64,000 nucleotides of DNA from Prochlorococcus marinus str. MIT 9107 (GTDB lineage Bacteria; Cyanobacteriota; Cyanobacteriia; PCC-6307; Cyanobiaceae). The DNA lies in NCBI RefSeq assembly GCF_000759855.1, contig NZ_JNAI01000010.1, positions 248,001 through 312,000 on the forward strand. The letters are read 5' to 3'. Below are positions 1-64,000 of the stretch, piece after piece; within the stretch, counting starts at the first letter, position 1; each line of letters starts with the position of its first letter. The translations under genes and the position numbers were made by a program. Under the pieces are notes generated by a model. It saw only the letters and a program-made list of their open reading frames with translations. It searched no databases and was not told the origin of the DNA.

Positions 1-366
1 GGAGATTTCGCTTTTTCTGGCGGTTGCACTTCTAAGGTTAATGAAAAACTATCAATTAATTATGCAGCATCTATGACTATGCCAGGACAAGATTACGCAG
101 GTGATTTTGAAGATCAGTTTTCTGCTAGAGCAGGATTTGTTTGGAAATTAGGGAAGGCCACAAAACCTTCTCAAATTACTATGAAAGATAAAAAAGTAAT
201 GGAAAAAAAAATTGAATCACTTGAAAAGGAAAACAAAACAATACTTTCCAAAAATCAAAAATTAGAGAATAAACTTTCTACCTTGATGGCAAGATTAGAA
301 AGACTAGAAAAAGTCGCTTTAGGAGATCTCAAGTCTAAAGATTTGGCAGTTTATTCACTCAAATAA
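1..366 (+). CDS. 3' part of a possible outer-membrane/YadA-anchor-like surface protein
   Basis: The reading frame is open from the first base, so the N-terminus lies outside the window; 121 residues are visible. The first 50 or so alternate polar and hydrophobic residues (KLSINYAASMTMPG, then FSARAGFVWKLG), like the last strands of a beta-barrel such as a trimeric autotransporter anchor. The last 65 residues (MEKKIESLEKENK onward) have a heptad pattern typical of a coiled coil. In classical YadA anchors the barrel is the very C-terminus, so a coiled coil after it is odd. The outer-membrane assignment is inferred from pattern only. It converges on argJ, with a hairpin between them. Confidence 0.5.
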   Translation, partial: GDFAFSGGCTSKVNEKLSINYAASMTMPGQDYAGDFEDQFSARAGFVWKLGKATKPSQITMKDKKVMEKKIESLEKENKTILSKNQKLENKLSTLMARLERLEKVALGDLKSKDLAVYSLK

Positions 367-466
367 ACTCAATATTTAGTGTTTTATTTTGATTTTTATT
401 CCTAAGATTACCTGTTACCTCTAAAGCACTGTTTTATTAGTGTTTCATACTTTATCCTATTCGCTA

Positions 467-491
467 AGATCCCTTGCGGTGCAATGGATCT
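467..491. terminator. Hairpin between convergent genes
   Basis: AGATCC (467-472) pairs with GGATCT (486-491), and TTGC (474-477) pairs with GCAA (481-484) around a GGT loop, with one C/T mismatch between the stems. It lies 4 bases past the argJ stop and 100 bases past the previous gene's stop. There is no clear T-run on either strand, so it may be a bidirectional or weak terminator. Confidence 0.45.
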
Positions 492-494
492 CAA

Positions 495-1733
495 TTAAGT
501 CGTATATTCGCTATTTATTTCAACATACTTTTTAGACAAATCACATCCCCATGCAGTGCCCTTGGATTCGCCAGAATTCAGGTCAAGTATAATATGCAAA
601 ATATCGTCTACTAAATATTTACCTTTCATTCTTGATTGCATATAGTGGATCACTTTTGATGAATCATATTGTATGAAATTTCCCTTTTTCAAAATCTGAT
701 AATCACCTATAAACAAATCGACTTCATTAAGATTAAATTTAATACCAGAATTACCTGCTGCTGAGATAATTCTTCCCCAATTTGGATCACAGCCATGTAT
801 TGCAGTTTTTACCAATGCAGAATTACATATAGATTTTGCAACCATAATTGCATCATCAATATTTTTTGCTCCTTTAACTAAAACTTCTAATAAACAATTT
901 GCTCCCTCTCCATCTCTTGCAATATTTTTTGCCAAGTTTTGACACACAATATCAATTCCTTTTTGGATGATTGGAAAAAATTTTTTATCAATTTTATCTC
1001 CTGCATTTATTCCAACGAATGCATCATTTGTGCTTGTCTCTCCATCAACTGATATTGCGTTAAAAGATTTTTGAACGGCAATGGAAATCATTTCATCCCA
1101 TTCTTCTTTATCAATACCCGCATCACATGTTAGAAAAGCAAGCATTGTAGCCATATTGGGATAAATCATTCCTGATCCTTTTGCCAATCCTGCTATTTTT
1201 ATTTTTTTACCTTGAATAATCGTCTCTATTAAAACTTTTTTCGGAGTCAAATCAGTAGTTAAAATTGCTTCTGCTGCATTTTGAAAATTATTAATTTTTA
1301 AATCACTCACTAAATTCGGTAAATTTTTTACTAAATTATTTATTTCTATAGGGACACCGATTAAACCAGTTGAGCACATCAAAACTTCCTCTTCTTTTAT
1401 TCCTAAAAGTTTTGCAATCTTTGCTGTAGCAATTTGAAAATGTTTAAGTCCAAGATTTCCTGTGCATGCATTTGCTTGTCCAGAATTAATTAGTATTGCG
1501 CGTAGAAAACCTGAAGATTTTTTAATCCTTTTCTCAGAAATATCTACACAAGAAGCGCGAACTATTGATTGGGTAAACTTACCGCTAAAGATGCTTCCTT
1601 CTGGAGCAAGTATAAGTGCTAAATCTTTCTTATTAGAAGCTTTTAATCCAGCAGATATTCCAGCAAAAAGAAAACCGCTGGGTGTTGCATTACCTTCATC
1701 AACAAATGACCAAATGGAATCAGACTGGCTCAA
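495..1733 (-). CDS. argJ: ArgJ, bifunctional ornithine/glutamate N-acetyltransferase
   Basis: It transfers acetyl from N-acetylornithine to glutamate, recycling the acetyl group in cytosolic arginine synthesis, and may also use acetyl-CoA. The 412-residue length is normal. The motif NSGQANACTG lies at about 83-92. The self-cleavage site that makes alpha and beta chains is in YPNMATML, with the nucleophile Thr at about residue 196. The chosen start is a TTG. It is divergent from coaE with about 75 bases between them. argH, another arginine gene, lies far away at 52-54 kb, so the pathway is dispersed. Confidence 0.95.
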   Translation of the reverse strand: MSQSDSIWSFVDEGNATPSGFLFAGISAGLKASNKKDLALILAPEGSIFSGKFTQSIVRASCVDISEKRIKKSSGFLRAILINSGQANACTGNLGLKHFQIATAKIAKLLGIKEEEVLMCSTGLIGVPIEINNLVKNLPNLVSDLKINNFQNAAEAILTTDLTPKKVLIETIIQGKKIKIAGLAKGSGMIYPNMATMLAFLTCDAGIDKEEWDEMISIAVQKSFNAISVDGETSTNDAFVGINAGDKIDKKFFPIIQKGIDIVCQNLAKNIARDGEGANCLLEVLVKGAKNIDDAIMVAKSICNSALVKTAIHGCDPNWGRIISAAGNSGIKFNLNEVDLFIGDYQILKKGNFIQYDSSKVIHYMQSRMKGKYLVDDILHIILDLNSGESKGTAWGCDLSKKYVEINSEYTT

Positions 1734-1808
1734 TCTCTTTTATATTTTAATTCATACTAACTACTACTTAATACTAAAGAAACAGGTAATTAGATTATTA
1801 TTAAATAT

Positions 1809-2426
1809 ATGAATATTCCTCAAAAATTAAAAAATAAACAAAGAAGAATTGGTTTGACAGGAGGTATTGCATGTGGGAAGTCAACCATAACAAATTATAT
1901 TAGAGAATATAAAAATATTCCGATACTAGATGCAGATAATTTATCAAGAGAATTAACCAAACCAAACACATATGGATATAAAAAAATCTTAAATTATTTT
2001 GGAAATCAAATAATTGATAGTACAAATAATTCGGAGAAATTAATAGATAGAAAACTTTTAAAAAAAATTATTTTTAATAATACAGAAAGTAAAAAATGGA
2101 TTGAAAAGCTGCTGCATCCCTTAATCAAAGAAAAAATGATAGATGAATGTAGTCAATACAAAAATAATCAAACTATATTATTAGTGATTCCACTATTATT
2201 TGAAGCAAAATTTGAAGATATTTGTACTGAAATATGGTTAGTTCATTGTCCAGCAGAACTACAAAAGGAAAGACTTATTAAGCGAGATAAAATTAGCGAA
2301 AAAGAAGCCTATGAAACCATAAATCTACAATTAAGTTTTGAAAAAAAAAGAAACCTTTCGGATGTTATTTTGAATAATTCAGATGATCAAAATAAATGGA
2401 TCAATACGATAAGAGAGCTTATTTAA
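1809..2426 (+). CDS. coaE: CoaE, dephospho-CoA kinase
   Basis: It performs the last step of coenzyme A synthesis, phosphorylating the 3'-OH of dephospho-CoA with ATP. The P-loop GLTGGIACGKST is at residues 15-26, DADNLSREL follows as the substrate region, and the lid segment HCPAELQKERLIKRD is present. The 205-residue length is standard. It starts with ATG, lies divergent to argJ, and ends 4 bases before the convergent gatB stop. Confidence 0.95.
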   Translation: MNIPQKLKNKQRRIGLTGGIACGKSTITNYIREYKNIPILDADNLSRELTKPNTYGYKKILNYFGNQIIDSTNNSEKLIDRKLLKKIIFNNTESKKWIEKLLHPLIKEKMIDECSQYKNNQTILLVIPLLFEAKFEDICTEIWLVHCPAELQKERLIKRDKISEKEAYETINLQLSFEKKRNLSDVILNNSDDQNKWINTIRELI

Positions 2427-2430
2427 CAAT

Positions 2431-3903
2431 TTAATTATTCAACTTTTCTGCAAGAAGTTTATTTGCAAGTTTAGGATCAGCTTTACCTTTTGTTCTTTTC
2501 ATAAGTTGGCCAACAAAAAAACCAATTAATTTCGTTTTACCATTTCTAAATGCTTCAACTTCATTAGGATATTGAGCAAGAAGTTCATTAATTATTGGCA
2601 AAATACTTGCAGAATCAGATATCATTGCTAAACCTTTTTCTTCAACTAAATTTTGCGGTGAAATATTGTTTTGAATTAGTTCAGGTAAAATTTCTTTTGC
2701 AATTTTTCCACTAATAGTTTTTTTTGAAATCATATTAATCATTTCAGCAAGATTTTGAGGACTAAGCTTTAATTGACTAAAACTAAGTTTGTTTGCCTTT
2801 AAATAGCCCACAATATCACTTGTCACCCAATTTGAAGCTAGTTTAGGCTCAGCACCATTAGCTACTGTTTCTTCAAAAAAATTTGCCATGTTAATTTCAT
2901 CAGAAATTACCCTTGCATCATATGCAGACAAACCAAATTCATTCACATATTTATTTCTTTTCTTTGAAGGTAATTCTGGGAGTTCATTAACCCATATTTC
3001 TTTTTGTGCTTTTGAAATTTCAATTGGTCCCAAGTCAGGATCAGGAAAATATCTATAGTCACTACTACCCTCTTTTAATCGCATACTTTTTGTTAATTGC
3101 CTAGCTTCATCCCACAACCTTGTTTCTTGGTAGATTTCTCCCCCATTTTCGTAAACTTCTATTTGTCTGGCTATCTCATAATCACAAGCCTTTTGAATTG
3201 CGGAAAATGAATTCATGTTTTTAATTTCCACTTTGGTACCAAAAGGAGCGTTAGGTCCTTTTCTTACTGAAATATTGACATCACATCTTAATGAACCCTC
3301 CTGCATATTTCCATCTGATACACCTAGATATCTAACTGTTCTTCTAATCTCAGCAGCATATTCAGATGCTTCTCTACCTGTTCTAATATCTGGTTTACTT
3401 ACAATCTCACAAAGTGCTATTCCAGCACGATTGTAATCAACTAAGGAGTACTTAGAGCCAGCTAATCTATCACTACCTGAATGAACTAATTTGCCAGCGT
3501 CTTCTTCCATGTGTAGCCTTTCAATACCAATTTTTTTTATATAAGATTCTTTATCTTTTTCGATTATTTCAACTTCTAACCAGCCATTTTCAGCTAAAGG
3601 CTCATCAAATTGTGAAATTTGATAATTTTTTGGCAGATCAGGATAAAAATATTGTTTTCTATCAAATTTACAGTGTTCTGCAACATTTAAATTTAATGCT
3701 AAAGAGGTTTTCACTGCATACTCAAGCACAGTTTCATTCAAAACTGGAAGAGTTCCTGGTAAACCGCAAACTACTGGGTCTATATGCGTATTAGGCGCAT
3801 CACCAAAAGCTGTTGAAGCAGATGTAAATATTTTACTTTTCGTATTAAGCTGTACATGGGTTTCTAAACCAATCACAGCTTCCCAAGATTCAAAATTGTT
3901 CAT
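2431..3903 (-). CDS. gatB: GatB, Asp/Glu-tRNA amidotransferase subunit B
   Basis: This is the tRNA-binding kinase subunit of GatCAB, which converts Glu-tRNA(Gln) to Gln-tRNA(Gln) and, where needed, Asp-tRNA(Asn) to Asn-tRNA(Asn). The N-terminal signature VIGLETHVQLNTKSKIF is intact. GSLRCDVNISVR and the YRYFPDPDLGP block follow, and a C-terminal YqeY-like tail ends the protein at 490 residues, a normal length. gatA and gatC are not in this window. It is divergent from thiO by about 80 bases. Confidence 0.96.
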   Translation of the reverse strand: MNNFESWEAVIGLETHVQLNTKSKIFTSASTAFGDAPNTHIDPVVCGLPGTLPVLNETVLEYAVKTSLALNLNVAEHCKFDRKQYFYPDLPKNYQISQFDEPLAENGWLEVEIIEKDKESYIKKIGIERLHMEEDAGKLVHSGSDRLAGSKYSLVDYNRAGIALCEIVSKPDIRTGREASEYAAEIRRTVRYLGVSDGNMQEGSLRCDVNISVRKGPNAPFGTKVEIKNMNSFSAIQKACDYEIARQIEVYENGGEIYQETRLWDEARQLTKSMRLKEGSSDYRYFPDPDLGPIEISKAQKEIWVNELPELPSKKRNKYVNEFGLSAYDARVISDEINMANFFEETVANGAEPKLASNWVTSDIVGYLKANKLSFSQLKLSPQNLAEMINMISKKTISGKIAKEILPELIQNNISPQNLVEEKGLAMISDSASILPIINELLAQYPNEVEAFRNGKTKLIGFFVGQLMKRTKGKADPKLANKLLAEKLNN

Positions 3904-3982
3904 TATTAAATGTCTCTTTATTAATAATATTGGATATAAGGTAAAAGAGGACTAAAACACAATTAAAAATATTAAATATTAA

Positions 3983-5092
3983 ATGACTAAAGAAACAAAA
4001 AATTCAATTTTAATTATTGGCGGTGGACTGATAGGTTTATCTATTGCTTACGAATTTGCTAGAAATAATTTCAAAGTTTTAGTTTTAAGCAAAAACAGAA
4101 GTGAATCAGCTGGATTCGTTGCAGCAGGAATGTTAGCAACTCATGCTGAAGGTCTTGAAGATGAGTTATTAAAGTTTGGACAAAACAGCCAAAGCCTAAT
4201 TCCAAAATGGATAAAAAGTATTGAAAAAGATAGCTGTATTAAATGCGGTTTAAAGAAATGTGGGATATTAGTTCCTTTTAAAAACAGAGAAGAACTTAAA
4301 GAATTTCCTACTTATAAATACGGAAGGTATTTAAATCAAAAAGATCTTCAAAGAGAAATTAATGGAATAAATTCGATTTGGAAACATGGTTTACTTTTTG
4401 AACAGGATGGACAGATAGATAACCGAAGAAGACTGATGCGTGCACTTGAAAGGGCATGCTCCATGAATGGAGTCAAATTTCAAGAAGGATCAGAAGTACA
4501 GGATTTGACCGTAGAAAAGAACAAAATTACTGGTGCAACAATCCTAAATGCGACCGGGGAACTTAAAAAAATTAACTGTGAAAAAGCAATTTTATGCAGC
4601 GGTGCTTGGAGTAAAAAAATTTTTAATAAGATTCCAGTATTTCCTGTAAAAGGACAAATGCTCTCAATACAAGGTCCAGCAAATTTTTTGAAAAGAGTTA
4701 TTTTTGGACCAAAAACTTATCTAGTACCTCGTGATGATGGACTTATTATCGTTGGAGCTACAGTTGAAAAAGATTCAAAATTTAATAAAGGAAATACTCC
4801 TAGTGGTATAAATCAACTGCAAGAAGGTATACGCTCTTTATTACCTGAAGCAATTAATTGGCCACAAATGGAACATTGGTGGGGATTTAGGCCTTGCACA
4901 CCAGACTTTAAACCAATACTTGGAAAATCTAAAATTGAAAACCTATTTCTGGCTACTGGACATTATAGAAATGGGGTTTTATTCTCTGCAATAACAAGTG
5001 ATCTTATTTTTAAATTAGTTCAAAACAAAAGTCTTAAAGAAACAGAAATAAACTTTCTTGAAAAATTTAGTATAGAGAGATTTGAGAATTAA
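3983..5092 (+). CDS. thiO: ThiO-like glycine oxidase, FAD-dependent
   Basis: This is a DAO-family flavoenzyme. In cyanobacteria ThiO oxidises glycine to the imine used by ThiG to build the thiazole of thiamine. The FAD-binding loop IIGGGLIGLSIAYEF is at residues 11-25. AAGMLATHAEG and the C-terminal ATGHYRNGVLFS, typical of glycine oxidases, are present. At 369 residues it has normal length. Another D-amino-acid oxidase specificity is possible. The other thiamine gene here, thiL (42 kb), is unlinked. Confidence 0.85.
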   Translation: MTKETKNSILIIGGGLIGLSIAYEFARNNFKVLVLSKNRSESAGFVAAGMLATHAEGLEDELLKFGQNSQSLIPKWIKSIEKDSCIKCGLKKCGILVPFKNREELKEFPTYKYGRYLNQKDLQREINGINSIWKHGLLFEQDGQIDNRRRLMRALERACSMNGVKFQEGSEVQDLTVEKNKITGATILNATGELKKINCEKAILCSGAWSKKIFNKIPVFPVKGQMLSIQGPANFLKRVIFGPKTYLVPRDDGLIIVGATVEKDSKFNKGNTPSGINQLQEGIRSLLPEAINWPQMEHWWGFRPCTPDFKPILGKSKIENLFLATGHYRNGVLFSAITSDLIFKLVQNKSLKETEINFLEKFSIERFEN

Positions 5093-5095
5093 ATT

Positions 5096-5554
5096 CTAAT
5101 TTTCAGATCGCCATTTTGAATCAGAAGTTTCCCACTCGCATAATTCGTCTTCGCTAAACCATAGATTAATTTCAAATTTTGCTGTGTCTTCTCCATCAGA
5201 ACCATGAATTATATTTCTCCCGATATCAATAGCTAAATCACCTCTAATTGTACCAGGCTCTGCTTCAAGAGGCTTTGTTGCACCTATTAACTTTCTAGCG
5301 CTCAAAATAACTCCTTCTCCTTGCCAAACCATGGCAACTACTGGACCACTTGAAATAAAATTTACTAAATCACCAAAAAAGGGTCTTTCTTTATGAACTC
5401 CATAATGATTTTGAGCAAGATCTTTTGAAGGAATTAATTGCTTTAAACCAACCAATTTAAATCCTTTTTTTTCAAATCTGCCTATAATCTCAGAAACATA
5501 TCCTCTTTGAACTCCATCTGGTTTAATTGCAATAAACGTTCTCTCTTGAGTCAT
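5096..5554 (-). CDS. ndk: Ndk, nucleoside diphosphate kinase
   Basis: It equilibrates nucleoside di- and triphosphates by a ping-pong mechanism through a phosphohistidine. The catalytic His is at about residue 117 in NIIHGSD, and the N-terminal [15 protein letters not shown] is canonical. The length of 152 residues is standard. It converges with thiO, with 3 bases between the stops, and is divergent from speA by 121 bases. Confidence 0.97.
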
Positions 5555-5675
5555 TTAATTAATAATCACTATTTAGTATATTCAACTTTTAGGTGGTAAC
5601 TTGGCAAGTAATCATTAAAATATAAAATATCGTTTTTAGTTATTTTCAAAACATTTTTAATTTCTGATAAATAAA

Positions 5676-7622
5676 TTGACCAATTTTGAGCCAAAAAAAT
5701 TAAATAAAGATTGGACTATTGAAGATAGTATTTCGACTTACAACATCGATAAGTGGGGTGATAAATATTTTTCTATTAATTCCAAAGGCAATATCTCAGT
5801 AACCAAAGATAAAAAATCAGCAGAAAAGATTGATCTTTTTCAGCTTGTCAAAGAACTTAAAAGTAGAGAAATAAATACCCCATTAATTATAAGATTTAAC
5901 GATATATTGAGAGATCGAATAAATGAATTAAATGACGCTTTTTTAAAAGCAATAAAAACTTATAAATATAAGAATATTTATCAAGGCGTTTTTCCTGTAA
6001 AATGCAATCAACAGAAGAATGTACTGAAAAAAATAATAGAGTTTGGAAGCCCATGGAATTTTGGTTTAGAAGTAGGAAGTAAATCAGAATTATTAATTGG
6101 CCTTGCACTACTTGAAAACCAAAATTCATTGTTAATATGCAACGGATATAAAGATAAAAATTATATTGAGATTGCTACATTAGCCAGAAAACTCAAAAAA
6201 AATCCAATAATAGTTATTGAACAACGTGATGAGGTTAAAAGAATTATTCAAGCAGTTCAGGATCTTAACTCGACCCCTTTGCTAGGAATTAGAGCAAAGT
6301 TATCAAGTAAAAGCAGTGGGAGGTGGAGCAAATCTGTTGGAGATAATTCCAAATTTGGGTTATCAATCCCCGAAATCATGTCAACAATAAAAGAACTTAA
6401 AGAGGCAAATTTGATAAAAGAAATGAAATTGCTTCATTTTCATGTAGGAAGTCAAATAAGTGACATTGCTGTAATAAAAGATACATTACAAGAGGCTAGT
6501 CAGATATATGTTCAACTGTGCAAACTAGGAGCCCCAATGAAATATATCGACGTTGGTGGAGGATTAGGTATAGATTTCGATGGAACTAAAACTTCCTCCA
6601 ACACTTCTACAAATTATTCTCTTCAAAATTATGCTAACGATGTAATCGCAACAATAAAAGATTCATGTCAATTAAATAAAATTGAACATCCAATTATAAT
6701 CTCAGAAAGCGGAAGAGCAATAATTAGTCATTGTTCAGTTTTAATTTTTAATGTATTAGGCACAAGCAATGTAAATTCCAAACTAGAATTTTTTGATGGG
6801 AAAAATCAATCCTTAATAATTTCAAATCTACTTGAAACTTTCTATGAACTAAAAAAACTCAATAATAAAAAGATAAATTTATCTGAAATAATTGAACTAT
6901 GGAACGATGCAAAAAAGTTTAAGGAAGATTGCTTAGTGGCGTTTAGATTAGGATTCTTAAGTTTAGAAGAAAGAGCTTATGCCGAAGAACTGACTTGGGC
7001 TTGCGCAAAAGAAATTGCTAACAACTTGAGTAATGATGAAATCAATCATCCTAATTTATCTGAAATCACAGAGACACTTGCATCAACTTATTATGCAAAT
7101 TTATCTATCTTTAAATCTATTCCAGATAGCTGGGCAATTAATCAAATTTTTCCAATAGTACCAATACATAGGCACTTAGAAGAGCCATTCTGCTTAGGCA
7201 ACTTTGCCGATTTAACTTGTGATTCAGATGGAAAACTAAATAGTTTTATCGATAATGGCAAAATTAAATCATTGCTAAATTTACATAAACTAGAGCAAGA
7301 TAAAGATTATTTAATTGGAATTTTCATGACTGGAGCCTATCAAGAAGCACTAGGAAACTTTCACAATTTATTCGGCAATACAAACGTTGTTCATATTGAT
7401 ATCAATCATGAAAATACGTACAAGATTAAAAATATTATTAAAGAAGATAGTAAATCTGAAATTTTGCAATTATTGGATTACCATTCAGCTTCTTTGGTTG
7501 AAGCTATAAGAATTAATACTGAATCAGCGATTGACCAAAAAAATTTAACTATTGAAGAGGCAAGAAAATTAATTGATCAAATCGAGATAAGTCTAAGAAA
7601 AAGTAGTTATTTGTCAGAATAA
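5676..7622 (+). CDS. speA: SpeA, biosynthetic arginine decarboxylase
   Basis: This PLP enzyme converts arginine to agmatine for polyamine synthesis. It has the fold III (alanine-racemase-like) barrel, with the PLP lysine at about residue 109 in [17 protein letters not shown] and [12 protein letters not shown] follow, and the C-terminal domain has FMTGAYQE. The 648 residues match the family. The best start is TTG at 5676; no strong Shine-Dalgarno is visible. Its 3' end overlaps the convergent alaS by 16 bases. Confidence 0.95.
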
Positions 7623-10273
7623 TTTTCTAAAAAATTGTGCAAATGATTTTTTGCATAATTTAAAGCATCATTTAACTTATCAATATCTTTTGCGCCTGCT
7701 TGAGCAAAATTAGGCTTCCCTCCGCCTCCTCCCGAACAAATCCTTGCAATTTTATTAATTAATTTCCCTGCATGAAATCCTATTTTTACTGCATCATCTC
7801 CAAAAGAAACTACAAATAACAACTTTCTGTTTTCTGAATTTGGTATACCCCCAAGAATAACTAATGATTTATTACCTAATTGAGAAGTTAAATTTAACGC
7901 TGCAGATTGCAAAGAATTGCCATCTAAGCCATCAATTTGATTTACTAATATTGAGAAAGAATTCACTATTTCTGCGGATGATTGAAGAGAGGAGTATTTA
8001 AAAAACGCAATTTGATCTTTCATTTTTTTAATCTCTTTATTCTTTCTTATGAGTTCTAATTGAAGATTATTAACCCTATCAAAAAGTTGAATAGGATTTG
8101 CTTTTAACAAATCACTTAGTTGATTTACTAAAGAATTTCTTTCACTGAAATAGTCGAAAGCTGATTGGCCTGATAATGCTTCGATTCTTCGCACGCCAGC
8201 TGAGATGCCTTCTTCACTAATAATTTTGAAACAACCTAATTCGGATGTAGTTTTGACGTGAGTTCCACCGCATAGTTCCATCGACACACCAGGTACATCT
8301 ACAACTCTTACCTCATCACCATATTTCTCTCCAAACATTGCCAATGCACCCTTCTCAAGAGCTTCACTTTTAGGCATAGTTTGGATAACAAGTGAATGAT
8401 TTTGAATAATCCAAGAATTAACAAGAGACTCAACTTTCCTAATCTGATCTTCTGATACTGGTTTAGAGGCGTTAAAATCAAATCTTAATTTATTAAATGC
8501 GACCAATGAACCTTTTTGACTAACACTTTTATTAACGACTTCCTTGAGAGCAGATTGCAATAAATGTGTGGCCGTATGATTTGCAGAAGCCCTAGCTCTT
8601 TTTGCGGGGTTAACAATAGTTTTAATTATTTGCCCAACAGTCAATAATCCTTTTTTAACTATTCCGTAGTGCAAGAATACATTTTTTTTACGAACAACTT
8701 TATCCACGAATACCTCTAGTTCTGAATCTATGGAACAAATGATTCCGTTGTCTCCAACTTGGCCGCCAGATTCTCCATAAAAGGAAGTTTGATCAAGAAC
8801 AATTTGAACTCTTTGCCCTTCAGATGCATCCTTGACTAATTTTGAGTCAAGAAATATACCTTGTATTTTTGCTTCTGAATTCAAACAATCTTCACCATTA
8901 AAAATAGTTTTATTAAATGAATCTATTTCTCGTTCTAATGAACCCTCAAGAGTTAAATCGATATTACTTGAAGCAGCTTTAGCTCTCTCTTTTTGTGCAT
9001 CCATTGCTCTATTAAAACCCTCTATATCAACGCTAATATGATTTTCTTCAGCAATTTCTTCTGTAAGTTCTAATGGAAAACCATAGGTATCATAAAGTTC
9101 AAAAGCTTTAAAACCATTAATTAATTTCTGCCCTGAAGAAATTATCTCATCTAGCAATTTCTCTCCCCTATCAAGAGTTTCTCTAAATCTTACTTCCTCA
9201 ATTTTTATCTCGCTCAAAATTAAGTCTTTATTATTTTTTAAATCTGGATAATTATTTTCCATTAATTTAATCCCTACATTTGCGATATCTGACAGAAACT
9301 CTTTTTTTATTCCTAATAATCTCCCATGCCTAACCATTCTTCTAAGAAGCCTTCTTAATATATATCCCCTTCCAAGATTGCTTGCTAAAACTCCGTCAGA
9401 AATTAAATGTATAACGGCTCTTGTATGATCACCAAGAATTTTGAAAGAGACTTTAGTTCTCTCATCAGAAGAAAAATAATCGATGCTTGAAATCTCTGAA
9501 GCCTTCTTAATGATCGGAAATATCAAATCGGTTTCATAGTTATTACTTTTCCTTTGGAGAATTTGTGCCACTCTCTCAAGACCCATTCCGGTATCAATAT
9601 TTTTAAATTTTAAATCTGTTAATTTTCCTTTAGAATCACGATTATATTGCATAAATACAAGATTATAAAATTCAATAAAACGATCTCCATCTTCTAAGTC
9701 AATATTTTTCAAGCCTTTATCAGGATTAAAATCATAATAAAGTTCAGAACAAGGACCACATGGACCAGTTTTACCTGAGGACCAAAAATTATCCTTCTCA
9801 CCAAGTTTTACTATTCTATCTGGGTGAATACCAATTTCTTCTCTCCAAATTTTTGCCGAATCCTCGTCTTCTTTAAAGACGCTTACAATAATATTTTGAG
9901 GAGAAAGTTGATAAATGTTAGTAACTAATTCCCAAGCCCATTGAATTGCCTCTCTCTTAAAATAATCTCCAAAAGAGAAATTCCCAAGCATTTCAAAAAA
10001 AGTATGGTGTCTAGCTGTAACTCCAACATTTTCTATATCGTTTGTTCTTATGCACTTTTGAATAGAAGTGGCCCTTTTTGATGGTCTTTCTTTTAAACCT
10101 AAAAAAACTGGTTTAAAAGGCAGCATTCCAGCTATTGTGAGCATAACCGTAGGATCATCTGGAATTAAAGATGCGCTTGGAATGATTTTATGTAATTTGT
10201 CACTATAAAAATTTAAAAAAGCATTTCTTATCTCATCTCCAGTAATTATTTTTTTAACTAGTTGAGATGTCAT
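7607..10273 (-). CDS. alaS: AlaS, alanyl-tRNA synthetase
   Basis: It charges tRNA(Ala) and edits mischarged Ser/Gly. The class II aminoacylation domain is N-terminal. The editing-domain zinc motif [12 protein letters not shown] and the later CGGTH are present, followed by a C-terminal DHHA1 domain ending in [18 protein letters not shown]. Full length at 888 residues. It converges with speA (16-base overlap) and is divergent from the flavodiiron gene by 118 bases. Confidence 0.97.
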
Positions 10274-10391
10274 TTATACAAAAAAAAGAACAAAAAATTA
10301 ATATAAAGCGTAATTGCGGTTATTTCGCAAAAATAATCACGCAGATTTATATTCTATATAACTAAAGTTAATTTATAAAGATAATTATCCT

Positions 10392-12167
10392 ATGATAACC
10401 TCTGCCCAGACGAGTAATCCTAAATTGGCAAAAGTAAATAACAAGTTGACAGTACAATCCCAAAACTTTGCCGAGGATTCTTGTGCCATAAGATCTTTAG
10501 ATTGGGATCGTAGTAGATTTGATATTGAATTTGGATTAAGGAATGGTACTACTTATAATAGCTTTATTATTAAAGGAGAAAAGCTTGCAGTTATTGATAC
10601 TAGTCATACAAAGTTTGAAAAATTATGGTTCCAAGAATTATTAAAGGAGGTAAACCCACAAGAAATTGATTATCTCATCACAAGCCATACAGAACCTGAT
10701 CATTCTGGCCTAATTGGCAATCTCTTAGAACTAAATCAAAATATAATACTAGTAGGTTCAAAATTAGCGCTTAAATTTATTGAAGACCAAATACATATAC
10801 CCTTTAAACGTCTAGAAGTTAAAAGTGGGGAGTTTTTAAATCTAGGAACTAATCATAATAGTGGTTTAGAACATAATATTGAATTTATAAGCGCACCAAA
10901 TTTGCATTGGCCAGATACAATTTTTTCATATGACCACAGTACTCATGTTCTATATACATGCGATGCATTTGGATTACATTATTGTTCTGATGAATTTTTT
11001 GACACTGATCAAAAAGAAATATATGACGATTTCCGTTTTTATTATGATTGCTTAATGGGCCCTAATGCGAGAAGCGTTCTACAAGCAATTAAAAGAATAG
11101 ATAAATTACCTAAATTAAAGACAATAGCCGTTGGTCACGGACCATTGCTTCATAATCAGGTCAATTTTTGGAAAGGAAAGTATCAAGAATGGAGTAGTAA
11201 TAAAAGTAAAGGGAATGAATTTGTATCAGTATGCTATATAAGCGACTATGGATATTGTGATCGACTAAGCCAAGCTATATCTCACGGAATAAGCAAAGCA
11301 AATGCTCAAGTCCAATTAATTGATTTAAGATCTTCTGATCCTCAAGAATTAACAGGTTTAATTTCTGAATCAAAAGCAGTAGTTATTCCTACATGGCCAG
11401 TTGATTCAGATAATGAATTAAAAGAATCTCTTGGAACTTTGTTTGCTGCATTAAAACCCAAACAAATTACGGCTGTTTATGATGCATTCGGAGGAAATGA
11501 TGAGCCAATAGATTCCTTAGCAAACAAATTAAGAGAACTTGGACAGAAAGAAGCTTTTTCTCCTTTGAGAGTGAAAAATATTCCAGATCCCATTGTTTAT
11601 CAACAATTCGAAGAAGCTGGAACCGACTTAGGTCAATTGATCAACAAAAAGAAAAATATTGCCTCAATGAAGAGACTGGATTCAAATTTAGATAAAGCTT
11701 TAGGTAGATTAAGTGGAGGATTGTATGTAGTTACAGCTAGCCAAGGAGAAGCTTCAACATTTAGGCAAAGTGCAATGGTCGCAAGTTGGGTTAGTCAGGC
11801 GAGTTTTTCCCCACCAGGTATTACAGTCGCTGTAGCAAAAGATAGAGCTATTGAATCATATATGCAAGTCGGGAAGGGTTTTGTTGTAAATATCTTGCGG
11901 GAAGACAACTATCAAACAATGTTCAGACATTTTTTAAAAAGATTTGCCCCTGGAGCTGATAGATTTGCTGATGTAGATGTAATTAGTAACCTTGCAAAAG
12001 GAGGACCAGTGCTTTCAGATTCTCTGGCTTTTTTAGATTGTAAAGTAAGCTCCAGATTAGAGACCCCAGATCATTGGATAATTTACGGAATTGTTGAGAA
12101 TGGAAATGTCTCTGATTTATCATGTAAAACAGCAGTTCATCACAGAAAAGTTGCCAATCACTACTGA
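10392..12167 (+). CDS. flv3: Flavodiiron protein, canonical Flv3-like (A-type), with flavin reductase domain
   Basis: Cyanobacterial flavodiiron proteins reduce oxygen to water downstream of photosystem I, protecting it. There are three domains: a beta-lactamase-like diiron core (about 1-265), flavodoxin (about 270-410) and a flavin reductase domain (about 430-591). The diiron ligands are all visible: H99, E101 and D103 in SHTEPDHSG, H172 in NLHWPD, D191 in CDAFG, and H249 in VGHGP. This places it with the canonical A-type (Flv3/Flv4) partner. The non-canonical partner follows at 12844, so an Flv1/Flv3 hetero-oligomer is likely. The Flv3 name is inferred from ligand content. Confidence 0.9.
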   Translation: MITSAQTSNPKLAKVNNKLTVQSQNFAEDSCAIRSLDWDRSRFDIEFGLRNGTTYNSFIIKGEKLAVIDTSHTKFEKLWFQELLKEVNPQEIDYLITSHTEPDHSGLIGNLLELNQNIILVGSKLALKFIEDQIHIPFKRLEVKSGEFLNLGTNHNSGLEHNIEFISAPNLHWPDTIFSYDHSTHVLYTCDAFGLHYCSDEFFDTDQKEIYDDFRFYYDCLMGPNARSVLQAIKRIDKLPKLKTIAVGHGPLLHNQVNFWKGKYQEWSSNKSKGNEFVSVCYISDYGYCDRLSQAISHGISKANAQVQLIDLRSSDPQELTGLISESKAVVIPTWPVDSDNELKESLGTLFAALKPKQITAVYDAFGGNDEPIDSLANKLRELGQKEAFSPLRVKNIPDPIVYQQFEEAGTDLGQLINKKKNIASMKRLDSNLDKALGRLSGGLYVVTASQGEASTFRQSAMVASWVSQASFSPPGITVAVAKDRAIESYMQVGKGFVVNILREDNYQTMFRHFLKRFAPGADRFADVDVISNLAKGGPVLSDSLAFLDCKVSSRLETPDHWIIYGIVENGNVSDLSCKTAVHHRKVANHY

Positions 12168-12205
12168 CCAAACATTACACCTAGAGTTTTGAAAGAATTT
12201 TTTAT

Positions 12206-12580
12206 TTATATACTTTCCAAACTAATTTCACTTTCATTAGTAAATATATTAACTTTGAAAATATTTCGTAAAGATGAGTAAGTCTTTAATGTGACTTCAG
12301 CATTGCATTTATCTTTAAAACTCATTGAATATCCTTCATAAAAATCTCTATTCATTATGTCGATATTGTGATTATCAAAAATTAATTCAACTAACTTTAA
12401 ATAATTATCTGAATACTTTTCTCTGATGGTTGGAGTCGCTTTTGCTGATAGAAAAAAGAAATAAAAAAAATGAATAAAACCCTCACTTGCAACATTGTAA
12501 ATACTGAGAAATAATTATTAAATATAATATTTTTTAAATAATACCTTCTTTTTAACGGTTCTATTCTTGAATTTCTCCAT
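12206..12580 (-). pseudogene. Remnant of a small unknown gene with an in-frame stop
   Basis: On the minus strand a frame begins with ATG at 12580 (MEKFKNRTVKKKVLFKKYYI) and meets TAA at 12517-12515. The same frame then stays open for about 103 codons to the stop at 12206. The second part has no ATG near its beginning but reads like a real protein: a hydrophobic aromatic stretch (FIHFFYFFFLSAKA), then the soluble text TPTIREKYSDNYLKL and KDKCNAEVTLKTYSSL. It looks like a small exported or membrane-anchored protein killed by one nonsense change. No family is recognised. It lies antisense between the two flavodiiron genes. Confidence 0.5.
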
Positions 12581-12723
12581 TGTTTAATTTCTCTTCAAAC
12601 AAATAACTTTTAAAAAGTAAATAACCAAACAGAATAAATCAAAAAAGACAAAAGTTCTTAGTTTGTTCTTGTAAGAGAAATATGTCCATAAACTTTGATT
12701 TGTAGGTATAATCAACAGATAAT

Positions 12724-12823
12724 ATAGTAGTTTCAAAAGAATAAAATGTTTTGGTCGATAGGTGAAAATCCTTTGAAAATCGATAATCCATCCCTACAGG
12801 AGTAACAAGTCGCTTACTACTAT
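12724..12823 (+). promoter_or_regulatory. Possible structured RNA leader of the second flavodiiron gene
   Basis: A closing stem ATAGT (12724-12728) with ACTAT (12819-12823) encloses two hairpins. The first is TCGAT (12755-12759) with ATCGA (12779-12783), with an inner AGG/CCT. The second is AGTAA (12801-12805) with TTACT (12814-12818). The extended closing helix ATAGTAG/CTACTAT competes with the second hairpin, so two folds are possible. The start codon follows 20 bases later. I found no match to a known riboswitch consensus. The pairing was judged by eye. Confidence 0.35.
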
Positions 12824-12843
12824 TAGATAATCAATTTTTAAAG

Positions 12844-14646
12844 ATGTCAGAAATTAATACAAAAATAAGCTCAGAAAATCAAAACTTCTCAAAATTTGCT
12901 ATTACCGAAAATTTTACTTGTATTCGATTTCTAGATCAAAATAAAGAAAGATTTGAACTTGAGTTTAATCTTGAAAAAGGGACCTCTTTTAATACTTTTT
13001 TAATTAAAAGTAATGGGGAACTTTTTATTATTCATCCACCTGAAAAACAATACTTAAATTCATTTAATAAGGTAATATACAACTTCTTTGATCAATTTCA
13101 TTTAGATAAAATTAATATCATTACTGGTCATATCAATCCCCAAATGATAGAAACCATAAAAAATATTAGTACTCAATTTAAAAACATTGTTATTACTTGC
13201 TCTAATCCTGGTTTTAAACTTATTAGCGAACTTTGGAATCAAAGAAATCCTAACTTAGAAAACTTTGTTGAAATTCAATTACCCAAAATAAACATAATAA
13301 AAAAAGAACTTAATTTAGAATTAGATAATCTATTACTAGATTTAATTCCTATTCCAACAGCACGTTGGCCTGGAGGATTAATAATTTATGAACGAAACCA
13401 AGAAATTCTTATAAGTGAAAAAATTTTCTCTGCACACATTGCATCTGAATATTGGTCTGAGACAAATAGAATTAGCACAGAAGTTGATAGAAAACACTTT
13501 TACGATTGCCTTATGGCACCAATGTCTAATCAAGTGATATCAATAACTGAAAAGATTGCAGAGTATGACATAAAAACTATTGCGCCATTACACGGTCCAG
13601 CTATCGAATATAGCTTAAAAAGCTTTTTAAATGACTACATCAGATGGGGTGAGAATCTCTCCAAAAATAATCCTAAAATTGCTTTAATTTATGCAAGTGC
13701 ATATGGAAATACAGCATCGATAGGTGATGCATTGGCTAAAGGTATAAATAGAACTTCAGTGGAAGTTGAAAGTATTAATTGTGAATTTATATCTAATGAT
13801 GTACTTATAAAATCCATCCAAAATGCTGATGGATATTTAATCGGATCTCCCACACTGGGCGGTCACGCCCCAACTCCTATAGTAAGTGCACTAGGAACAT
13901 TATTATCAGAAGGCAATAGAGATAAACCAGTTGGAATTTTTGGTAGTTTTGGTTGGAGCGGCGAGGCAATCGATTTACTTGAATCAAAATTGAAAGACGG
14001 TGGCTTTAAGTTCAGTTTTGACCCCATCAGAATTAAATTCAGTCCAAATAAACCCAAGATTAAAGAGCTAGAAGAAATAGGAACTCACTTTGGGAGAAAG
14101 ATTATAAAAGAAGCAAAGAGAAACTCTAGAAAATCAGATACGGGAATGATTACAAGTAAAACAGATCCAAAGTTACAAGCTCTTGGAAGAGTTATTGGTT
14201 CACTTTGTGTTCTAACTGCCTCTAAAGGAAAAGATGAGAATAATATCAAAGGTGCCATGCTTGCGTCTTGGGTTAGTCAAGCAAGTTTTTCTCCACCGGG
14301 ATTAAGTATTGCAGTAGCAAAAGATAGATCTGTAGAATCTCTTCTTCAAATTGGAGATGCATTCGCATTAAATATTCTAAGTGAAAAAGATTTTAAAGAA
14401 CCTTTGAAAAGATTCACAAAACCCTTTGCACCAGGAGAAGACAGATTTGAAGGATTAAATATTGAATTAACTCCCAATGAACAGATAATTATTCCGGAGT
14501 CTTTGGCATGGTTAGATGCTTCTGTAAAAGAGAGAATGGAATGTGGAGATCATTGGGTAATATATGCTGAGGTACTACACGGTAATATACTAAAATCCGA
14601 TAGTTTAACCGCAGTTCATCATCGCAAAACTGGGGCGAACTATTAA
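12844..14646 (+). CDS. flv1: Flavodiiron protein, ligand-poor Flv1-like (B-type)
   Basis: It has the same three-domain layout and length (600 residues) as the gene at 10392, with good similarity in the C-terminal flavin reductase domain (LASWVSQASFSPPG in both). The diiron ligand motif has become GHINPQ: H96 remains, but Glu is N98 and Asp is Q100. The NLHWPD histidine is replaced by Arg (ARWPGG). These losses mark the B-type (Flv1/Flv2) partner, which acts with Flv3. The Flv1 label is inferred from this pattern. The FMN reductase gene follows 17 bases after the stop, suggesting co-transcription. Confidence 0.88.
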   Translation: MSEINTKISSENQNFSKFAITENFTCIRFLDQNKERFELEFNLEKGTSFNTFLIKSNGELFIIHPPEKQYLNSFNKVIYNFFDQFHLDKINIITGHINPQMIETIKNISTQFKNIVITCSNPGFKLISELWNQRNPNLENFVEIQLPKINIIKKELNLELDNLLLDLIPIPTARWPGGLIIYERNQEILISEKIFSAHIASEYWSETNRISTEVDRKHFYDCLMAPMSNQVISITEKIAEYDIKTIAPLHGPAIEYSLKSFLNDYIRWGENLSKNNPKIALIYASAYGNTASIGDALAKGINRTSVEVESINCEFISNDVLIKSIQNADGYLIGSPTLGGHAPTPIVSALGTLLSEGNRDKPVGIFGSFGWSGEAIDLLESKLKDGGFKFSFDPIRIKFSPNKPKIKELEEIGTHFGRKIIKEAKRNSRKSDTGMITSKTDPKLQALGRVIGSLCVLTASKGKDENNIKGAMLASWVSQASFSPPGLSIAVAKDRSVESLLQIGDAFALNILSEKDFKEPLKRFTKPFAPGEDRFEGLNIELTPNEQIIIPESLAWLDASVKERMECGDHWVIYAEVLHGNILKSDSLTAVHHRKTGANY

Positions 14647-14663
14647 ATTTATTTATCTCATTT

Positions 14664-15188
14664 ATGACTGAATCAAAAGATCTAATAATCATTTCGGCCA
14701 GTTGTGGAAAAAACTTAGAACTTTCTGAAAAGTTCCTTGAAAAAAGTATTGAACTTAAAATAAGTTCCGAGATATTAGACCTTACTACACTGGATATTCC
14801 ATTATTTAATCCACGAATTCACACTAAAGACAATATTCCAGTTGAAATAGTTTCTATTAAAAAGAAGCTTTTCAAAACTGAGAAGTGGGTAATTTGTGCT
14901 CCTGAATACAATGGATCCATACCTCCAATACTCTCTAATTTCATAGCATGGCTCTCTATTTCTGGAGATGACTTTAGAAATTTATTTAATGGGCAACCAA
15001 TTGCAATTGCAACTTTTTCTGGTGGCATAGGATTAGAACTTCTTACGTCTTTACGTATTCAATTAGTCCATTTAGGAAGCCAAGTATTAGGGAGACAACT
15101 TTTATCTTCATATAGTAAACCAATAGATACCAAAACTATTGAAGATATTCTACAAAGACTTTTGCAAATGAAAAAATTAAAAACATAA
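14664..15188 (+). CDS. NAD(P)H-dependent FMN reductase-family flavoprotein
   Basis: This is a flavodoxin-fold protein of the NADPH-dependent FMN reductase family (174 residues). The motif APEYNGSIPPILSNFIAWLS at about 75-94 is the family signature that holds FMN, and ISASCGKN near the N-terminus is the phosphate loop. It starts 17 bases after the flv1-like gene on the same strand. It may therefore supply reduced flavin or electrons for that system; this link is only from position. It converges with mrdA. Confidence 0.8.
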   Translation: MTESKDLIIISASCGKNLELSEKFLEKSIELKISSEILDLTTLDIPLFNPRIHTKDNIPVEIVSIKKKLFKTEKWVICAPEYNGSIPPILSNFIAWLSISGDDFRNLFNGQPIAIATFSGGIGLELLTSLRIQLVHLGSQVLGRQLLSSYSKPIDTKTIEDILQRLLQMKKLKT

Positions 15189-15212
15189 ACTTTTAAAAAC
15201 AAAGAATTAATA

Positions 15213-17003
15213 TCATTTCATTTCATTCCAAACTTTTAAAATTTCTCTAGCCATAGGCAGTGCATGAACAGACCCCCCCCCAGGAGTATTTTGTGCAAAA
15301 GCAACTATTACCAACTCACTCTTTTCAGAAGGAGTATAGCAAACGAACCAAGCGTGATCTGAACCTCCTTCACCATCTTCAGCGGTTCCGGTTTTGCCTG
15401 AAACTGGAGGTAAATTTGATACTCCGTAATTAATTGATACACCTGTGCCAGATTCAACTACTTTCCTAAGACCGCTTTTTATCAACTGAATATTTCCTTT
15501 GTCAATGTCAATTTTAATGCGTCTTTTCTCTGTAAGATATTCTCCGTCTTTTTTAGCTAAATGGGGAGTAACTAGATAACCTCCATTTGCAATCGCGGCA
15601 TATGCTCTAGCTATTTGAATAGGAGTAACTTGAACAACAAATTGTCCAATAGACATACTTGCAATATCTTCTGGAACCCAAGGAGTTCTCCCTGGTTCTC
15701 CCCATCCCCGACCTTTCTTCGCCCATTCACTATTAGCTACTAATCCTATATTTTCTTGTTCAGAAATTTCAATTCCAGATAAAGAATTAAAACCAAGCTT
15801 TTTGGATACCTCATGAATTTGATCAACCCCTACACCATATCCGACTTGATAAAAAAATGTATTACTTGAAACTCTCAAAGCATCTTCGTAACCTATTACA
15901 CCAAATCCTAAATCATTATGTTCTCTAAAACATTGCCCCCCATAAGTGATACATGGTTTCGTATCTAGCAAAGTATCACTAGGAAATTTACCACTTTCTA
16001 AGCCAGCTAAAGCTGTTACAATTTTCCAAACACTTCCTGGATCATAAGCATTTAATGCTCTATTAAAAAGAGGTTTTTCAGAAGAATTAAAGAGCTTATT
16101 ATATTCTTTTTCAGGCTTAAAATCCTTTGAAAAAAAATTCAAATCAAATGTAGGTTTACTTGCCATTGCTCTTATTGCACCATCTCTTGGATCCATAACT
16201 ATAATCGCTCCAGCTTTTTTATCTTTAAGTACTTCCTCAGCAACTAATTGCAAATTCATGTCAATTGTCAATTCAATATGATTACCTTGTTTGGGAGGTT
16301 TTATACCCAACGATTTTTGAAATTTTCCTAAAGAATTTACTTCAATCATCTCTCCACCCCATTCACCTCTTATAAAGTCTTCATAAGCATATTCAATTCC
16401 AGTTCTCCCTATTAAGTCATTTAATTTATAACCTTTTTTAAATAAAAATTTATATTCTGAATCAGTGATTGGTTGCGTATAACCTATCACATGAGCAGCA
16501 ACGGATTTATAAGGATAATTTCTAATTAATTTCGTAGCTATTTGAAAACTAAATAAATTATCTTCATTTTCCTTAAATTTAATTAATTGATCCACATTTA
16601 AATCATCAATAATAGTTACTGAAAATTGCTGATTTTTTAACCCATCTAAGTATTTTTTTTGAACTAAATTACTATCAATATTTAATAAATCAGAAATAAT
16701 TAATTTATGTTTTTCCCAATTGCTTTCGTTGACAGATTGAGGCTTTATAATTAAAGAATATCGAACTCTACTATCTGCCAGAATATAGCCATTTTTATCA
16801 ATTATTCTTCCGCGAATTGGTTGAGAAGCAATAAGTCTAATGCGGTTTTCATCAGACATTTTCTTGAAGGATTCATAATTTAATAATTGTAAAAAAATTA
16901 ATCTTAATAAAATCAATAAAAAAGAAACAGAAGAAAAGATAAGCAAGACTAAAGGTTGTCTCTTTAATAAAATTCGATCTTTATTAGAATTACTTTTAAT
17001 CAA
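15213..17003 (-). CDS. mrdA: Penicillin-binding protein 2, peptidoglycan transpeptidase
   Basis: This class B PBP builds lateral wall peptidoglycan with RodA and MreB. There is one N-terminal membrane helix (about 16-40) and a dimerisation domain. The transpeptidase domain has the serine motif SVWK at about 324-327, SSN at about 379-381 and KTG at about 537-539. All three are intact in 596 residues. The start used is TTG at 17003. The C-terminal PGGG (about 574-577) is encoded by an unusual run of nine C on the plus strand at 15273-15281, a likely slippage site. mreB lies 7 kb to the right. Confidence 0.95.
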   Translation of the reverse strand: MIKSNSNKDRILLKRQPLVLLIFSSVSFLLILLRLIFLQLLNYESFKKMSDENRIRLIASQPIRGRIIDKNGYILADSRVRYSLIIKPQSVNESNWEKHKLIISDLLNIDSNLVQKKYLDGLKNQQFSVTIIDDLNVDQLIKFKENEDNLFSFQIATKLIRNYPYKSVAAHVIGYTQPITDSEYKFLFKKGYKLNDLIGRTGIEYAYEDFIRGEWGGEMIEVNSLGKFQKSLGIKPPKQGNHIELTIDMNLQLVAEEVLKDKKAGAIIVMDPRDGAIRAMASKPTFDLNFFSKDFKPEKEYNKLFNSSEKPLFNRALNAYDPGSVWKIVTALAGLESGKFPSDTLLDTKPCITYGGQCFREHNDLGFGVIGYEDALRVSSNTFFYQVGYGVGVDQIHEVSKKLGFNSLSGIEISEQENIGLVANSEWAKKGRGWGEPGRTPWVPEDIASMSIGQFVVQVTPIQIARAYAAIANGGYLVTPHLAKKDGEYLTEKRRIKIDIDKGNIQLIKSGLRKVVESGTGVSINYGVSNLPPVSGKTGTAEDGEGGSDHAWFVCYTPSEKSELVIVAFAQNTPGGGSVHALPMAREILKVWNEMK

Positions 17004-17013
17004 AATTTAATTT

Positions 17014-17157
17014 TTATCTGAATATTGTTTTTTCTACTAAAGCTATTGTTTCGCTTATCTCTTTAAGTCTATTAATTAAATTTTTATATTCACTTTCTTC
17101 AGTATTAAAATTAAACTCATCATTTTCAATATTATTTGGATTTAACTTTTCAATCAT
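17014..17157 (-). CDS. Small coiled-coil protein, unknown (47 residues)
   Basis: An ATG at 17157 opens a 47-codon frame ending in TAA at 17014, just 10 bases upstream of the mrdA start on the same strand. The product is acidic at the N-terminus (MIEKLNPNNIENDEF) and then amphipathic helical (KNLINRLKEISETIALVEK). The position suggests co-transcription with mrdA. No family is recognised. It could be an upstream leader rather than a functional protein. Confidence 0.5.
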   Translation of the reverse strand: MIEKLNPNNIENDEFNFNTEESEYKNLINRLKEISETIALVEKTIFR

Positions 17158-17262
17158 TTAACTTGTACTTTTTAATTCATTGTTATATATACATTATTAA
17201 ATAAAAAATTTATTTTTTCAAAATAATATTAAGTTCGATAATGAATGAATAAAATAAAAAAA

Positions 17263-17871
17263 TTAATTTAACTGATCTAAATTTTGTTCAAAGTAAGGAT
17301 TACAACTATTTTTAGAAATTCCTAAAGACCAACCAATAAATGATGCAATAAAAATAGTGACGATTAATGGCAAAATAGCTTGTTTAGTATTTTCAAGACT
17401 CAACCATTCTCGCCAGCTATTAATAAACCTTTCTCTTCGAAATTTTCTTTTTTCATTTTCTAGTAATCTTGCTTTTTTAGCAAATGATTTTGTAACCCAC
17501 TTTTCAAAAGGAATTTTTTTTATGATGGCCATTTTTCTCTCAATTTCTAATAATTGCCCTGAACTTAGATAAGGGTGAAATGTACTAATCAATTCAAGAG
17601 TTTTTAAAAACATCTCAATAGTCGCATCTTTTATACGCTTTTGCTCATGACTCAGATCAGCCCACTCAATTTCCGGATAAAAACGATTCCTATTAGGTTC
17701 AATTTGATTCTCGGACATTTGACCAGGTTCTCGAAGCCATCTATTGGTATTTTCGTCAAACCTCCGCCAATACAAAAAAGGATTAATAAAAATTTTTTTA
17801 CCAGATACTTTTACTACATCTTGTTGAAGATGATGAGTTATCTTTCTTTCAGAGTTTTTCGATTTTATCAA
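17263..17871 (-). CDS. Conserved-type hypothetical protein with a C-terminal membrane helix
   Basis: This is a 202-residue protein with a basic, Trp/Arg-rich body (NPFLYWRRFDENTNRWLRE, then a long charged helix KRKFRRERFINSWREWL). A single hydrophobic segment lies at about 164-187 (ILPLIVTIFIASFIGWSLG), followed by a short polar tail with one Cys. It looks like a tail-anchored membrane protein with the bulk on one side. I do not recognise the family. It is flanked on the same strand by mrdA and the PD-(D/E)XK nuclease but separated by over 75 bases from each. Confidence 0.75.
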   Translation of the reverse strand: MIKSKNSERKITHHLQQDVVKVSGKKIFINPFLYWRRFDENTNRWLREPGQMSENQIEPNRNRFYPEIEWADLSHEQKRIKDATIEMFLKTLELISTFHPYLSSGQLLEIERKMAIIKKIPFEKWVTKSFAKKARLLENEKRKFRRERFINSWREWLSLENTKQAILPLIVTIFIASFIGWSLGISKNSCNPYFEQNLDQLN

Positions 17872-17950
17872 AAGTCAAAATTTATAATCTAATTAAAGAT
17901 TATCTTTAATTCACTATTTTTCCAGAAATATAAAAAATTTTATATGAGTT

Positions 17951-18664
17951 TTAAGTTATTGATAACTGCCAACGCTTTTTTAAATAATTGCAGTATTCGC
18001 AATTTAAGGAAGGTTTAGGGAAAATATCCGAACGCAATAAATTGACTGTATCAATTATCTTATTTTCTACCCATGATGTAGAACAATCTAATTTAATTAG
18101 ATGTACATCGAAATTTAGTTGATTATTAAATGCCTCTTCATTTTTCTTTCCATTAAAATATAAAAGATAGGCTTCTTTAGAAACTTGAAAACCATTTTTT
18201 TTAAATAGCCACTGATACATCTCTAATTGTCTCTTATAAGCTTTTGCATATTCGTATTTATTAAAAGTCTCAGACCAGTCAAAATTATTTCTTGATGTTG
18301 CTTTTACATCAATAATGATGAGATCCCCATTTTTTTTCTGCCAAATATCATCCACAGCCCCACCAAAATCATAATTATGTTCACTTGACTGGTATCTTAT
18401 CCCTTGAAAATTACTTCTCCAACGTTCTAGATCTGTATGTTTAAAGGGAACAGCATCAATACCATATTCAATAAATAAAGGATGTGGCTGCTGAATTCTT
18501 CTATAGTGATCAAATTCATTTTTACATAAATTATCTACAGCTATATTTAAAGTAAATGGTAATGATGGTGGTTTGATTTTATATTTTTTATCAAGTACAC
18601 AACATCTTGGACAACTAATATATTTCTCAACAGTAGATCGGCTTAATTTAATAATTGCACTCAT
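17951..18664 (-). CDS. Cas4/RecB-like PD-(D/E)XK nuclease with Fe-S type cysteines
   Basis: This is a 237-residue RecB-family nuclease. The acid of motif II is in GGAVDDIW, and motif III is LIIIDVKAT. Cysteines at 18, 21 and 22 (SCPRCC) and at 222 and 225 (NCEYC) bracket the nuclease core as in Cas4 and AddB, where they hold a 4Fe-4S cluster. No CRISPR array or other cas gene is in the window, so a stand-alone repair role is more likely. Function is inferred from family features. Confidence 0.75.
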   Translation of the reverse strand: MSAIIKLSRSTVEKYISCPRCCVLDKKYKIKPPSLPFTLNIAVDNLCKNEFDHYRRIQQPHPLFIEYGIDAVPFKHTDLERWRSNFQGIRYQSSEHNYDFGGAVDDIWQKKNGDLIIIDVKATSRNNFDWSETFNKYEYAKAYKRQLEMYQWLFKKNGFQVSKEAYLLYFNGKKNEEAFNNQLNFDVHLIKLDCSTSWVENKIIDTVNLLRSDIFPKPSLNCEYCNYLKKRWQLSIT

Positions 18665-18963
18665 TACTTTTTAAATCTCATTTTAAAAAAAACTTCACAT
18701 AAATTAAAAACATTAAATTTTTTAAGTTATTCGATGACTTCATCCCACGCAATAATAACTTGAATAGAAAGAAAAAAATCTCAGTGATATCAAATGATTT
18801 TAGGATATAATAACACATATTACCTATGGGAAAATTAGTAATGAAAACAATTCTCAGCAAAAAAAGTTTCCATCCAATCCATCACTAGAAATATCATCTT
18901 TTCAAATAAAGATTTAAAAAAGTTAATAAATTATTTAACTGTTTATTAGAAGTTGGATTATAA
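18665..18963. other. 299-base gap with no convincing gene
   Basis: The gap lies between the divergent nuclease gene and the broken sulfotransferase. A 60-codon minus-strand frame at 18678-18860 exists, but it is Phe/Leu-rich with no domain or upstream signal, so I do not call it. No strong hairpin or RNA signature was seen. Confidence 0.4.
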
Positions 18964-19913
18964 TTGACAATCTATAAAAAGATAGGATCGTTGTTGTTTT
19001 TAAATCCTAGATTAATAATTATTGGTTGTTTGAGGCCTTCTGTTCAATTTTCTTTATTAAAAAGAGCGAGAAGATTTCCTAAACTTTCTCTCTATTTAAT
19101 CCAAAACATTGTACTTGGTTGTTTAGTAGAGCCAATTTATTGGATCCAAAGAATTCTTTACAGGAAGCCAAAGAGTATGCCTGATCCAATTTTCATTATA
19201 GGCTCCTGGAGAAGTGGTACTACATATCTGCATACTGAAATAGTCAAAGCTACTAAAGCAGCAACAATAAAAACACGTTTTCATGTTGCCCTCAAGCAGC
19301 CTTAATTTTTAAAAGACTTTTTTGCAAGTTGATGCCATCTTTTAAAACAAGATTTTTTGACTGGGTACCATTATTAGCAGATGGGCCTCAAGAGTTAGAT
19401 ATCGCATTAATGAGATTCAGTTGTGAACATCCGCCAACATCTATTGGTCTTGGAGAGTCATTACATAAAGATTTAGAAAGGTGGTACAACTGGAAAGCTA
19501 CATTAAATTTTAAAAAACAATTAAAATTACTTCTTCAATGGGCATGGATTCATGATGGATTACCAGGGAAAATTTTCATCAATAAAGCTCCAGCATTTAC
19601 TAAAAGAGTTGACTTATTAATTGAGCTATGGCCTAAATCAAAATTTATTTACATTGAGCGAACAATTGGTCATATAGAGAGTATAGAAAAATCTATCAAG
19701 TCCTTTAATAAAGAATTTGGCTTTATTGAATATATTGATGACGCAAAAGAAGACGCTAAATTAACTAGATCTTTTATATTGGAAAAATGGCAAATAACAA
19801 AAAATTTAATTCCTAAGAATAATTTAATAGTAGTTAATTATGAAGATCTAATAAATAAACCTATTAAAACTATAGAAAATCTGAAAACTTTTACAGGAGT
19901 AAGTGATATCTAA
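18964..19913 (+). pseudogene. Sulfotransferase, disrupted by a one-base frameshift
   Basis: The first part (18964-19305, TTG start) carries the PAPS-binding motif FIIGSWRSGTTYLHTE. The second part (to 19913) has FINKAPAFTKRVDLLIELWP, KFIYIERTIGH and LIVVNYEDLINKP, typical of sulfotransferases. The frames join if one C is added to the CCC run at 19289-19291, giving V-A-P-Q-A-A-L-I-F-K across the joint. The C-terminus ends soon after LKTFTGVSDI, which is earlier than usual, so it may also be truncated. It is either a recent pseudogene or a sequencing error. Substrate unknown. Confidence 0.8.
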
Positions 19914-19924
19914 TATAAAGAAAA

Positions 19925-20227
19925 TCAAATAAATTTTTTCAAAGAATCTAAAAGCGGAGTTTTTTGGGGATATCTTTTTGCAACTCTCAAGCATTCTTGA
20001 GTTGTAGGCCTTATATCTTTAATTAAAATACCTTCTACCCAATCAAGATCATCTGGAATAAAACTTTTAGACCCTACAGCATTTATAAGTTCGATTTTTA
20101 ATTTATCCCACGCTTTTTGTTTAAACCAATTATTTTTTTGTTGTATATGTTTAAAAACTGCTTTAATTCCTAAATACCATTCTCTGACTTTTTCGGGATT
20201 ATTAAAATCTTTAGGGAATTGATTCAA
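19925..20227 (-). CDS. Small hypothetical protein, paralogue of its upstream neighbour
   Basis: A 100-residue soluble protein. It aligns along its whole length with the 103-residue product at 20237: VREWYLGIKAVFKHIQQKNNW against MVEWQSGVRILYKDLQKFHNW, a shared KLK-EL, DDL-W, and the ending TPLLDSL against TPLLDAL. The two genes are tandem, 9 bases apart and in one likely operon, so they arose by duplication. I do not recognise the family and see no catalytic motif; helical and Trp-rich. Confidence 0.7.
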   Translation of the reverse strand: MNQFPKDFNNPEKVREWYLGIKAVFKHIQQKNNWFKQKAWDKLKIELINAVGSKSFIPDDLDWVEGILIKDIRPTTQECLRVAKRYPQKTPLLDSLKKFI

Positions 20228-20236
20228 AAAATCTTT

Positions 20237-20548
20237 TTAATCCTTTGTCTTGATATATCTTAGATTATTGAGAGCATCTAATAAAGGGGTTGAATGTTTA
20301 AATCTAATAGTAAGTCTTACAGCTTCCCATAAAGTTATATCTCTTTTTGAAGTAAGAAGTTCTCGAGTCCAAGCCAAGTCATCTTCACCATATTCACTCT
20401 CAAGACAAATTCTTCTTAACTCACTTTTGAGTTTTTCCCAAACCTGATCATCTGACCAATTATGAAATTTTTGGAGATCTTTATAGAGGATTCTAACTCC
20501 ACTCTGCCATTCAACCATTTGCTTTTCAAATATTTTTAATTTCTGCAT
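20237..20548 (-). CDS. Small hypothetical protein, first of a tandem paralogous pair
   Basis: A 103-residue soluble, mostly helical protein starting MQKLKIFEKQMVEW. It shares the conserved positions (W-x-x-G, NW, W-x-KLK-x-EL, DDLxW, STPLLDAL) with the gene just downstream. It is probably the promoter-proximal member of the pair; about 220 bases of non-coding sequence lie upstream. The pair sits in a variable stretch next to a broken sulfotransferase. Function unknown. Confidence 0.7.
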   Translation of the reverse strand: MQKLKIFEKQMVEWQSGVRILYKDLQKFHNWSDDQVWEKLKSELRRICLESEYGEDDLAWTRELLTSKRDITLWEAVRLTIRFKHSTPLLDALNNLRYIKTKD

Positions 20549-20768
20549 TACTTATTTCTTAATTTTGACTTAAAAAACTAACCGTAAAATTTCATATTGA
20601 AGAATTCCAAAAGGTAAAAACCTCTTAACTTGGCTTAACTTTTTTTCTAGAGATGTTCAATAATTATTATATTCAAAATCCGAAAAATAGCGGAAATCCA
20701 AGCCGGCATATAATCAAATGGAAAAATCCTGCCTTGCAAGATAACTTTTAATATTGTGATTGAAACAT

Positions 20769-21278
20769 TTATACCTCATTTTTTTGTTGAATTTTTTGGA
20801 GCATTTCATTCATTTTATTAATCTTGTAATCAGTATTAGATTGAATTTCATCAATTAAACCATGTGGCTTCAGGGCATCTTCTACAAGTAGATCTTTTAC
20901 GATTAAATCTTCTTCCAATGGTTCTTCCAATGGTTCTTCCAATGATTCTTTTTTAGATTCTGATATTAAAGAAAGTATTGCATCTAATTTCTTTAATTTT
21001 GAATTAGCATCAAAATCTAATTCATTAGATATCTCAGATTGTAGGATTTCGTTTATTACTGATTTGCTTTCCATGATTTCTGACTTTAAGTCATTTGCCT
21101 TTGCCTTAGATAAAAGAGATTGATATTTATTGGATTTTATTGCATCTTCTACTATGCTTCCAACCATACTAGATAATGATCTACGCTCAATTCTCGCAAG
21201 TAATCTAAGCTTGTTAAATAAATCTTTCTTAAAAAGAACTTGGACTCTGTCAAGCTTAGTTGGCATTAGTTTAAGCAT
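20769..21278 (-). CDS. Ribbon-helix-helix (CopG/Arc-type) DNA-binding protein
   Basis: The N-terminal 45 residues (DRVQVLFKKDLFNKLRLLA, then RRSLSSMVGSIVEDAI) match the beta-helix-helix pattern of CopG-like regulators. The remaining 120 residues are acidic and helical, and include three copies of LEEP/LEED encoded by a 12-base tandem repeat (20910-20945). The start may be the fifth residue (MPTKLDRVQ). An inverted repeat of AAGTGTGTAACCT lies 19 bases upstream of the start, suggesting autoregulation. No toxin gene is obvious next to it, so an antitoxin role is only a possibility. Confidence 0.65.
   Translation of the reverse strand: MLKLMPTKLDRVQVLFKKDLFNKLRLLARIERRSLSSMVGSIVEDAIKSNKYQSLLSKAKANDLKSEIMESKSVINEILQSEISNELDFDANSKLKKLDAILSLISESKKESLEEPLEEPLEEDLIVKDLLVEDALKPHGLIDEIQSNTDYKINKMNEMLQKIQQKNEV
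20910..20945. repeat. 12-base tandem repeat, three units
   Basis: Three copies of TTCTTCCAATGG (the last ends in GA) encode the acidic LEEP repeat of the RHH protein. It keeps the frame, so copy-number change would lengthen or shorten the acidic linker. Confidence 0.85.
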
Positions 21279-21296
21279 TAAAAATTTGTGTAATTT

Positions 21297-21402
21297 AGGT
21301 TACACACTTCTACTACATTTTGCAAGTATCTCTATATTATTTTTTTATTTAATAGGGATGAAATTTTAAAAGTGTGTGATAGTATGTATAAGTGTGTAAC
21401 CT
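21297..21402. promoter_or_regulatory. Operator-like inverted and direct repeats upstream of the RHH gene
   Basis: AGGTTACACACTT (21297-21309) is the exact inverted copy of AAGTGTGTAACCT (21390-21402), 13 of 13 bases. A further AGTGTGT lies at 21371-21377, exactly 20 bases (two turns) before the AGTGTGT at 21391. The first element is 19 bases upstream of the RHH start codon, where a repressor would block transcription. RHH proteins commonly bind such repeated half-sites and autoregulate; binding here is inferred. Confidence 0.5.
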
Positions 21403-21425
21403 TATTTTAAATGCACACTATTAGT

Positions 21426-21452
21426 AAATCGGTGATGGGGATCACCTGATTT
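21426..21452 (+). other. Strong 11-bp hairpin upstream of the small gene at 21511
   Basis: AAATC-GGTGAT (21426-21436), a GGGG loop, then ATCACC (21441-21446), one bulged T and GATTT (21448-21452). No T-run follows on either strand. It could be a structured leader element or part of a small RNA. Confidence 0.4.
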
Positions 21453-21510
21453 AAATAATCCTTCATGGCATTTATTCAATAGTTTTGCACCTTTATTAGA
21501 AAATTATGGA

Positions 21511-21747
21511 ATGATTATTCCTAAAAGATTTGAGCACTCAAAGCAACTATATGCTGAATATAGTAGTTCTAATAATAAGTTCACAAAAGTAAATCTTCTT
21601 ATTTCTTGGGTAAATCAAACTCAAAAGGAATGTTCTATTGAAATATGGAGCGATGAACCATTGGCCAAAGACACAACACTTTGTAGAAAAGTACACAATG
21701 AAATTATTCAAATTATCAAACCTTTGAATTTGTCTTCAGAGAATTAA
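21511..21747 (+). CDS. Small hypothetical protein (78 residues)
   Basis: It begins MIIPKRFEHSKQLYAEYSS and has a regular soluble composition with two Trp and two Cys (ECSIEIW, TTLCRK). The middle (VNLLISWVNQTQKECSIEIW) looks like a beta-hairpin core. No family is recognised. It lies 19 bases before the next small gene on the same strand, and a strong hairpin sits 59 bases before its start. Confidence 0.6.
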   Translation: MIIPKRFEHSKQLYAEYSSSNNKFTKVNLLISWVNQTQKECSIEIWSDEPLAKDTTLCRKVHNEIIQIIKPLNLSSEN

Positions 21748-21766
21748 AATTAATTGCAAGTTATAA

Positions 21767-21982
21767 ATGGACAAAGAACTCATAATTACTTTTCTGATTT
21801 TTCTCACTCCGATCGCTGTCGTTGAACAATACAGAAAAAATAATATTCATCAGTTTGCTTACTTAATTAACGCTAATGAAGAGTTCAGTTTTGAAATAAA
21901 AAATTTTTTTGGGAAAAAAAAGAATTTAGCATCCCACAAAGAATATTGCTCATCTGACAAAAATGTTTTTCATGATTTTTAA
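21767..21982 (+). CDS. Small hypothetical protein with an N-terminal hydrophobic segment
   Basis: A 71-residue product. Residues 4-20 (ELIITFLIFLTPIAVVE) are hydrophobic and could be a signal or membrane anchor; the rest is charged and polar. It lies between the 78-residue gene and murA, only 3 bases before the longest murA frame. No family recognised, and small size makes the call uncertain. Confidence 0.45.
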   Translation: MDKELIITFLIFLTPIAVVEQYRKNNIHQFAYLINANEEFSFEIKNFFGKKKNLASHKEYCSSDKNVFHDF

Positions 21983-21985
21983 AAG

Positions 21986-23302
21986 ATGAATTTAAAAAGA
22001 AGTATTATAAAAATAATGAAAAATATATTTTTTAAAAACAAGCATTTGGAAATAGAAGGAGGCGAACTACTTGGAGGAAAAATAAAAATAAGTGGTGCAA
22101 AAAATTCAGCCTTAGTTTTAATGGCAGCTTCAATTCTTTCCAAAGGTCAAATTAAACTTTTGAATGTTCCTCGAATTTCAGATGTTTCAATTATGTCTAA
22201 AATATTAACTAGAATGGGTATGAATATAAAATCGAAAGCAAATCAACTAGAAATAAACACTAAAGAAATTAGCCCTCCATCAGAGGATTTATTTTTTGAT
22301 TTATTTAATGCTCTTAGAGTTAGTTTCTTTTGCATAGGGCCCCTCCTTGCTAGATTTGGCAAAGCGAATATACCTCTACCAGGAGGTTGCTTAATAGGAT
22401 CTAGACCAATTGATGAGCACATAAATTCACTAAAAAAATTAGGAGTTATTTTTAAATTCAAAAATAACTATTTAAGTGCTGAAGTAATTACGCCCAACAA
22501 AAAATTGCTTGGAACATCAATCGATTTTAAATGCAAAAGTGTAGGTGCTACTGAGACATTACTAATGGCAGCATCTTTAGCCAAAGGAACTACGATCTTA
22601 AACAACGCAGCACAAGAACCAGAAATCATAGATTTAGCAAACATGTTGAATCTAATGGGTGCAAAAGTAAAAGGTGCGGGATCTGAATGTATAACAATTG
22701 AAGGAGTTGAATCCCTAAAAGGATGTGATTACACAGTCATGCCTGACAGAATTGAAGCCGGTACTTTTTTAATTGCTGGGGCCATAACAAGATCAAAAAT
22801 TAGTCTTTTTCCTTGCGAACCAAATCACTTAAAAATAGTAATTAACAAATTAGAACTTTGTGGTTGCAAGTTCGAATATTCGAAAAACTTTTTAAGAATT
22901 ATTCCAAATCAAATTTTAAATTCAGTAGATATAACTACTAGTCCATTCCCCGGTTTTCCCACTGATCTACAAGCTCCTTTTATGACTTTAATGGCAACAG
23001 CAAATGGAACTTCAAAAATTAAAGAAACAGTATTTGAAAATAGAATGCATCATGTTGATGAGCTAAATCGTATGGGAGCAAATATTACTGTTAGTGATAA
23101 TATTGCAACAGTCGTAGGAGTCAAAAAATTACAAGCAAAAGTAGTTATGGGATCTGATTTAAGGGCTACTGCTGCATTAGCTCTTGCTGCACTTTCTGCA
23201 AATGGTAAAACAATAGTAAGAGGGTTAGAATATTTAGAAAGAGGATATGAAGATTTCTCTAAAAAGTTGCAAGGAATTGGAGCAAAAATATTAAAAAAAT
23301 AA
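21986..23302 (+). CDS. murA: MurA, UDP-GlcNAc enolpyruvyl transferase
   Basis: It catalyses the first committed step of peptidoglycan synthesis, adding enolpyruvate from PEP to UDP-GlcNAc. GAKNSALVLMAA holds the conserved Lys-Asn. The catalytic Cys, the fosfomycin target, is in LPGGCLIGSRPIDEH. TDLQAPFMTLM and the C-terminal RGYEDFSKKL are present. The frame can start at 21986, but the ATG at 22016 (MKNIFFKNKHLEIEGG) fits the family better. Small envelope-type genes follow on the same strand. Confidence 0.95.
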   Translation: MNLKRSIIKIMKNIFFKNKHLEIEGGELLGGKIKISGAKNSALVLMAASILSKGQIKLLNVPRISDVSIMSKILTRMGMNIKSKANQLEINTKEISPPSEDLFFDLFNALRVSFFCIGPLLARFGKANIPLPGGCLIGSRPIDEHINSLKKLGVIFKFKNNYLSAEVITPNKKLLGTSIDFKCKSVGATETLLMAASLAKGTTILNNAAQEPEIIDLANMLNLMGAKVKGAGSECITIEGVESLKGCDYTVMPDRIEAGTFLIAGAITRSKISLFPCEPNHLKIVINKLELCGCKFEYSKNFLRIIPNQILNSVDITTSPFPGFPTDLQAPFMTLMATANGTSKIKETVFENRMHHVDELNRMGANITVSDNIATVVGVKKLQAKVVMGSDLRATAALALAALSANGKTIVRGLEYLERGYEDFSKKLQGIGAKILKK

Positions 23303-23307
23303 AAATT

Positions 23308-23604
23308 ATGTTTAAAACAAATAATTTTTTTGTAATAAGTAATCTCAAGATTCACTTGAAAAGATATAAATCAGCACTAATATATTCTTTTATAATTGGT
23401 TTAATTATGGGATCTATACCCTTTATTTATAAATCAAAAGAGGATTTCAGAGTAAAACAATTAATTCGAGAACAAAGAAAAATACAATTTCAAAATAAAG
23501 AAAAAATATGCAAACAAGATAATAGTGATTATAAAAAGTTTTTAAATCTCGGATTTCCAAAAACAGCCATTGAAAAATTTAATATTTGTATGAAAGCACA
23601 ATGA
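23308..23604 (+). CDS. Small single-pass membrane protein, unknown
   Basis: A 98-residue protein with one hydrophobic segment at about 22-41 (SALIYSFIIGLIMGSIPFIY), followed by a charged, Lys-rich region with two Cys. It starts 5 bases after the murA stop, and its stop overlaps the start of the next gene (ATGA), which indicates translational coupling with the lipoprotein. No family recognised. Confidence 0.65.
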   Translation: MFKTNNFFVISNLKIHLKRYKSALIYSFIIGLIMGSIPFIYKSKEDFRVKQLIREQRKIQFQNKEKICKQDNSDYKKFLNLGFPKTAIEKFNICMKAQ

Positions 23605-23912
23605 AAAAATATAAAACATTAACTTACATTGTTATGATCTTTTTTTTGATTGGAGGCTGCAAAACAACAGAAAAAAAAGTTACTGAAAACGAAAATAGTA
23701 TTGAAATTATTATTTCATGCGAAGAAGATAGCGATCTCGAACAATATATCAATGATGGATGGAAAATTCAAAAAGAATATTCAGAAGAAAAAGTTTGTTC
23801 ATGGAAAACTGTCGCTGCCTCGAAAGATTGCGATTTAGAAAAAGACAAAGGCTGTAAATTAGTGCAGCCAGACAAAATTGGCAAAGAAACAATTTATTTA
23901 TTAGAAAAATAA
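23601..23912 (+). CDS. Small lipoprotein, unknown
   Basis: A 103-residue product. The N-terminus KKYKTLTYIVMIFFLIGGC is a lipoprotein signal, with the lipobox Cys at residue 20, so it should be membrane-anchored outside the cytoplasm. The mature part is short, acidic and has four further Cys (SCEED, KVCSW, DCDLEKDKGCK), possibly two disulfides. The ATG at 23601 is preferred over an earlier in-frame start because it yields a clean signal peptide and overlaps the previous stop as ATGA. Family unknown. Confidence 0.7.
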   Translation: MKKYKTLTYIVMIFFLIGGCKTTEKKVTENENSIEIIISCEEDSDLEQYINDGWKIQKEYSEEKVCSWKTVAASKDCDLEKDKGCKLVQPDKIGKETIYLLEK

Positions 23913-23940
23913 AAAATCTTGAATATTCTAGTCAAATAAC

Positions 23941-23976
23941 TTGATTATCAAAGATTAATGTATAAAAGATAATCAA
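23941..23976. terminator. Hairpin between convergent lipoprotein gene and mreB
   Basis: TTGATTATC (23941-23949) pairs with GATAATCAA (23968-23976), 9 bp around an 18-base AT-rich loop. It lies in the 72-base gap between two convergent stops and could serve both directions; no long T-run is present. Confidence 0.45.
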
Positions 23977-23984
23977 ATTATTAT

Positions 23985-25052
23985 TTAATTTCTGATTGAA
24001 TTAGTTCCTACATCAATTGTATCTACAATCCTTTTAAGTTTCCTAAAATCATCAAGTATTTCTCCACAACCATTAACTACGCATAATAAAGGTTCCTCTG
24101 CGATATGTGTAAAGATTCCAGTCTCTTGAGTAATTAAATCATTAATTCCTCTTATTAGAGCTCCACCTCCAGCAAGCATGATGCCTCTTTCGACAATATC
24201 TGCAGCTAATTCAGGGGGGGTTCTCTCTAGGGTTCTTTTAATAGCGTCAACAATTTTATTTAGTGGATCTGCCATTGCTTCTCTAACTTCTCCAGAGGTT
24301 AGTGTTAAAGATCTTGGCAACCCAGAAGATAAGTGCAAACCTCTAACTTCAAAAGTTGTATTATCAAAATTATTATCAGGAAAAGCAGAACCTATTTTAA
24401 TTTTTATTTTTTCTGATGTTCTCTCACCCACGGCCATACTATGCTTTTTTTTAAGGTAACTGGAGATTGAGTCATTTATTTCATCACCTGCTATACGAAG
24501 AGATTCGCTCACAACTGTTCCCCCAAGACTTAATACTGCGACTTCTGTAGTACCTCCGCCAATATCAACAATCATTGTTCCAACAGGTTCAGTTACAGGT
24601 AGAGAAGCACCAATTGCGGCGGCAACAGGTTCATCAATTAAATAAACTTCTCTGGCCCCTGCTAATCCAGCTTCTCTAACTGCTCTTCGCTCAACACTTG
24701 TAATGCCACTTGGAATGCCAATAACTATTCTAGGGGCTAATATACCTTTGCCTTCATTACATTTTTGAATAAATGTTTGTATCATTTTTTCCGCAGCATC
24801 AAAATCAGCAATAACTCCATCCCTTAAAGGTCTGACAGCCTTTATATTTCCAGGAGTTCTTCCTAACATTGATTTTGCTTCTTCGCCAACTGCCAAAGGA
24901 ACTCCCTCTTCTAAATCCATTGCAACTACTGAAGGCTCTTCAAGAATTACCCCCTTTCCAGAAACATGAATGAGTGTATTGGCAGTACCTAAGTCAATAC
25001 CTATATCTCTAGAAAATTGAACATTATTCCAAAACTTTTTTAAAAAATTCAC
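23985..25052 (-). CDS. mreB: MreB, actin-like rod-shape protein
   Basis: This bacterial actin forms membrane-bound filaments that direct side-wall synthesis. The actin-fold ATP-binding signatures are all present: RDIGIDLGTANTLIHVSGKG, VIDEPVAAAIGASLP (as YLIDEPVAA), MIVDIGGGTTEVAVLSLGG and IMLAGGGALIRG. The 355-residue length is normal for MreB. mreC and mreD are not adjacent. Its upstream region has two ACACACT half-sites like those near the RHH gene. Confidence 0.95.
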   Translation of the reverse strand: MNFLKKFWNNVQFSRDIGIDLGTANTLIHVSGKGVILEEPSVVAMDLEEGVPLAVGEEAKSMLGRTPGNIKAVRPLRDGVIADFDAAEKMIQTFIQKCNEGKGILAPRIVIGIPSGITSVERRAVREAGLAGAREVYLIDEPVAAAIGASLPVTEPVGTMIVDIGGGTTEVAVLSLGGTVVSESLRIAGDEINDSISSYLKKKHSMAVGERTSEKIKIKIGSAFPDNNFDNTTFEVRGLHLSSGLPRSLTLTSGEVREAMADPLNKIVDAIKRTLERTPPELAADIVERGIMLAGGGALIRGINDLITQETGIFTHIAEEPLLCVVNGCGEILDDFRKLKRIVDTIDVGTNSIRN

Positions 25053-25415
25053 TTACTACTAGGAACTACCACTTATAGTAACACACTTGTACACACTGCT
25101 TTTTGTAAGTTTCATTCTCAAGATAACGAGCTTAAAAAGCATATATGTATCTCAAAAATTTGTACTGTGCAAAAAGTCAATTTTTCATAAATCAAGACAT
25201 AAATCTATAAATGTAGAAACAAAATTTTGTCCCTTAAAAACCATCTGAAACCGATTACTTCCATTCTTTATACTTTTCCCTGTAATTAGATGAACTAATT
25301 GTAGAGAATTCGTTAGAAACCTCAATCAAATTAAATCCTTATTTCACCAGTGAAATTTTTATAAAATTTTTTTGTAAAGACTATAATTTATGTAAAGAAA
25401 CTATCTTTATAAAGA
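25053..25415. other. 363-base intergenic region with possible promoter, repeats and terminator
   Basis: It lies between divergent mreB and the TPR-sulfotransferase gene. ACACACT occurs at 25081-25087 and 25091-25097, 10 bases apart and 29-45 bases upstream of the mreB start. A possible mreB -10 element (TACTAT on the minus strand) adjoins them. A terminator-like hairpin with a T-rich tail is at 25341-25367. No protein-coding frame was convincing in between, so a small RNA ending at that hairpin is possible. Confidence 0.4.
25341..25367 (+). terminator. Terminator-like hairpin with no gene upstream
   Basis: ATTTCA (25341-25346), loop CCAG, TGAAAT (25351-25356), then a T-rich run. It reads as a rho-independent terminator on the plus strand, but the nearest upstream gene, mreB, points the other way. 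Confidence 0.4.
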
Positions 25416-26900
25416 ATGAAAGGTTTTGGCGAAAAAAACCAATCGAAGAAAGAAATAACTTCAAAAAATAAACAGAAAGTAAATATCGGTCAATTAATTA
25501 AAAAAGCATTCGAACTACAATCACAAGGAAATAAATTAGAAGCAGCAAAATACTATGCATATCTTATTAAACAAGGAATAAAAGACCATAGAATTTTTTC
25601 GAATTATGGAATATTCCTTAACGAGATCGGCAAACATAAAGAAGCAGAATTAGAACTTAAAAAAGCAATTTCTTTAAATCCAGAATATGCAAATGCTTAC
25701 TACAATCTCGCAGTTTTATACATAGGTCAAGGAAATTTGGAAAAAGCAGAATTAGAACTTAAAAAAACAATTAAACTTAAATCAGACTTTGCTATTGCTC
25801 ACTATAATCTTGGATTCATATTAAAAGATCAGGGTAGATTAAAAGAGGCAGAAACATATACTCAAAAAGCACTTGAAGTTGATCCTCAATTTACGGATGC
25901 ATATTTGTCACTATCAACAATGCAAACAAGTGATACAAGTCAAAAATGGCATAATCAACTTTTTTCTGAAAGTCTTTTAAAAAATAAAAATAACAGAGAA
26001 TTAGTGAATATTTTTTTTGCAAGATCAAATATTTTTCATGGAAAAGGCAAATATGAAGAAAGTGCTGAGAATTTAATTACTGCAAATAATATCAAACTTA
26101 GAATACATAAATCTGAAGCAAATTTATTAATCGATAAAACTAAAAAATTAAAAATATCCTCAGAGAATTTTGAAAGAAATAATGAAGAATTTAAAAATTT
26201 TCCAATGTCTATTTTTATAGTAGGTCTTCCTAGATGTGGTTCTACCCTTATCGAATCAATAATCAGTTTGAATAGTAAAGTAAGAGATCTTGGAGAAGTA
26301 AATATCCTTGAAAAATCATATAGAGAATATAAGCAATCTGAAAAACAAATAAACCTTAGCGAAATATATTGGAAAAAACTGGAAATAAAGGATAATAAAA
26401 CACCCACAACAAATAAGTGGTTATTTAATTATCAGTATGCAGGCATAATTGCCAAAGCAATTCCTAATGCAAAAATAATACATTGTTATAGAAACCCTTT
26501 AGATAATATTCTTTCAATTTATAGAGCACATTTCGCAACAGGGAATAATTTCTCTTCAAGTTTGGTTGATTCTGCCGAAGTCTATTCAGATCAAGATGAG
26601 ATTATGCAAACATATAAGAAAGAATTTAAAAATCATATATATTCATTAAATTACGATGAGTTAGTGACTCATCCTTCAAAGGAAATAAAATCCTTAATTC
26701 GTTGGTTAGGTTGGAACTGGAATGATTTATATTTATTGCCACATTTAAATAATCGTAAAATCTCAACAAGAAGTAATGTTCAGGTTCGTTCACCAATTAA
26801 TACAAAATCTTTAGGAGGATGGAAGAACTACAAAGAGATGCTCAGACCTGCTATGGAAATCATTACTAAAAAGAACAAATATAAAGACCTTAAGTATTAA
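25416..26900 (+). CDS. TPR-repeat protein fused to a sulfotransferase domain
   Basis: Residues 20-170 hold about four tetratricopeptide repeats (for example EYANAYYNLAVLYIGQGN and FAIAHYNLGFILKDQGR). From about 265 a sulfotransferase domain begins with the PAPS-binding loop FIVGLPRCGSTLIESI, and IIHCYRNPLDNILSIYR is the 3'-phosphate motif. Full length at 494 residues. The TPR part probably binds a protein or peptide substrate; the substrate is unknown. It is the last gene before the guaA-derived island, with a hairpin after its stop. Confidence 0.85.
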   Translation: MKGFGEKNQSKKEITSKNKQKVNIGQLIKKAFELQSQGNKLEAAKYYAYLIKQGIKDHRIFSNYGIFLNEIGKHKEAELELKKAISLNPEYANAYYNLAVLYIGQGNLEKAELELKKTIKLKSDFAIAHYNLGFILKDQGRLKEAETYTQKALEVDPQFTDAYLSLSTMQTSDTSQKWHNQLFSESLLKNKNNRELVNIFFARSNIFHGKGKYEESAENLITANNIKLRIHKSEANLLIDKTKKLKISSENFERNNEEFKNFPMSIFIVGLPRCGSTLIESIISLNSKVRDLGEVNILEKSYREYKQSEKQINLSEIYWKKLEIKDNKTPTTNKWLFNYQYAGIIAKAIPNAKIIHCYRNPLDNILSIYRAHFATGNNFSSSLVDSAEVYSDQDEIMQTYKKEFKNHIYSLNYDELVTHPSKEIKSLIRWLGWNWNDLYLLPHLNNRKISTRSNVQVRSPINTKSLGGWKNYKEMLRPAMEIITKKNKYKDLKY

Positions 26901-26923
26901 TCAAGAAATAATTTATTCGCCTA

Positions 26924-26965
26924 GAGAAATAATATGTAGAGGAAACCACTATTCTACGATTTCTC
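26924..26965. terminator. Two-part hairpin after the TPR-sulfotransferase gene
   Basis: GAGAAAT (26924-26930) pairs with ATTTCTC (26959-26965), and GTAGA (26936-26940) pairs with TCTAC (26953-26957), with an asymmetric internal loop. It begins 24 bases past the stop. No T-run follows. Confidence 0.4.
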
Positions 26966-26983
26966 AACAGAAAAAGTGCCAAA

Positions 26984-27220
26984 GTGCCGTGACAAACCTA
27001 TGACAAATAGAGAGTCGAAACCCCAGTAAAATCGTATCTCTAATCTACTTGATAAACCTTTGACAAACCACTAAACCCCCACTATGACTGATAAAATGAC
27101 CGTAGAACTACTCCCACTCAATAGTCCCTACAAAAAGGTAAGTAAAAAAGGCAGTTATATCAATGGGTCTCAGCTGAGTATAACACAAATTTTTCTACGT
27201 GAAACCCACGTGAAACCTAT
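26984..27220. repeat. Cluster of tandem AAACC-containing direct repeats at the island's left end
   Basis: Three blocks are visible: GTGACAAACCTATGACAAA from about 26989, GATAAACCTTTGACAAACC from 27051, and at 27197-27220 two tandem copies of the 11-mer ACGTGAAACCY followed by AT. Such tandem direct repeats beside an attachment core resemble arm-type sites of tyrosine recombinases; that role is inferred. No gene was found between 26901 and 27281. Confidence 0.55.
27043..27129. mobile_element. Left attachment-site-like copy of the guaA 3' end
   Basis: TCCCACTCAATAGT and CCCT at 27112-27129 match the last codons of guaA (31870-31887) in 17 of 18 bases. On the minus strand they read G-T-I-E-W-E-stop, exactly the end of GuaA. 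Similarity extends outward: ACTATGACT lies 31 bases away here and 30 bases away at guaA, then tandem AAACC repeats, then TACTTGA. No more of guaA is present. This is the pattern left by integration into the 3' end of a gene. Confidence 0.6.
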
Positions 27221-27281
27221 AGTTTAAGACATAATATTTTTATATTGACAGGATAATTAGAATTAATATAAAAATAATAAT

Positions 27282-27638
27282 TTGAAAAAACTATTTCTTC
27301 TATTTTTGATATTTGGTTTTAGTGCTCCTGCTAATTCAGAACAATATAAAAGGCACAAATATACCTGCCCAGAATCGCAAGGTGAATGTACTGAAGAAGA
27401 AAGAGAAGCAATTAAATTAGTTAACAACAAATATTGGGAAATACTAACAGACAGAATTAAAGAGAACAAATTTTATAAGTATCCTTGGTATTGGGTTTAT
27501 AAAGAAAAAGGAAAGTGTAAGTACACGGTTGCGGCAAAAGAGGATATGCCAACTCATACTGCAAATATGGAATGGATTGATGTTGATATTTGCGAAAAGA
27601 GTACCAAATTAAAATATCGTGATGGTAGATATAGATGA
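27282..27638 (+). CDS. Small exported protein in the guaA island, unknown
   Basis: A 118-residue protein starting at TTG 27282. Residues 1-20 (MKKLFLLFLIFGFSAPANSE) are a classical signal peptide with a likely cut after ANS. The mature part has six Cys-containing or aromatic patches (YTCPESQGECTEEER, KGKCKYTV, DICEKS) and many Lys/Tyr, suggesting a disulfide-stabilised periplasmic or lumenal protein. Its stop overlaps the next start. No family recognised. Confidence 0.65.
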   Translation: MKKLFLLFLIFGFSAPANSEQYKRHKYTCPESQGECTEEEREAIKLVNNKYWEILTDRIKENKFYKYPWYWVYKEKGKCKYTVAAKEDMPTHTANMEWIDVDICEKSTKLKYRDGRYR

Positions 27639-28186
27639 AACGCTTACTTTTTTTATCACTCTTATTAACTCTGATTCCTTCAGTAAATGCAGAAGAAATT
27701 TGCACTCTTACAAGTGAAGTAGAACCGGATGTGACTATAACTTTGAAATATACTGGTTCAGCTGGAGGTATAGGAACTTTAAATTATAAAAATAAACCTT
27801 CATTAGGTCTTGACATAGGTATTTGGAATGGATATGGAGGTCAATATTATGTTGCAAGATCATATTTACCTGAATCATTAGACGAAGAAAAAACTTATCA
27901 AGAAAGAACAAAAAATACAAAAAAAATAAGACAAGGACATTTTATGAATTTTGTGGGTAATCAATTAGGAAGAGCAACTTCAAAAGAAGATAGGAAATCT
28001 GGGAAATTAAGAGCATTAATGCCATCACTTTCACAAGGTTATTATTATTCGATTCCTTTTACTCAAGATGGTGAATTTGGAAGACAAAAGTTATCAAAAG
28101 AAATGAAAACTATTATTGATGCTACTGAAGGATTCTTTGTTGATTCGGGTGGATGTAGAAAATTCTTTCCTTATGGATGGGATTAA
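27635..28186 (+). CDS. Second exported protein in the guaA island, unknown
   Basis: A 183-residue protein. MKRLLFLSLLLTLIPSVNA is a signal peptide with an ANA-type cut before EEICTL. The mature domain looks beta-rich with Gly/Tyr (DIGIWNGYGGQYYVARSYLP, GYYYSIPFTQDGEFG) and two Cys (residue about 23 and in GGCRKFF) that could form one disulfide. The ATG overlaps the previous stop (ATGA), so the two exported proteins are translationally coupled and may act together. Convergent with the helicase gene. Family unknown. Confidence 0.65.
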   Translation: MKRLLFLSLLLTLIPSVNAEEICTLTSEVEPDVTITLKYTGSAGGIGTLNYKNKPSLGLDIGIWNGYGGQYYVARSYLPESLDEEKTYQERTKNTKKIRQGHFMNFVGNQLGRATSKEDRKSGKLRALMPSLSQGYYYSIPFTQDGEFGRQKLSKEMKTIIDATEGFFVDSGGCRKFFPYGWD

Positions 28187-28236
28187 TGCAAAAAAACTTT
28201 TAATTGGAATCAAATAAAAAAAATATAATTAAAGCT

Positions 28237-31200
28237 TTAATAAAATTTTGCTTTTCCTGAGCAATTAGGATTTTCGCACGGATAATATTCTCCAAATTTA
28301 GATTTTCTATAAATTGTCTGCTTACCACATCCATTAACAGGACATATAGGATTTTCAGATTTTGCCCAGTCTTTTGGATTAGATCTTTTAGATGTAATCT
28401 TAAGAGAAAGGCTCTCAGCCATTTCGAGACAAACTCCTTTTTCTCTGATTGTCAGCATTGATTCAAGGGTTTTACCAGAATAAGAAAGTGGGTTTAAAGA
28501 TCCAAACCAGGCAACATCTGAATCTATAAGAACGGCTTTTTGATGAAAACGTGCTCTTTGATCTACGACAATTCCCTCTTGTCGTAATGCTTTAATAGTT
28601 TTTAGGCATGCATCAGGCTGGTTCTTGCCGAAAGATCCATTTGTTTCATTAGAAGGAACGACTATTCTCACAGAAACACCTTCTTTGATTTTAAGAACTA
28701 ATTTTGGCAACATTTCTTGTATCCTTTGAGGTGTAAAAAAACCTGAATAGATAATTATCGCTTCTTTTGCTGAAGTAATATCGTTGTATAGGAGAGGAAA
28801 AAATTGATCTTGATTAACCATACCGGTATTTTCAAGAGGAAAATCAAAGTTCTTAGGCTGAAAATAAGATTTTAAAAGCTCATTTGTAATTGTCTCTAAA
28901 TTTATTATTTTTCTGGCATCTATAACCTTGCCTTCACTTTGAGACTTAAATAGAATCTCTCTTAAAAAACTATTATTTGGAAGTTTTTTATCAAAACTTG
29001 CCATATCCACAATAAAAATAATTTGTTTTTTTGTTCGACTAATTGCAACATTTAAGAGTTTTGCTCCCTCAGCTTCAGGATAAGTAGAAGTTAAAAATGG
29101 ATGTAAAGTCTTATTATTACTGTTAGCTTCGACAGTATCGTAAATAATTATATCTTTTTCATCTCCTTGAAAACTATGAACTGTTCCACTAGAAACTTCA
29201 TTTAAAATTTCCTCAGATGAAATAGCATTAAAAATCTTTATTTGTCCTTTAAAAGGGGCACAATAGCCTAAAGAATAATTTGGTGAATTCTCAATTAATT
29301 GTTTAATTATATTTCTAGCAACCAAAGCATTCATAGGGTTTATTTTAGAACCTATATTTGTATTAGAAGAAAAAGGAAATACAGTTGATGTATCAATTAT
29401 TGTTGTTACTACAGAATCTAAAACTTGAGATTCAAGGTTTTTTTTGTTTGATTTTTGAGGAATACTTTTTAAATTTGATTTATACATAAACTCACTTATC
29501 AAATTACAAATATTTGGATGCATTCGATATTGCGTATCTAACATTATCAAATTAGTTTCATTATTTAATTTATTAGTTCTAGCCTCTTCTGCTATGCCAG
29601 TTATTTCAAATATATTCTTTCCTAGTAGATCATTTAAATCTTGATTTTTTGAAGAAAAAATTGGGGATAATTGAGCAAAATCGCCTGAAATGATTATTCT
29701 TTTATTTGACAATGATGAAGCTAAATAAAGCATAGGCAAAAGACCCATTGAAGCCTCATCTATAATTACATTTTCGAATTTATTTAAATCAGAAGCACTC
29801 AAAAATACCTTCGTTAAAGTTGTTCCAATTACAATTGATTCATCAATTACAACTTTTTTAATTTCTTCTATTTTTTTTTCATTTTCTTGAATATCTGCTG
29901 AGAATTTATTAATTTCATTTTGAACATTTTTTACTTTTATCAAAATTTCTCTTCTTGAAAAGTCTTTTGTTTTCTCTTCTATTTGGTCTAATAAAGAATC
30001 AATTTCTTTAACTTCAGCATTAATATCACTTAAATTTTTTCTAAATTTATTAATAAGTTTTAATATTTTTTCTATTGATTGATCATTGAAAGAAATATCA
30101 ATCTTCAATTGCTCTGGACTCCGTCCAAAGATACCTCTTAAGCCCCCTTTCCCCTCAATTCTTAAATTATATTTTTCAAGTAATCCTTCATTTTCTCTTT
30201 CTAAATTATCTATATTATCTCGTTTCTCATTAAGTTCGATTTCCAAATCTTTGTATTTATTCTTTAAACGTTTTCTTTTTTGATTTAGTGTATCTATCTC
30301 TTTAAAAAGTTTATTTATAATCAATAAATCTCTATTTTTTGATTCAGCATTTTCCTTGGCATTCATTAACTTATTAATTTCTTTTTTAAATTCTTTTGCT
30401 CTTGCATCGCAAATACCCTCTAGAGAAACTAAATCAAAGAAGTTGTCTCTCAAATCATCATTAAAGATTCTCCCAAGCCTTATAATTTTCCCTCTTTTTA
30501 CATTCTTATTATCTTCCTTTCTCGCGAGCTTAAGAAAAACCTGATCTACTGCCATATTTGTATTAGAGCAAATTAAAGTTCTTTCATTATTCTCACAAAA
30601 AGTTTCTATCAAAGATGTAAGCGTTTGCGTTTTACCCGTCCCAGGAGGGCCCCACAAATAACTAATATCTGATGAAATTGCTTTCGATAAAAAAGAATTT
30701 TGTGAATCATTTAAATCTAATTTTTTCTCGAAATAATTCGCATCAATATAATCAAATTTATTATTTATAAAATTTTCAGCAAATTTAAAATTCAATCCCA
30801 GCGAATTATCTATTGATTTATCTCCATTCTGTTTCTTTGAAAGTCCAATTTCATTGCCAATCCTATCTCTCAAAGATTCTATGATGGCGGTATTATCAAC
30901 AATTATTTTTCCGGGTTGAGTTTTTTCGCCAAAAAAATGATCAGTAGTTATAGAAATTGAAGAATTTTTACCAGTTGTAATACTTACTATTCTTCCCTCA
31001 GCTTTTTGAGAACCTATTCTTAGAGTTACCCTTGCATTTTCAAATATATCTTCAGCAGCTGTCAATATTGGAAATATGTATAAATAATTTTGATCATTTT
31101 GCTCAATCTCCTGCAATATTTTACCAGGAAGCAAATCAATACTCTTACCAAAAGATGTTTTTTTTAACTCATCTATCCAATCATCTAACGAATAAAAAAA

Positions 31201-31653
31201 TTTCTGCGCCCAATTAAATTTATCAAATTCAGTTTTTGAAAAACCAGCAATCCCTTTACCCTTTCGCGAAAATTCGTAATGAGAAGGGACATCCGTTAAG
31301 TACGATCCACTTTTTCTAATTTCGTGGATTGAGGTTTCTCTCGGACCCTCATCATTTGTAGAATTATCTGAAATATTATTTATATCTATTCTTTCGATAG
31401 TTTCGGTTTCAATTTCAGTTTCAGTTTCGGTTTCTTTAGTTTGATGATTATTTCCAATATTTATTGGCTGATTCGATGTAGCAAGAAATATATTGATTTT
31501 ATTTAAAGTTGCCTCGAGCATTTTTGCCCTTTTTTTTCTGGTACCAATTTCAATTTTTAAAATTTTTAATTCTTTAGCATCATTTTGTTTGATCAAATCA
31601 TCAGCAATTTCAATTATTTGCTTAGCAGATTTTCTTATATATTTCCGATACAT
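28237..31653 (-). CDS. SF1 (UPF1-like) helicase fused to PLD nuclease and zinc ribbon; Mokosh type II-like defence candidate
   Basis: 1138 residues. An N-terminal helical part with a Thr-Glu repeat (about 74-86) leads to the helicase: Walker A GPPGTGKT 335-342, a long coiled coil about 415-600, DEAS 632-635, GDFAQLSP 657-664, QYRMHP 708-713, VHSFQGDE 825-832 and NVAISRTK 868-875. A phospholipase-D nuclease motif follows (H1037, K1039, D1044), and then a CX4C...CX4C zinc ribbon (1104-1131). SF1 helicase-PLD fusion is the layout of the single-gene type II Mokosh anti-phage system; the assignment is by architecture only. It sits alone in an island between guaA-end duplicates, fitting a defence role. 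A repair or RNA-processing role cannot be excluded. Confidence 0.8.
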   Translation of the reverse strand: MYRKYIRKSAKQIIEIADDLIKQNDAKELKILKIEIGTRKKRAKMLEATLNKINIFLATSNQPINIGNNHQTKETETETEIETETIERIDINNISDNSTNDEGPRETSIHEIRKSGSYLTDVPSHYEFSRKGKGIAGFSKTEFDKFNWAQKFFYSLDDWIDELKKTSFGKSIDLLPGKILQEIEQNDQNYLYIFPILTAAEDIFENARVTLRIGSQKAEGRIVSITTGKNSSISITTDHFFGEKTQPGKIIVDNTAIIESLRDRIGNEIGLSKKQNGDKSIDNSLGLNFKFAENFINNKFDYIDANYFEKKLDLNDSQNSFLSKAISSDISYLWGPPGTGKTQTLTSLIETFCENNERTLICSNTNMAVDQVFLKLARKEDNKNVKRGKIIRLGRIFNDDLRDNFFDLVSLEGICDARAKEFKKEINKLMNAKENAESKNRDLLIINKLFKEIDTLNQKRKRLKNKYKDLEIELNEKRDNIDNLERENEGLLEKYNLRIEGKGGLRGIFGRSPEQLKIDISFNDQSIEKILKLINKFRKNLSDINAEVKEIDSLLDQIEEKTKDFSRREILIKVKNVQNEINKFSADIQENEKKIEEIKKVVIDESIVIGTTLTKVFLSASDLNKFENVIIDEASMGLLPMLYLASSLSNKRIIISGDFAQLSPIFSSKNQDLNDLLGKNIFEITGIAEEARTNKLNNETNLIMLDTQYRMHPNICNLISEFMYKSNLKSIPQKSNKKNLESQVLDSVVTTIIDTSTVFPFSSNTNIGSKINPMNALVARNIIKQLIENSPNYSLGYCAPFKGQIKIFNAISSEEILNEVSSGTVHSFQGDEKDIIIYDTVEANSNNKTLHPFLTSTYPEAEGAKLLNVAISRTKKQIIFIVDMASFDKKLPNNSFLREILFKSQSEGKVIDARKIINLETITNELLKSYFQPKNFDFPLENTGMVNQDQFFPLLYNDITSAKEAIIIYSGFFTPQRIQEMLPKLVLKIKEGVSVRIVVPSNETNGSFGKNQPDACLKTIKALRQEGIVVDQRARFHQKAVLIDSDVAWFGSLNPLSYSGKTLESMLTIREKGVCLEMAESLSLKITSKRSNPKDWAKSENPICPVNGCGKQTIYRKSKFGEYYPCENPNCSGKAKFY

Positions 31654-31805
31654 CTCTAAGACAATTTTTCAAAATATAATTCAAAAATCCAAAAATTAAC
31701 AAGAAATGACTTTTTACTTTGCATTTTGCTTTGATATTTTTCAAAAGAGAAAGTGTAGAGATGATTGCTCTTTTTTGATTTCTCTATAGAGACTTACTTT
31801 TTACT

Positions 31806-31831
31806 TGACGTGAAACCTACGTGAAACCTAT
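31806..31831. repeat. Tandem 11-base repeats at the island's right end
   Basis: Two tandem copies of ACGTGAAACCT (31808-31818, 31819-31829) followed by AT match the block at 27197-27220 in 23 of 24 bases and in the same orientation. They lie 39 bases outside the guaA stop, next to the attachment-like core. Confidence 0.6.
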
Positions 31832-31865
31832 TTTTTTAGACTATGACTAGGTTTATAACTTATTT

Positions 31866-33458
31866 TCATTCCCACTCAATAGTTCCTGGAGGTTTGCTTG
31901 TAATATCATAAACAACTCTATTAACTGAATCGACTTCATTGACGACTCTATTTGAAATTCTCTCTAAAATCTGAAAAGGAATTTTTGACCAGTCTGCTGT
32001 CATACCATCTTCACTGGATACACAACGTATAACAATTGGCCATGCATAAGTCCTTTTATCACCCATAACTCCTACAGTTTTAACCGGTAACAATACTGCA
32101 AAAGCTTGCCAAATATCATTATAAAGACCTGATTTTTTAATTTCATCTCTCACTATCCAGTCTGCATCTCTTAAACAATCGAGTTTTTCATTAGTAACTT
32201 CTCCCAAAATTCTTATCGCTAAACCAGGGCCTGGGAATGGATGTCTTTTAATAATTTCATCAGGCAAGCCTAAAGCTGCTCCTAATTTTCGAACTTCATC
32301 CTTAAAAAGTTTTCTTAAGGGCTCAACTAATTTAAATTGCAGATCTTTTGGTAATCCACCCACATTATGATGACTTTTTATTTTCACAGCAATTCTCTCA
32401 CCTGTCTTGGGATCAATATTAGTTCCAGCACTTTCGATAACATCAGGATAAAGAGTACCTTGAGCTAAATACTGAAAAGGTCCCAATCTATTACTTTCTT
32501 CTTCAAATACTCTAATAAATTCTTCCCCGATAATTTTTCTTTTCTGTTCTGGATCAGTAATCCCTTTTAATTTTGCAATAAATCTTTCCCTAGCGTTTAT
32601 ATATTTAACTTTTATATGAAATTTCTTATCAAAAAAATTCATTAAAAATTCCGGTTCCCCTTTTCTCATGAAACCTTGATCTATAAACATGCAAGTAAGC
32701 TGTGTTCCAATTGCTTTATTGAGTAAAAAAGCAAGAGTTGATGAATCAACACCTCCTGACAATGCAAGCAAAACTTTCTTATTTCCAACCTGTTCTCTTA
32801 TTCTGGGAATTGTCTCTTCTAAAAAGGTTTCCGTTGTCCAATCAGCCTCACAACAAGAGATTTTATAAACAAAATTTTTAATTACTGTCATCCCAAACTC
32901 TGAATGAATTACTTCAGGATGAAATTGTACGCCAAATAATTTCTTAGTATCATTTGCAATTGCTGCATGGAGTGTGTTTTCGGTATGAGCAATTTTATTA
33001 AATCCATCAGGCAAACAGTTAATTGAATCACCATGACTCATCCACATTATAGATTTATCTTCTACATCAGAAAGAAGATCACATTTTAAATCTATGTTTA
33101 TTGGTGCTCTCCCATACTCAGCTTTTTTAGTAGCTGCAGTAACAGAACCTCCAAGTTCTTTGACCATTAATTGCATTCCATAGCATATACCAAGAATAGG
33201 AATTCCTAAATCAAAAATTTTTTCATCACATTTAGGAGCATTTTGATCATAAACAGAATTTGGGCCTCCACTCAAAATTATCCCTTTAGGACTAATATCC
33301 TGAATATCCTCAATTGAAGTATGGTTACTTACTACAAGAGAAAAAACATTAGTTTCTCTAATTCTTCTTGCAATCAATTCAGAATATTGAGATCCGAAAT
33401 CCAAAATTAATATTGAAGGATTTCGTTCTTTTTTTAAAGATTTTTGACTCATATACAA
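31866..33458 (-). CDS. guaA: GuaA, GMP synthase (glutamine-hydrolysing)
   Basis: It converts XMP to GMP. The class I glutamine amidotransferase domain comes first (nucleophile Cys in GICYGMQLM, His-Glu in FHPEVIHSE). The ATP-pyrophosphatase domain follows (P-loop [11 protein letters not shown]), then the dimerisation domain ending KPPGTIEWE. The protein is intact at 530 residues. Its last six codons are duplicated at 27112-27129, marking it as the apparent insertion site of the island. It lies just downstream of cbiD on the same strand. Confidence 0.96.
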
Positions 33459-33499
33459 AAGTTAGCTCAATTTATTTACAAAAGCATAAGCAATCAAAA

Positions 33500-34618
33500 T
33501 TAATCTCTTTGAAAATAAGCAATATAATCATTACCGTTGGTTCCCGACCACCTAATTTGCCTTTTTTTATCAAACATGATTGTTGCAATTTTCATATCCG
33601 TTTTTACATACCTATTAACATATGCAAAAGAACGCTTTTCAATCGTATTTGATAAATTTTGGAATAATTTTTCAGCTATTGATTTATTAAATCTTTCAAG
33701 CATTAATAAGGCATCTTCAAGAGTATTTAAGTGAGATAATTGGAGTATTATTTCGTTTGGCACGTTTTCTTTCACTGCCAAATAAACAAGAATCTCAATT
33801 CTTCCATCAGCCAGATGGTTATGTGTATGAAAAATGCCACCCGCTAATTTAATTAATTTTCCGTGATAACCAAAAAGAATTAATGTTTTAACATTTTTTA
33901 TTGCAGCATCAACTAATAGTGGTCCTATCCAGTTACCAACTTTTATAATTGGTAAATTAATATTATAAGTTTTTGCCAAATTTAAACCGTTTTCGCCAAT
34001 AACAAAAACAACTTTCCCGTTAAAGTCATTTTTAATTAACTTTGCTAACTTTTTTTTAGCCTCTTCTAATTGATCAGGCGAAGCACTCGAATAAGTCTCA
34101 GCTGAAGTTCCAATTATAGATAAACCATCTACAATACCAAATGACTTATTACTGGTTCTTTCGGATAAAAACTCTCCATTTGGGAAAATAATTTCTAAAT
34201 TTAAATTAAATCCGTCTGGAATAATATCCAATAAATTTTCATATAAAACTTCTTTAGCAAAATCAGAAATACAAATCTCTGATGTATCCTCATTAATACC
34301 TACGCCAGATCCTGCAATAATATTTATTGGATTTATTTGAACAGCATTATTAAAAGAAATTTTTTCTAAAGAGGCTATTGTCCATATTTCTAAGTTTTGT
34401 GTAATGTCAAGATCCAAGCCTGACTTCGCAAAGGAAATTCCTAGTGCATGCGAGTCACCTTTAAGTAGACCAACAGAATGAATCTCAATGTTTATTTTTT
34501 TATTTTCATTAGGAATTTTTATGAATTCATAATTTTCAAATGGAAGCCCCAATAGTTTTTTTAATGCTGATCTCGCAGCTCCTGCAACCCACAAAGGTAA
34601 AGAAAATCCTTTTTTCAA
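33500..34618 (-). CDS. cbiD: CbiD, cobalt-precorrin-5B C1-methyltransferase
   Basis: It methylates C-1 of the corrin ring in the anaerobic (cobalt-early) branch that cyanobacteria use to make pseudocobalamin. The N-terminus FSLPLWVAGAARSALKKL and the motif GSGVGINEDT are characteristic. KVGNWIGPLLVDAA and LAGGIFHTHNHLADGR lie in the C-terminal half. The 372-residue length is standard. It is 41 bases upstream of guaA on the same strand. In other cyanobacteria cbiD and guaA are also neighbours, from memory. Confidence 0.92.
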   Translation of the reverse strand: MKKGFSLPLWVAGAARSALKKLLGLPFENYEFIKIPNENKKINIEIHSVGLLKGDSHALGISFAKSGLDLDITQNLEIWTIASLEKISFNNAVQINPINIIAGSGVGINEDTSEICISDFAKEVLYENLLDIIPDGFNLNLEIIFPNGEFLSERTSNKSFGIVDGLSIIGTSAETYSSASPDQLEEAKKKLAKLIKNDFNGKVVFVIGENGLNLAKTYNINLPIIKVGNWIGPLLVDAAIKNVKTLILFGYHGKLIKLAGGIFHTHNHLADGRIEILVYLAVKENVPNEIILQLSHLNTLEDALLMLERFNKSIAEKLFQNLSNTIEKRSFAYVNRYVKTDMKIATIMFDKKRQIRWSGTNGNDYIAYFQRD

Positions 34619-34678
34619 ATCAAGTAATTGAAAAATATATAATGAGAACTAATCTAAGAATGACCTATTTAATAAAAA

Positions 34679-35842
34679 GTGGCCATACAACAAAAATTAT
34701 CATTGATGATTCCTGGACCAACACCAGTTCCAGAAAAAGTTTTACAAGCATTAAGTAAACATCCAATAGGACACCGGAGTAAAGAGTTCCAAGAGCTGGT
34801 AGAAAGTACTACTAAAAATTTGCAATGGCTTCATCAAACTCAAAATGATGTCTTAACAATTACAGGAAGTGGAACTGCCGCAATGGAAGCTGGAATAATA
34901 AATACATTAAATAAAGGTGATAAAGTAATTTGTGGAGAAAACGGAAAATTTGGTGAAAGATGGGTAAAAGTTGCAAAAGCATTTGGGCTAGAAGTAATAA
35001 GAATTGATGCCAAATGGGGTACTCCACTTAATCCAGAAGAATTCAAAAAAATATTAGAAGAAGATAAACAAAAAGAAATAAAGGCAGTTATCTTAACCCA
35101 TTCTGAAACCTCAACAGGTGTAATTAATGATCTAGAAACTATAAGCTCATATATTCGAGAACACAATACAGCTTTATCTATTGTTGACTGTGTAACAAGT
35201 CTTGGTGCATGCAATGTGCCAGTAGATAAATGGCAATTAGATGTTGTTGCATCTGGATCACAAAAGGGTTACATGATACCACCAGGCCTTAGTTTTATAG
35301 CAATGAGCAAAAAAGCATGGGAAGCTGCAGAAAAATCTAACTTACCAAAATTTTATTTAAATTTAAAATCGTACAGAAAAAGCCTTGCAAGTAACAGTAA
35401 TCCATACACTCCTGCAGTTAATTTGGTTTTTGCTTTAGATGAATCTTTAAAAATGATGCGCGAAGAAGGTTTAGACAATATTTTCCAAAAACATAACAAA
35501 CATAAATTAGCAATGAGCAATGCTATAAAGGCTTTAAATCTAAAATTATTTGCTGATAAACAATATTTAAGCCCTTCAATTACTGCAATAAAAACTGAAG
35601 AAATGGATGCTGAAGAATTCAGAAAGACAATAAAAAATAAATTTAATATCCTACTCGCTGGCGGTCAAGATCACTTGAAGGGGAAAATTTTTAGAGTCGG
35701 ACACTTAGGATATGTAAATGATAGAGATATTATTACTGTAATATCTGCTATAGCTAATACACTTCTTGATCAAGGGAAAATAACAGCTAAACAAGCTGGC
35801 GAAGCATTAGTTGTGGCATCAAAATATCTTGAGGGAAATTGA
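34679..35842 (+). CDS. Class V aminotransferase, serine/alanine-glyoxylate type
   Basis: This PLP enzyme probably transfers an amino group from Ser or Ala to glyoxylate in photorespiratory glycolate recovery. The N-terminus LMIPGPTPVPEKVL and the PLP-lysine motif ASGSQKGYMIPPG are typical. GHLGYVNDRDI closes the fold. At 387 residues it has normal length. The likely start is GTG at 34679 (MAIQQKL). Older annotations call relatives 'soluble hydrogenase small subunit', which is unlikely. It is divergent from cbiD by 60 bases. Confidence 0.9.
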   Translation: MAIQQKLSLMIPGPTPVPEKVLQALSKHPIGHRSKEFQELVESTTKNLQWLHQTQNDVLTITGSGTAAMEAGIINTLNKGDKVICGENGKFGERWVKVAKAFGLEVIRIDAKWGTPLNPEEFKKILEEDKQKEIKAVILTHSETSTGVINDLETISSYIREHNTALSIVDCVTSLGACNVPVDKWQLDVVASGSQKGYMIPPGLSFIAMSKKAWEAAEKSNLPKFYLNLKSYRKSLASNSNPYTPAVNLVFALDESLKMMREEGLDNIFQKHNKHKLAMSNAIKALNLKLFADKQYLSPSITAIKTEEMDAEEFRKTIKNKFNILLAGGQDHLKGKIFRVGHLGYVNDRDIITVISAIANTLLDQGKITAKQAGEALVVASKYLEGN

Positions 35843-35843
35843 G

Positions 35844-36041
35844 TTAGGTTCCTGGCTCCTCAACATTTCCACCTAATTCAACAATCTTTTTTCTAAGTAT
35901 TTTTGATTTTTTTTGATCCCCTTTAGTTTGAGCTATTGCAAGAGCAAACTCTAATTTTTCAAGCTGGTGGCCACCCTCGAAAAAAGAAAGTTTTTTCTTT
36001 ATAAAGCTTTTATTAGCTTTATATGAAATTTGTGAAGACAT
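35844..36041 (-). CDS. Small basic hypothetical protein (65 residues)
   Basis: The product is basic and helical (SFIKKKLSFFEGGHQLEKLE, KGDQKKSKILRKKIVEL) with an acidic end. The stop is one base from the aminotransferase stop, a tight convergent layout typical of real genes in streamlined genomes. No domain recognised. Confidence 0.6.
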   Translation of the reverse strand: MSSQISYKANKSFIKKKLSFFEGGHQLEKLEFALAIAQTKGDQKKSKILRKKIVELGGNVEEPGT

Positions 36042-36173
36042 AAAAATTCATGCTTTAAATAATATTATGCCAACAAAAGGGGACAATAGGAGAAGAAAAC
36101 AAAATTAAATTTGACTATAAACCCAAGCAAAAAAGATTTTTTCTAATATTATGTCGAAACATCTTCCAAATTT

Positions 36174-36686
36174 ATGCCAAATATAAATCTTATCTATTAT
36201 TTAATTGCAGGTACCATTTGTGGAGCTTTAGCTCTTAAGACGGGTATTCCCGCAGCTCCCCTTGTAGGCGCTTTAATAGGAGCAAGCATAGTTAGCATCA
36301 GTGGCAAAATCGATATAGCAGAGTGGCCAGTTGGTACCAGAACGATATTAGAAATTGGAATTGGAACAGTTATTGGTACATCGTTAACTAAAGAATCATT
36401 AGTTGATCTTTAAAACTTATGGAAGCCAGCGATTTTAATAACTTTTACTTTAGTTGTTACTGGATTAGCAATTGGATTGTGGACAAGCAGATTAATTAAT
36501 ATTGATGTAATAACAACAATTCTTGGCGCTGCACCTGGAGGTATAAGCGGTATGAGTCTTGTAGGATCAGAATATGGAGTAGGAGCTGCAGTTGCGACTC
36601 TTCATGCTGTAAGGTTGATTACTGTGCTTTTAATTCTTCCTTTAATTGTAAAATGTTTGAACTGGTTTGGATTAATAAAATCTTAA
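36174..36686 (+). pseudogene. AbrB-duplication family membrane protein with one in-frame stop
   Basis: Codons 1-79 (ALKTGIPAAPLVGALIGASI, IGIGTVIGTSLTKESL) and the later part (TTILGAAPGGISGMSLVGSE, ITVLLILPLIVK) are in the same frame. They are separated only by TAA at 36411-36413 and a 21-codon stretch (NLWKPAILITFTLVVTGLAI) that continues the protein. Read through, it is 170 residues with several membrane helices, the size of single-unit AbrB-like proteins once called putative ammonia monooxygenases. A single base change (for example AAA or CAA to TAA) explains it. Function of the family is unclear. Confidence 0.75.
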
Positions 36687-36726
36687 ATATCTATAGACAT
36701 ATTTCTAATAAAAGATATTTTTAAAT

Positions 36727-36733
36727 AGGAGGT
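36727..36733 (+). promoter_or_regulatory. Strong Shine-Dalgarno (AGGAGGT)
   Basis: A full AGGAGGT lies 9 bases before the ATG at 36743. Such complete sites are scarce elsewhere in this window, so translation of this exported protein is probably high. Confidence 0.7.
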
Positions 36734-36742
36734 AAAAGTTCA

Positions 36743-37192
36743 ATGCAAAGATGTAAAAAAAAATTAATTTTTTTAACCCTAGGGATCATTTCTCCTCTAT
36801 CACTTCAAACATACAAAGTTAATGCAGGCTCATTTGGAGCAGAAATTTTTTGTACCATGAGAGATGGAGGTAATGACCATGAAAGTAGTTGGGATGCAGC
36901 ATATACATATATAAAAAAACAAAAAGGGGGGTTTTTCAAAGTATCACCTAAACAAGCAGCAGCACAAATTACTGAATCTGTAATAAGGGATAGAGAAACC
37001 TTCAGTTATTGCGTGCAATACTTAAATAAACTTCATCCAAATAGAAAACTAATAAGAGAATTAGAACAAGAAGAAGAAAGAAAAGAAAAAGAAGCTCAAG
37101 AAAAGGCAGAGAAGAGAAAACAGTTAGAAAGAGAACTAGAAGAGGCTAATGAAGATTTTTCAGAAGAGGTAATTGACAGATATAGCTATTAA
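36743..37192 (+). CDS. Exported hypothetical protein with charged C-terminal helix
   Basis: A 149-residue protein. The signal peptide is about 1-28 (KKKLIFLTLGIISPLSLQ, then VNA with a likely cut before GSFGAE). The mature N-terminal domain has two Cys (EIFCTM, FSYCVQY) and an aromatic helix region. The C-terminus is a long Glu/Lys helix (about 112-140) that could be a coiled coil. A strong ribosome-binding site precedes it. No family recognised, but it resembles a picocyanobacterial periplasmic protein type. Confidence 0.7.
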   Translation: MQRCKKKLIFLTLGIISPLSLQTYKVNAGSFGAEIFCTMRDGGNDHESSWDAAYTYIKKQKGGFFKVSPKQAAAQITESVIRDRETFSYCVQYLNKLHPNRKLIRELEQEEERKEKEAQEKAEKRKQLERELEEANEDFSEEVIDRYSY

Positions 37193-37358
37193 TTAAATAT
37201 TTGATATTTTTCAATTTTTTTAATAAATATATAGCGAATTTTGTTTTGTATCTAACAACACGAAATTATATTTTTACAGTTGAATTTTGGCAAAAAAGAC
37301 AAATAAATATTGACTTTTGATATATTCAAGCGATTATTTATTTAACTAAATATTCTGA

Positions 37359-37760
37359 ATGCATATTAATGATGCGGTGTTTTTAGAGGATTTATGTCCT
37401 AAGTTCAGATTTAGACAATGGCGAAAATCAATTCATAGATTTACTGGCAAAAGTTGTATATATTGCGGGAAACCATCTGAATCCATTGACCATGTACTAC
37501 CACGTAGCCAAGGCGGCTTAAGTACCACAGAAAATTGCGTGCCTGCATGTCTTTCTTGTAATGGGGATAAATCGGATGAAAATGCATTAAGTTGGTATAG
37601 AAGACAAAAATTTTATGATCCTAGAAGAGCAATGGCTATAAGAGCTTGGCTTGAAGGAGACTTAAGATTAGCTATAAGATTATTGCAATGGGCTAATCCT
37701 AATTTCAAGAAAAGTAATAAGCATTATGAAAATAATGAATCAGAATATAAAGCAGCGTGA
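37359..37760 (+). CDS. HNH endonuclease-family protein
   Basis: 133 residues. The HNH core is complete: CIYCG as the first zinc pair, SIDHVLPRSQGG with the catalytic His, then ENCVPACLSCNGDKSD with Asn and the second zinc pair. The N-terminus is basic (RFRQWRKSIHRF) and the C-terminus helical, fitting nucleic acid binding. No intron, restriction or phage gene adjoins it. Stand-alone HNH proteins of this type are common in cyanobacteria; the target is unknown. Confidence 0.85.
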   Translation: MHINDAVFLEDLCPKFRFRQWRKSIHRFTGKSCIYCGKPSESIDHVLPRSQGGLSTTENCVPACLSCNGDKSDENALSWYRRQKFYDPRRAMAIRAWLEGDLRLAIRLLQWANPNFKKSNKHYENNESEYKAA

Positions 37761-37991
37761 TTACCAAACATTACATATTTTTCTAGAGTTATAACTCTCA
37801 CATATATTGCCTAATTCTATTGGCGATTCTGGGAATATTAAAATTGTCGAAAATGAAATCAGAAGGACAAATATTTTTTGATAGAATTTAAAATTAACTA
37901 ACCTGATTTCTTTTTCTATCAGACAAGTATTAGTTTTACTAATGCAAAAAGTTTTTGATTGTAAATCAGGCTTAACAGCTATCTTCATCAT
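37761..37991 (-). CDS. Small hypothetical protein with one membrane segment
   Basis: 76 residues, possibly starting at the second Met (MKIAVKPD). It has a hydrophobic stretch at about 40-54 (KIFVLLISFSTILIF) and four Cys. Its stop abuts the HNH stop exactly (37760/37761), and it is divergent from the epimerase gene by 32 bases. The tight packing favours a real gene, but there is no recognisable family. Confidence 0.45.
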   Translation of the reverse strand: MMKIAVKPDLQSKTFCISKTNTCLIEKEIRLVNFKFYQKIFVLLISFSTILIFPESPIELGNICESYNSRKICNVW

Positions 37992-38023
37992 TATTTAATA
38001 CATATGTACTACTCTAGCGCCGC

Positions 38024-38902
38024 ATGAAGAATCACGCAAGTTCACTAAATAATGAAAATAAATTTTTAATCTTGGGATGTGGTTTTAGCGGTAGTTTCTT
38101 TGCAAATACCATAAGACAATTAGGTTGTACTGCTTTAACAAGTTCGAGATCTGAAAAGAAAGATCCTAATAGTTTTGTTTTTAACAGTGCTAACGGTATA
38201 GTTCCTAATGATAAAATTTTTGATGGAGTAACTCATGTACTTAGTTGCATACCCCCCGATAAAAATGGTAATGATCCAGTACTAAAAAGTCTAAAAGGAA
38301 AGCTCCAAAATTTGTCACTTGAATGGGTTGGATATTTATCTACTACAGGAGTATATGGGAATACCAAAGGTGACTGGGTATCTGAGATTGACGAACCTAA
38401 TCCTTTTCAAAAGAGAAGCCATAATAGATTAAATTGTGAAAGAGAATGGATTGAATCTGGTTTGCCAGCACAAATCTTTAGGTTACCAGGTATTTATGGA
38501 CCAGGAAGGTCCACTTTTGAAGCAATTAAAAATCAAAAAATTCGCGTCATCTCTAAAAAACATCAAGTATTTTCAAGGATTCATGTTGCTGATATTACAA
38601 ATGCAATTATCTTTCTATTACAAAATAAAGATTCCTTGAAGTTTCACCAAATTATTAATATTGCAGATGATGAACCCTGTTCTCAAATAGAAGTTATTCA
38701 ATATTGCTACGATCTACTTGGCTTAAGAATGCCAAAGCCTATTTTATTTGAAGAAGCAAAAAAGGAATTATCAGCTATCGCGCAATCTTTTTGGATGGAA
38801 AATAGAAGAGTTTCTAATAAACTATTATGCGAAACACTTGGTTATAAACTAATTTATAAAAACTATAAAATAGGTTTAAAAGATTGCTTTTTAAATATTT
38901 AA
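38024..38902 (+). CDS. NAD-dependent epimerase/dehydratase-like (extended SDR) protein
   Basis: 292 residues. The Rossmann nucleotide motif LILGCGFSGSFFANTI is at about 15-30, LSTTGVYGNTKGDWV carries the SDR tyrosine region, and IFRLPGIYGPGRS is a typical extended-SDR segment. It resembles YeeZ-type atypical SDRs, whose substrate is unknown. It lies 25 bases upstream of pdxA on the same strand. Confidence 0.75.
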   Translation: MKNHASSLNNENKFLILGCGFSGSFFANTIRQLGCTALTSSRSEKKDPNSFVFNSANGIVPNDKIFDGVTHVLSCIPPDKNGNDPVLKSLKGKLQNLSLEWVGYLSTTGVYGNTKGDWVSEIDEPNPFQKRSHNRLNCEREWIESGLPAQIFRLPGIYGPGRSTFEAIKNQKIRVISKKHQVFSRIHVADITNAIIFLLQNKDSLKFHQIINIADDEPCSQIEVIQYCYDLLGLRMPKPILFEEAKKELSAIAQSFWMENRRVSNKLLCETLGYKLIYKNYKIGLKDCFLNI

Positions 38903-38927
38903 AAATTAATCAATTTAAAAACTTTTT

Positions 38928-39962
38928 ATGAATTTTAAAAATACAAATCAAGCATTAAAAATAGTATTAAGCGTTGGAGATGAATCTGGTATTGGACCTG
39001 AAATAATCTTAAAAGCTCTTTATTCTAATGAGATGCCAGAAAATATTGACTTCATATTAGTTGGTTCAAAAGAAAATTTACAAAATACATATAGACACCT
39101 AAGATCTCTAGGACTGAAAAACCTCGCAAATCCTGACAATCTACAAATCCATGATTTCGGAATTTCTTTATCTGAAAATGAATCTAAAGCAAGTTATGGT
39201 GATTCAAGTTTCTTGTACTTAACAAAAGCAATTGAAATTGTAAAACAGTATCCTAATTCAGCACTTGTAACTGGACCAATCTGCAAGAAATCATGGTCAC
39301 TAGCAGGGCATTATTTCTCTGGTCAAACTGAACTATTAGCAAAATCGTGTGGAGTAAAAAATGTTGGAATGTTATTCACAGCTAAATCACCCATTACAGG
39401 TTGGAGATTCAATACTTTATTAGCTACAACCCACATAGCTCTTAGTGAGGTCCCCAAGAAATTAACTAAAGAATTAATCCATTCAAAATTAAATCTTTTC
39501 AAAGACTTTTGTAGTAATTATATTGATAAACCTATTTTAAAAGTCGCCGGCTTAAACCCTCATGCTGGTGAAGAAGGTATTTTGGGTAATGAAGAAAAAG
39601 ATTGGCTCAATGATGCATTGATAGATTGGCATGAGAAAAATAGAGATATTAACTTATTAGGCCCTTTATCACCGGATAGTTGCTGGAATTCTTCCGCAAA
39701 AGCTTGGAGAGATAAAAATGCTGAAAAACATGATGGCATTCTTGCTATGTATCATGATCAAGGTTTAATCCCAATGAAAGTTATAGCTCTTAATTACTCA
39801 GTTAATACCACAATAGGTTTACCTTTCATAAGAACATCTCCAGATCATGGAACAGGATTTGACATTGCTGGAAAAGGAATAGCTCAATCTCAAAGCATGA
39901 TTGAGGCCATAAAGGGTGCCATAGAAATGACTAAAAATTTAAGACTGCTTAACACGCATTAA
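38928..39962 (+). CDS. pdxA: PdxA, 4-hydroxythreonine-4-phosphate dehydrogenase
   Basis: It oxidises 4-phosphohydroxy-threonine in the DXP-dependent pathway to vitamin B6. Metal-binding histidines are in TTHIALSEVP, GLNPHAGEEG and AMYHDQGLIPMK; SVGDESGIGPEI is the N-terminal signature. 344 residues, full length. Its 3' end overlaps the convergent accB by 24 bases, so their last codons share DNA. Confidence 0.95.
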   Translation: MNFKNTNQALKIVLSVGDESGIGPEIILKALYSNEMPENIDFILVGSKENLQNTYRHLRSLGLKNLANPDNLQIHDFGISLSENESKASYGDSSFLYLTKAIEIVKQYPNSALVTGPICKKSWSLAGHYFSGQTELLAKSCGVKNVGMLFTAKSPITGWRFNTLLATTHIALSEVPKKLTKELIHSKLNLFKDFCSNYIDKPILKVAGLNPHAGEEGILGNEEKDWLNDALIDWHEKNRDINLLGPLSPDSCWNSSAKAWRDKNAEKHDGILAMYHDQGLIPMKVIALNYSVNTTIGLPFIRTSPDHGTGFDIAGKGIAQSQSMIEAIKGAIEMTKNLRLLNTH

Positions 39963-40445
39963 AACTTGACCAAATTCAACTGGGGTTCCATTTTCAACAA
40001 GAATCTCTATTATTTCAGAGTTGAATTCAGATTCAATTTCATTCATTAATTTCATCGCTTCCAAAATGCAAATAGTTTGGCCTACCTTAACATTACTTCC
40101 TATTTCGACGAATGGATCCTCCCCTGGCGCTGCAGCCCTATAGAAGGTCCCAACCATAGGAGAAGTCACATCAGTGAGGTCTGAACGCCCAGGAGGCGCT
40201 ACCTGAGGAGATTCGAGATCATTAACTATCGAGACATTATCATTTATAGATTTTTGATTAGGAATTGTTTGCCTATCAAATGAAGTATTAGAAACTATAT
40301 TATTAGTAACTTGGTTCTGATCAAATAAATTCCGTTTTATTTCAAGTTTAAAATCTTCTCCCTCTAGTAAGAATTCTTGAATATCGCTTGTAGAGATTTT
40401 CTCTATTAAGCGATTTAAGTCTTCATGATCTAATTTCATAGCCAT
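39939..40445 (-). CDS. accB: AccB, biotin carboxyl carrier protein of acetyl-CoA carboxylase
   Basis: It carries biotin between the carboxylase and transferase of acetyl-CoA carboxylase for fatty acid synthesis. The biotinylated Lys is in ILEAMKLMNEI, within the C-terminal biotinyl domain (about 90-168); PMVGTFYRAAAPG is the typical entry. The middle linker is Asn/Ser-rich. Its start overlaps the efp stop by one base (TAATG), so it is translationally coupled to efp, an order I recall from other cyanobacteria. Confidence 0.96.
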   Translation of the reverse strand: MAMKLDHEDLNRLIEKISTSDIQEFLLEGEDFKLEIKRNLFDQNQVTNNIVSNTSFDRQTIPNQKSINDNVSIVNDLESPQVAPPGRSDLTDVTSPMVGTFYRAAAPGEDPFVEIGSNVKVGQTICILEAMKLMNEIESEFNSEIIEILVENGTPVEFGQVLMRVKQS

Positions 40446-41005
40446 TAATTCTCCCGTCCAAGATAACTATCGTTACGAGTATCAACTTTAATCATTTCTC
40501 CCACAGAAATAAATAAAGGAACCATAACTTGAGCACCTGTCTCTAGAATAGCTGGTTTAGTGCCCCCACTAGCAGTATCACCTTTAACTCCAGGATCAGT
40601 TTCTGTAACTTTCAAAGTAATAGATATTGGAAGTTCCACTTCTAAAACTTTACCATTATGGAAAATTACATTAACCTCCATTCCTTCTTTCAAATACTTT
40701 GATCCTTTACCAATTTGGTCAGAGGAAAGTCTTGTCTCCTCAAAACTTGTCATATCCATAAAAACATAATCTCCAGACTCCACATAAGTGTGTTGCAGGT
40801 TAGACTTCTCAAGGATAGCCTGCTGTACTGATTCTCCGGCACGAAAAGTTTTTTCAACCACATTGCCGCTTTGAACTGATTTTAATTTTGTTCGCACGAA
40901 AGCTGAACCTTTACCAGGCTTGACATGTAGAAATTCTACAACACGCCAAACTTGTCCATCTAATTCGATGGTAGTACCTGTGCGAAAATCGTTACTGGAA
41001 ATCAT
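40445..41005 (-). CDS. efp: EF-P, elongation factor P
   Basis: It relieves ribosome stalling at polyproline. The start at 41005 gives the normal N-terminus [17 protein letters not shown] and 186 residues; an upstream in-frame Met at 41041 adds 12 atypical residues. The tip of domain [11 protein letters not shown], has the conserved basic residue that docks in the peptidyl-transferase centre. The three OB-like domains are complete. accB is directly downstream. The divergent PPIase starts only 43 bases away, so their promoters overlap. Confidence 0.95.
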
Positions 41006-41048
41006 TCCTGTATTACATCCCCAAGGATCATAAACCTGCAAGAGTGCT

Positions 41049-42140
41049 ATGCAAAAATTCTTATCAAATCAGAACAAACTTTTCTTAATCTTATTAATCA
41101 TAATTTTACAGTTTTTTCTCTTTAAACCCATTAAAGTGCTTGCTGATTTACCGACTGGAAATGCGGTAAAAGACCCTAATGCGATCCTCAGAAACGCACT
41201 CCCTATAAAGCAAGTTGAGTTGAAAGAGATTCAGCACAAACTGGAAGAGACTAGTGATCTTGTAAGAGGAGGAAGATGGCCCGCCCTTACGAAAACTGTT
41301 ACAAAATGTCAATCTTTACTTAAAAAATACCAAAGTCGAATTATTCAAGAACTACCAAACGATAAGAAGAAAATTGCTGAAAAAATATTTTTAGAACTCA
41401 AAGAAAATTTTGATAGCCTTCAAGATCATTCCAAATCAAAGGATAAATACTCATTTATAGCAACTCGAAAAGAGGCTTTAGATAAAATAGGTGGATTAGA
41501 AGAATATTTTCTACCAAATCAATTTCCTTACTATATTCCAGAAGAGTTTGATAATTTACCAAGATTACTAGGACGAGCAAAAGTTAATATAAAAACTTCC
41601 AAAGGAGAAATGAACGCCATTGTGGATGGATTTAACGCCCCGCTTACAGCAGGAGCATTTATAGATTTATCTTCAAAAAATTTCTATAAAGATTTACCCA
41701 TTAACAGAGCAGAAGAATTTTTTGTTCTTCAAACAGGTGATCCAATTGGTGAAGCAATTGGTTATGTGGATCCTGAAACAAATAAAGAACGACATGTCCC
41801 TCTCGAAATTAGAATTCCTGGCGAAAAGGATACTTTTTATAATCAAACTTTTGAAGACTTAGGCCTTTACACAGAAACGCCAACATTACCATTCGCAACG
41901 CTTGGAACTCTAGGTTGGTCTCACTCAAATACCGCAGTTGATGACGGCTCATCGCAATTTTTCTTCTTTTTATATGAGGCAGAATTAAATCCAGCAGGCC
42001 GGAATCTAATTGATGGAAGGAATGCTGCCTTTGGTTATCTTGTAGATGGTTTTGAGGTATTAGAAGAGCTAACCAAAGATGACACAATAATCTCCATTGA
42101 TGTTTTAGAAGGGATTGAAAACCTCAAGTTACATGCATAA
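41049..42140 (+). CDS. Exported cyclophilin-type peptidyl-prolyl isomerase (TLP40/CYP38-like)
   Basis: 363 residues. The signal peptide spans about 1-32 ([16 protein letters not shown], cut near VLA-DLP). A helical N-terminal domain follows (about 45-170), and then a cyclophilin domain ([58 protein letters not shown]). The layout matches the thylakoid-lumen TLP40/CYP38 family involved in photosystem II assembly. Its 3' end overlaps thiL by 8 bases. Confidence 0.88.
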
Positions 42141-43119
42141 AGAAATTTTAGAAGACATAGGTGAAAAAGAATTAATAAATAGACTTGGGAAATTTATGCC
42201 TAAAAATCAAGTTTCAGATGATTGCGCTTTAATCAAAGCTCAAAATAATAACTTACTTGTTAATAATGATTCTTTGGTAGAAAATGTTCATTTCAGCGAC
42301 GTTACTATTTGCCCTCAAGACCTTGGATGGAAAGCAGTTGCCTGCAACATCTCTGACTTATTATCCAGTGGTAGTAAAAAAACGATAGGAATTACCATAA
42401 GTCTAATTCTACCTGCCAAAACTGAGTGGATTTGGGTTGAAGAGTTATATAAAGGGATAAATAAAGCTTTAAAAAAATATGGTGGGATAATTCTTGGAGG
42501 AGATTGCTCAAAGGGGGATCAAAAAACCATATCAATTACAGCCTTTGGAATTCAAGGAGAACTTGAATTACGAAGAAACGCGTGTAAACCAGGAGAGATT
42601 ATTTTAACTACAGGAATTCATGGTCTTAGCAAACTGGGATTTATGATACAAAATAAAATTGATTTTGATAGTAGTACTTCTCTTAATCAAAGATTAATCA
42701 GTAAGTCTGTTGAACATTTTTGTCGTCCTAAAGTTTACCCAAATTTTCTAAAAAATCTTCTTAAAACTCGTTCGAATAAAAAAATAACGAGAATAGGATG
42801 TACTGATAGCAGTGATGGTCTATTTCAAGCTGTACAAGATTTAGCGATCGCTAGCAAATGTAAAGCAATTATGAATTATGAAAAAATACCTAAAGATAAG
42901 GACTGGCCAAAAGGAGACAAATGGGACGAATATTATTTTTTTGGAGGTGAGGATTACGAATTAGTTTTCTCATTACCCAAAAGATGGGCAAAAAATTTAT
43001 CTAAACTTGATAAAAATATTAGCGAAATTGGTTATTTTGCTAATGGTGAACCATCAATAGAATTTAAGGATAGTAATAAAAATAAACTACTGAAAAACAA
43101 ACCTTTCAAGCACTTTTAA
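42133..43119 (+). CDS. thiL: ThiL, thiamine-monophosphate kinase
   Basis: It phosphorylates thiamine monophosphate to thiamine pyrophosphate. The PurM/ThiL fold motifs are visible: DDCALIKAQNNNLLVNNDSL, the GGDCSKGDQ loop, and GCTDSSDGLFQAV. The ATG at 42133 ([12 protein letters not shown]) is preferred; an upstream TTG would lengthen the overlap with the isomerase gene. 328 residues. Its stop directly abuts the gap2 stop (43119/43120). Confidence 0.93.
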   Translation: MHKEILEDIGEKELINRLGKFMPKNQVSDDCALIKAQNNNLLVNNDSLVENVHFSDVTICPQDLGWKAVACNISDLLSSGSKKTIGITISLILPAKTEWIWVEELYKGINKALKKYGGIILGGDCSKGDQKTISITAFGIQGELELRRNACKPGEIILTTGIHGLSKLGFMIQNKIDFDSSTSLNQRLISKSVEHFCRPKVYPNFLKNLLKTRSNKKITRIGCTDSSDGLFQAVQDLAIASKCKAIMNYEKIPKDKDWPKGDKWDEYYFFGGEDYELVFSLPKRWAKNLSKLDKNISEIGYFANGEPSIEFKDSNKNKLLKNKPFKHF

Positions 43120-44142
43120 TTATACCCATTTTTTAGCAACAATCTCTGCTAAATCTACAACTCTTTGACTATAACCCCACTCGTTGTCATACCATGCGAG
43201 GACCTTAACAAGATTATCTCCGATACACATAGTAAGGTCACTATCAACAATTGATGATTCATTAGTACCTGCATAATCGCTTGACACTAATGGTTCATCT
43301 CCGTACTTAATAATTCCTTTCATTGAACCTAAAGAAGCTTCTTTAAGAGCATTATTGACTTCCTCGCTTGTGACAGATTTAGAAGATTCGAAAACGAAGT
43401 CAACTGCTGAAACGTTAGGAGTTGGAACTCTCATTGCAATTCCTGTCAACTTGCCTTTCATTTCTGGGTAAACTAATGCTACTGCTTTAGCGGCACCTGT
43501 AGAAGTGGGAACAATATTTGTAGCAGCAGCTCTAGCTCTTCTTAAATCTCTATGACTATTATCTAGAATTCTTTGATCACCAGTATAACTATGAATTGTA
43601 GTCATCAAACCTTTATTAATTCCAAAAGTTTGGTCTAAAACCTTGACAACTGGAGCTAAGCAGTTTGTAGTACAACTAGCATTACTCAAAATATCATAAT
43701 CTTTATGATTATATGTATCAGCATTAACTCCAACAACATAAGTACCCACACCAGCACCTTTCCCAGGAGCAGTTAAGATAACTTTTTTTGCTCCTACCTC
43801 CAAGTGCTTACTAGCTCCTACATCTGTATTAAAAACTCCAGTTGATTCAATAACCAAATCTACTCCCCATTCTTTCCAAGGAAGATTCATTGGGTTTCTA
43901 TCGGAGAAGCACTTAATTGTCTTGTTATTAATTACAAAAGTGTCATCTGTATATTGAATATCAACACCGTCAAGCTGGCCAAGTACAGAATCGTATTTGA
44001 GAAGATGAGCATTGGTCTTAGGATCAGAAGTGACATTAATACCAACTACCTCAATATTGGTGTAAGCGCCCCTACTAAGCCAACAACGCATAAAGTTTCG
44101 ACCAATTCTGCCAAACCCGTTAATTGCAACACGCAAAGTCAT
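43120..44142 (-). CDS. gap2: Glyceraldehyde-3-phosphate dehydrogenase, Gap2 type
   Basis: In cyanobacteria the Gap2 form works in the Calvin cycle with NADPH or [19 protein letters not shown] is the nucleotide-binding start. The catalytic Cys is in [12 protein letters not shown], and [19 protein letters not shown] is typical of the photosynthetic form. 340 residues, full length. The Gap2 assignment is from these motifs and context; the C-terminal CP12-binding tail of GapB is absent. Divergent from murC by 194 bases. Confidence 0.93.
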
Positions 44143-44336
44143 AACTAAAAATTTCTAAATGATTAACCTAAGTTGCTGATCATACTGAATTTTGTGCAAT
44201 AACGTAAGGTTTTTTTGATTTATTAAGCAAATAAGTCTAGTTTTGTATTAATTCAAAAACGAAAAATATTTTTTTTTAAGAAAAAATACCAAAACATTTT
44301 TTAGAAGTTATTTTAATTTTAAGTAAATAATCAACA

Positions 44337-45746
44337 TTGAATAAAGAATTACCACTAAAAAGTCATTTTCATTTTATAGGAGTTGGAGGTATTGGAATGT
44401 CTGCATTAGCAATGGGTTTACTAAAAAAAGGTTATTCAGTCTCAGGATCTGATTTAGTTGAAAACAACGAAACCAATAAATTAGAAAATTTAGGTGCACT
44501 TATCTTTACTTCTCAAATTAAACAAAATATTGAAATTGTAAATTCAAAATTTAACAACAAATTGATTAATTTTGTTGTAAGCACAGCAATCAAGTCAGAA
44601 AATGAAGAATTATCGTACTGTAGGGAAAAAAATCTACCAATAAAACATCGTTCAGAGATACTTGCAATGTTAATGAAGTCTTATACTTCATTAGCCATAG
44701 CAGGTAGCCATGGAAAAACATCAACGAGTACATTTCTTTCTACCCTACTTGAGTTATGTACTCATAATTCTTCTTCAATAACTGGAGGAATCATTCCTAT
44801 CTACAACTCAAATTGTCATTTAGAAAATACAAAATTTCTAGTAGCTGAAGTTGATGAATCTGATGGGACAATAAATAAATATAAATCTGATATTGGAATA
44901 ATTAATAACATTGATTTTGATCATTGCGATCATTTTTCTAATTTAAATGAAGTTATTTCTTCATTTAAAGATTTCGCTGCAAACTCGAAAAAATTATTAC
45001 TTAATTTTGATTGTGAAATCACTAGAAATAATTTCTATTCTGATAATAATTGGTCAAACATTACACCAACCAACGTCGCTTATGCCTTAATCCCAACTGA
45101 AATAAACAAAAATTATACTATTGGTCAATATTATGAAAGTGGAAATTTTATTAGTAGTTTAAATATTCCAATTCCAGGATTACACAATTTATCTAATATC
45201 ACCGCTGCAATAGCAACTGGAAGAATGATAGGTGTAGATTTTATAAAAATTAAAAAAAATATTAAATACCTAAAACTGCCAAAAAAAAGGTTTGAATTTA
45301 GAGGCCAAATAGATGAAAGAAATTTATATGATGATTATGCACATCATCCAAATGAAATAAAAGCAACCATTAAATTAGGAAGATTATTTATCAAGCAAAA
45401 AAGTAATAATCAATCTCAAGAAAATAGATTAATAGCTATTTTCCAACCTCATAGATACTCTAGAGTAAAGAAATTCGCTAAAGAATTTGCTAATGAATTA
45501 TCAAAAGCAGATGTAATTTACGTAACAAGTATTTATGGAGCAGGAGAAAGAAATAAAGATAAAATTAATTCAAAAATGATCACTGATCTGATTTATAAAA
45601 AGAACAAAAATGTTAGTTTCATAAATAATTATCATGAAATCATAAAGAACTTTGACGAACTAACTCAAAAAGGGGATTTAATTTTGAATATGGGGGCTGG
45701 TGATTGTCATAATTTCTGGTCGATTTTAAATGGGGAAAACAATTAA
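44337..45746 (+). CDS. murC: MurC, UDP-MurNAc-L-alanine ligase
   Basis: It adds L-Ala to UDP-MurNAc in the cytosolic phase of peptidoglycan synthesis. FIGVGGIGMSALAMG is the N-terminal nucleotide-sugar motif, AIAGSHGKTSTSTF the ATP P-loop, and DDYAHHPNEI the C-terminal domain motif. 469 residues. The start is TTG at 44337. murB follows 8 bases after the stop, forming a murC-murB-ybaB operon. Confidence 0.96.
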   Translation: MNKELPLKSHFHFIGVGGIGMSALAMGLLKKGYSVSGSDLVENNETNKLENLGALIFTSQIKQNIEIVNSKFNNKLINFVVSTAIKSENEELSYCREKNLPIKHRSEILAMLMKSYTSLAIAGSHGKTSTSTFLSTLLELCTHNSSSITGGIIPIYNSNCHLENTKFLVAEVDESDGTINKYKSDIGIINNIDFDHCDHFSNLNEVISSFKDFAANSKKLLLNFDCEITRNNFYSDNNWSNITPTNVAYALIPTEINKNYTIGQYYESGNFISSLNIPIPGLHNLSNITAAIATGRMIGVDFIKIKKNIKYLKLPKKRFEFRGQIDERNLYDDYAHHPNEIKATIKLGRLFIKQKSNNQSQENRLIAIFQPHRYSRVKKFAKEFANELSKADVIYVTSIYGAGERNKDKINSKMITDLIYKKNKNVSFINNYHEIIKNFDELTQKGDLILNMGAGDCHNFWSILNGENN

Positions 45747-45754
45747 AATAATTT

Positions 45755-46645
45755 ATGAAAAAAATTTTTTCTGAGAATTGCAATCTGAGTAGTTATACAA
45801 CTATAAAAGTTGGTGGGGTAGCTGAATATTTTGCTGAACCAAAAAGTATTGAGGAATTTTATTATCTTATAGAATGGTCTAATTTAAATAATCAAAGATG
45901 CCAAATAATTGGCGCAGGTTCAAATCTTTTAATAAATAATATTTTCATAAAAGGTTTAGTTATATGTACAAAAAAAATGAAGTCTTTAACTATAGATCCA
46001 TATTCAGGAATTGTTGAAGCAGAAGCAGGTGTAATGCTCCCAACATTATCTAATTCTCTCGCAAAAAACGGATTACAAGGAGGAGAATGGGCTGTCGGAA
46101 TTCCAGGAACTGTAGGGGGAGCAATTTATATGAACGCTGGTACAGAAAATTTATCGCTAGCTAAAAATATTATTTCTGTGAAAGTTATTAATAATAAAAC
46201 GCATGAAAAACTTGAAATTGACAAAAAAGATATAAATTTTAATTATAGATCTAGCTCTTTTCAAAATAATGATTTGGCAATTATAAGTGCGAAACTATAT
46301 TTTGAACCAAATGGAAATCTCCAAAAATTAATTGAGACAACCAAAAATAACTTGAAATTAAAAACAGAAAAACAACCATATCACCTTCCAAGTTTTGGTA
46401 GTGTTTTTAAAAATCCTGAAAATAATTATGCAGCAAAATTAATTGATGATATTGGTTTAAAGGGATTTAAAATTGGCGGCGCAGAAATTTCTATAATGCA
46501 TTCAAATTTTATAATTAACAATTCTTCAGCAAGTTCAAAAGATATTTATGAATTAATAACTGTAATTCAACAAAAAGTACTACAAAAAAAAGGAATTTAT
46601 TTGCAACCTGAAGTAAGAATGATTGGTTTTGACTATCCTAATTAA
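45755..46645 (+). CDS. murB: MurB, UDP-N-acetylenolpyruvoylglucosamine reductase
   Basis: This FAD enzyme reduces the MurA product to UDP-MurNAc. FAD-binding elements are IIGAGSNLLINN and GIPGTVGGAIYMNAG; the catalytic Ser region is NYRSSSFQ, and the C-terminal Glu is in LQPEVRMIG. At 296 residues it is a type II MurB. It sits between murC and ybaB with 8- and 16-base gaps. Confidence 0.96.
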   Translation: MKKIFSENCNLSSYTTIKVGGVAEYFAEPKSIEEFYYLIEWSNLNNQRCQIIGAGSNLLINNIFIKGLVICTKKMKSLTIDPYSGIVEAEAGVMLPTLSNSLAKNGLQGGEWAVGIPGTVGGAIYMNAGTENLSLAKNIISVKVINNKTHEKLEIDKKDINFNYRSSSFQNNDLAIISAKLYFEPNGNLQKLIETTKNNLKLKTEKQPYHLPSFGSVFKNPENNYAAKLIDDIGLKGFKIGGAEISIMHSNFIINNSSASSKDIYELITVIQQKVLQKKGIYLQPEVRMIGFDYPN

Positions 46646-46661
46646 AGAAACTTTTTAAAAA

Positions 46662-47012
46662 ATGGCGGGTTTTGGACTTCCTAACTTTGGACAACTTACA
46701 GAAGCTTTTAAAAAAGCTAAACAAATTCAACAAGATGCTCAAAAATTGCAAGATGAACTTGAAAATATGGAGATTGAAGGCAAAAGTGATGATGAAATGG
46801 TAAAAGTCTGGATAAGTGGCAATCAACTTCCTTTAAAGGTAGAAGTTCAAGAAAATATTTTAAATTCGGATAAAGAAAAAATAGAGCAAAACATTTTACA
46901 AGCTTTTCAAAAAGCTCATGAATTATCAACTACTACGATGAAAGAAAGAATGAATGATTTGACTGGTGGATTAAATCTTAACCTTCCTGGCTTTGATAAT
47001 GGTGACTCTTAG
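46662..47012 (+). CDS. ybaB: YbaB/EbfC-family nucleoid-associated protein
   Basis: A small dimeric DNA-binding protein (116 residues). The central helix with [20 protein letters not shown] and the segment [20 protein letters not shown] match the family; the N-terminal [10 protein letters not shown] is the usual picocyanobacterial extension. It is the last gene of the murC-murB operon. Its 3' end overlaps the convergent rsgA by 35 bases. Confidence 0.92.
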
Positions 47013-47895
47013 AAGACTCGATCATTGCTTTGTAAAAAGGATATCTTTCAAAAGATTTATTTAAATTACAGCCCTCATCATTCAAATGTAAACAATTACG
47101 AAATTTACATCTTATTTCTTCATCGTTTACTTGTTTATAGATTTCCGGATAGAGATTTGGTAACAATCTAAAATCAACTTCTAGAGTTTGCATATTAAAA
47201 CCAGGGGTATCCACAATGTAACTTTTATTAGAAAGAGAAAATAACTCAACATTGCGTGTAGTATTTTTCCCTCTCTTAATTTTATTAGAGACTGGAGCAG
47301 TATTATTTTTAAGACCTGGAATTATCATATTAAGCAAAGTCGTTTTTCCAACACCAGATGGACCCATAAATATTGAACATTTTTTTTTCTTTAACTCAGC
47401 TAATAAATTTTTGAAGTAATGATGTTTCTTTAAATTTAAAGTAATTGCTTTATAACCCCACTTCCTAAATTTATCAATTAAAAAAAGTCTTCTTTTCTCT
47501 GAAATTAAATCACACTTTGTTAAAACCAATGAAACTTCAACCCCCATCGATTCTGCTGATATCAAGAACCTATTAACTTGAGATAAATTCAACTCTGGCT
47601 CTTCAACGGAACAAATAATATATATGTTAGAAATATTTGCAACTGATGGACGTATTAATAAATTTCTTCTTTGTTTTAAACTATTTATTACTGCACGCTT
47701 GTTTCTTAAATCAATATTATTAATAACTACTTCATCTCCAACATAAATTAATTGATCTCTAAAATTTATAGACTTCCTGACCTTACATAAAAATCTGTCA
47801 CTGCTTCCTAAGCTTTTTTTGTTTTTCAAGTCAACCAAGAAAAATTCATTAAATTTTTTAGTAACTAAGGCTAGATGTTTACTATCAGTTTTCAT
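46978..47895 (-). CDS. rsgA: RsgA, ribosome small-subunit-dependent GTPase
   Basis: It checks 30S maturation and hydrolyses GTP. It is circularly permuted: the G4 motif LTKCDL comes before the P-loop [11 protein letters not shown] and G3 DTPGFN. An N-terminal OB fold and a C-terminal zinc motif ([15 protein letters not shown]) are present. 305 residues. Its last 35 bases are shared with ybaB on the other strand, and its start overlaps the TusA-like gene by 11 bases. Confidence 0.94.
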
Positions 47896-48115
47896 TCAAA
47901 ATTTTTATTTTTAAAAATTTTTTATTTTCTTTAATTTGTTTAAACAAACATCCAATCTCTTTTAAATTATTTAATACCATTTCTTCTGGTTCCCCTCTAT
48001 CAAGTTCAACTATAAGTTGTTCATTTTTAGATAACTTTTCTAAAGCTAATTTAATTTTGACGACATTTAAAGGGCATGGAACCGATTTAAGATCCAAATA
48101 CTTTAAAGCAGTCAT
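47885..48115 (-). CDS. TusA-family sulfur-carrier-like protein
   Basis: 76 residues. The family motif (Cys-Pro pair at the helix start) is seen in LKSVPCPLNVVKIKLALEKL, and the beta-alpha fold continues with EQLIVELDRGEPEEMVLNNL. TusA relatives pass persulfide sulfur or support molybdenum and thiouridine pathways; the partner here is unknown. It is coupled on both sides: its start overlaps the dnaJ stop by one base and its end overlaps rsgA. Confidence 0.85.
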   Translation of the reverse strand: MTALKYLDLKSVPCPLNVVKIKLALEKLSKNEQLIVELDRGEPEEMVLNNLKEIGCLFKQIKENKKFLKIKILNEN

Positions 48116-49239
48116 TAGGATTCTTTACCAAATAATTTACTAAACAGACCACTACTTGAATTAATATTTTTATCTGAATATTGAGAAGCTAAGCCTTCTA
48201 AAAGCTTTCGTTCTTCATCAGTTATGCGAGTTGGCAATTTTACTTTTACTAAGACTTCATGGTTTCCTCTGGCAACTGGATTACCAAGTCTAGGTACACC
48301 TTTATTCTCAAGTGAGAGAGTTGTATTCGGTTGTGTTCCACTTGGAATTTTCAAATTAACATTTCCATCAACTGTAATAATTTCAACAGTATCTCCTAAA
48401 ATAGCCTGTAGATAACTCACAGCTATTTCAGAGTAAATAGTCACACCATCTCTTTTTAATTTTGAATCATTCTTCACCTTGATAAAAACATAAAGATCTC
48501 CAGGCGGGCCGCCTCTCATACCAACATTTCCCTCTCCAGAAACTCTTAATTTAGTACCAGTATCAACTCCTGCGGGAATATTAATTCGTAATTTTTTTCT
48601 CACTTGTTTTACACCATTACCGCCACAACTTGTACATGGATCTGCGATTATTTGACCAACACCATTACATGAAGTACATTCAGCTACTTGCGTGAAATTA
48701 CCAAATGGTGTTCTTGTAGCTCTTCTTACTTGTCCACTTCCTCCACATGTTGTACATGTTTTTGGTCCTGTTCCTGGTTTAGCTCCTGCTCCCTTACAGA
48801 TTTCACATGTCTCAAGATGGGGAATTTTAATTTCTCTTTTTTGGCCAAAGATAGCATCTTTAAAATCAATATTAAGATCGTATCTTAAATCATCTCCTTG
48901 TTGAGGACCTCTTCTTTGAGTTCTACCCCCCTGTGAACTTTGCCCACCAAAGCCATTAAAAAAAGTTTCAAATAAATCCGCAAAGCCGCCCATATCACCC
49001 ATATCAGGAATTCCAGCAGCACCTCCAAGACCAGCCTCGCCAAATTGATCATATCTAGCTCTAGTTTCAGGATCAGCCAAGGCTTCATAAGCCTTACCAA
49101 TTTCTTTAAACTTATCTTCCGCTCCTGGTTCTTTATTTACATCAGGATGATATTGTCTAGCTAATTTTCTATAAGCCCTTTTTAAAGTGTCAGCATCAGC
49201 ATCTCTAGAAACTCCAAGTATTTGGTAAAAATCAGCCAT
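48115..49239 (-). CDS. dnaJ: DnaJ, type I Hsp40 co-chaperone
   Basis: It stimulates DnaK ATPase and delivers substrates. The J-domain has the HPD motif in [12 protein letters not shown], followed by a Gly-rich linker (about 75-110, [20 protein letters not shown]). Four zinc motifs of the CxxCxGxG type are intact ([32 protein letters not shown]). 374 residues. It is downstream of grpE with a 29-base gap, forming a chaperone operon. Confidence 0.95.
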
Positions 49240-49268
49240 TAGATAATGTTCAACTAAAAATTTGGAAT

Positions 49269-49988
49269 CTATATATCATCAGAAGTAATTTCCTCTGAAT
49301 CAATATCCCTTTCAACTGTATCCTTTTCTACTTCCTCTTGTGAACTTTGTTTACCAGGTCCCATAGAAACTTTAACCAATGCATGTCTTAAGACCTTGCC
49401 GTCTAAATGGTATCCTCTCTGAAGTTCTTCTATAATAGAGTCTTCTTTATGCTCTTGACTAGGCTCTTTTAATACAGCCTCATGTAAGCTTGGATCAAAT
49501 TGCTGACCAACAACTCTCATAGGTGCTACTCCTTGTTGCTTTAAAACTTCTACTAATTGTTTATACAATCCTTGATAACTTCTATGGAGAGCTTGAGCTT
49601 CATCACTTTCAGGTTTGAGTTGTTGCCTTGCTCTCTCAAAATTATCAACAATAGGAAGTATTGCTGTTAAGGACTTAGAAACAAGTTGAATTTTTAAATC
49701 GTCTTGATCTCTAGATTGTCTTTTTCTGAAATTATCAAAATCTGCTGATATTCTTACATATTGATTTTTCAATGTTTCATGTTCTTTTTCTAACTGTTCT
49801 AACCTTGCATCATTATTCGAAATAGTATTTTTTAATTCCTCAGCATTTATCTCTTCTACTTTTTGGGAAGATATTTCATCATTTACTATTGTTTGATCAT
49901 CTGGAAGTAAGGAATCAACAGGAGCAATATCCTGATTTGAAACATCACTTTCTTTATTATCAATATTGTCTGATTGATTTTCAATCAT
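49269..49988 (-). CDS. grpE: GrpE, nucleotide exchange factor for DnaK
   Basis: It releases ADP from DnaK. It has an acidic, low-complexity N-terminus, a long dimer helix ([20 protein letters not shown]) and the family core [14 protein letters not shown], ending with HALVKVS in the beta domain. 239 residues, as in other cyanobacteria. dnaJ follows; dnaK is not here. Confidence 0.95.
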
Positions 49989-50063
49989 TTTCTTAAAAAT
50001 TTATTAAAACTATTCTCTATTAAAGCGATGCACAAAACAAGTTGCGGAAGGCCGCACAAATTT

Positions 50064-50558
50064 TTAGTTGGGTACAAACCTTAACGCTAGTCCATTGTTG
50101 CAAAATCTTTTTCCTGTGGGAAGAGGACCATCGTTAAAAACATGTCCTTGATGACCTCCACATCTGGAACAATGGTATTCAGTTCTTGGAACAATTAACT
50201 TGAAATCCACTTTCGTTTCAACTGAGCCTTTGATTGAATCCCAAAAGCTTGGCCATCCTGTACCACTATCGTACTTTTGATCTGAAAGAAAAAGCGGAAA
50301 ATCACATCCTGCGCAATGAAAAACCCCTTTCCTTTTCTCGTTATTTAATTGGCTACTGAATGCTCTTTCAGTTCCTTCCTCCCTCAAAATATAATAGGAT
50401 TCTGGACTAAGCCTAGATTTCCATTCATCTTTTGATAAATTCCACTTTTCTTTAGGAGTAAGTGAAGAAGCTAATACTTGTATGGGCTTAAAGATTATTT
50501 TTAAAATTGACATAGTAAGAATTAGAATGAAGGATCTTCTTGATAGAAATTGATTCAT
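50064..50558 (-). CDS. msrB: Exported MsrB, methionine-R-sulfoxide reductase
   Basis: It repairs oxidised methionine (R-epimer) in proteins. Zinc cysteines are in HCAGCDFPLF and HCSRCGGHQGH, and the catalytic Cys is in RFCNNGLALRF. 164 residues, with an N-terminal hydrophobic extension (about 1-30) that begins with a twin-arginine-like LSRRSFILIL and ends near VLASS. This suggests export to the periplasm or lumen. Family members often lack such an extension, so location is inferred. Confidence 0.93.
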   Translation of the reverse strand: MNQFLSRRSFILILTMSILKIIFKPIQVLASSLTPKEKWNLSKDEWKSRLSPESYYILREEGTERAFSSQLNNEKRKGVFHCAGCDFPLFLSDQKYDSGTGWPSFWDSIKGSVETKVDFKLIVPRTEYHCSRCGGHQGHVFNDGPLPTGKRFCNNGLALRFVPN

Positions 50559-50578
50559 ATATTTTAATCACATAAAAA

Positions 50579-51583
50579 ATGAACTCCATACAATCTAATT
50601 CTATAACGAATATTCATAAATTAAGTATTGCTCCAATGATGGATTGTACTGATAAACACTTCAGGATGATAATGAGAAAAATAAGTTCAGAAGCGCTCTT
50701 GTATACGGAAATGATTGTGGCCCAAAGTTTAATTTATACCAATAAAAAAGAAAAATTTTTAGATTTTAATAATCAAGAACACCCTATATCAATTCAATTT
50801 GGTGGAGATAATCCTGAAATCCTTAGCGAGGCTGCCCGAATGGCGCAGGATTGGGGTTATGACGAAATAAACTTTAATGTTGGTTGTCCAAGTCCAAAAG
50901 TCTGTTCTGGAAATTTTGGAGCTTCACTTATGAAAGATCCTGAAAAAGTAGCAAAATGCATAGAATCCTTAAAAAATAGCTGTAATTTACCAATTACGAT
51001 TAAACACAGAATTGGTGTAGATGAAGATGATAGTTTCAAAAAGTTGAATAGCTTCGTAAAGTACATAGCAAATGCTGGTGCAGACAGATTCATAGTTCAT
51101 GCAAGAAAAGCCATATTAAAAGGTCTTAATCCAAAGCAAAACAGAAACATCCCTCCTCTTAAGTATGACTTAGTAAAAAAATTGAAAAAATTAAATCCAG
51201 AATTATTAATAGAAATAAATGGAGGTTTTACAAATATCGATGACTCGGTAAAAGCCTTAGGCGATTTTGATGGTGTCATGATTGGGAGATCAGTTTATAA
51301 ATATCCCTTAAGGTGGTCTGAAATTGACCAAAGAGTTTATGGAAAAAATACACCATCCAAATCTGCTTCTAATATTATCTTTTCATTAATTCCCTATATA
51401 GATGAGCATTTAGCTAATGGAGGAAAATCTTGGGATATTTGCAAACATCTTATAAATTTAGTCGAAGGCATTCCAAAAGCAAAAAAATGGAGGAATCAAA
51501 TTTCTATTAAATCTATAAAAAAAGAGTTAGATATAGAGTATCTTCTTAAGTTGACTTCTAAACTTGAAGAAATGGGCTATTAA
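50579..51583 (+). CDS. dusA: DusA, tRNA-dihydrouridine synthase
   Basis: This FMN enzyme reduces uridines in the tRNA D-loop. LSIAPMMDCTDKHFR is the FMN-binding start, NFNVGCPSPKVCSGNFGA carries the catalytic Cys, and FIVHARKAILKGL and GVMIGRSVYKYP complete the barrel. At 334 residues it matches the DusA subgroup. Divergent from msrB by 20 bases; its stop overlaps the RRM gene's stop by 4 bases. Confidence 0.93.
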   Translation: MNSIQSNSITNIHKLSIAPMMDCTDKHFRMIMRKISSEALLYTEMIVAQSLIYTNKKEKFLDFNNQEHPISIQFGGDNPEILSEAARMAQDWGYDEINFNVGCPSPKVCSGNFGASLMKDPEKVAKCIESLKNSCNLPITIKHRIGVDEDDSFKKLNSFVKYIANAGADRFIVHARKAILKGLNPKQNRNIPPLKYDLVKKLKKLNPELLIEINGGFTNIDDSVKALGDFDGVMIGRSVYKYPLRWSEIDQRVYGKNTPSKSASNIIFSLIPYIDEHLANGGKSWDICKHLINLVEGIPKAKKWRNQISIKSIKKELDIEYLLKLTSKLEEMGY

Positions 51584-52140
51584 TTCTCTTCGTTTGATAC
51601 ATTACCTTCATTTGACACTCCTCTTTTTCTTCTACTTCTGCCACTTTCATATTCAGAATTTTCAGAAGAGTTGCCGTAACTTCTATCTTCCCAACCTTCT
51701 GCACCAGAAGATTTATTGGTATAAGAATTGTTAGGTTCATTATTACCGCCACTATTACCTCCGCCATAGCCATAGCCGCCACTATTACCGCCGCCATAGC
51801 CATAGCCATAGCCGCCACTATTACCTCCACCATAGCCATAGCCGCCACTATTACCTCCACCATAGCCGCCTCTTCCTCCCCTACGAGATCCTCCAGAACC
51901 TCTGGGCTCTGCCTTATTTATTCTTAATGGTCTGCCCATAAGCTCTGTGCCTTGCAAACCATCAATAGCTGTTGACTCAATTGCTTCATCTGCCATCTCA
52001 ACAAATGCGAATCCTCTTTTTCTTCCAGTATCTCTTTCAAGAGGAAGAGAACAATTTAAAACTTCACCAAAAGGGGCAAATAACTGTAAAACATCTTCAC
52101 GCTCTGCGCGGAATGGCAAATTGCCAACAAAAATACTCAC
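51580..52140 (-). CDS. Glycine-rich RRM RNA-binding protein
   Basis: 186 residues. One RRM (about 1-80) has RNP2 IFVGNLPF and RNP1 RGFAFVEM. A Gly/Tyr/Asn-rich low-complexity tail (about 85-135, repeats of GYGGGNSGG) and an acidic Arg/Ser end follow. Cyanobacterial RRM proteins are often cold-induced and bind mRNA or localise it. The tail could drive condensate-like assembly; that is inference from composition. Confidence 0.9.
   Translation of the reverse strand: MSIFVGNLPFRAEREDVLQLFAPFGEVLNCSLPLERDTGRKRGFAFVEMADEAIESTAIDGLQGTELMGRPLRINKAEPRGSGGSRRGGRGGYGGGNSGGYGYGGGNSGGYGYGYGGGNSGGYGYGGGNSGGNNEPNNSYTNKSSGAEGWEDRSYGNSSENSEYESGRSRRKRGVSNEGNVSNEEN
51741..51870. repeat. Imperfect 30-36-base tandem repeats in the RRM gene
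   Basis: Units containing CCGCCACTATTACC and CCATAGCC recur at least four times and encode the GYGGGNSGG repeats. Copy number is likely to vary between strains and the sequence is prone to slippage. Confidence 0.85.
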
Positions 52141-52255
52141 TTTAAAATCAACAAAGAAAATTTACCAAAATTTAAAAACCACAAAAAGTAGCTTTTAAAC
52201 ATTCTTCGCCATTCTACTTCAAAGCACACCCTTGTTGGAGAAAAATAATTGAAAT

Positions 52256-53635
52256 TCAAAGTAACAATTTTTTCTGCCAATTATGTACCTCTTTTTCAAC
52301 TTGTGTAAAACCTGTTCCACCTTCACTTATTCTTGACTTAACGACATTAAAAGGTTCAAGATCTACGAAAACATCCTTATCGAATTCGGGATGAAATTTT
52401 TTAAATTCTTCTATTTTCAAATTTTTAAATAAAATTTTTCTCTCTAAGCAATACTTTACAATTTCACCCACAACTTGATAAGCAGTCCTAAAAGGAACAT
52501 TTTTAGCAACTAAGTAATCTGCCAAGTCAGTAGCATTAGAAAAGTCATTTTCTACGGAACAAGATAAATTTTTAATGTTAAATTCTATGCCCTCATTCAT
52601 TAAAATAGTCATTGCTTTGATGCAAGAAGATAAAGTTTCTGCAGTATCAAAGATTGGCTCTTTATCCTCTTGAAAGTCTTTATTATATGCAAGTGGTACA
52701 CCTTTAACCATTGTTAATAATGCTTGGAGATGTCCGTAAACTCTTCCCGTTTTACCTCTTATTAATTCTGGAACATCTGGATTTTTTTTCTGGGGCATTA
52801 GGCTACTGCCTGTAGCGCATTTATCTGTTAATTTTGCAAAAGAAAATTCATCAGTTACCCACAAAATTATCTCTTCAGAAATTTTACTCAAATGCGACAT
52901 TACTAAAGCAGATGCAGAAACAAACTCTATGCAAAAATCTCTATCACTCACTGCATCAATACTATTTTTATAAATCTTTTCAAAGCCCAATTCTGCAGCT
53001 GTAAAGTTTCTATCTATTTTAATTTTTGTGCCCGCTAGTGCTGCTGCTCCTAATGGAGAAGTATTAACTCTTGATCTTACTTCTTTAAACCTTTCGCGAT
53101 CTCTTTGAAACATTTCTAAATAAGCCAATAAATGGTGAGCTAAAGATAATGGTTGTGCTCTTTGCATATGTGTATATCCAGGAATTAAGGTATAAATATT
53201 TGCTTTCGCAAGATTAAAAAAAGATTTTTGCAAATCATTTATCAAAATTTCAAGATTGTCAATCTCTTTTCTTAACCACAATCTTATATCTGTACCAACT
53301 TGATCATTTCTGCTTCTAGCTGTATGCAATTTCTTTCCAGTTTCACCAATTAAACTAATTAGTTTTTCTTCAATACAATAGTGAATATCTTCAGACGGGG
53401 GACTAGGAGAAAATTTACCCTCTAAAAACTCAGCTTTTATTCTCTCAAGACCATTAATAATCTGCAAAGTTTCAGAAGAAGATAAAACTTGAGTTTTTCC
53501 AAGCATTTTTGCGTGGGCAATCGAACAATCTAAATCTTCTAAAATAAGTCTTCGATCAAAACAAATTGAAGCATTAAACTTTTCAATAAAAGGATTAAGT
53601 GTATTATCAAATCTTTTACTCCATACTTTTGCCAT
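52256..53635 (-). CDS. argH: ArgH, argininosuccinate lyase
   Basis: It splits argininosuccinate into arginine and fumarate, the last step of arginine synthesis. The fumarase-superfamily signature [20 protein letters not shown] is intact, with [13 protein letters not shown] and [12 protein letters not shown] (as [12 protein letters not shown]). 459 residues. It shares its strand with the RRM gene and the phosphatase but has gaps over 60 bases on both sides. Confidence 0.96.
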
Positions 53636-53695
53636 ATCAATTAATAACGTAGATATCTCTAATAAAGCATTTTTTTATATCGGTGACAAAAATAT

Positions 53696-55039
53696 CTACT
53701 TTAATTGAAGAATAACCATTGATGCATCATCTTCAAGATGTCTATTTTGTCCTGTAAAGTCATCTAATTTTTTAAATATTTTGTTTAATATCTCTTGGGA
53801 TGTATAAGATTGCTTGCATAATTTTGTAAGAGTTTTAATTAACCGTTCCTCATCAAATCTTTCGCCTAAAGAATTTGAAGTATCAATTACTCCATCCGTG
53901 TAATAAAGTACCAAATCATTTTCATTAAGCATGATTTCACCACAACTGTATTCAGCGTCTTTTTGTAGCCCAAGTACAAATCCTTCTGCATCTAATTTTA
54001 TAATTTTTTGATCTAAGCTTTTCCAAAGTAAAGGAGGATTATGGGCTGCATTAGCAAATCTCAATTTTCTGGTTCTAGGATCATAATCTGAATAGAATAA
54101 TGTCACAAATCTATGTGATTGATCTAGATCATTTATTGCTAAATGATTCAAATCATGCAAAATTCTATCTGGAGGTAAACCTGTAAGGACCTCTGCACGT
54201 AGCATTCCTCTGAGCATAGTCATTAGAAGGCCCGCGGGAATACCTTTGCCCATAACATCGCCTATAACTAAAGCCCATCTAGCTTTTTCTTTTCTTTTTT
54301 CTGATATATTCGTCTTTAAGCACATAAAATCATAGTAATCGCCTCCTAACTGAAGAGCAGGCCTACAATGTGCAGCAAGGTCTACACCATAAATAATAGG
54401 ACAATAATCTGGGAGTAATTGAGATTGTATTTCAGCTCCAGTAGAAATTTCTCTATCTACCTTCTCATGTTTTTTCTTTGTTTTTATTAAGCAGTAATTT
54501 TCTAATCCAACAGCAAGACAGTTTTGAATAAAATTAAAATTAGAGTCATGAGTGATAGATTCCCCAGATAAATCTTTGCTAAAAATATAAATAAATCCTC
54601 TACATTTACCCCTAGATAATAATTTTTCTGTTTCGATTTTATATTCTTTAAAATTATTTTTTAAAGCATTTTCGAAAGTTAAAATTTCTTTTATTTTAAA
54701 ATTTTTAGAAAAATTAAATTGATCAAAAAAATTATTAATTTCTTCTTGAATGAGTAAAAAATCATTATTAGCAGAAATTTTTATATTTTCATGCCATATT
54801 TCTCCCTCATTATTTAAAGGAATAATTAATATTATTTTTTCATCAAAAATATGTTTAAAGATTAAGCAAATATAATCTAGTAATTTATGGATGTTTGAAA
54901 AAGATTTTAAATAATATGCTAATGATGATGCAATCTCAGAAATTTTGTATTTATTTATTATTGACAAATTAGATTCATTATCTGAAATTTTTTGAATAAA
55001 TGTGTTTGAAAATAGTTTTTCTTTTTGATTATTTTTCAC
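53696..55039 (-). CDS. PPM/SpoIIE-type serine phosphatase (RsbU-like)
   Basis: 447 residues. The N-terminal half is a probable GAF-like sensor (about 30-190). The C-terminal SpoIIE phosphatase domain has GGDYYDFM, VIGDVMGKGIPAGLLMTMLR, NAAHNPPLLW and DLVLYYTDGVID, with metal-binding Asp residues in place. RsbU-type enzymes dephosphorylate STAS anti-sigma antagonists in partner-switching. No kinase or STAS gene is adjacent, so the target is unknown. Confidence 0.88.
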   Translation of the reverse strand: MKNNQKEKLFSNTFIQKISDNESNLSIINKYKISEIASSLAYYLKSFSNIHKLLDYICLIFKHIFDEKIILIIPLNNEGEIWHENIKISANNDFLLIQEEINNFFDQFNFSKNFKIKEILTFENALKNNFKEYKIETEKLLSRGKCRGFIYIFSKDLSGESITHDSNFNFIQNCLAVGLENYCLIKTKKKHEKVDREISTGAEIQSQLLPDYCPIIYGVDLAAHCRPALQLGGDYYDFMCLKTNISEKRKEKARWALVIGDVMGKGIPAGLLMTMLRGMLRAEVLTGLPPDRILHDLNHLAINDLDQSHRFVTLFYSDYDPRTRKLRFANAAHNPPLLWKSLDQKIIKLDAEGFVLGLQKDAEYSCGEIMLNENDLVLYYTDGVIDTSNSLGERFDEERLIKTLTKLCKQSYTSQEILNKIFKKLDDFTGQNRHLEDDASMVILQLK

Positions 55040-55106
55040 AACAAATCTAATAGATAAATATGTTTTAACATTAAATTATAATTTTTAAAAAAATTTAATT
55101 AAATAT

Positions 55107-56366
55107 TTATTTATCTGCAAGCATAGCCTCTACAAATTCATAACTATTAAAAGGTCTCAAATCTTTTATCCCTTCTCCTGCCCCAATAAATCTTATAGGC
55201 AAATTTACTTCTTCAGAGATAGCTAAAGAGACGCCTCCTCTAGAAGTACCATCTAGTTTAGTAATAATTGCTCCACTTAAATTGGCTGATTTAGCAAAAC
55301 TTTTTGCTTGCTTTAAGCCATTTTGCCCCTGACTAGCATCTAAAACTAATAATGATTCGATAATTGCATCAGGAACCTTTTTATCAATAATTTTTTTTAT
55401 TTTTGCTAATTCATCCATCAAATTATTTTTTGTTTGCAATCTACCTGCTGTATCAACTAGTAATAAGTCAACATTTCTTTTTTTTGCGGAATTAATTGCA
55501 TCAAAAACTACAGCAGCTGGATCAGCATTTTTTGATTGATTCGATATAACATCAACACTGCTCCTCTTACCCCATACTTTAAGTTGTTCTACTGCTGCAG
55601 CTCTAAAAGTATCTGCAGCAGCTATCAAGGTTTTGTAATTACTACTTGATGACAAATATGCTAATTTTCCTAATGTAGTAGTTTTGCCAACCCCATTAAC
55701 TCCTACTAATAGCCAGACATTTAACTTACCCTTTTGAGGTACCAATAGATCAATCCCAGAATTTTTTATTGGTTTATCAATAATTAATTTTAATTGCTTC
55801 TTTAAAAATTTTATTCCTGCTTCTGCACCCACAACTTCCTCGTTTAACTTTTTTCTAAGAGAGCTTATAACTTTATCAGTTGAATCAATACCGACATCAG
55901 CTCTTATCAATAGAGTCTCTAAATCATCAAGAGATTCAGGCGTAAGAGGATCATCTCCCAATTTATCCAATAATTCAGTAACGAATCCTTTTCGTGTTTC
56001 TTCTAATCCTCTTCTTAATTTAGTCAACCAATCAATTTCATCTATCGATATTTGATTTATTTTTTTTCCTTGAGCAGCTAATACCATTGCTGACCATGTA
56101 AAGTTATCATCAAATTCTCCTAATTTAGTTTCAGTAATAATTTTAGGCGGTCCGGGAATATCTTCTTTCCTAGAAATTTCAATCAAATCTTCCTTCTGTT
56201 CTTCTTCCTTCTGTTCTTCTTCCTTCTGTTCTTCTTCCTTCTGTTCTTCTTTCTTCTGTTCTTCTTTCTTTTGTAATTCCTCTTTCTGTTCTTCTTGTCG
56301 TTTTTTTAAAAGTGCATAAGCTTGTGCAGCCCACTCTCGAGAATTATCAGAATCAATATTAGTCAT
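55107..56366 (-). CDS. ftsY: FtsY, signal recognition particle receptor GTPase
   Basis: It docks SRP-ribosome complexes to the membrane. The NG domain has G1 GVNGVGKTTTLGKLA, then DTAGRLQTKNNLMDEL and TKLDGTSRGG, ending with GEGIKDLRPF. The N-terminal acidic A domain contains seven copies of a five-residue EEQKE-type unit (about 24-58). 419 residues. Gene order nusB-ftsY on the minus strand is conserved in related genomes from memory. Confidence 0.95.
   Translation of the reverse strand: MTNIDSDNSREWAAQAYALLKKRQEEQKEELQKKEEQKKEEQKEEEQKEEEQKEEEQKEDLIEISRKEDIPGPPKIITETKLGEFDDNFTWSAMVLAAQGKKINQISIDEIDWLTKLRRGLEETRKGFVTELLDKLGDDPLTPESLDDLETLLIRADVGIDSTDKVISSLRKKLNEEVVGAEAGIKFLKKQLKLIIDKPIKNSGIDLLVPQKGKLNVWLLVGVNGVGKTTTLGKLAYLSSSSNYKTLIAAADTFRAAAVEQLKVWGKRSSVDVISNQSKNADPAAVVFDAINSAKKRNVDLLLVDTAGRLQTKNNLMDELAKIKKIIDKKVPDAIIESLLVLDASQGQNGLKQAKSFAKSANLSGAIITKLDGTSRGGVSLAISEEVNLPIRFIGAGEGIKDLRPFNSYEFVEAMLADK
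56191..56295. repeat. 15-base tandem repeat in ftsY, seven units
   Basis: Four identical TCCTTCTGTTCTTCT units, followed by three diverged ones, encode the EEQKE repeats of the FtsY acidic domain. The unit keeps the reading frame, so expansion or contraction is tolerated. Confidence 0.9.
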
Positions 56367-56424
56367 TAATATTTATAGTACTTACATTATCAATTTTAAA
56401 AGATTATTGATGTATATCAAATAA

Positions 56425-57057
56425 TCATTGCAATTTTACTGTTTGTAATCTTCTTAAAACTCCATTAATAAATTTTCTTCCTTGAATATCACTATATTTA
56501 TTAGCTAAAGTGACGGCCTCATCACACGCAACAGCAACAGGTGTACGTAAAAAATTAATATCTACGTAGGCTAAACGCAAAATATCTCGATCAACTCTTG
56601 GTAACCTTTTTAATCTCCAGCCATCCATTACTTGATCAATATCAGAATCAATACTTGAAAGATTATTCATTATATTACTAATCCTAAGAGTGACATCTTC
56701 TCTAATATCAATTTGTCCGCTAGATACTATTAATTTTGGAAAGTCTAAAGTTAAAGAAAGCGTATTCATTACAATTTCAATCTTTTTTAGAGATTTTTTT
56801 AACACTTCTCTAACATTTGCAAAAGACGACTCAACACCTTCTTGCAATTCACTATCTAATATTTTTTGTGATGCATTTTCCAACTCTAATTCGCAACTAT
56901 CCAATTCATCTCTGCAATGGTCTATAAGAGAATCCAACGCGGATTCAAAAATCTCTTCTATCTGAAGTTTATTCAATTTGAAATTACCTTTATCTTTTAT
57001 CAATCCTAAAGAAATTAAAGATAATTCTCTAGAAAGGGATCTATTATTATGCATCAA
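56425..57057 (-). CDS. nusB: NusB, transcription antitermination factor
   Basis: With NusE (S10) it binds boxA RNA during rRNA transcription. The all-helical core includes RVDRDILRLAYVDINFLRTP and the ending ACDEAVTLANKYSDIQGRKF with FINGVLRRL. 210 residues, with an N-terminal insertion typical of cyanobacterial NusB. The start may be the second Met (57054). It begins directly at the DUF502 gene's stop, so these are co-transcribed. Confidence 0.93.
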   Translation of the reverse strand: MMHNNRSLSRELSLISLGLIKDKGNFKLNKLQIEEIFESALDSLIDHCRDELDSCELELENASQKILDSELQEGVESSFANVREVLKKSLKKIEIVMNTLSLTLDFPKLIVSSGQIDIREDVTLRISNIMNNLSSIDSDIDQVMDGWRLKRLPRVDRDILRLAYVDINFLRTPVAVACDEAVTLANKYSDIQGRKFINGVLRRLQTVKLQ

Positions 57058-57792
57058 TTAGGAAGAAGTATTAGTGGATGCACGTAGTTGAGAAAATAAT
57101 TTTGAAAATGTTGGATTTGTAGTATTATTTTTCTCGTCAGGATTAACTATCCCAGCCGAAATTATTGTTCTAAAAGCATCTTCAACAGAAATATTTAAGT
57201 CCTTAACAGAGGCCTCAGGAACCAATGTGTACCACCCAGTAGTGGGGTTTGGTGCTGTAGGGATAAAAACACTTAGCAACTTTTCTTCCAATTCTGGCTG
57301 AAGAGAGGGGCCAACATCTCCAGTCACAAAACCTACACTATATAGACCCTCTCTAGGATATTCAACTAAAACAACTCTTCTAAATCGATTAGACTTATTA
57401 CTTAAAAAAGTCTCAAGCAATTGTTTAAGAGTTTTATAAACTGCTCCTGCTACAGGAATTTTTGATAGTGTACCTTCTCCGAATTCTAATAACCATCTTC
57501 CTACAAAATTCCTCGCCATTAAGCCTATGAGCAGAATAGCTAGCAAAGGAACAGTTAAACCTAAAGTAAGATTAATGAGATCTTGTAATAAAGGATTTAA
57601 AGTAATAAAAGGATTTAGTTGCTTAGGAACAGAAGTAACTAATGTTAAAACAAATTTACTGACTAATGATGACAACCAAATAGTTGTGGCTAAAGGTATT
57701 ACAACCAACAACCCAGCTATAAGATCATTTTTTAGATCCTTTTGAAGCCTAGATCCTAGGTTCGAATCTTGATTTTGATTAGAATCAACCAA
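57058..57792 (-). CDS. DUF502-family membrane protein
   Basis: 244 residues, TTG start at 57792. Two membrane helices lie at about 25-50 (LIAGLLVVIPLATTIWLSS) and about 72-92 (LTLGLTVPLLAILLIGLMA). Then comes a soluble domain with VYKTLKQLLETF, VLVEYPREGLYSVGFVTG and FIPTAPNPTTGW, the family signatures. The role is unknown; plant relatives (LCV-like/COV) affect membrane and vascular traits. It is the first gene of the block leading to nusB. Confidence 0.88.
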   Translation of the reverse strand: MVDSNQNQDSNLGSRLQKDLKNDLIAGLLVVIPLATTIWLSSLVSKFVLTLVTSVPKQLNPFITLNPLLQDLINLTLGLTVPLLAILLIGLMARNFVGRWLLEFGEGTLSKIPVAGAVYKTLKQLLETFLSNKSNRFRRVVLVEYPREGLYSVGFVTGDVGPSLQPELEEKLLSVFIPTAPNPTTGWYTLVPEASVKDLNISVEDAFRTIISAGIVNPDEKNNTTNPTFSKLFSQLRASTNTSS

Positions 57793-57939
57793 AACGACGT
57801 TTTTAACTAGTTTAACTTTACTAATAATTTAACTGTTTTTACTTCATTAGGATATATTTTTATTTAATAAATTTAAATTATTTATTAGTTTACTCGCCAA
57901 AAAATAACTTTTAAATAAAATCCTATACATAATAAAGAA

Positions 57940-58899
57940 ATGACCAATACTATCCAAGAAAAAAAAGACGTAAGTAAAAAATTAAAAGAAAGGGCAATTA
58001 TTGAAGGGTTTGCAATATCTGGAATTGCTGCAATTCCAGGGAGTCCACGCTTAAAATTAAGAACTAAGGCATTAGACAGATGGTTATCCAATAATCACCA
58101 TAGTGACATGAAATGGATGGAAGCAGAAAGGAGAAAAAACATTGGCTCACTTCTTGATGGAGCAAAAAGTGTTCTCAGTGTTGGATTTACTTATATTAGT
58201 TCACAAAACAACAATAAAGATAAAATCTTCAAGGTAGGAAAATTTGGTCAAGGAGAAGATTACCATAAAGTAATTTATAAAAAATTAAAGAATATTGGTA
58301 AATGGATTAACCTAGAAATTCCAGATTGCAAATGGAAAATATGTGTAGACACTTCACCACTTCTTGAAAAAGCATGGGCTGAAGAATCAGGGCTTGGATG
58401 GATAGGTAAAAATAGCAATTTAATAAGCACAAAAAATGGTTCTTGGTTTACTTTAGGTTTTATGATACTTACAAAAGATCTAGTACCAGACAAACCTCAT
58501 CAATCACTTTGCGGAAAATGTGATAAATGTATTGAACAGTGTCCCACAAAAGCAATAGTAGAACCCTTTGTAATACAATCAGACTTATGTATTGCATATC
58601 ACACCATAGAGAATAGAGAAGAAACTATTCCAAAAAAAATAAAAGAAAATTTAAATGGATGGATTGCAGGATGTGATATTTGCCAAGATATATGCCCTTG
58701 GAATAAATCAGTGCCTCATAACAATACTTTTGAAACTAAACCAAAAAAATGGATTAACAATCTAAATATTGATTCATTAGACTGGGATGACAAAACTTGG
58801 GAAGAAAATCTTCAAGGAACAACATTAAAAAGAATTAAACCATGGATGTGGAGAAGAAATATAAAAGCAACTCTTGCGAGTAACCCAACAAATATATGA
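57940..58899 (+). CDS. queG: QueG, epoxyqueuosine reductase
   Basis: It performs the last step to queuosine in tRNA anticodons using cobalamin and two 4Fe-4S clusters. Cluster cysteines are in CGKCDKCIEQCPTKA and CDICQDICPW, and the catalytic Asp region is CVDTSPLLEKAWAEESGLGW. 319 residues. Its stop overlaps the TPR gene's start (ATGA). The cobalamin link matches cbiD in this window. Confidence 0.95.
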   Translation: MTNTIQEKKDVSKKLKERAIIEGFAISGIAAIPGSPRLKLRTKALDRWLSNNHHSDMKWMEAERRKNIGSLLDGAKSVLSVGFTYISSQNNNKDKIFKVGKFGQGEDYHKVIYKKLKNIGKWINLEIPDCKWKICVDTSPLLEKAWAEESGLGWIGKNSNLISTKNGSWFTLGFMILTKDLVPDKPHQSLCGKCDKCIEQCPTKAIVEPFVIQSDLCIAYHTIENREETIPKKIKENLNGWIAGCDICQDICPWNKSVPHNNTFETKPKKWINNLNIDSLDWDDKTWEENLQGTTLKRIKPWMWRRNIKATLASNPTNI

Positions 58900-59759
58900 A
58901 AAAAATTTTAAAAAATATAATTTGCTTCTCTTTGATAAGTTTCTACTTTTTCAAAGTGGAACAAGTGCAATCATTAGTTCCATATTATTATTTCCCAACA
59001 ATCAAATATTTACAAACAGAAAGTTTATCTATAGGAAAAAATGCATATCAACTTTTATATTTTGGACAATATAAACAAAGTCTTAACTTGGCAAAATTAG
59101 CTACGAAAATAAACAATAAAAATGAAAAACTATGGTTAATTTTGTCTGAAGCACAGGTAGCTAACAAGTTATACAAAAACGCATTAAATTCACTAATAAA
59201 AGCTCAAAATATAAATCCAAATATTAGCGAAATATACTTTGCTAAAAGTAATGTTTATTTAAAAATTTCACAATTACAAAAAGCAAAAACTGCTTTAGAA
59301 ACTGGATTAAAGATTGAACCAAATAACCATAAAGCTATTTTTCAGTTAGGAAATATTTTATTAATGGAAAAAAATTACTCTAGAGCTATCAAGTTCTTTT
59401 CTAAATCTGTAAAAATTAAACCTAATTTCTGGCAAGCAATAAATAATAAAGGTTTAGCATATTTCGAGATGAATAATGTCAATTTATCTATTAAACTTTT
59501 TGAAGAAGCAATCTCAATTCAAGAGAATGCAGAACCATTACTAGGACTTGCTTCATGTTTAAGAATGAAAGATATTAAATTATCGATTCAACTCGCAAAA
59601 AAAGCTTTAGCAAAAGATCCTAACTATGCTAACTATGATTATAGAAAAGAACAGTTGTGGGGAGAAAAATTACAAACCTCAACAGAAATCCTTTTAAAAA
59701 ATGATCAACTTCAAAGAGATGTAATATTGGCAAAATCGAAAATAAATGCATCTTCTTAA
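58896..59759 (+). CDS. Exported or membrane-anchored TPR protein
   Basis: 287 residues. An N-terminal hydrophobic segment (about 3-20, ILKNIICFSLISFYFF) looks like a signal or anchor. About five TPR units follow (QYKQSLNLAKLATKI, LYKNALNSLIKAQNI, QLQKAKTALETGLKI, NYSRAIKFFSKSVKI). It is translationally coupled to queG. A scaffold role is likely, but the partner is unknown. Confidence 0.85.
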   Translation: MKKILKNIICFSLISFYFFKVEQVQSLVPYYYFPTIKYLQTESLSIGKNAYQLLYFGQYKQSLNLAKLATKINNKNEKLWLILSEAQVANKLYKNALNSLIKAQNINPNISEIYFAKSNVYLKISQLQKAKTALETGLKIEPNNHKAIFQLGNILLMEKNYSRAIKFFSKSVKIKPNFWQAINNKGLAYFEMNNVNLSIKLFEEAISIQENAEPLLGLASCLRMKDIKLSIQLAKKALAKDPNYANYDYRKEQLWGEKLQTSTEILLKNDQLQRDVILAKSKINASS

Positions 59760-59836
59760 TTTGGAATACTGGTAAATGTTTGTTTACCTATTAGTCTTAA
59801 TTTAGTTAATCAATTCATATTTAATTTTACGCTCTG

Positions 59837-62278
59837 ATGGATAAGAAAAAATTCACTTCTATCTCTCTCCAAGAAGAAATGCAACGCTCTTATTTGGAGT
59901 ATGCAATGAGCGTAATAGTTGGTCGTGCTCTTCCAGATGCAAGAGACGGCCTCAAGCCTGTGCAGAGAAGGATACTATTTGCAATGTACGAATTAGGATT
60001 AACGCCGGATAGGCCTTTTAGAAAGTGTGCGAGGGTTGTTGGAGATGTACTTGGCAAGTACCATCCTCATGGAGATCAGGCAGTATATGATGCGTTAGTA
60101 AGGTTAGTACAAAATTTTTCAACTAAATATCCTACTCTAGACGGCCATGGAAATTTTGGATCTGTAGATAATGATCCACCAGCAGCCATGAGGTACACAG
60201 AGACAAGATTAGCTCCGATAGCTCACACAGGATTTCTTGAAGAGATTGGATCAGAAACAGTAAATTTCTTAAATAACTTTGATGGTTCACAAAAAGAACC
60301 AGAAGTTCTTCCAGCTCAACTTCCATTTTTATTATTGAATGGATCATCAGGAATTGCGGTTGGTATGGCAACAAACATTCCCCCGCATAACCTAGGGGAG
60401 ATAGTAGATGGTTTAATTGCTTTAATAGAGAATAAAGATATAAGTTATAAGAAACTTTCTAACATTATTAAAGGACCAGATTTTCCTACAGGTGGAGAAT
60501 TAATATATAGTCGAGCAATAGAAGAACTTTATGAAACAGGAAAGGGATCAATAACAACAAGAGGCGTCATAACGACGGAAGAAATAAATTTAGGCAAAGG
60601 AAAACATAAAAGAAATGCATTAATAGTTACAGAACTTCCTTATCAAATCAGTAAGGCAGGTTGGATTGAAAAACTGGCAGAACTTGTTAATTCAGGCAAA
60701 ATCATTGGGATCTCAGATATTAGAGATGAAAGCGATAGAGATGGAATGAGAATTGTAATAGAATTAAAAAAGGATTCTAATACTGAACTTGTAATTTCAA
60801 ATTTATATAAAAAAACAACTCTTCAAACCAACTTTGGAGCCATTTTTTTAGCTTTAATTAAAGGTAAACCTATTCAACTAAACTTAAAGCAATATCTCAA
60901 CTATTTTCTTGAATTTCGAGAAGAAACAATTAGAAAAAGAACTAATTACTTTCTAAAAAACACTCTTGAAAAACTAGAAATTTTAGAAGGTTTATCCAAA
61001 GCAACAAAACACATTAAACAAATTATTGAGATTATTGAAGAATCAGAAAATTCTGCAGAAGCTAAATCAAAATTAATTGATAATTTTGATTTAAGTGAAA
61101 AACAAGCAAATTCAGTTTTGGATATGCCCTTAAAAAAATTAACGAATCTGGAAAGAAATCAAATATATTTTGATATTAAAAAATTAGGAGAAAAAAAAGA
61201 TTATTATCAAAAGCTACTAAATGAAAGGAAATTATTACTTGCATTATTAATTGAAGAATTATTAATATTAAAGAAAAAATATAATGTCAAAAGAAAAACA
61301 AAACTACTTAAAAATATAGATGAGAATGAAGAATTAGAAACAATTAATAATCAGATATTAGAAGAATTTATAAATAAAAAAACTAAATTATGTATAGACA
61401 ATAGACTATATTTAAGGAAAATGATTTTTAATAGTTATAAAAAATCATTTGAAGAAGTAAATAAAGTTATTGAAAATAAAAATATTCAAAAATTCATTTG
61501 TAACATCGATAAAAATCTAAAGATAATTGGAATTACTTATACCGGAAAAGTTTTTCACATTGATTGGGAGCCAAATATTAATAACGACTATAAGTTAGAT
61601 AATAAAAGCCTTGGAAATATTGATCCAAATGAAATAATAAATTTTCATGCAATTAAAAAAAGAATTACAAATTATTTATGCATCTTGAATTCAGATGGAA
61701 GATTTAAAAAAGTTTTATTTGATGAAGATATGATTAAGAGTAATAGATCTTTCTCAATCACAAAATTAAAAACTAATATTAAAACAATTGATTCATTTAT
61801 TTCTAATGAAGAAAAAAATTTAATAATATTAACTTCTATAGGAAGAATTTTTAAATTTAATTTAGCAAATAAATTTTTAGTACCAACTAGTAAACAATCT
61901 CAAGGAGTAATGCTTGTGAAACTTTTACCAAAGGAAAAGATTGTTTCTTGTTGTCCATATCAAAATGAAGAAAAAATTTATTTAGTTTCTAAGCAAGGAA
62001 AAATCTTTTGTATAAATAGCAATGAAATTCATAACGCGAATAAATACAGTTTGGGATATTTAAATGAAAAAACTCAAGTTAAAAATGATTACTTCCTCAA
62101 GATTTTGCCAAGTAAACATTACCTTGATATTGAAACTAATAAAAATAAATCTGCTAGATTAGAATTTGATAAATTAAATTTCAAATCTAATAAAACAAAT
62201 TTTCTAGTTGACTTTTTGAAACTAGATAAAGACGAACATATTGAAAATTGTTTTCGACTTAAAAACTTTCTAAACTAA
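59837..62278 (+). CDS. Type II topoisomerase subunit A (GyrA/ParC family)
   Basis: 813 residues. The breakage-reunion domain is highly conserved: [37 protein letters not shown], and the catalytic Tyr in [10 protein letters not shown]. The coiled coil and C-terminal beta-pinwheel are Lys/Asn-rich and diverged, and I see no GyrA-box (QRRGGKG-type) motif; the nearest text is [11 protein letters not shown]. That favours a ParC-like second A subunit over true gyrase A, though annotations often say gyrA. Its stop overlaps the convergent purF by 4 bases. Confidence 0.9.
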
Positions 62279-63735
62279 GATTTATATTCATTCTCAACCC
62301 AGCTTAAGTACTCTTGATTTACTGCTCCTGTTACGTAAGAACCGGTAAAACAACTCATCTCCAAATCTTCAATGGAAGAATCACTTATTATAGATTTACG
62401 TAAATTTTCAACACTTTGATAAACGAGATTATCAATTTTAAGTTGATAAGCAATTTGACTTATTGTTTTATCGTGAGCTATTAACTCATCTCTATTAGGC
62501 ATATTAATGCCATAAACATGAGGAAAACGAACAGGAGGTGCAGCTGATGTAAAAAAAACTTTATTTGCTCCTGCATCTTTAGCCATTTGGACAATTTCTT
62601 TTGAAGTAGTACCTCTTACTATCGAGTCATCAACTATTAATACATTTTTATTTTTAAACTCTGCACTCATAGCATTTAATTTTTGTCTTACAGATTTCTT
62701 ACGTCTCTGCTGCCCTGGCATTATGAATGTTCTTCCGACATATCTATTTTTAAAAAAACCTTCTCTGTATTCTATGCCTAGCTGTCTTGCAACTTGCATA
62801 GCTGCAGGTCGAGAAGAATCAGGTATGGGCATTACAACATCAACATCTCCAGAATTAATTGTTTTTTTAATTGTTTCAGACAAATAATCCCCCATTTTTA
62901 AACGAGCTTTATAAACTGAAATTCCATTCATAATTGAATCTGGCCTAGCTAAATATACATATTCAAAAGCACAAGGACATAAAATTGGATTATCAGAACA
63001 TTGCTTAGAAAAAAAATCGCCATTAAGATTTATAAAAATAGCTTCTCCAGGATCTACATCTCTCACTACTTGATAATCGTTATTTTCAAGCACTAAAGAT
63101 TCGCTAGCAATCATCCATTCTTCTTTTCTTGTAGTTGAGGAAAATCTTTTTCCTATAACTAAAGGTCTAATACCATAGGGATCTCTAAAGGCTAATAAAC
63201 CATGTCCTGAAATTAATGCAATTGAAGCATATGATCCCTGAATTCTTTTATGTAAAGATTTAACAGCATCAAATATAATATCAGGTTCTAATTCTTGATT
63301 ATGAATTTTTTCTTGCAATTCTGTCGCAAATACATTTAATAACATTTCAGTATCACTTGAAGAATTTGTATGCCGCTTATCAATATTAAATAATTGTTTT
63401 TCTAGATCTCTAGTATTAGTCAAATTACCATTATGTATCAAAACAATTCCATAAGGAGCATTAACATAAAAAGGCTGAGCCTCCTCTACACTTTCTGCTG
63501 ATCCCTTTGTGGCATACCTAACATGACCTAATCCAATTTTACCGATTAAATTCCTCATATCTCTGGTTCTATAAGCAGTATTAACCTGACCTTGAGCTTT
63601 ATGTATATGGAAAATAGTATTTTCCATTGTTGCTATCCCCGTTGAGTCTTGTCCTCTATGCTGCAGAAGCAAAAGACTATCATAAATTTGTTGATTTACA
63701 TCATCTGAAGAAACGATTCCAACTATGCCACACAT
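62275..63735 (-). CDS. purF: PurF, amidophosphoribosyltransferase
   Basis: It makes phosphoribosylamine from PRPP and glutamine, the first step of purine synthesis. The N-terminal nucleophile Cys follows Met directly (MCGIVGIV), so there is no propeptide beyond Met. The PRPP site is [14 protein letters not shown] (as [17 protein letters not shown]). Cysteines in CPCAFEYVY and the C-terminal MSCFTGSY suit an Fe-S form. 486 residues. It lies 47 bases downstream of purL. Confidence 0.96.
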
Positions 63736-63782
63736 AATTTAATTTCTTAAAAATTTTAATAGTTGAGAAATTTTTTTCATAT

Positions 63783-64000
63783 TTAAAAGTGACCTGAAAT
63801 ACTATTATTAAATTTTTCGGTTAATTCCTCAACCCTAATATTGCAAATATTTTTATCTTCAATTTTAATCTTGAGACTATCACCCGATACATATCCGATT
63901 TTTTTAACATATACACTTGATTGAAAATTTAATGGAATTTTTTTTAGATAATTAAGCCATTCTTTCTCTTTCATTTTATCTATCGAAAAAACAATCCTAG
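63783..64000 (-). CDS. purL: PurL C-terminus, FGAM synthase (cut by window edge)
   Basis: The frame is open from the window's right edge to the stop at 63783; an internal ATG at 63974 is not the real start. The visible 71 residues (RIVFSIDKMKEKEWLNYL, then VKKIGYVSGDSLKIKIEDK and IRVEELTEKF) match the end of PurL, where RVVFSV and IG-V-GD-L-I are conserved. Position directly upstream of purF supports it. Only the last tenth or so of the protein is present. Confidence 0.85.
   Translation of the reverse strand, partial: RIVFSIDKMKEKEWLNYLKKIPLNFQSSVYVKKIGYVSGDSLKIKIEDKNICNIRVEELTEKFNNSISGHF

What the first reader, a model, noticed from the sequence alone, without database searches (positions are those of the whole stretch)
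28237..31653. Single-gene helicase-PLD nuclease-zinc ribbon protein, Mokosh type II-like
One 1138-residue protein joins a complete SF1 helicase (GPPGTGKT, DEAS, GDFAQLSP, VHSFQGDE), a long coiled coil, one HxKx4D phospholipase-D nuclease motif and a CX4C...CX4C zinc ribbon. Helicase-PLD fusion defines type II Mokosh anti-phage systems. It lies alone in an island in an otherwise streamlined genome, so strong selection such as phage pressure is plausible. The zinc ribbon and Thr-Glu N-terminal repeat may be lineage-specific features.
Basis: partly seen in the sequence, partly recalled or inferred. Interest (0 to 1): 0.8.

Follow-up and report, generated by a model that had tools for sequence, protein, structure and literature searches.

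The report
Marine helicase-nuclease with shared N-terminal module
A rare, apparently mobile gene in a Prochlorococcus genome encodes one large protein that joins a nucleic-acid-unwinding motor to a nucleic-acid-cutting domain; it is probably an anti-virus protein, though not a member of the known type it resembles, and its small front module turns up on quite different probable defence proteins in other bacteria.

Summary
In detail: 28237-31653 (-) encodes 1138 aa with a complete UPF1-like SF1 helicase, a coiled-coil insertion, one intact PLD motif (HxKx4Dx6GSxN) and a zinc ribbon. It is not housekeeping: a full-length copy is in 2 of 266 genomes of the genus. It is not Mokosh type II either: the MkoC profile gives 127 bits over part of the protein against 929-1244 for three MkoC proteins, and a tree test rejects grouping with MkoC (p 0.00013).

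I found five full-length members: two Prochlorococcus, one from another genus of that family, two SAR86. All share a ~60-residue N-terminal module, predicted as three helices, with no Pfam match above cut-off. Related modules start unrelated helicases: Vsr-nuclease fusions in Prochlorococcus, and proteobacterial helicases, some beside restriction endonucleases, one in an E. coli Hachiman island. Both SAR86 members have a WYL gene next door.

The gene lies in a ~4.7 kb cassette at the guaA 3' end, bracketed by the known guaA integration repeat and paired arm-like repeats, without integrase. Best reading: a horizontally moving, single-protein helicase-nuclease for phage defence. No activity was tested; RNA or DNA target is undecided.

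The parts
28237..31653 (-). helicase-PLD-zinc ribbon gene, 1138 aa
31474..31653 (-). N-terminal module, residues 1-60, predicted three helices (10-23, 26-38, 44-60)
31213..31473 (-). variable linker, residues 61-147, holds the Thr-Glu stretch; low predicted confidence
30850..31212 (-). mixed helix/strand domain before the motor, residues 148-268 (OB/1B-like by position; name inferred)
   Evidence: also present at the N-terminus of P0004 and P0005
30628..30651 (-). Walker A GPPGTGKT, residues 335-342
29839..30399 (-). long helical, coiled-coil-like insertion between Walker A and the DEAS motif, residues 419-605
28954..29838 (-). rest of the SF1 motor with DEAS, GDFAQLSP, QYRMHP, VHSFQGDE, NVAISR, residues 606-900
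28384..28821 (-). PLD nuclease domain, about residues 945-1090, with HxKx4D (28522-28545) and GSxN
28261..28344 (-). zinc ribbon, residues 1104-1131
27635..28186 (+). 183-aa ORF with a signal-peptide-like start; a homologue (28.8%, 6e-14) lies one gene away from the related helicase in AG-686-J21
27282..27638 (+). 118-aa ORF in the same cassette
31870..31883 (.). right copy of the integration repeat TCCCACTCAATAGT (3' end of guaA; reverse complement holds GAGTGGGA)
27112..27125 (.). left copy of the same repeat
31808..31828 (.). right arm-like double repeat ACGTGAAACCTACGTGAAACC
27197..27217 (.). left arm-like double repeat ACGTGAAACCCACGTGAAACC
31866..33458 (-). guaA, the anchoring core gene

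Best explanation
It is a single-protein, ATP-driven helicase-nuclease that protects its host against phages or other invading elements, carried as mobile cargo. Proposed working: the N-terminal module and the zinc ribbon bring the protein to its target or partner; the UPF1-like motor loads on single-stranded RNA or DNA and moves along it; the coiled-coil arm couples or dimerises the motor; the PLD domain, which has only one HKD motif and so probably pairs with that of a second chain, cuts the strand. Shown here by sequence: the domains, their intact motifs, the five-member family, its patchy spread, the insertion at guaA. Inferred: defence role, dimerisation, the roles of module and zinc ribbon, the target. 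Between RNA and DNA I lean slightly to RNA, because the motor is nearest to UPF1/SMUBP2-type proteins.
For: Intact motor and PLD motifs in 5 of 5 members. Nearest solved sequences are NAM7/UPF1 and SMUBP-2, NCBIfam IGHMBP2 family 141.7 bits, below its cut-off 348.9. Patchy: full-length in 2 of 266 genomes of the genus, 1 of 34 in another genus of the family, 2 of 199 in the SAR86 order. Three of the five lie in identifiable mobile settings: own gene between guaA integration repeats, AG-686-J21 contig with a phage integrase (1.9e-24), G565 next to an integrase-like gene and DUF3987. Guilt by module: related modules begin proteins that match candidate or known defence profiles (P0006: PDC-S37 717.8 bits; antiphage ProA 688.9 and Hhe 513.2, both below cut-off), or lie beside a restriction endonuclease in 3 of 6 plasmid hits (one of them scanned, mREase_IV 293.7 bits), or in an E. 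coli island with Hachiman, DUF4238 and TerB genes. WYL gene beside both SAR86 members.
Against: No known defence gene was found beside the own copy; the cassette holds only two small ORFs of unknown function. No profile of a known system accepts the protein as a member. The defence argument rests on architecture, spread and association, not on activity. Some weak module matches could be chance (two ORFs that I count as false score 17.3 and 16.2 bits, in the range of the weakest accepted ones). UPF1-like helicases also serve repair and RNA turnover.
Confidence: 0.66

Rival explanations
1. It is a true but divergent Mokosh type II (MkoC) protein.
For: Same order of parts, SF1 helicase then one PLD domain; MkoC profile matches helicase and PLD at 2e-37.
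Against: Score 126.8 against 928.9-1243.7 bits for three MkoC proteins; MkoA profile scores better; helicases without any PLD reach 192-220 on MkoC; AU test p 0.000133 against a clade with MkoC (quick tree); a profile of the family gives an MkoC protein only 67 bits against 334 and 323 for cyanobacterial helicases without an HKD motif.
Confidence: 0.07
2. It is an accessory repair or RNA-turnover enzyme (a UPF1/SMUBP2-like helicase with a nuclease) that helps the host or its mobile element, not an immune protein.
For: Nearest solved relatives are UPF1 and SMUBP-2; nearest tree relatives (G066, Aulosira, Cytobacillus) have no known defence role; no defence gene next door.
Against: Rare and patchy, mobile settings, intact nuclease, shared module with defence-profile proteins.
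Confidence: 0.17
3. It serves its mobile element: competition between elements, or exclusion or maintenance of the island (inter-element conflict), with phage protection as a by-product or absent.
For: Cargo position between integration repeats; integrase-bearing contexts in two relatives.
Against: Own cassette has no integrase; SAR86 copies show no integrase among the ORFs I listed by eye (not scanned).
Confidence: 0.1

Closest known systems
Mokosh type II (MkoC)
   Same: One protein with SF1 helicase and one C-terminal PLD domain with the full HxKx4Dx6GSxN motif (P0003).
   Different: Different helicase lineage; no full-length profile match; MkoC as seen here lacks the N-terminal module and the zinc ribbon.
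Mokosh type I (MkoA + MkoB)
   Same: UPF1-like helicase plus PLD nuclease; MkoA profile scores higher than MkoC (196.0 bits). A text states that Mokosh degrades viral transcripts (PMC11291487, passages seen).
   Different: MkoA carries a kinase-type N-terminus and a separate PLD gene next door; here helicase and PLD are one protein and Pfam finds no kinase. A MkoA from Nostoc scores 711 bits.
CoCoNuT CnuH / CnuE (PMC11090510, passages seen)
   Same: UPF1-like helicase with a large helical, coiled-coil-bearing insertion after Walker A, an OB/stalk part, and nuclease effectors that include PLD, and a Vsr domain fused directly to the helicase in type III-B; predicted to act on RNA.
   Different: CoCoNuTs come with McrB/McrC-type partners (CnuB, CnuC); the own cassette holds none. 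CnuE PLD domains are on a separate protein with a wHTH domain. No direct sequence comparison with CnuH was made here.
Cyanobacterial/Bacillus UPF1-like helicases with zinc ribbon (G066 L002, Aulosira P0004, Cytobacillus P0005)
   Same: Sister group in the tree (SH-aLRT 99); same domain before the motor; zinc ribbon in two of the three.
   Different: 741-903 aa, no N-terminal module in the alignment, no long insertion, no HxKx4D motif.
ProA / Hhe / PDC-S37 type helicase-Vsr proteins (P0006)
   Same: In Prochlorococcus they begin with the same N-terminal module.
   Different: Different helicase group and a different nuclease (MTES_1575).

Membership tests
Mokosh type II (MkoC) | SF1 helicase and PLD nuclease in one protein | tested here: met
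Mokosh type II (MkoC) | full-length match to the MkoC profile | tested here: not met
   126.8 bits, best stretch 629-1061; three MkoC proteins 928.9, 1243.7, 1203.1 bits over their length
Mokosh type II (MkoC) | groups with MkoC in a helicase tree | tested here: not met
   34-row quick tree, AU p 0.000133
Mokosh type II (MkoC) | anti-phage activity | not testable with these tools
   needs plaque assays
Mokosh type I (MkoA/MkoB) | kinase-type N-terminus on the helicase and a separate PLD partner gene | tested here: not met
   Pfam finds no kinase in P0001; neighbours in the cassette are two small ORFs; Nostoc and Pseudanabaena pairs serve as contrast
UPF1-like SF1 helicase | motor motifs and nearest solved relatives UPF1/SMUBP-2 | tested here: met
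   NCBIfam IGHMBP2 model below cut-off
PLD nuclease superfamily | HxKx4D with GSxN | tested here: met
   5 of 5 members carry HxKx4Dx6GSxN; PLDc_2 above cut-off
CoCoNuT (CnuH-containing) | UPF1-like helicase with coiled-coil insertion after Walker A | tested here: met
   position of the insertion; definition from passages
CoCoNuT (CnuH-containing) | association with McrB/McrC homologues | tested here: not met
   own locus only, by its ORF list; loci of the other members not scanned for McrB/McrC
guaA-associated genomic island | direct repeat with GAGTGGGA at the guaA 3' end and at the far end | tested here: met
   consensus from passages of PMC7775301
guaA-associated genomic island | integrase gene inside | tested here: not met
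   only three ORFs of note between the repeats, none integrase-like

The most novel reading that the evidence does not exclude
The N-terminal three-helix module is a general, so far unnamed adaptor of prokaryotic immunity: a plug that different helicase lineages (UPF1-like with PLD, ProA/Hhe-like with Vsr, MkoC-sister helicases beside type IV-like restriction enzymes, UvrD-like) and a WYL protein carry to find one common cue or partner in infected cells. The marine family described here would then be one of several sensor-motor-nuclease sets built on it, spread among streamlined ocean bacteria in small guaA-anchored cassettes.
Probability: 0.35. Interest if true: 0.8.

Novelty: new variant of a known kind. 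Interest (0 to 1): 0.6.

Why it matters
Streamlined ocean bacteria are often described as poor in classical defence systems (my recall). A compact helicase-nuclease that is shared by Prochlorococcus, a related genus and SAR86, and sits in a small guaA-anchored cassette, shows one way in which such cells may gain immunity. The recurrent N-terminal module gives a handle to find further systems: it has no Pfam match above cut-off in the five copies tested, yet links several kinds of probable defence helicase. The case also warns that a helicase-PLD fusion is not by itself Mokosh type II.

Tried and rejected
Mokosh type II membership: rejected. Housekeeping helicase: rejected by spread. Function of the Thr-Glu stretch: dropped, not conserved.

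The pattern scans see only places that match short peptides, so absence is weak evidence.

Fold of the full protein: mean pLDDT 49 with four sequences, not used beyond secondary structure. Fold of the N-module alone: pLDDT 82; Foldseek gave no match at E <= 0.001 among 35, VIA-align best Z 6.7 to ordinary helical bundles; no fold or function is claimed.

Rows dropped: in the N-module search of the genus 63 of 266 genomes matched at E <= 0.1; I use the 12 at E <= 7e-9, of which one (G050) is a 70-aa frame and is not used further; the other 51 (E >= 0.00129) I take as chance helical matches. In one search, G306 and G333 (about 9e-4) were dropped for lack of the start signature. In the tree 41 proteins were considered: four were left out because the motif search failed (Aulosira 1478 aa, two Lachnospiraceae, cy_G352), one MkoC was put back with a looser motif, and three very divergent ones (two Vsr-type, Variovorax 1495 aa) were taken out before building; 34 remain.

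Control on the module: a profile of the five family modules scores 14 of 14 others at 16.5-50.4 bits against at most 9.4 for 2800 shuffles; but those 14 had been picked by earlier searches, and among 5862 ORFs two that I count as false (L177 17.3, L183 16.2) overlap the weakest accepted ones.

Empty site: of eight relatives looked at, one (G008) has guaA and mreB about 0.5 kb apart as an empty version of the own order; in the other seven no mreB was found in the fetched stretch, so gene order has changed there.
Full report
Observation. The gene is real and as described: 1138 aa on the minus strand, with AAA_11, AAA_12 and PLDc_2 above Pfam's cut-offs and nearest solved sequences NAM7/UPF1 and SMUBP-2. 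The zinc ribbon is a weak Pfam match but its cysteines are invariant in the family.

Spread. A search of 266 genomes of the genus found generic helicase matches in 23, but a full-length relative only in the own genome and in G143 (53% identity), which is Prochlorococcus sp. AG-686-J21 by record title. In 386 genomes drawn from the phylum, the only other full-length match was G565, from another genus of the same family; 1 of 34 genomes of that genus has it. A scan of named genomes listed the best 80 of 440 loci with relatives; three are near full-length: AG-686-J21 and two SAR86 bacteria at 34%. In the SAR86 order 2 of 199 genomes have it. The five proteins (1138-1175 aa) align from end to end. 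Such a spread among unrelated marine bacteria with small genomes suggests horizontal transfer (inference).

Not Mokosh II. On PADLOC profiles the five members score 124-146 bits on MkoC and 173-202 on one MkoA model, whereas MkoC proteins from Hymenobacter, Agrobacterium and Rhizobium score 929-1244 on MkoC and a Nostoc MkoA 711 on MkoA. A profile of the family itself gives the Hymenobacter MkoC 67 bits, but 334, 323 and 239 to helicases of a cyanobacterium (G066), Aulosira and Cytobacillus (the five members match by construction). In a tree of 34 helicase cores the family is one clade (99), sister to those three (99), and the test for one clade with MkoC gives p 0.000133 (quick method, several rows with unusual composition). 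The sister proteins lack the N-terminal module, the long insertion and the HKD motif, so these are gains of the family or losses of the sisters.

N-terminal module. Residues 1-60 are conserved in all five members, before a variable linker. The search of the genus with the module found the own gene, AG-686-J21 and nine further genomes in which it begins a different protein; seven of these were read at full length (1405-1442 aa), the other two frames are cut by contig ends. Two of the seven were scanned and hold a MTES_1575 (Vsr-like) nuclease; the C-terminal sequence of the other five looks the same by eye. One of them, P0006, matches PDC-S37 (717.8 bits) and, below cut-off, ProA and Hhe. In Pseudomonadota 3 of 319 genomes matched, one being the SAR86 genome itself; in the cyanobacterial phylum 6 of 377, two of them dropped. 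A module from G1175 finds 6 plasmid records: in Agrobacterium (two), Klebsiella and Xanthomonas it begins helicases of 1137-1209 aa, in Variovorax a 189-aa protein with a weak DnaJ match; Methylobacterium has no annotation. The next gene is annotated as restriction endonuclease in three of the six; the one scanned matches mREase_IV (293.7 bits). G1175 has a DUF4238-like neighbour just below cut-off; G616 carries the module behind a WYL domain; a Bradyrhizobium UvrD-type helicase also begins with it. The Klebsiella helicase has a close copy in 2 of 5426 E. coli genomes; the one opened lies in an island with Hachiman, DUF4238, TerB and integrase genes. Five copies of the module gave no Pfam family above cut-off. 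The module alone is predicted as three helices with pLDDT 82; no fold relative stands out. The controls and their limits are in Tried and rejected.

Neighbourhood. Both SAR86 members have a gene with a WYL domain next door, in one on the same strand, in the other convergent; the Hymenobacter MkoC too has a WYL gene before it. In AG-686-J21 the contig carries a phage-integrase gene (1.9e-24) and a second weak integrase match (0.0008); in G565 an integrase-like gene (1.1e-11) and DUF3987 lie within about 5 kb. The 183-aa ORF beside the own gene has a homologue one gene away from the AG-686-J21 copy (6e-14).

The guaA cassette. The 3' end of guaA is repeated 4758 bases away: TCCCACTCAATAGT at 31870 and at 27112 (17 of 18 bases alike in the longer repeat). 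Simulated windows hold 0.02 such sites at up to one mismatch. Its reverse complement contains GAGTGGGA, the consensus given for repeats of guaA-associated genomic islands (PMC7775301, passages); the bare 8-mer also occurs once elsewhere in the window, at 5130. Just inside both copies lies ACGTGAAACCYACGTGAAACC, found twice in the own genome and in 4 of 30 genomes in all, with none for the reversed control. Between the repeats are only the helicase gene and the two small ORFs. In G002 similar repeats flank other cargo at guaA, and in G008 a second contig has repeat-arm units at the same 85-base spacing on either side of other ORFs. G008 has guaA and mreB 0.5 kb apart, where the own genome has 6.8 kb. 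I read this as a small cassette system at guaA, probably moved by a tyrosine recombinase supplied from elsewhere (inference).

How it may work. Motor, coiled-coil arm and PLD are intact, so a nucleic-acid-dependent ATPase that feeds or licenses a nuclease is likely. A single HKD motif per chain suggests a dimeric active site (established for other single-HKD nucleases; recalled). The closest described logic is Mokosh I and the CoCoNuT CnuH/CnuE pair, where a UPF1-like helicase with a coiled-coil insertion works with HEPN, Vsr or PLD nucleases and RNA is the predicted target (PMC11090510, passages). In the present family these parts are one chain. Which nucleic acid is cut, and what switches it on, is open.

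Literature. Searches for Mokosh with Prochlorococcus (0 papers), Mokosh alone (41 papers, 30 listed), Mokosh with PLD and helicase (1 paper), SAR86 with antiphage and defence (2 papers) and helicase/PLD/defence-island/N-terminal domain/WYL (15 papers, 10 listed) showed no title or abstract that describes this family or module; only passages of a few papers were opened, and the library holds open-licence papers only.

Noticed in passing
window 27112-27217 and 31808-31883; L155 9572-11329; L206 2780-4023; L162 2130-2267: Repeat-plus-arm units (TCCCACTCAATAGT-like core, about 85 bases, double ACGTGAAACC arm) recur at or near guaA in the own genome, G002, G008 and, in part, G011, around different cargo: possibly a cassette array anchored at guaA without its own integrase.
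   Followed up: partly
L181 6230-7561 (G616): A 443-aa cyanobacterial protein joins predicted membrane-like N-terminal part (by eye), a WYL domain and the N-terminal module; it links the module to WYL regulation, as the WYL gene beside the SAR86 members does.
   Followed up: partly
L032 6604-10839, L149, L150, L151, L152, L153, L154: Prochlorococcus genomes carry a 1405-1442-aa helicase-MTES_1575 protein of the PDC-S37/ProA/Hhe kind that begins with the same module: another defence candidate in the genus.
   Followed up: partly
L048 13424-15318: In SAR86 D2474-A1-1 the 3' third of the helicase-PLD gene and the WYL gene are repeated in tandem about 3.4 kb downstream.
   Followed up: no
L191 2204-7214 and L192 1-5003: Mokosh type I-like pairs (kinase-helicase plus PLD gene) on Nostoc and Pseudanabaena plasmids, in Nostoc followed by a DncV-like cyclase and an E2-like gene.
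   Followed up: no
L180 6439-8372 (G1096): The module heads a 120-aa frame followed at once by a UvrD-like ORF (by eye), which looks like a frameshifted module-UvrD helicase.
   Followed up: no
window 25416-26900: TPR protein with a sulfotransferase-like C-terminus (the latter by eye) between mreB and the cassette; G008 has a sulfotransferase-like ORF near a repeat-arm unit (by eye, L206 4156-5094).
   Followed up: no
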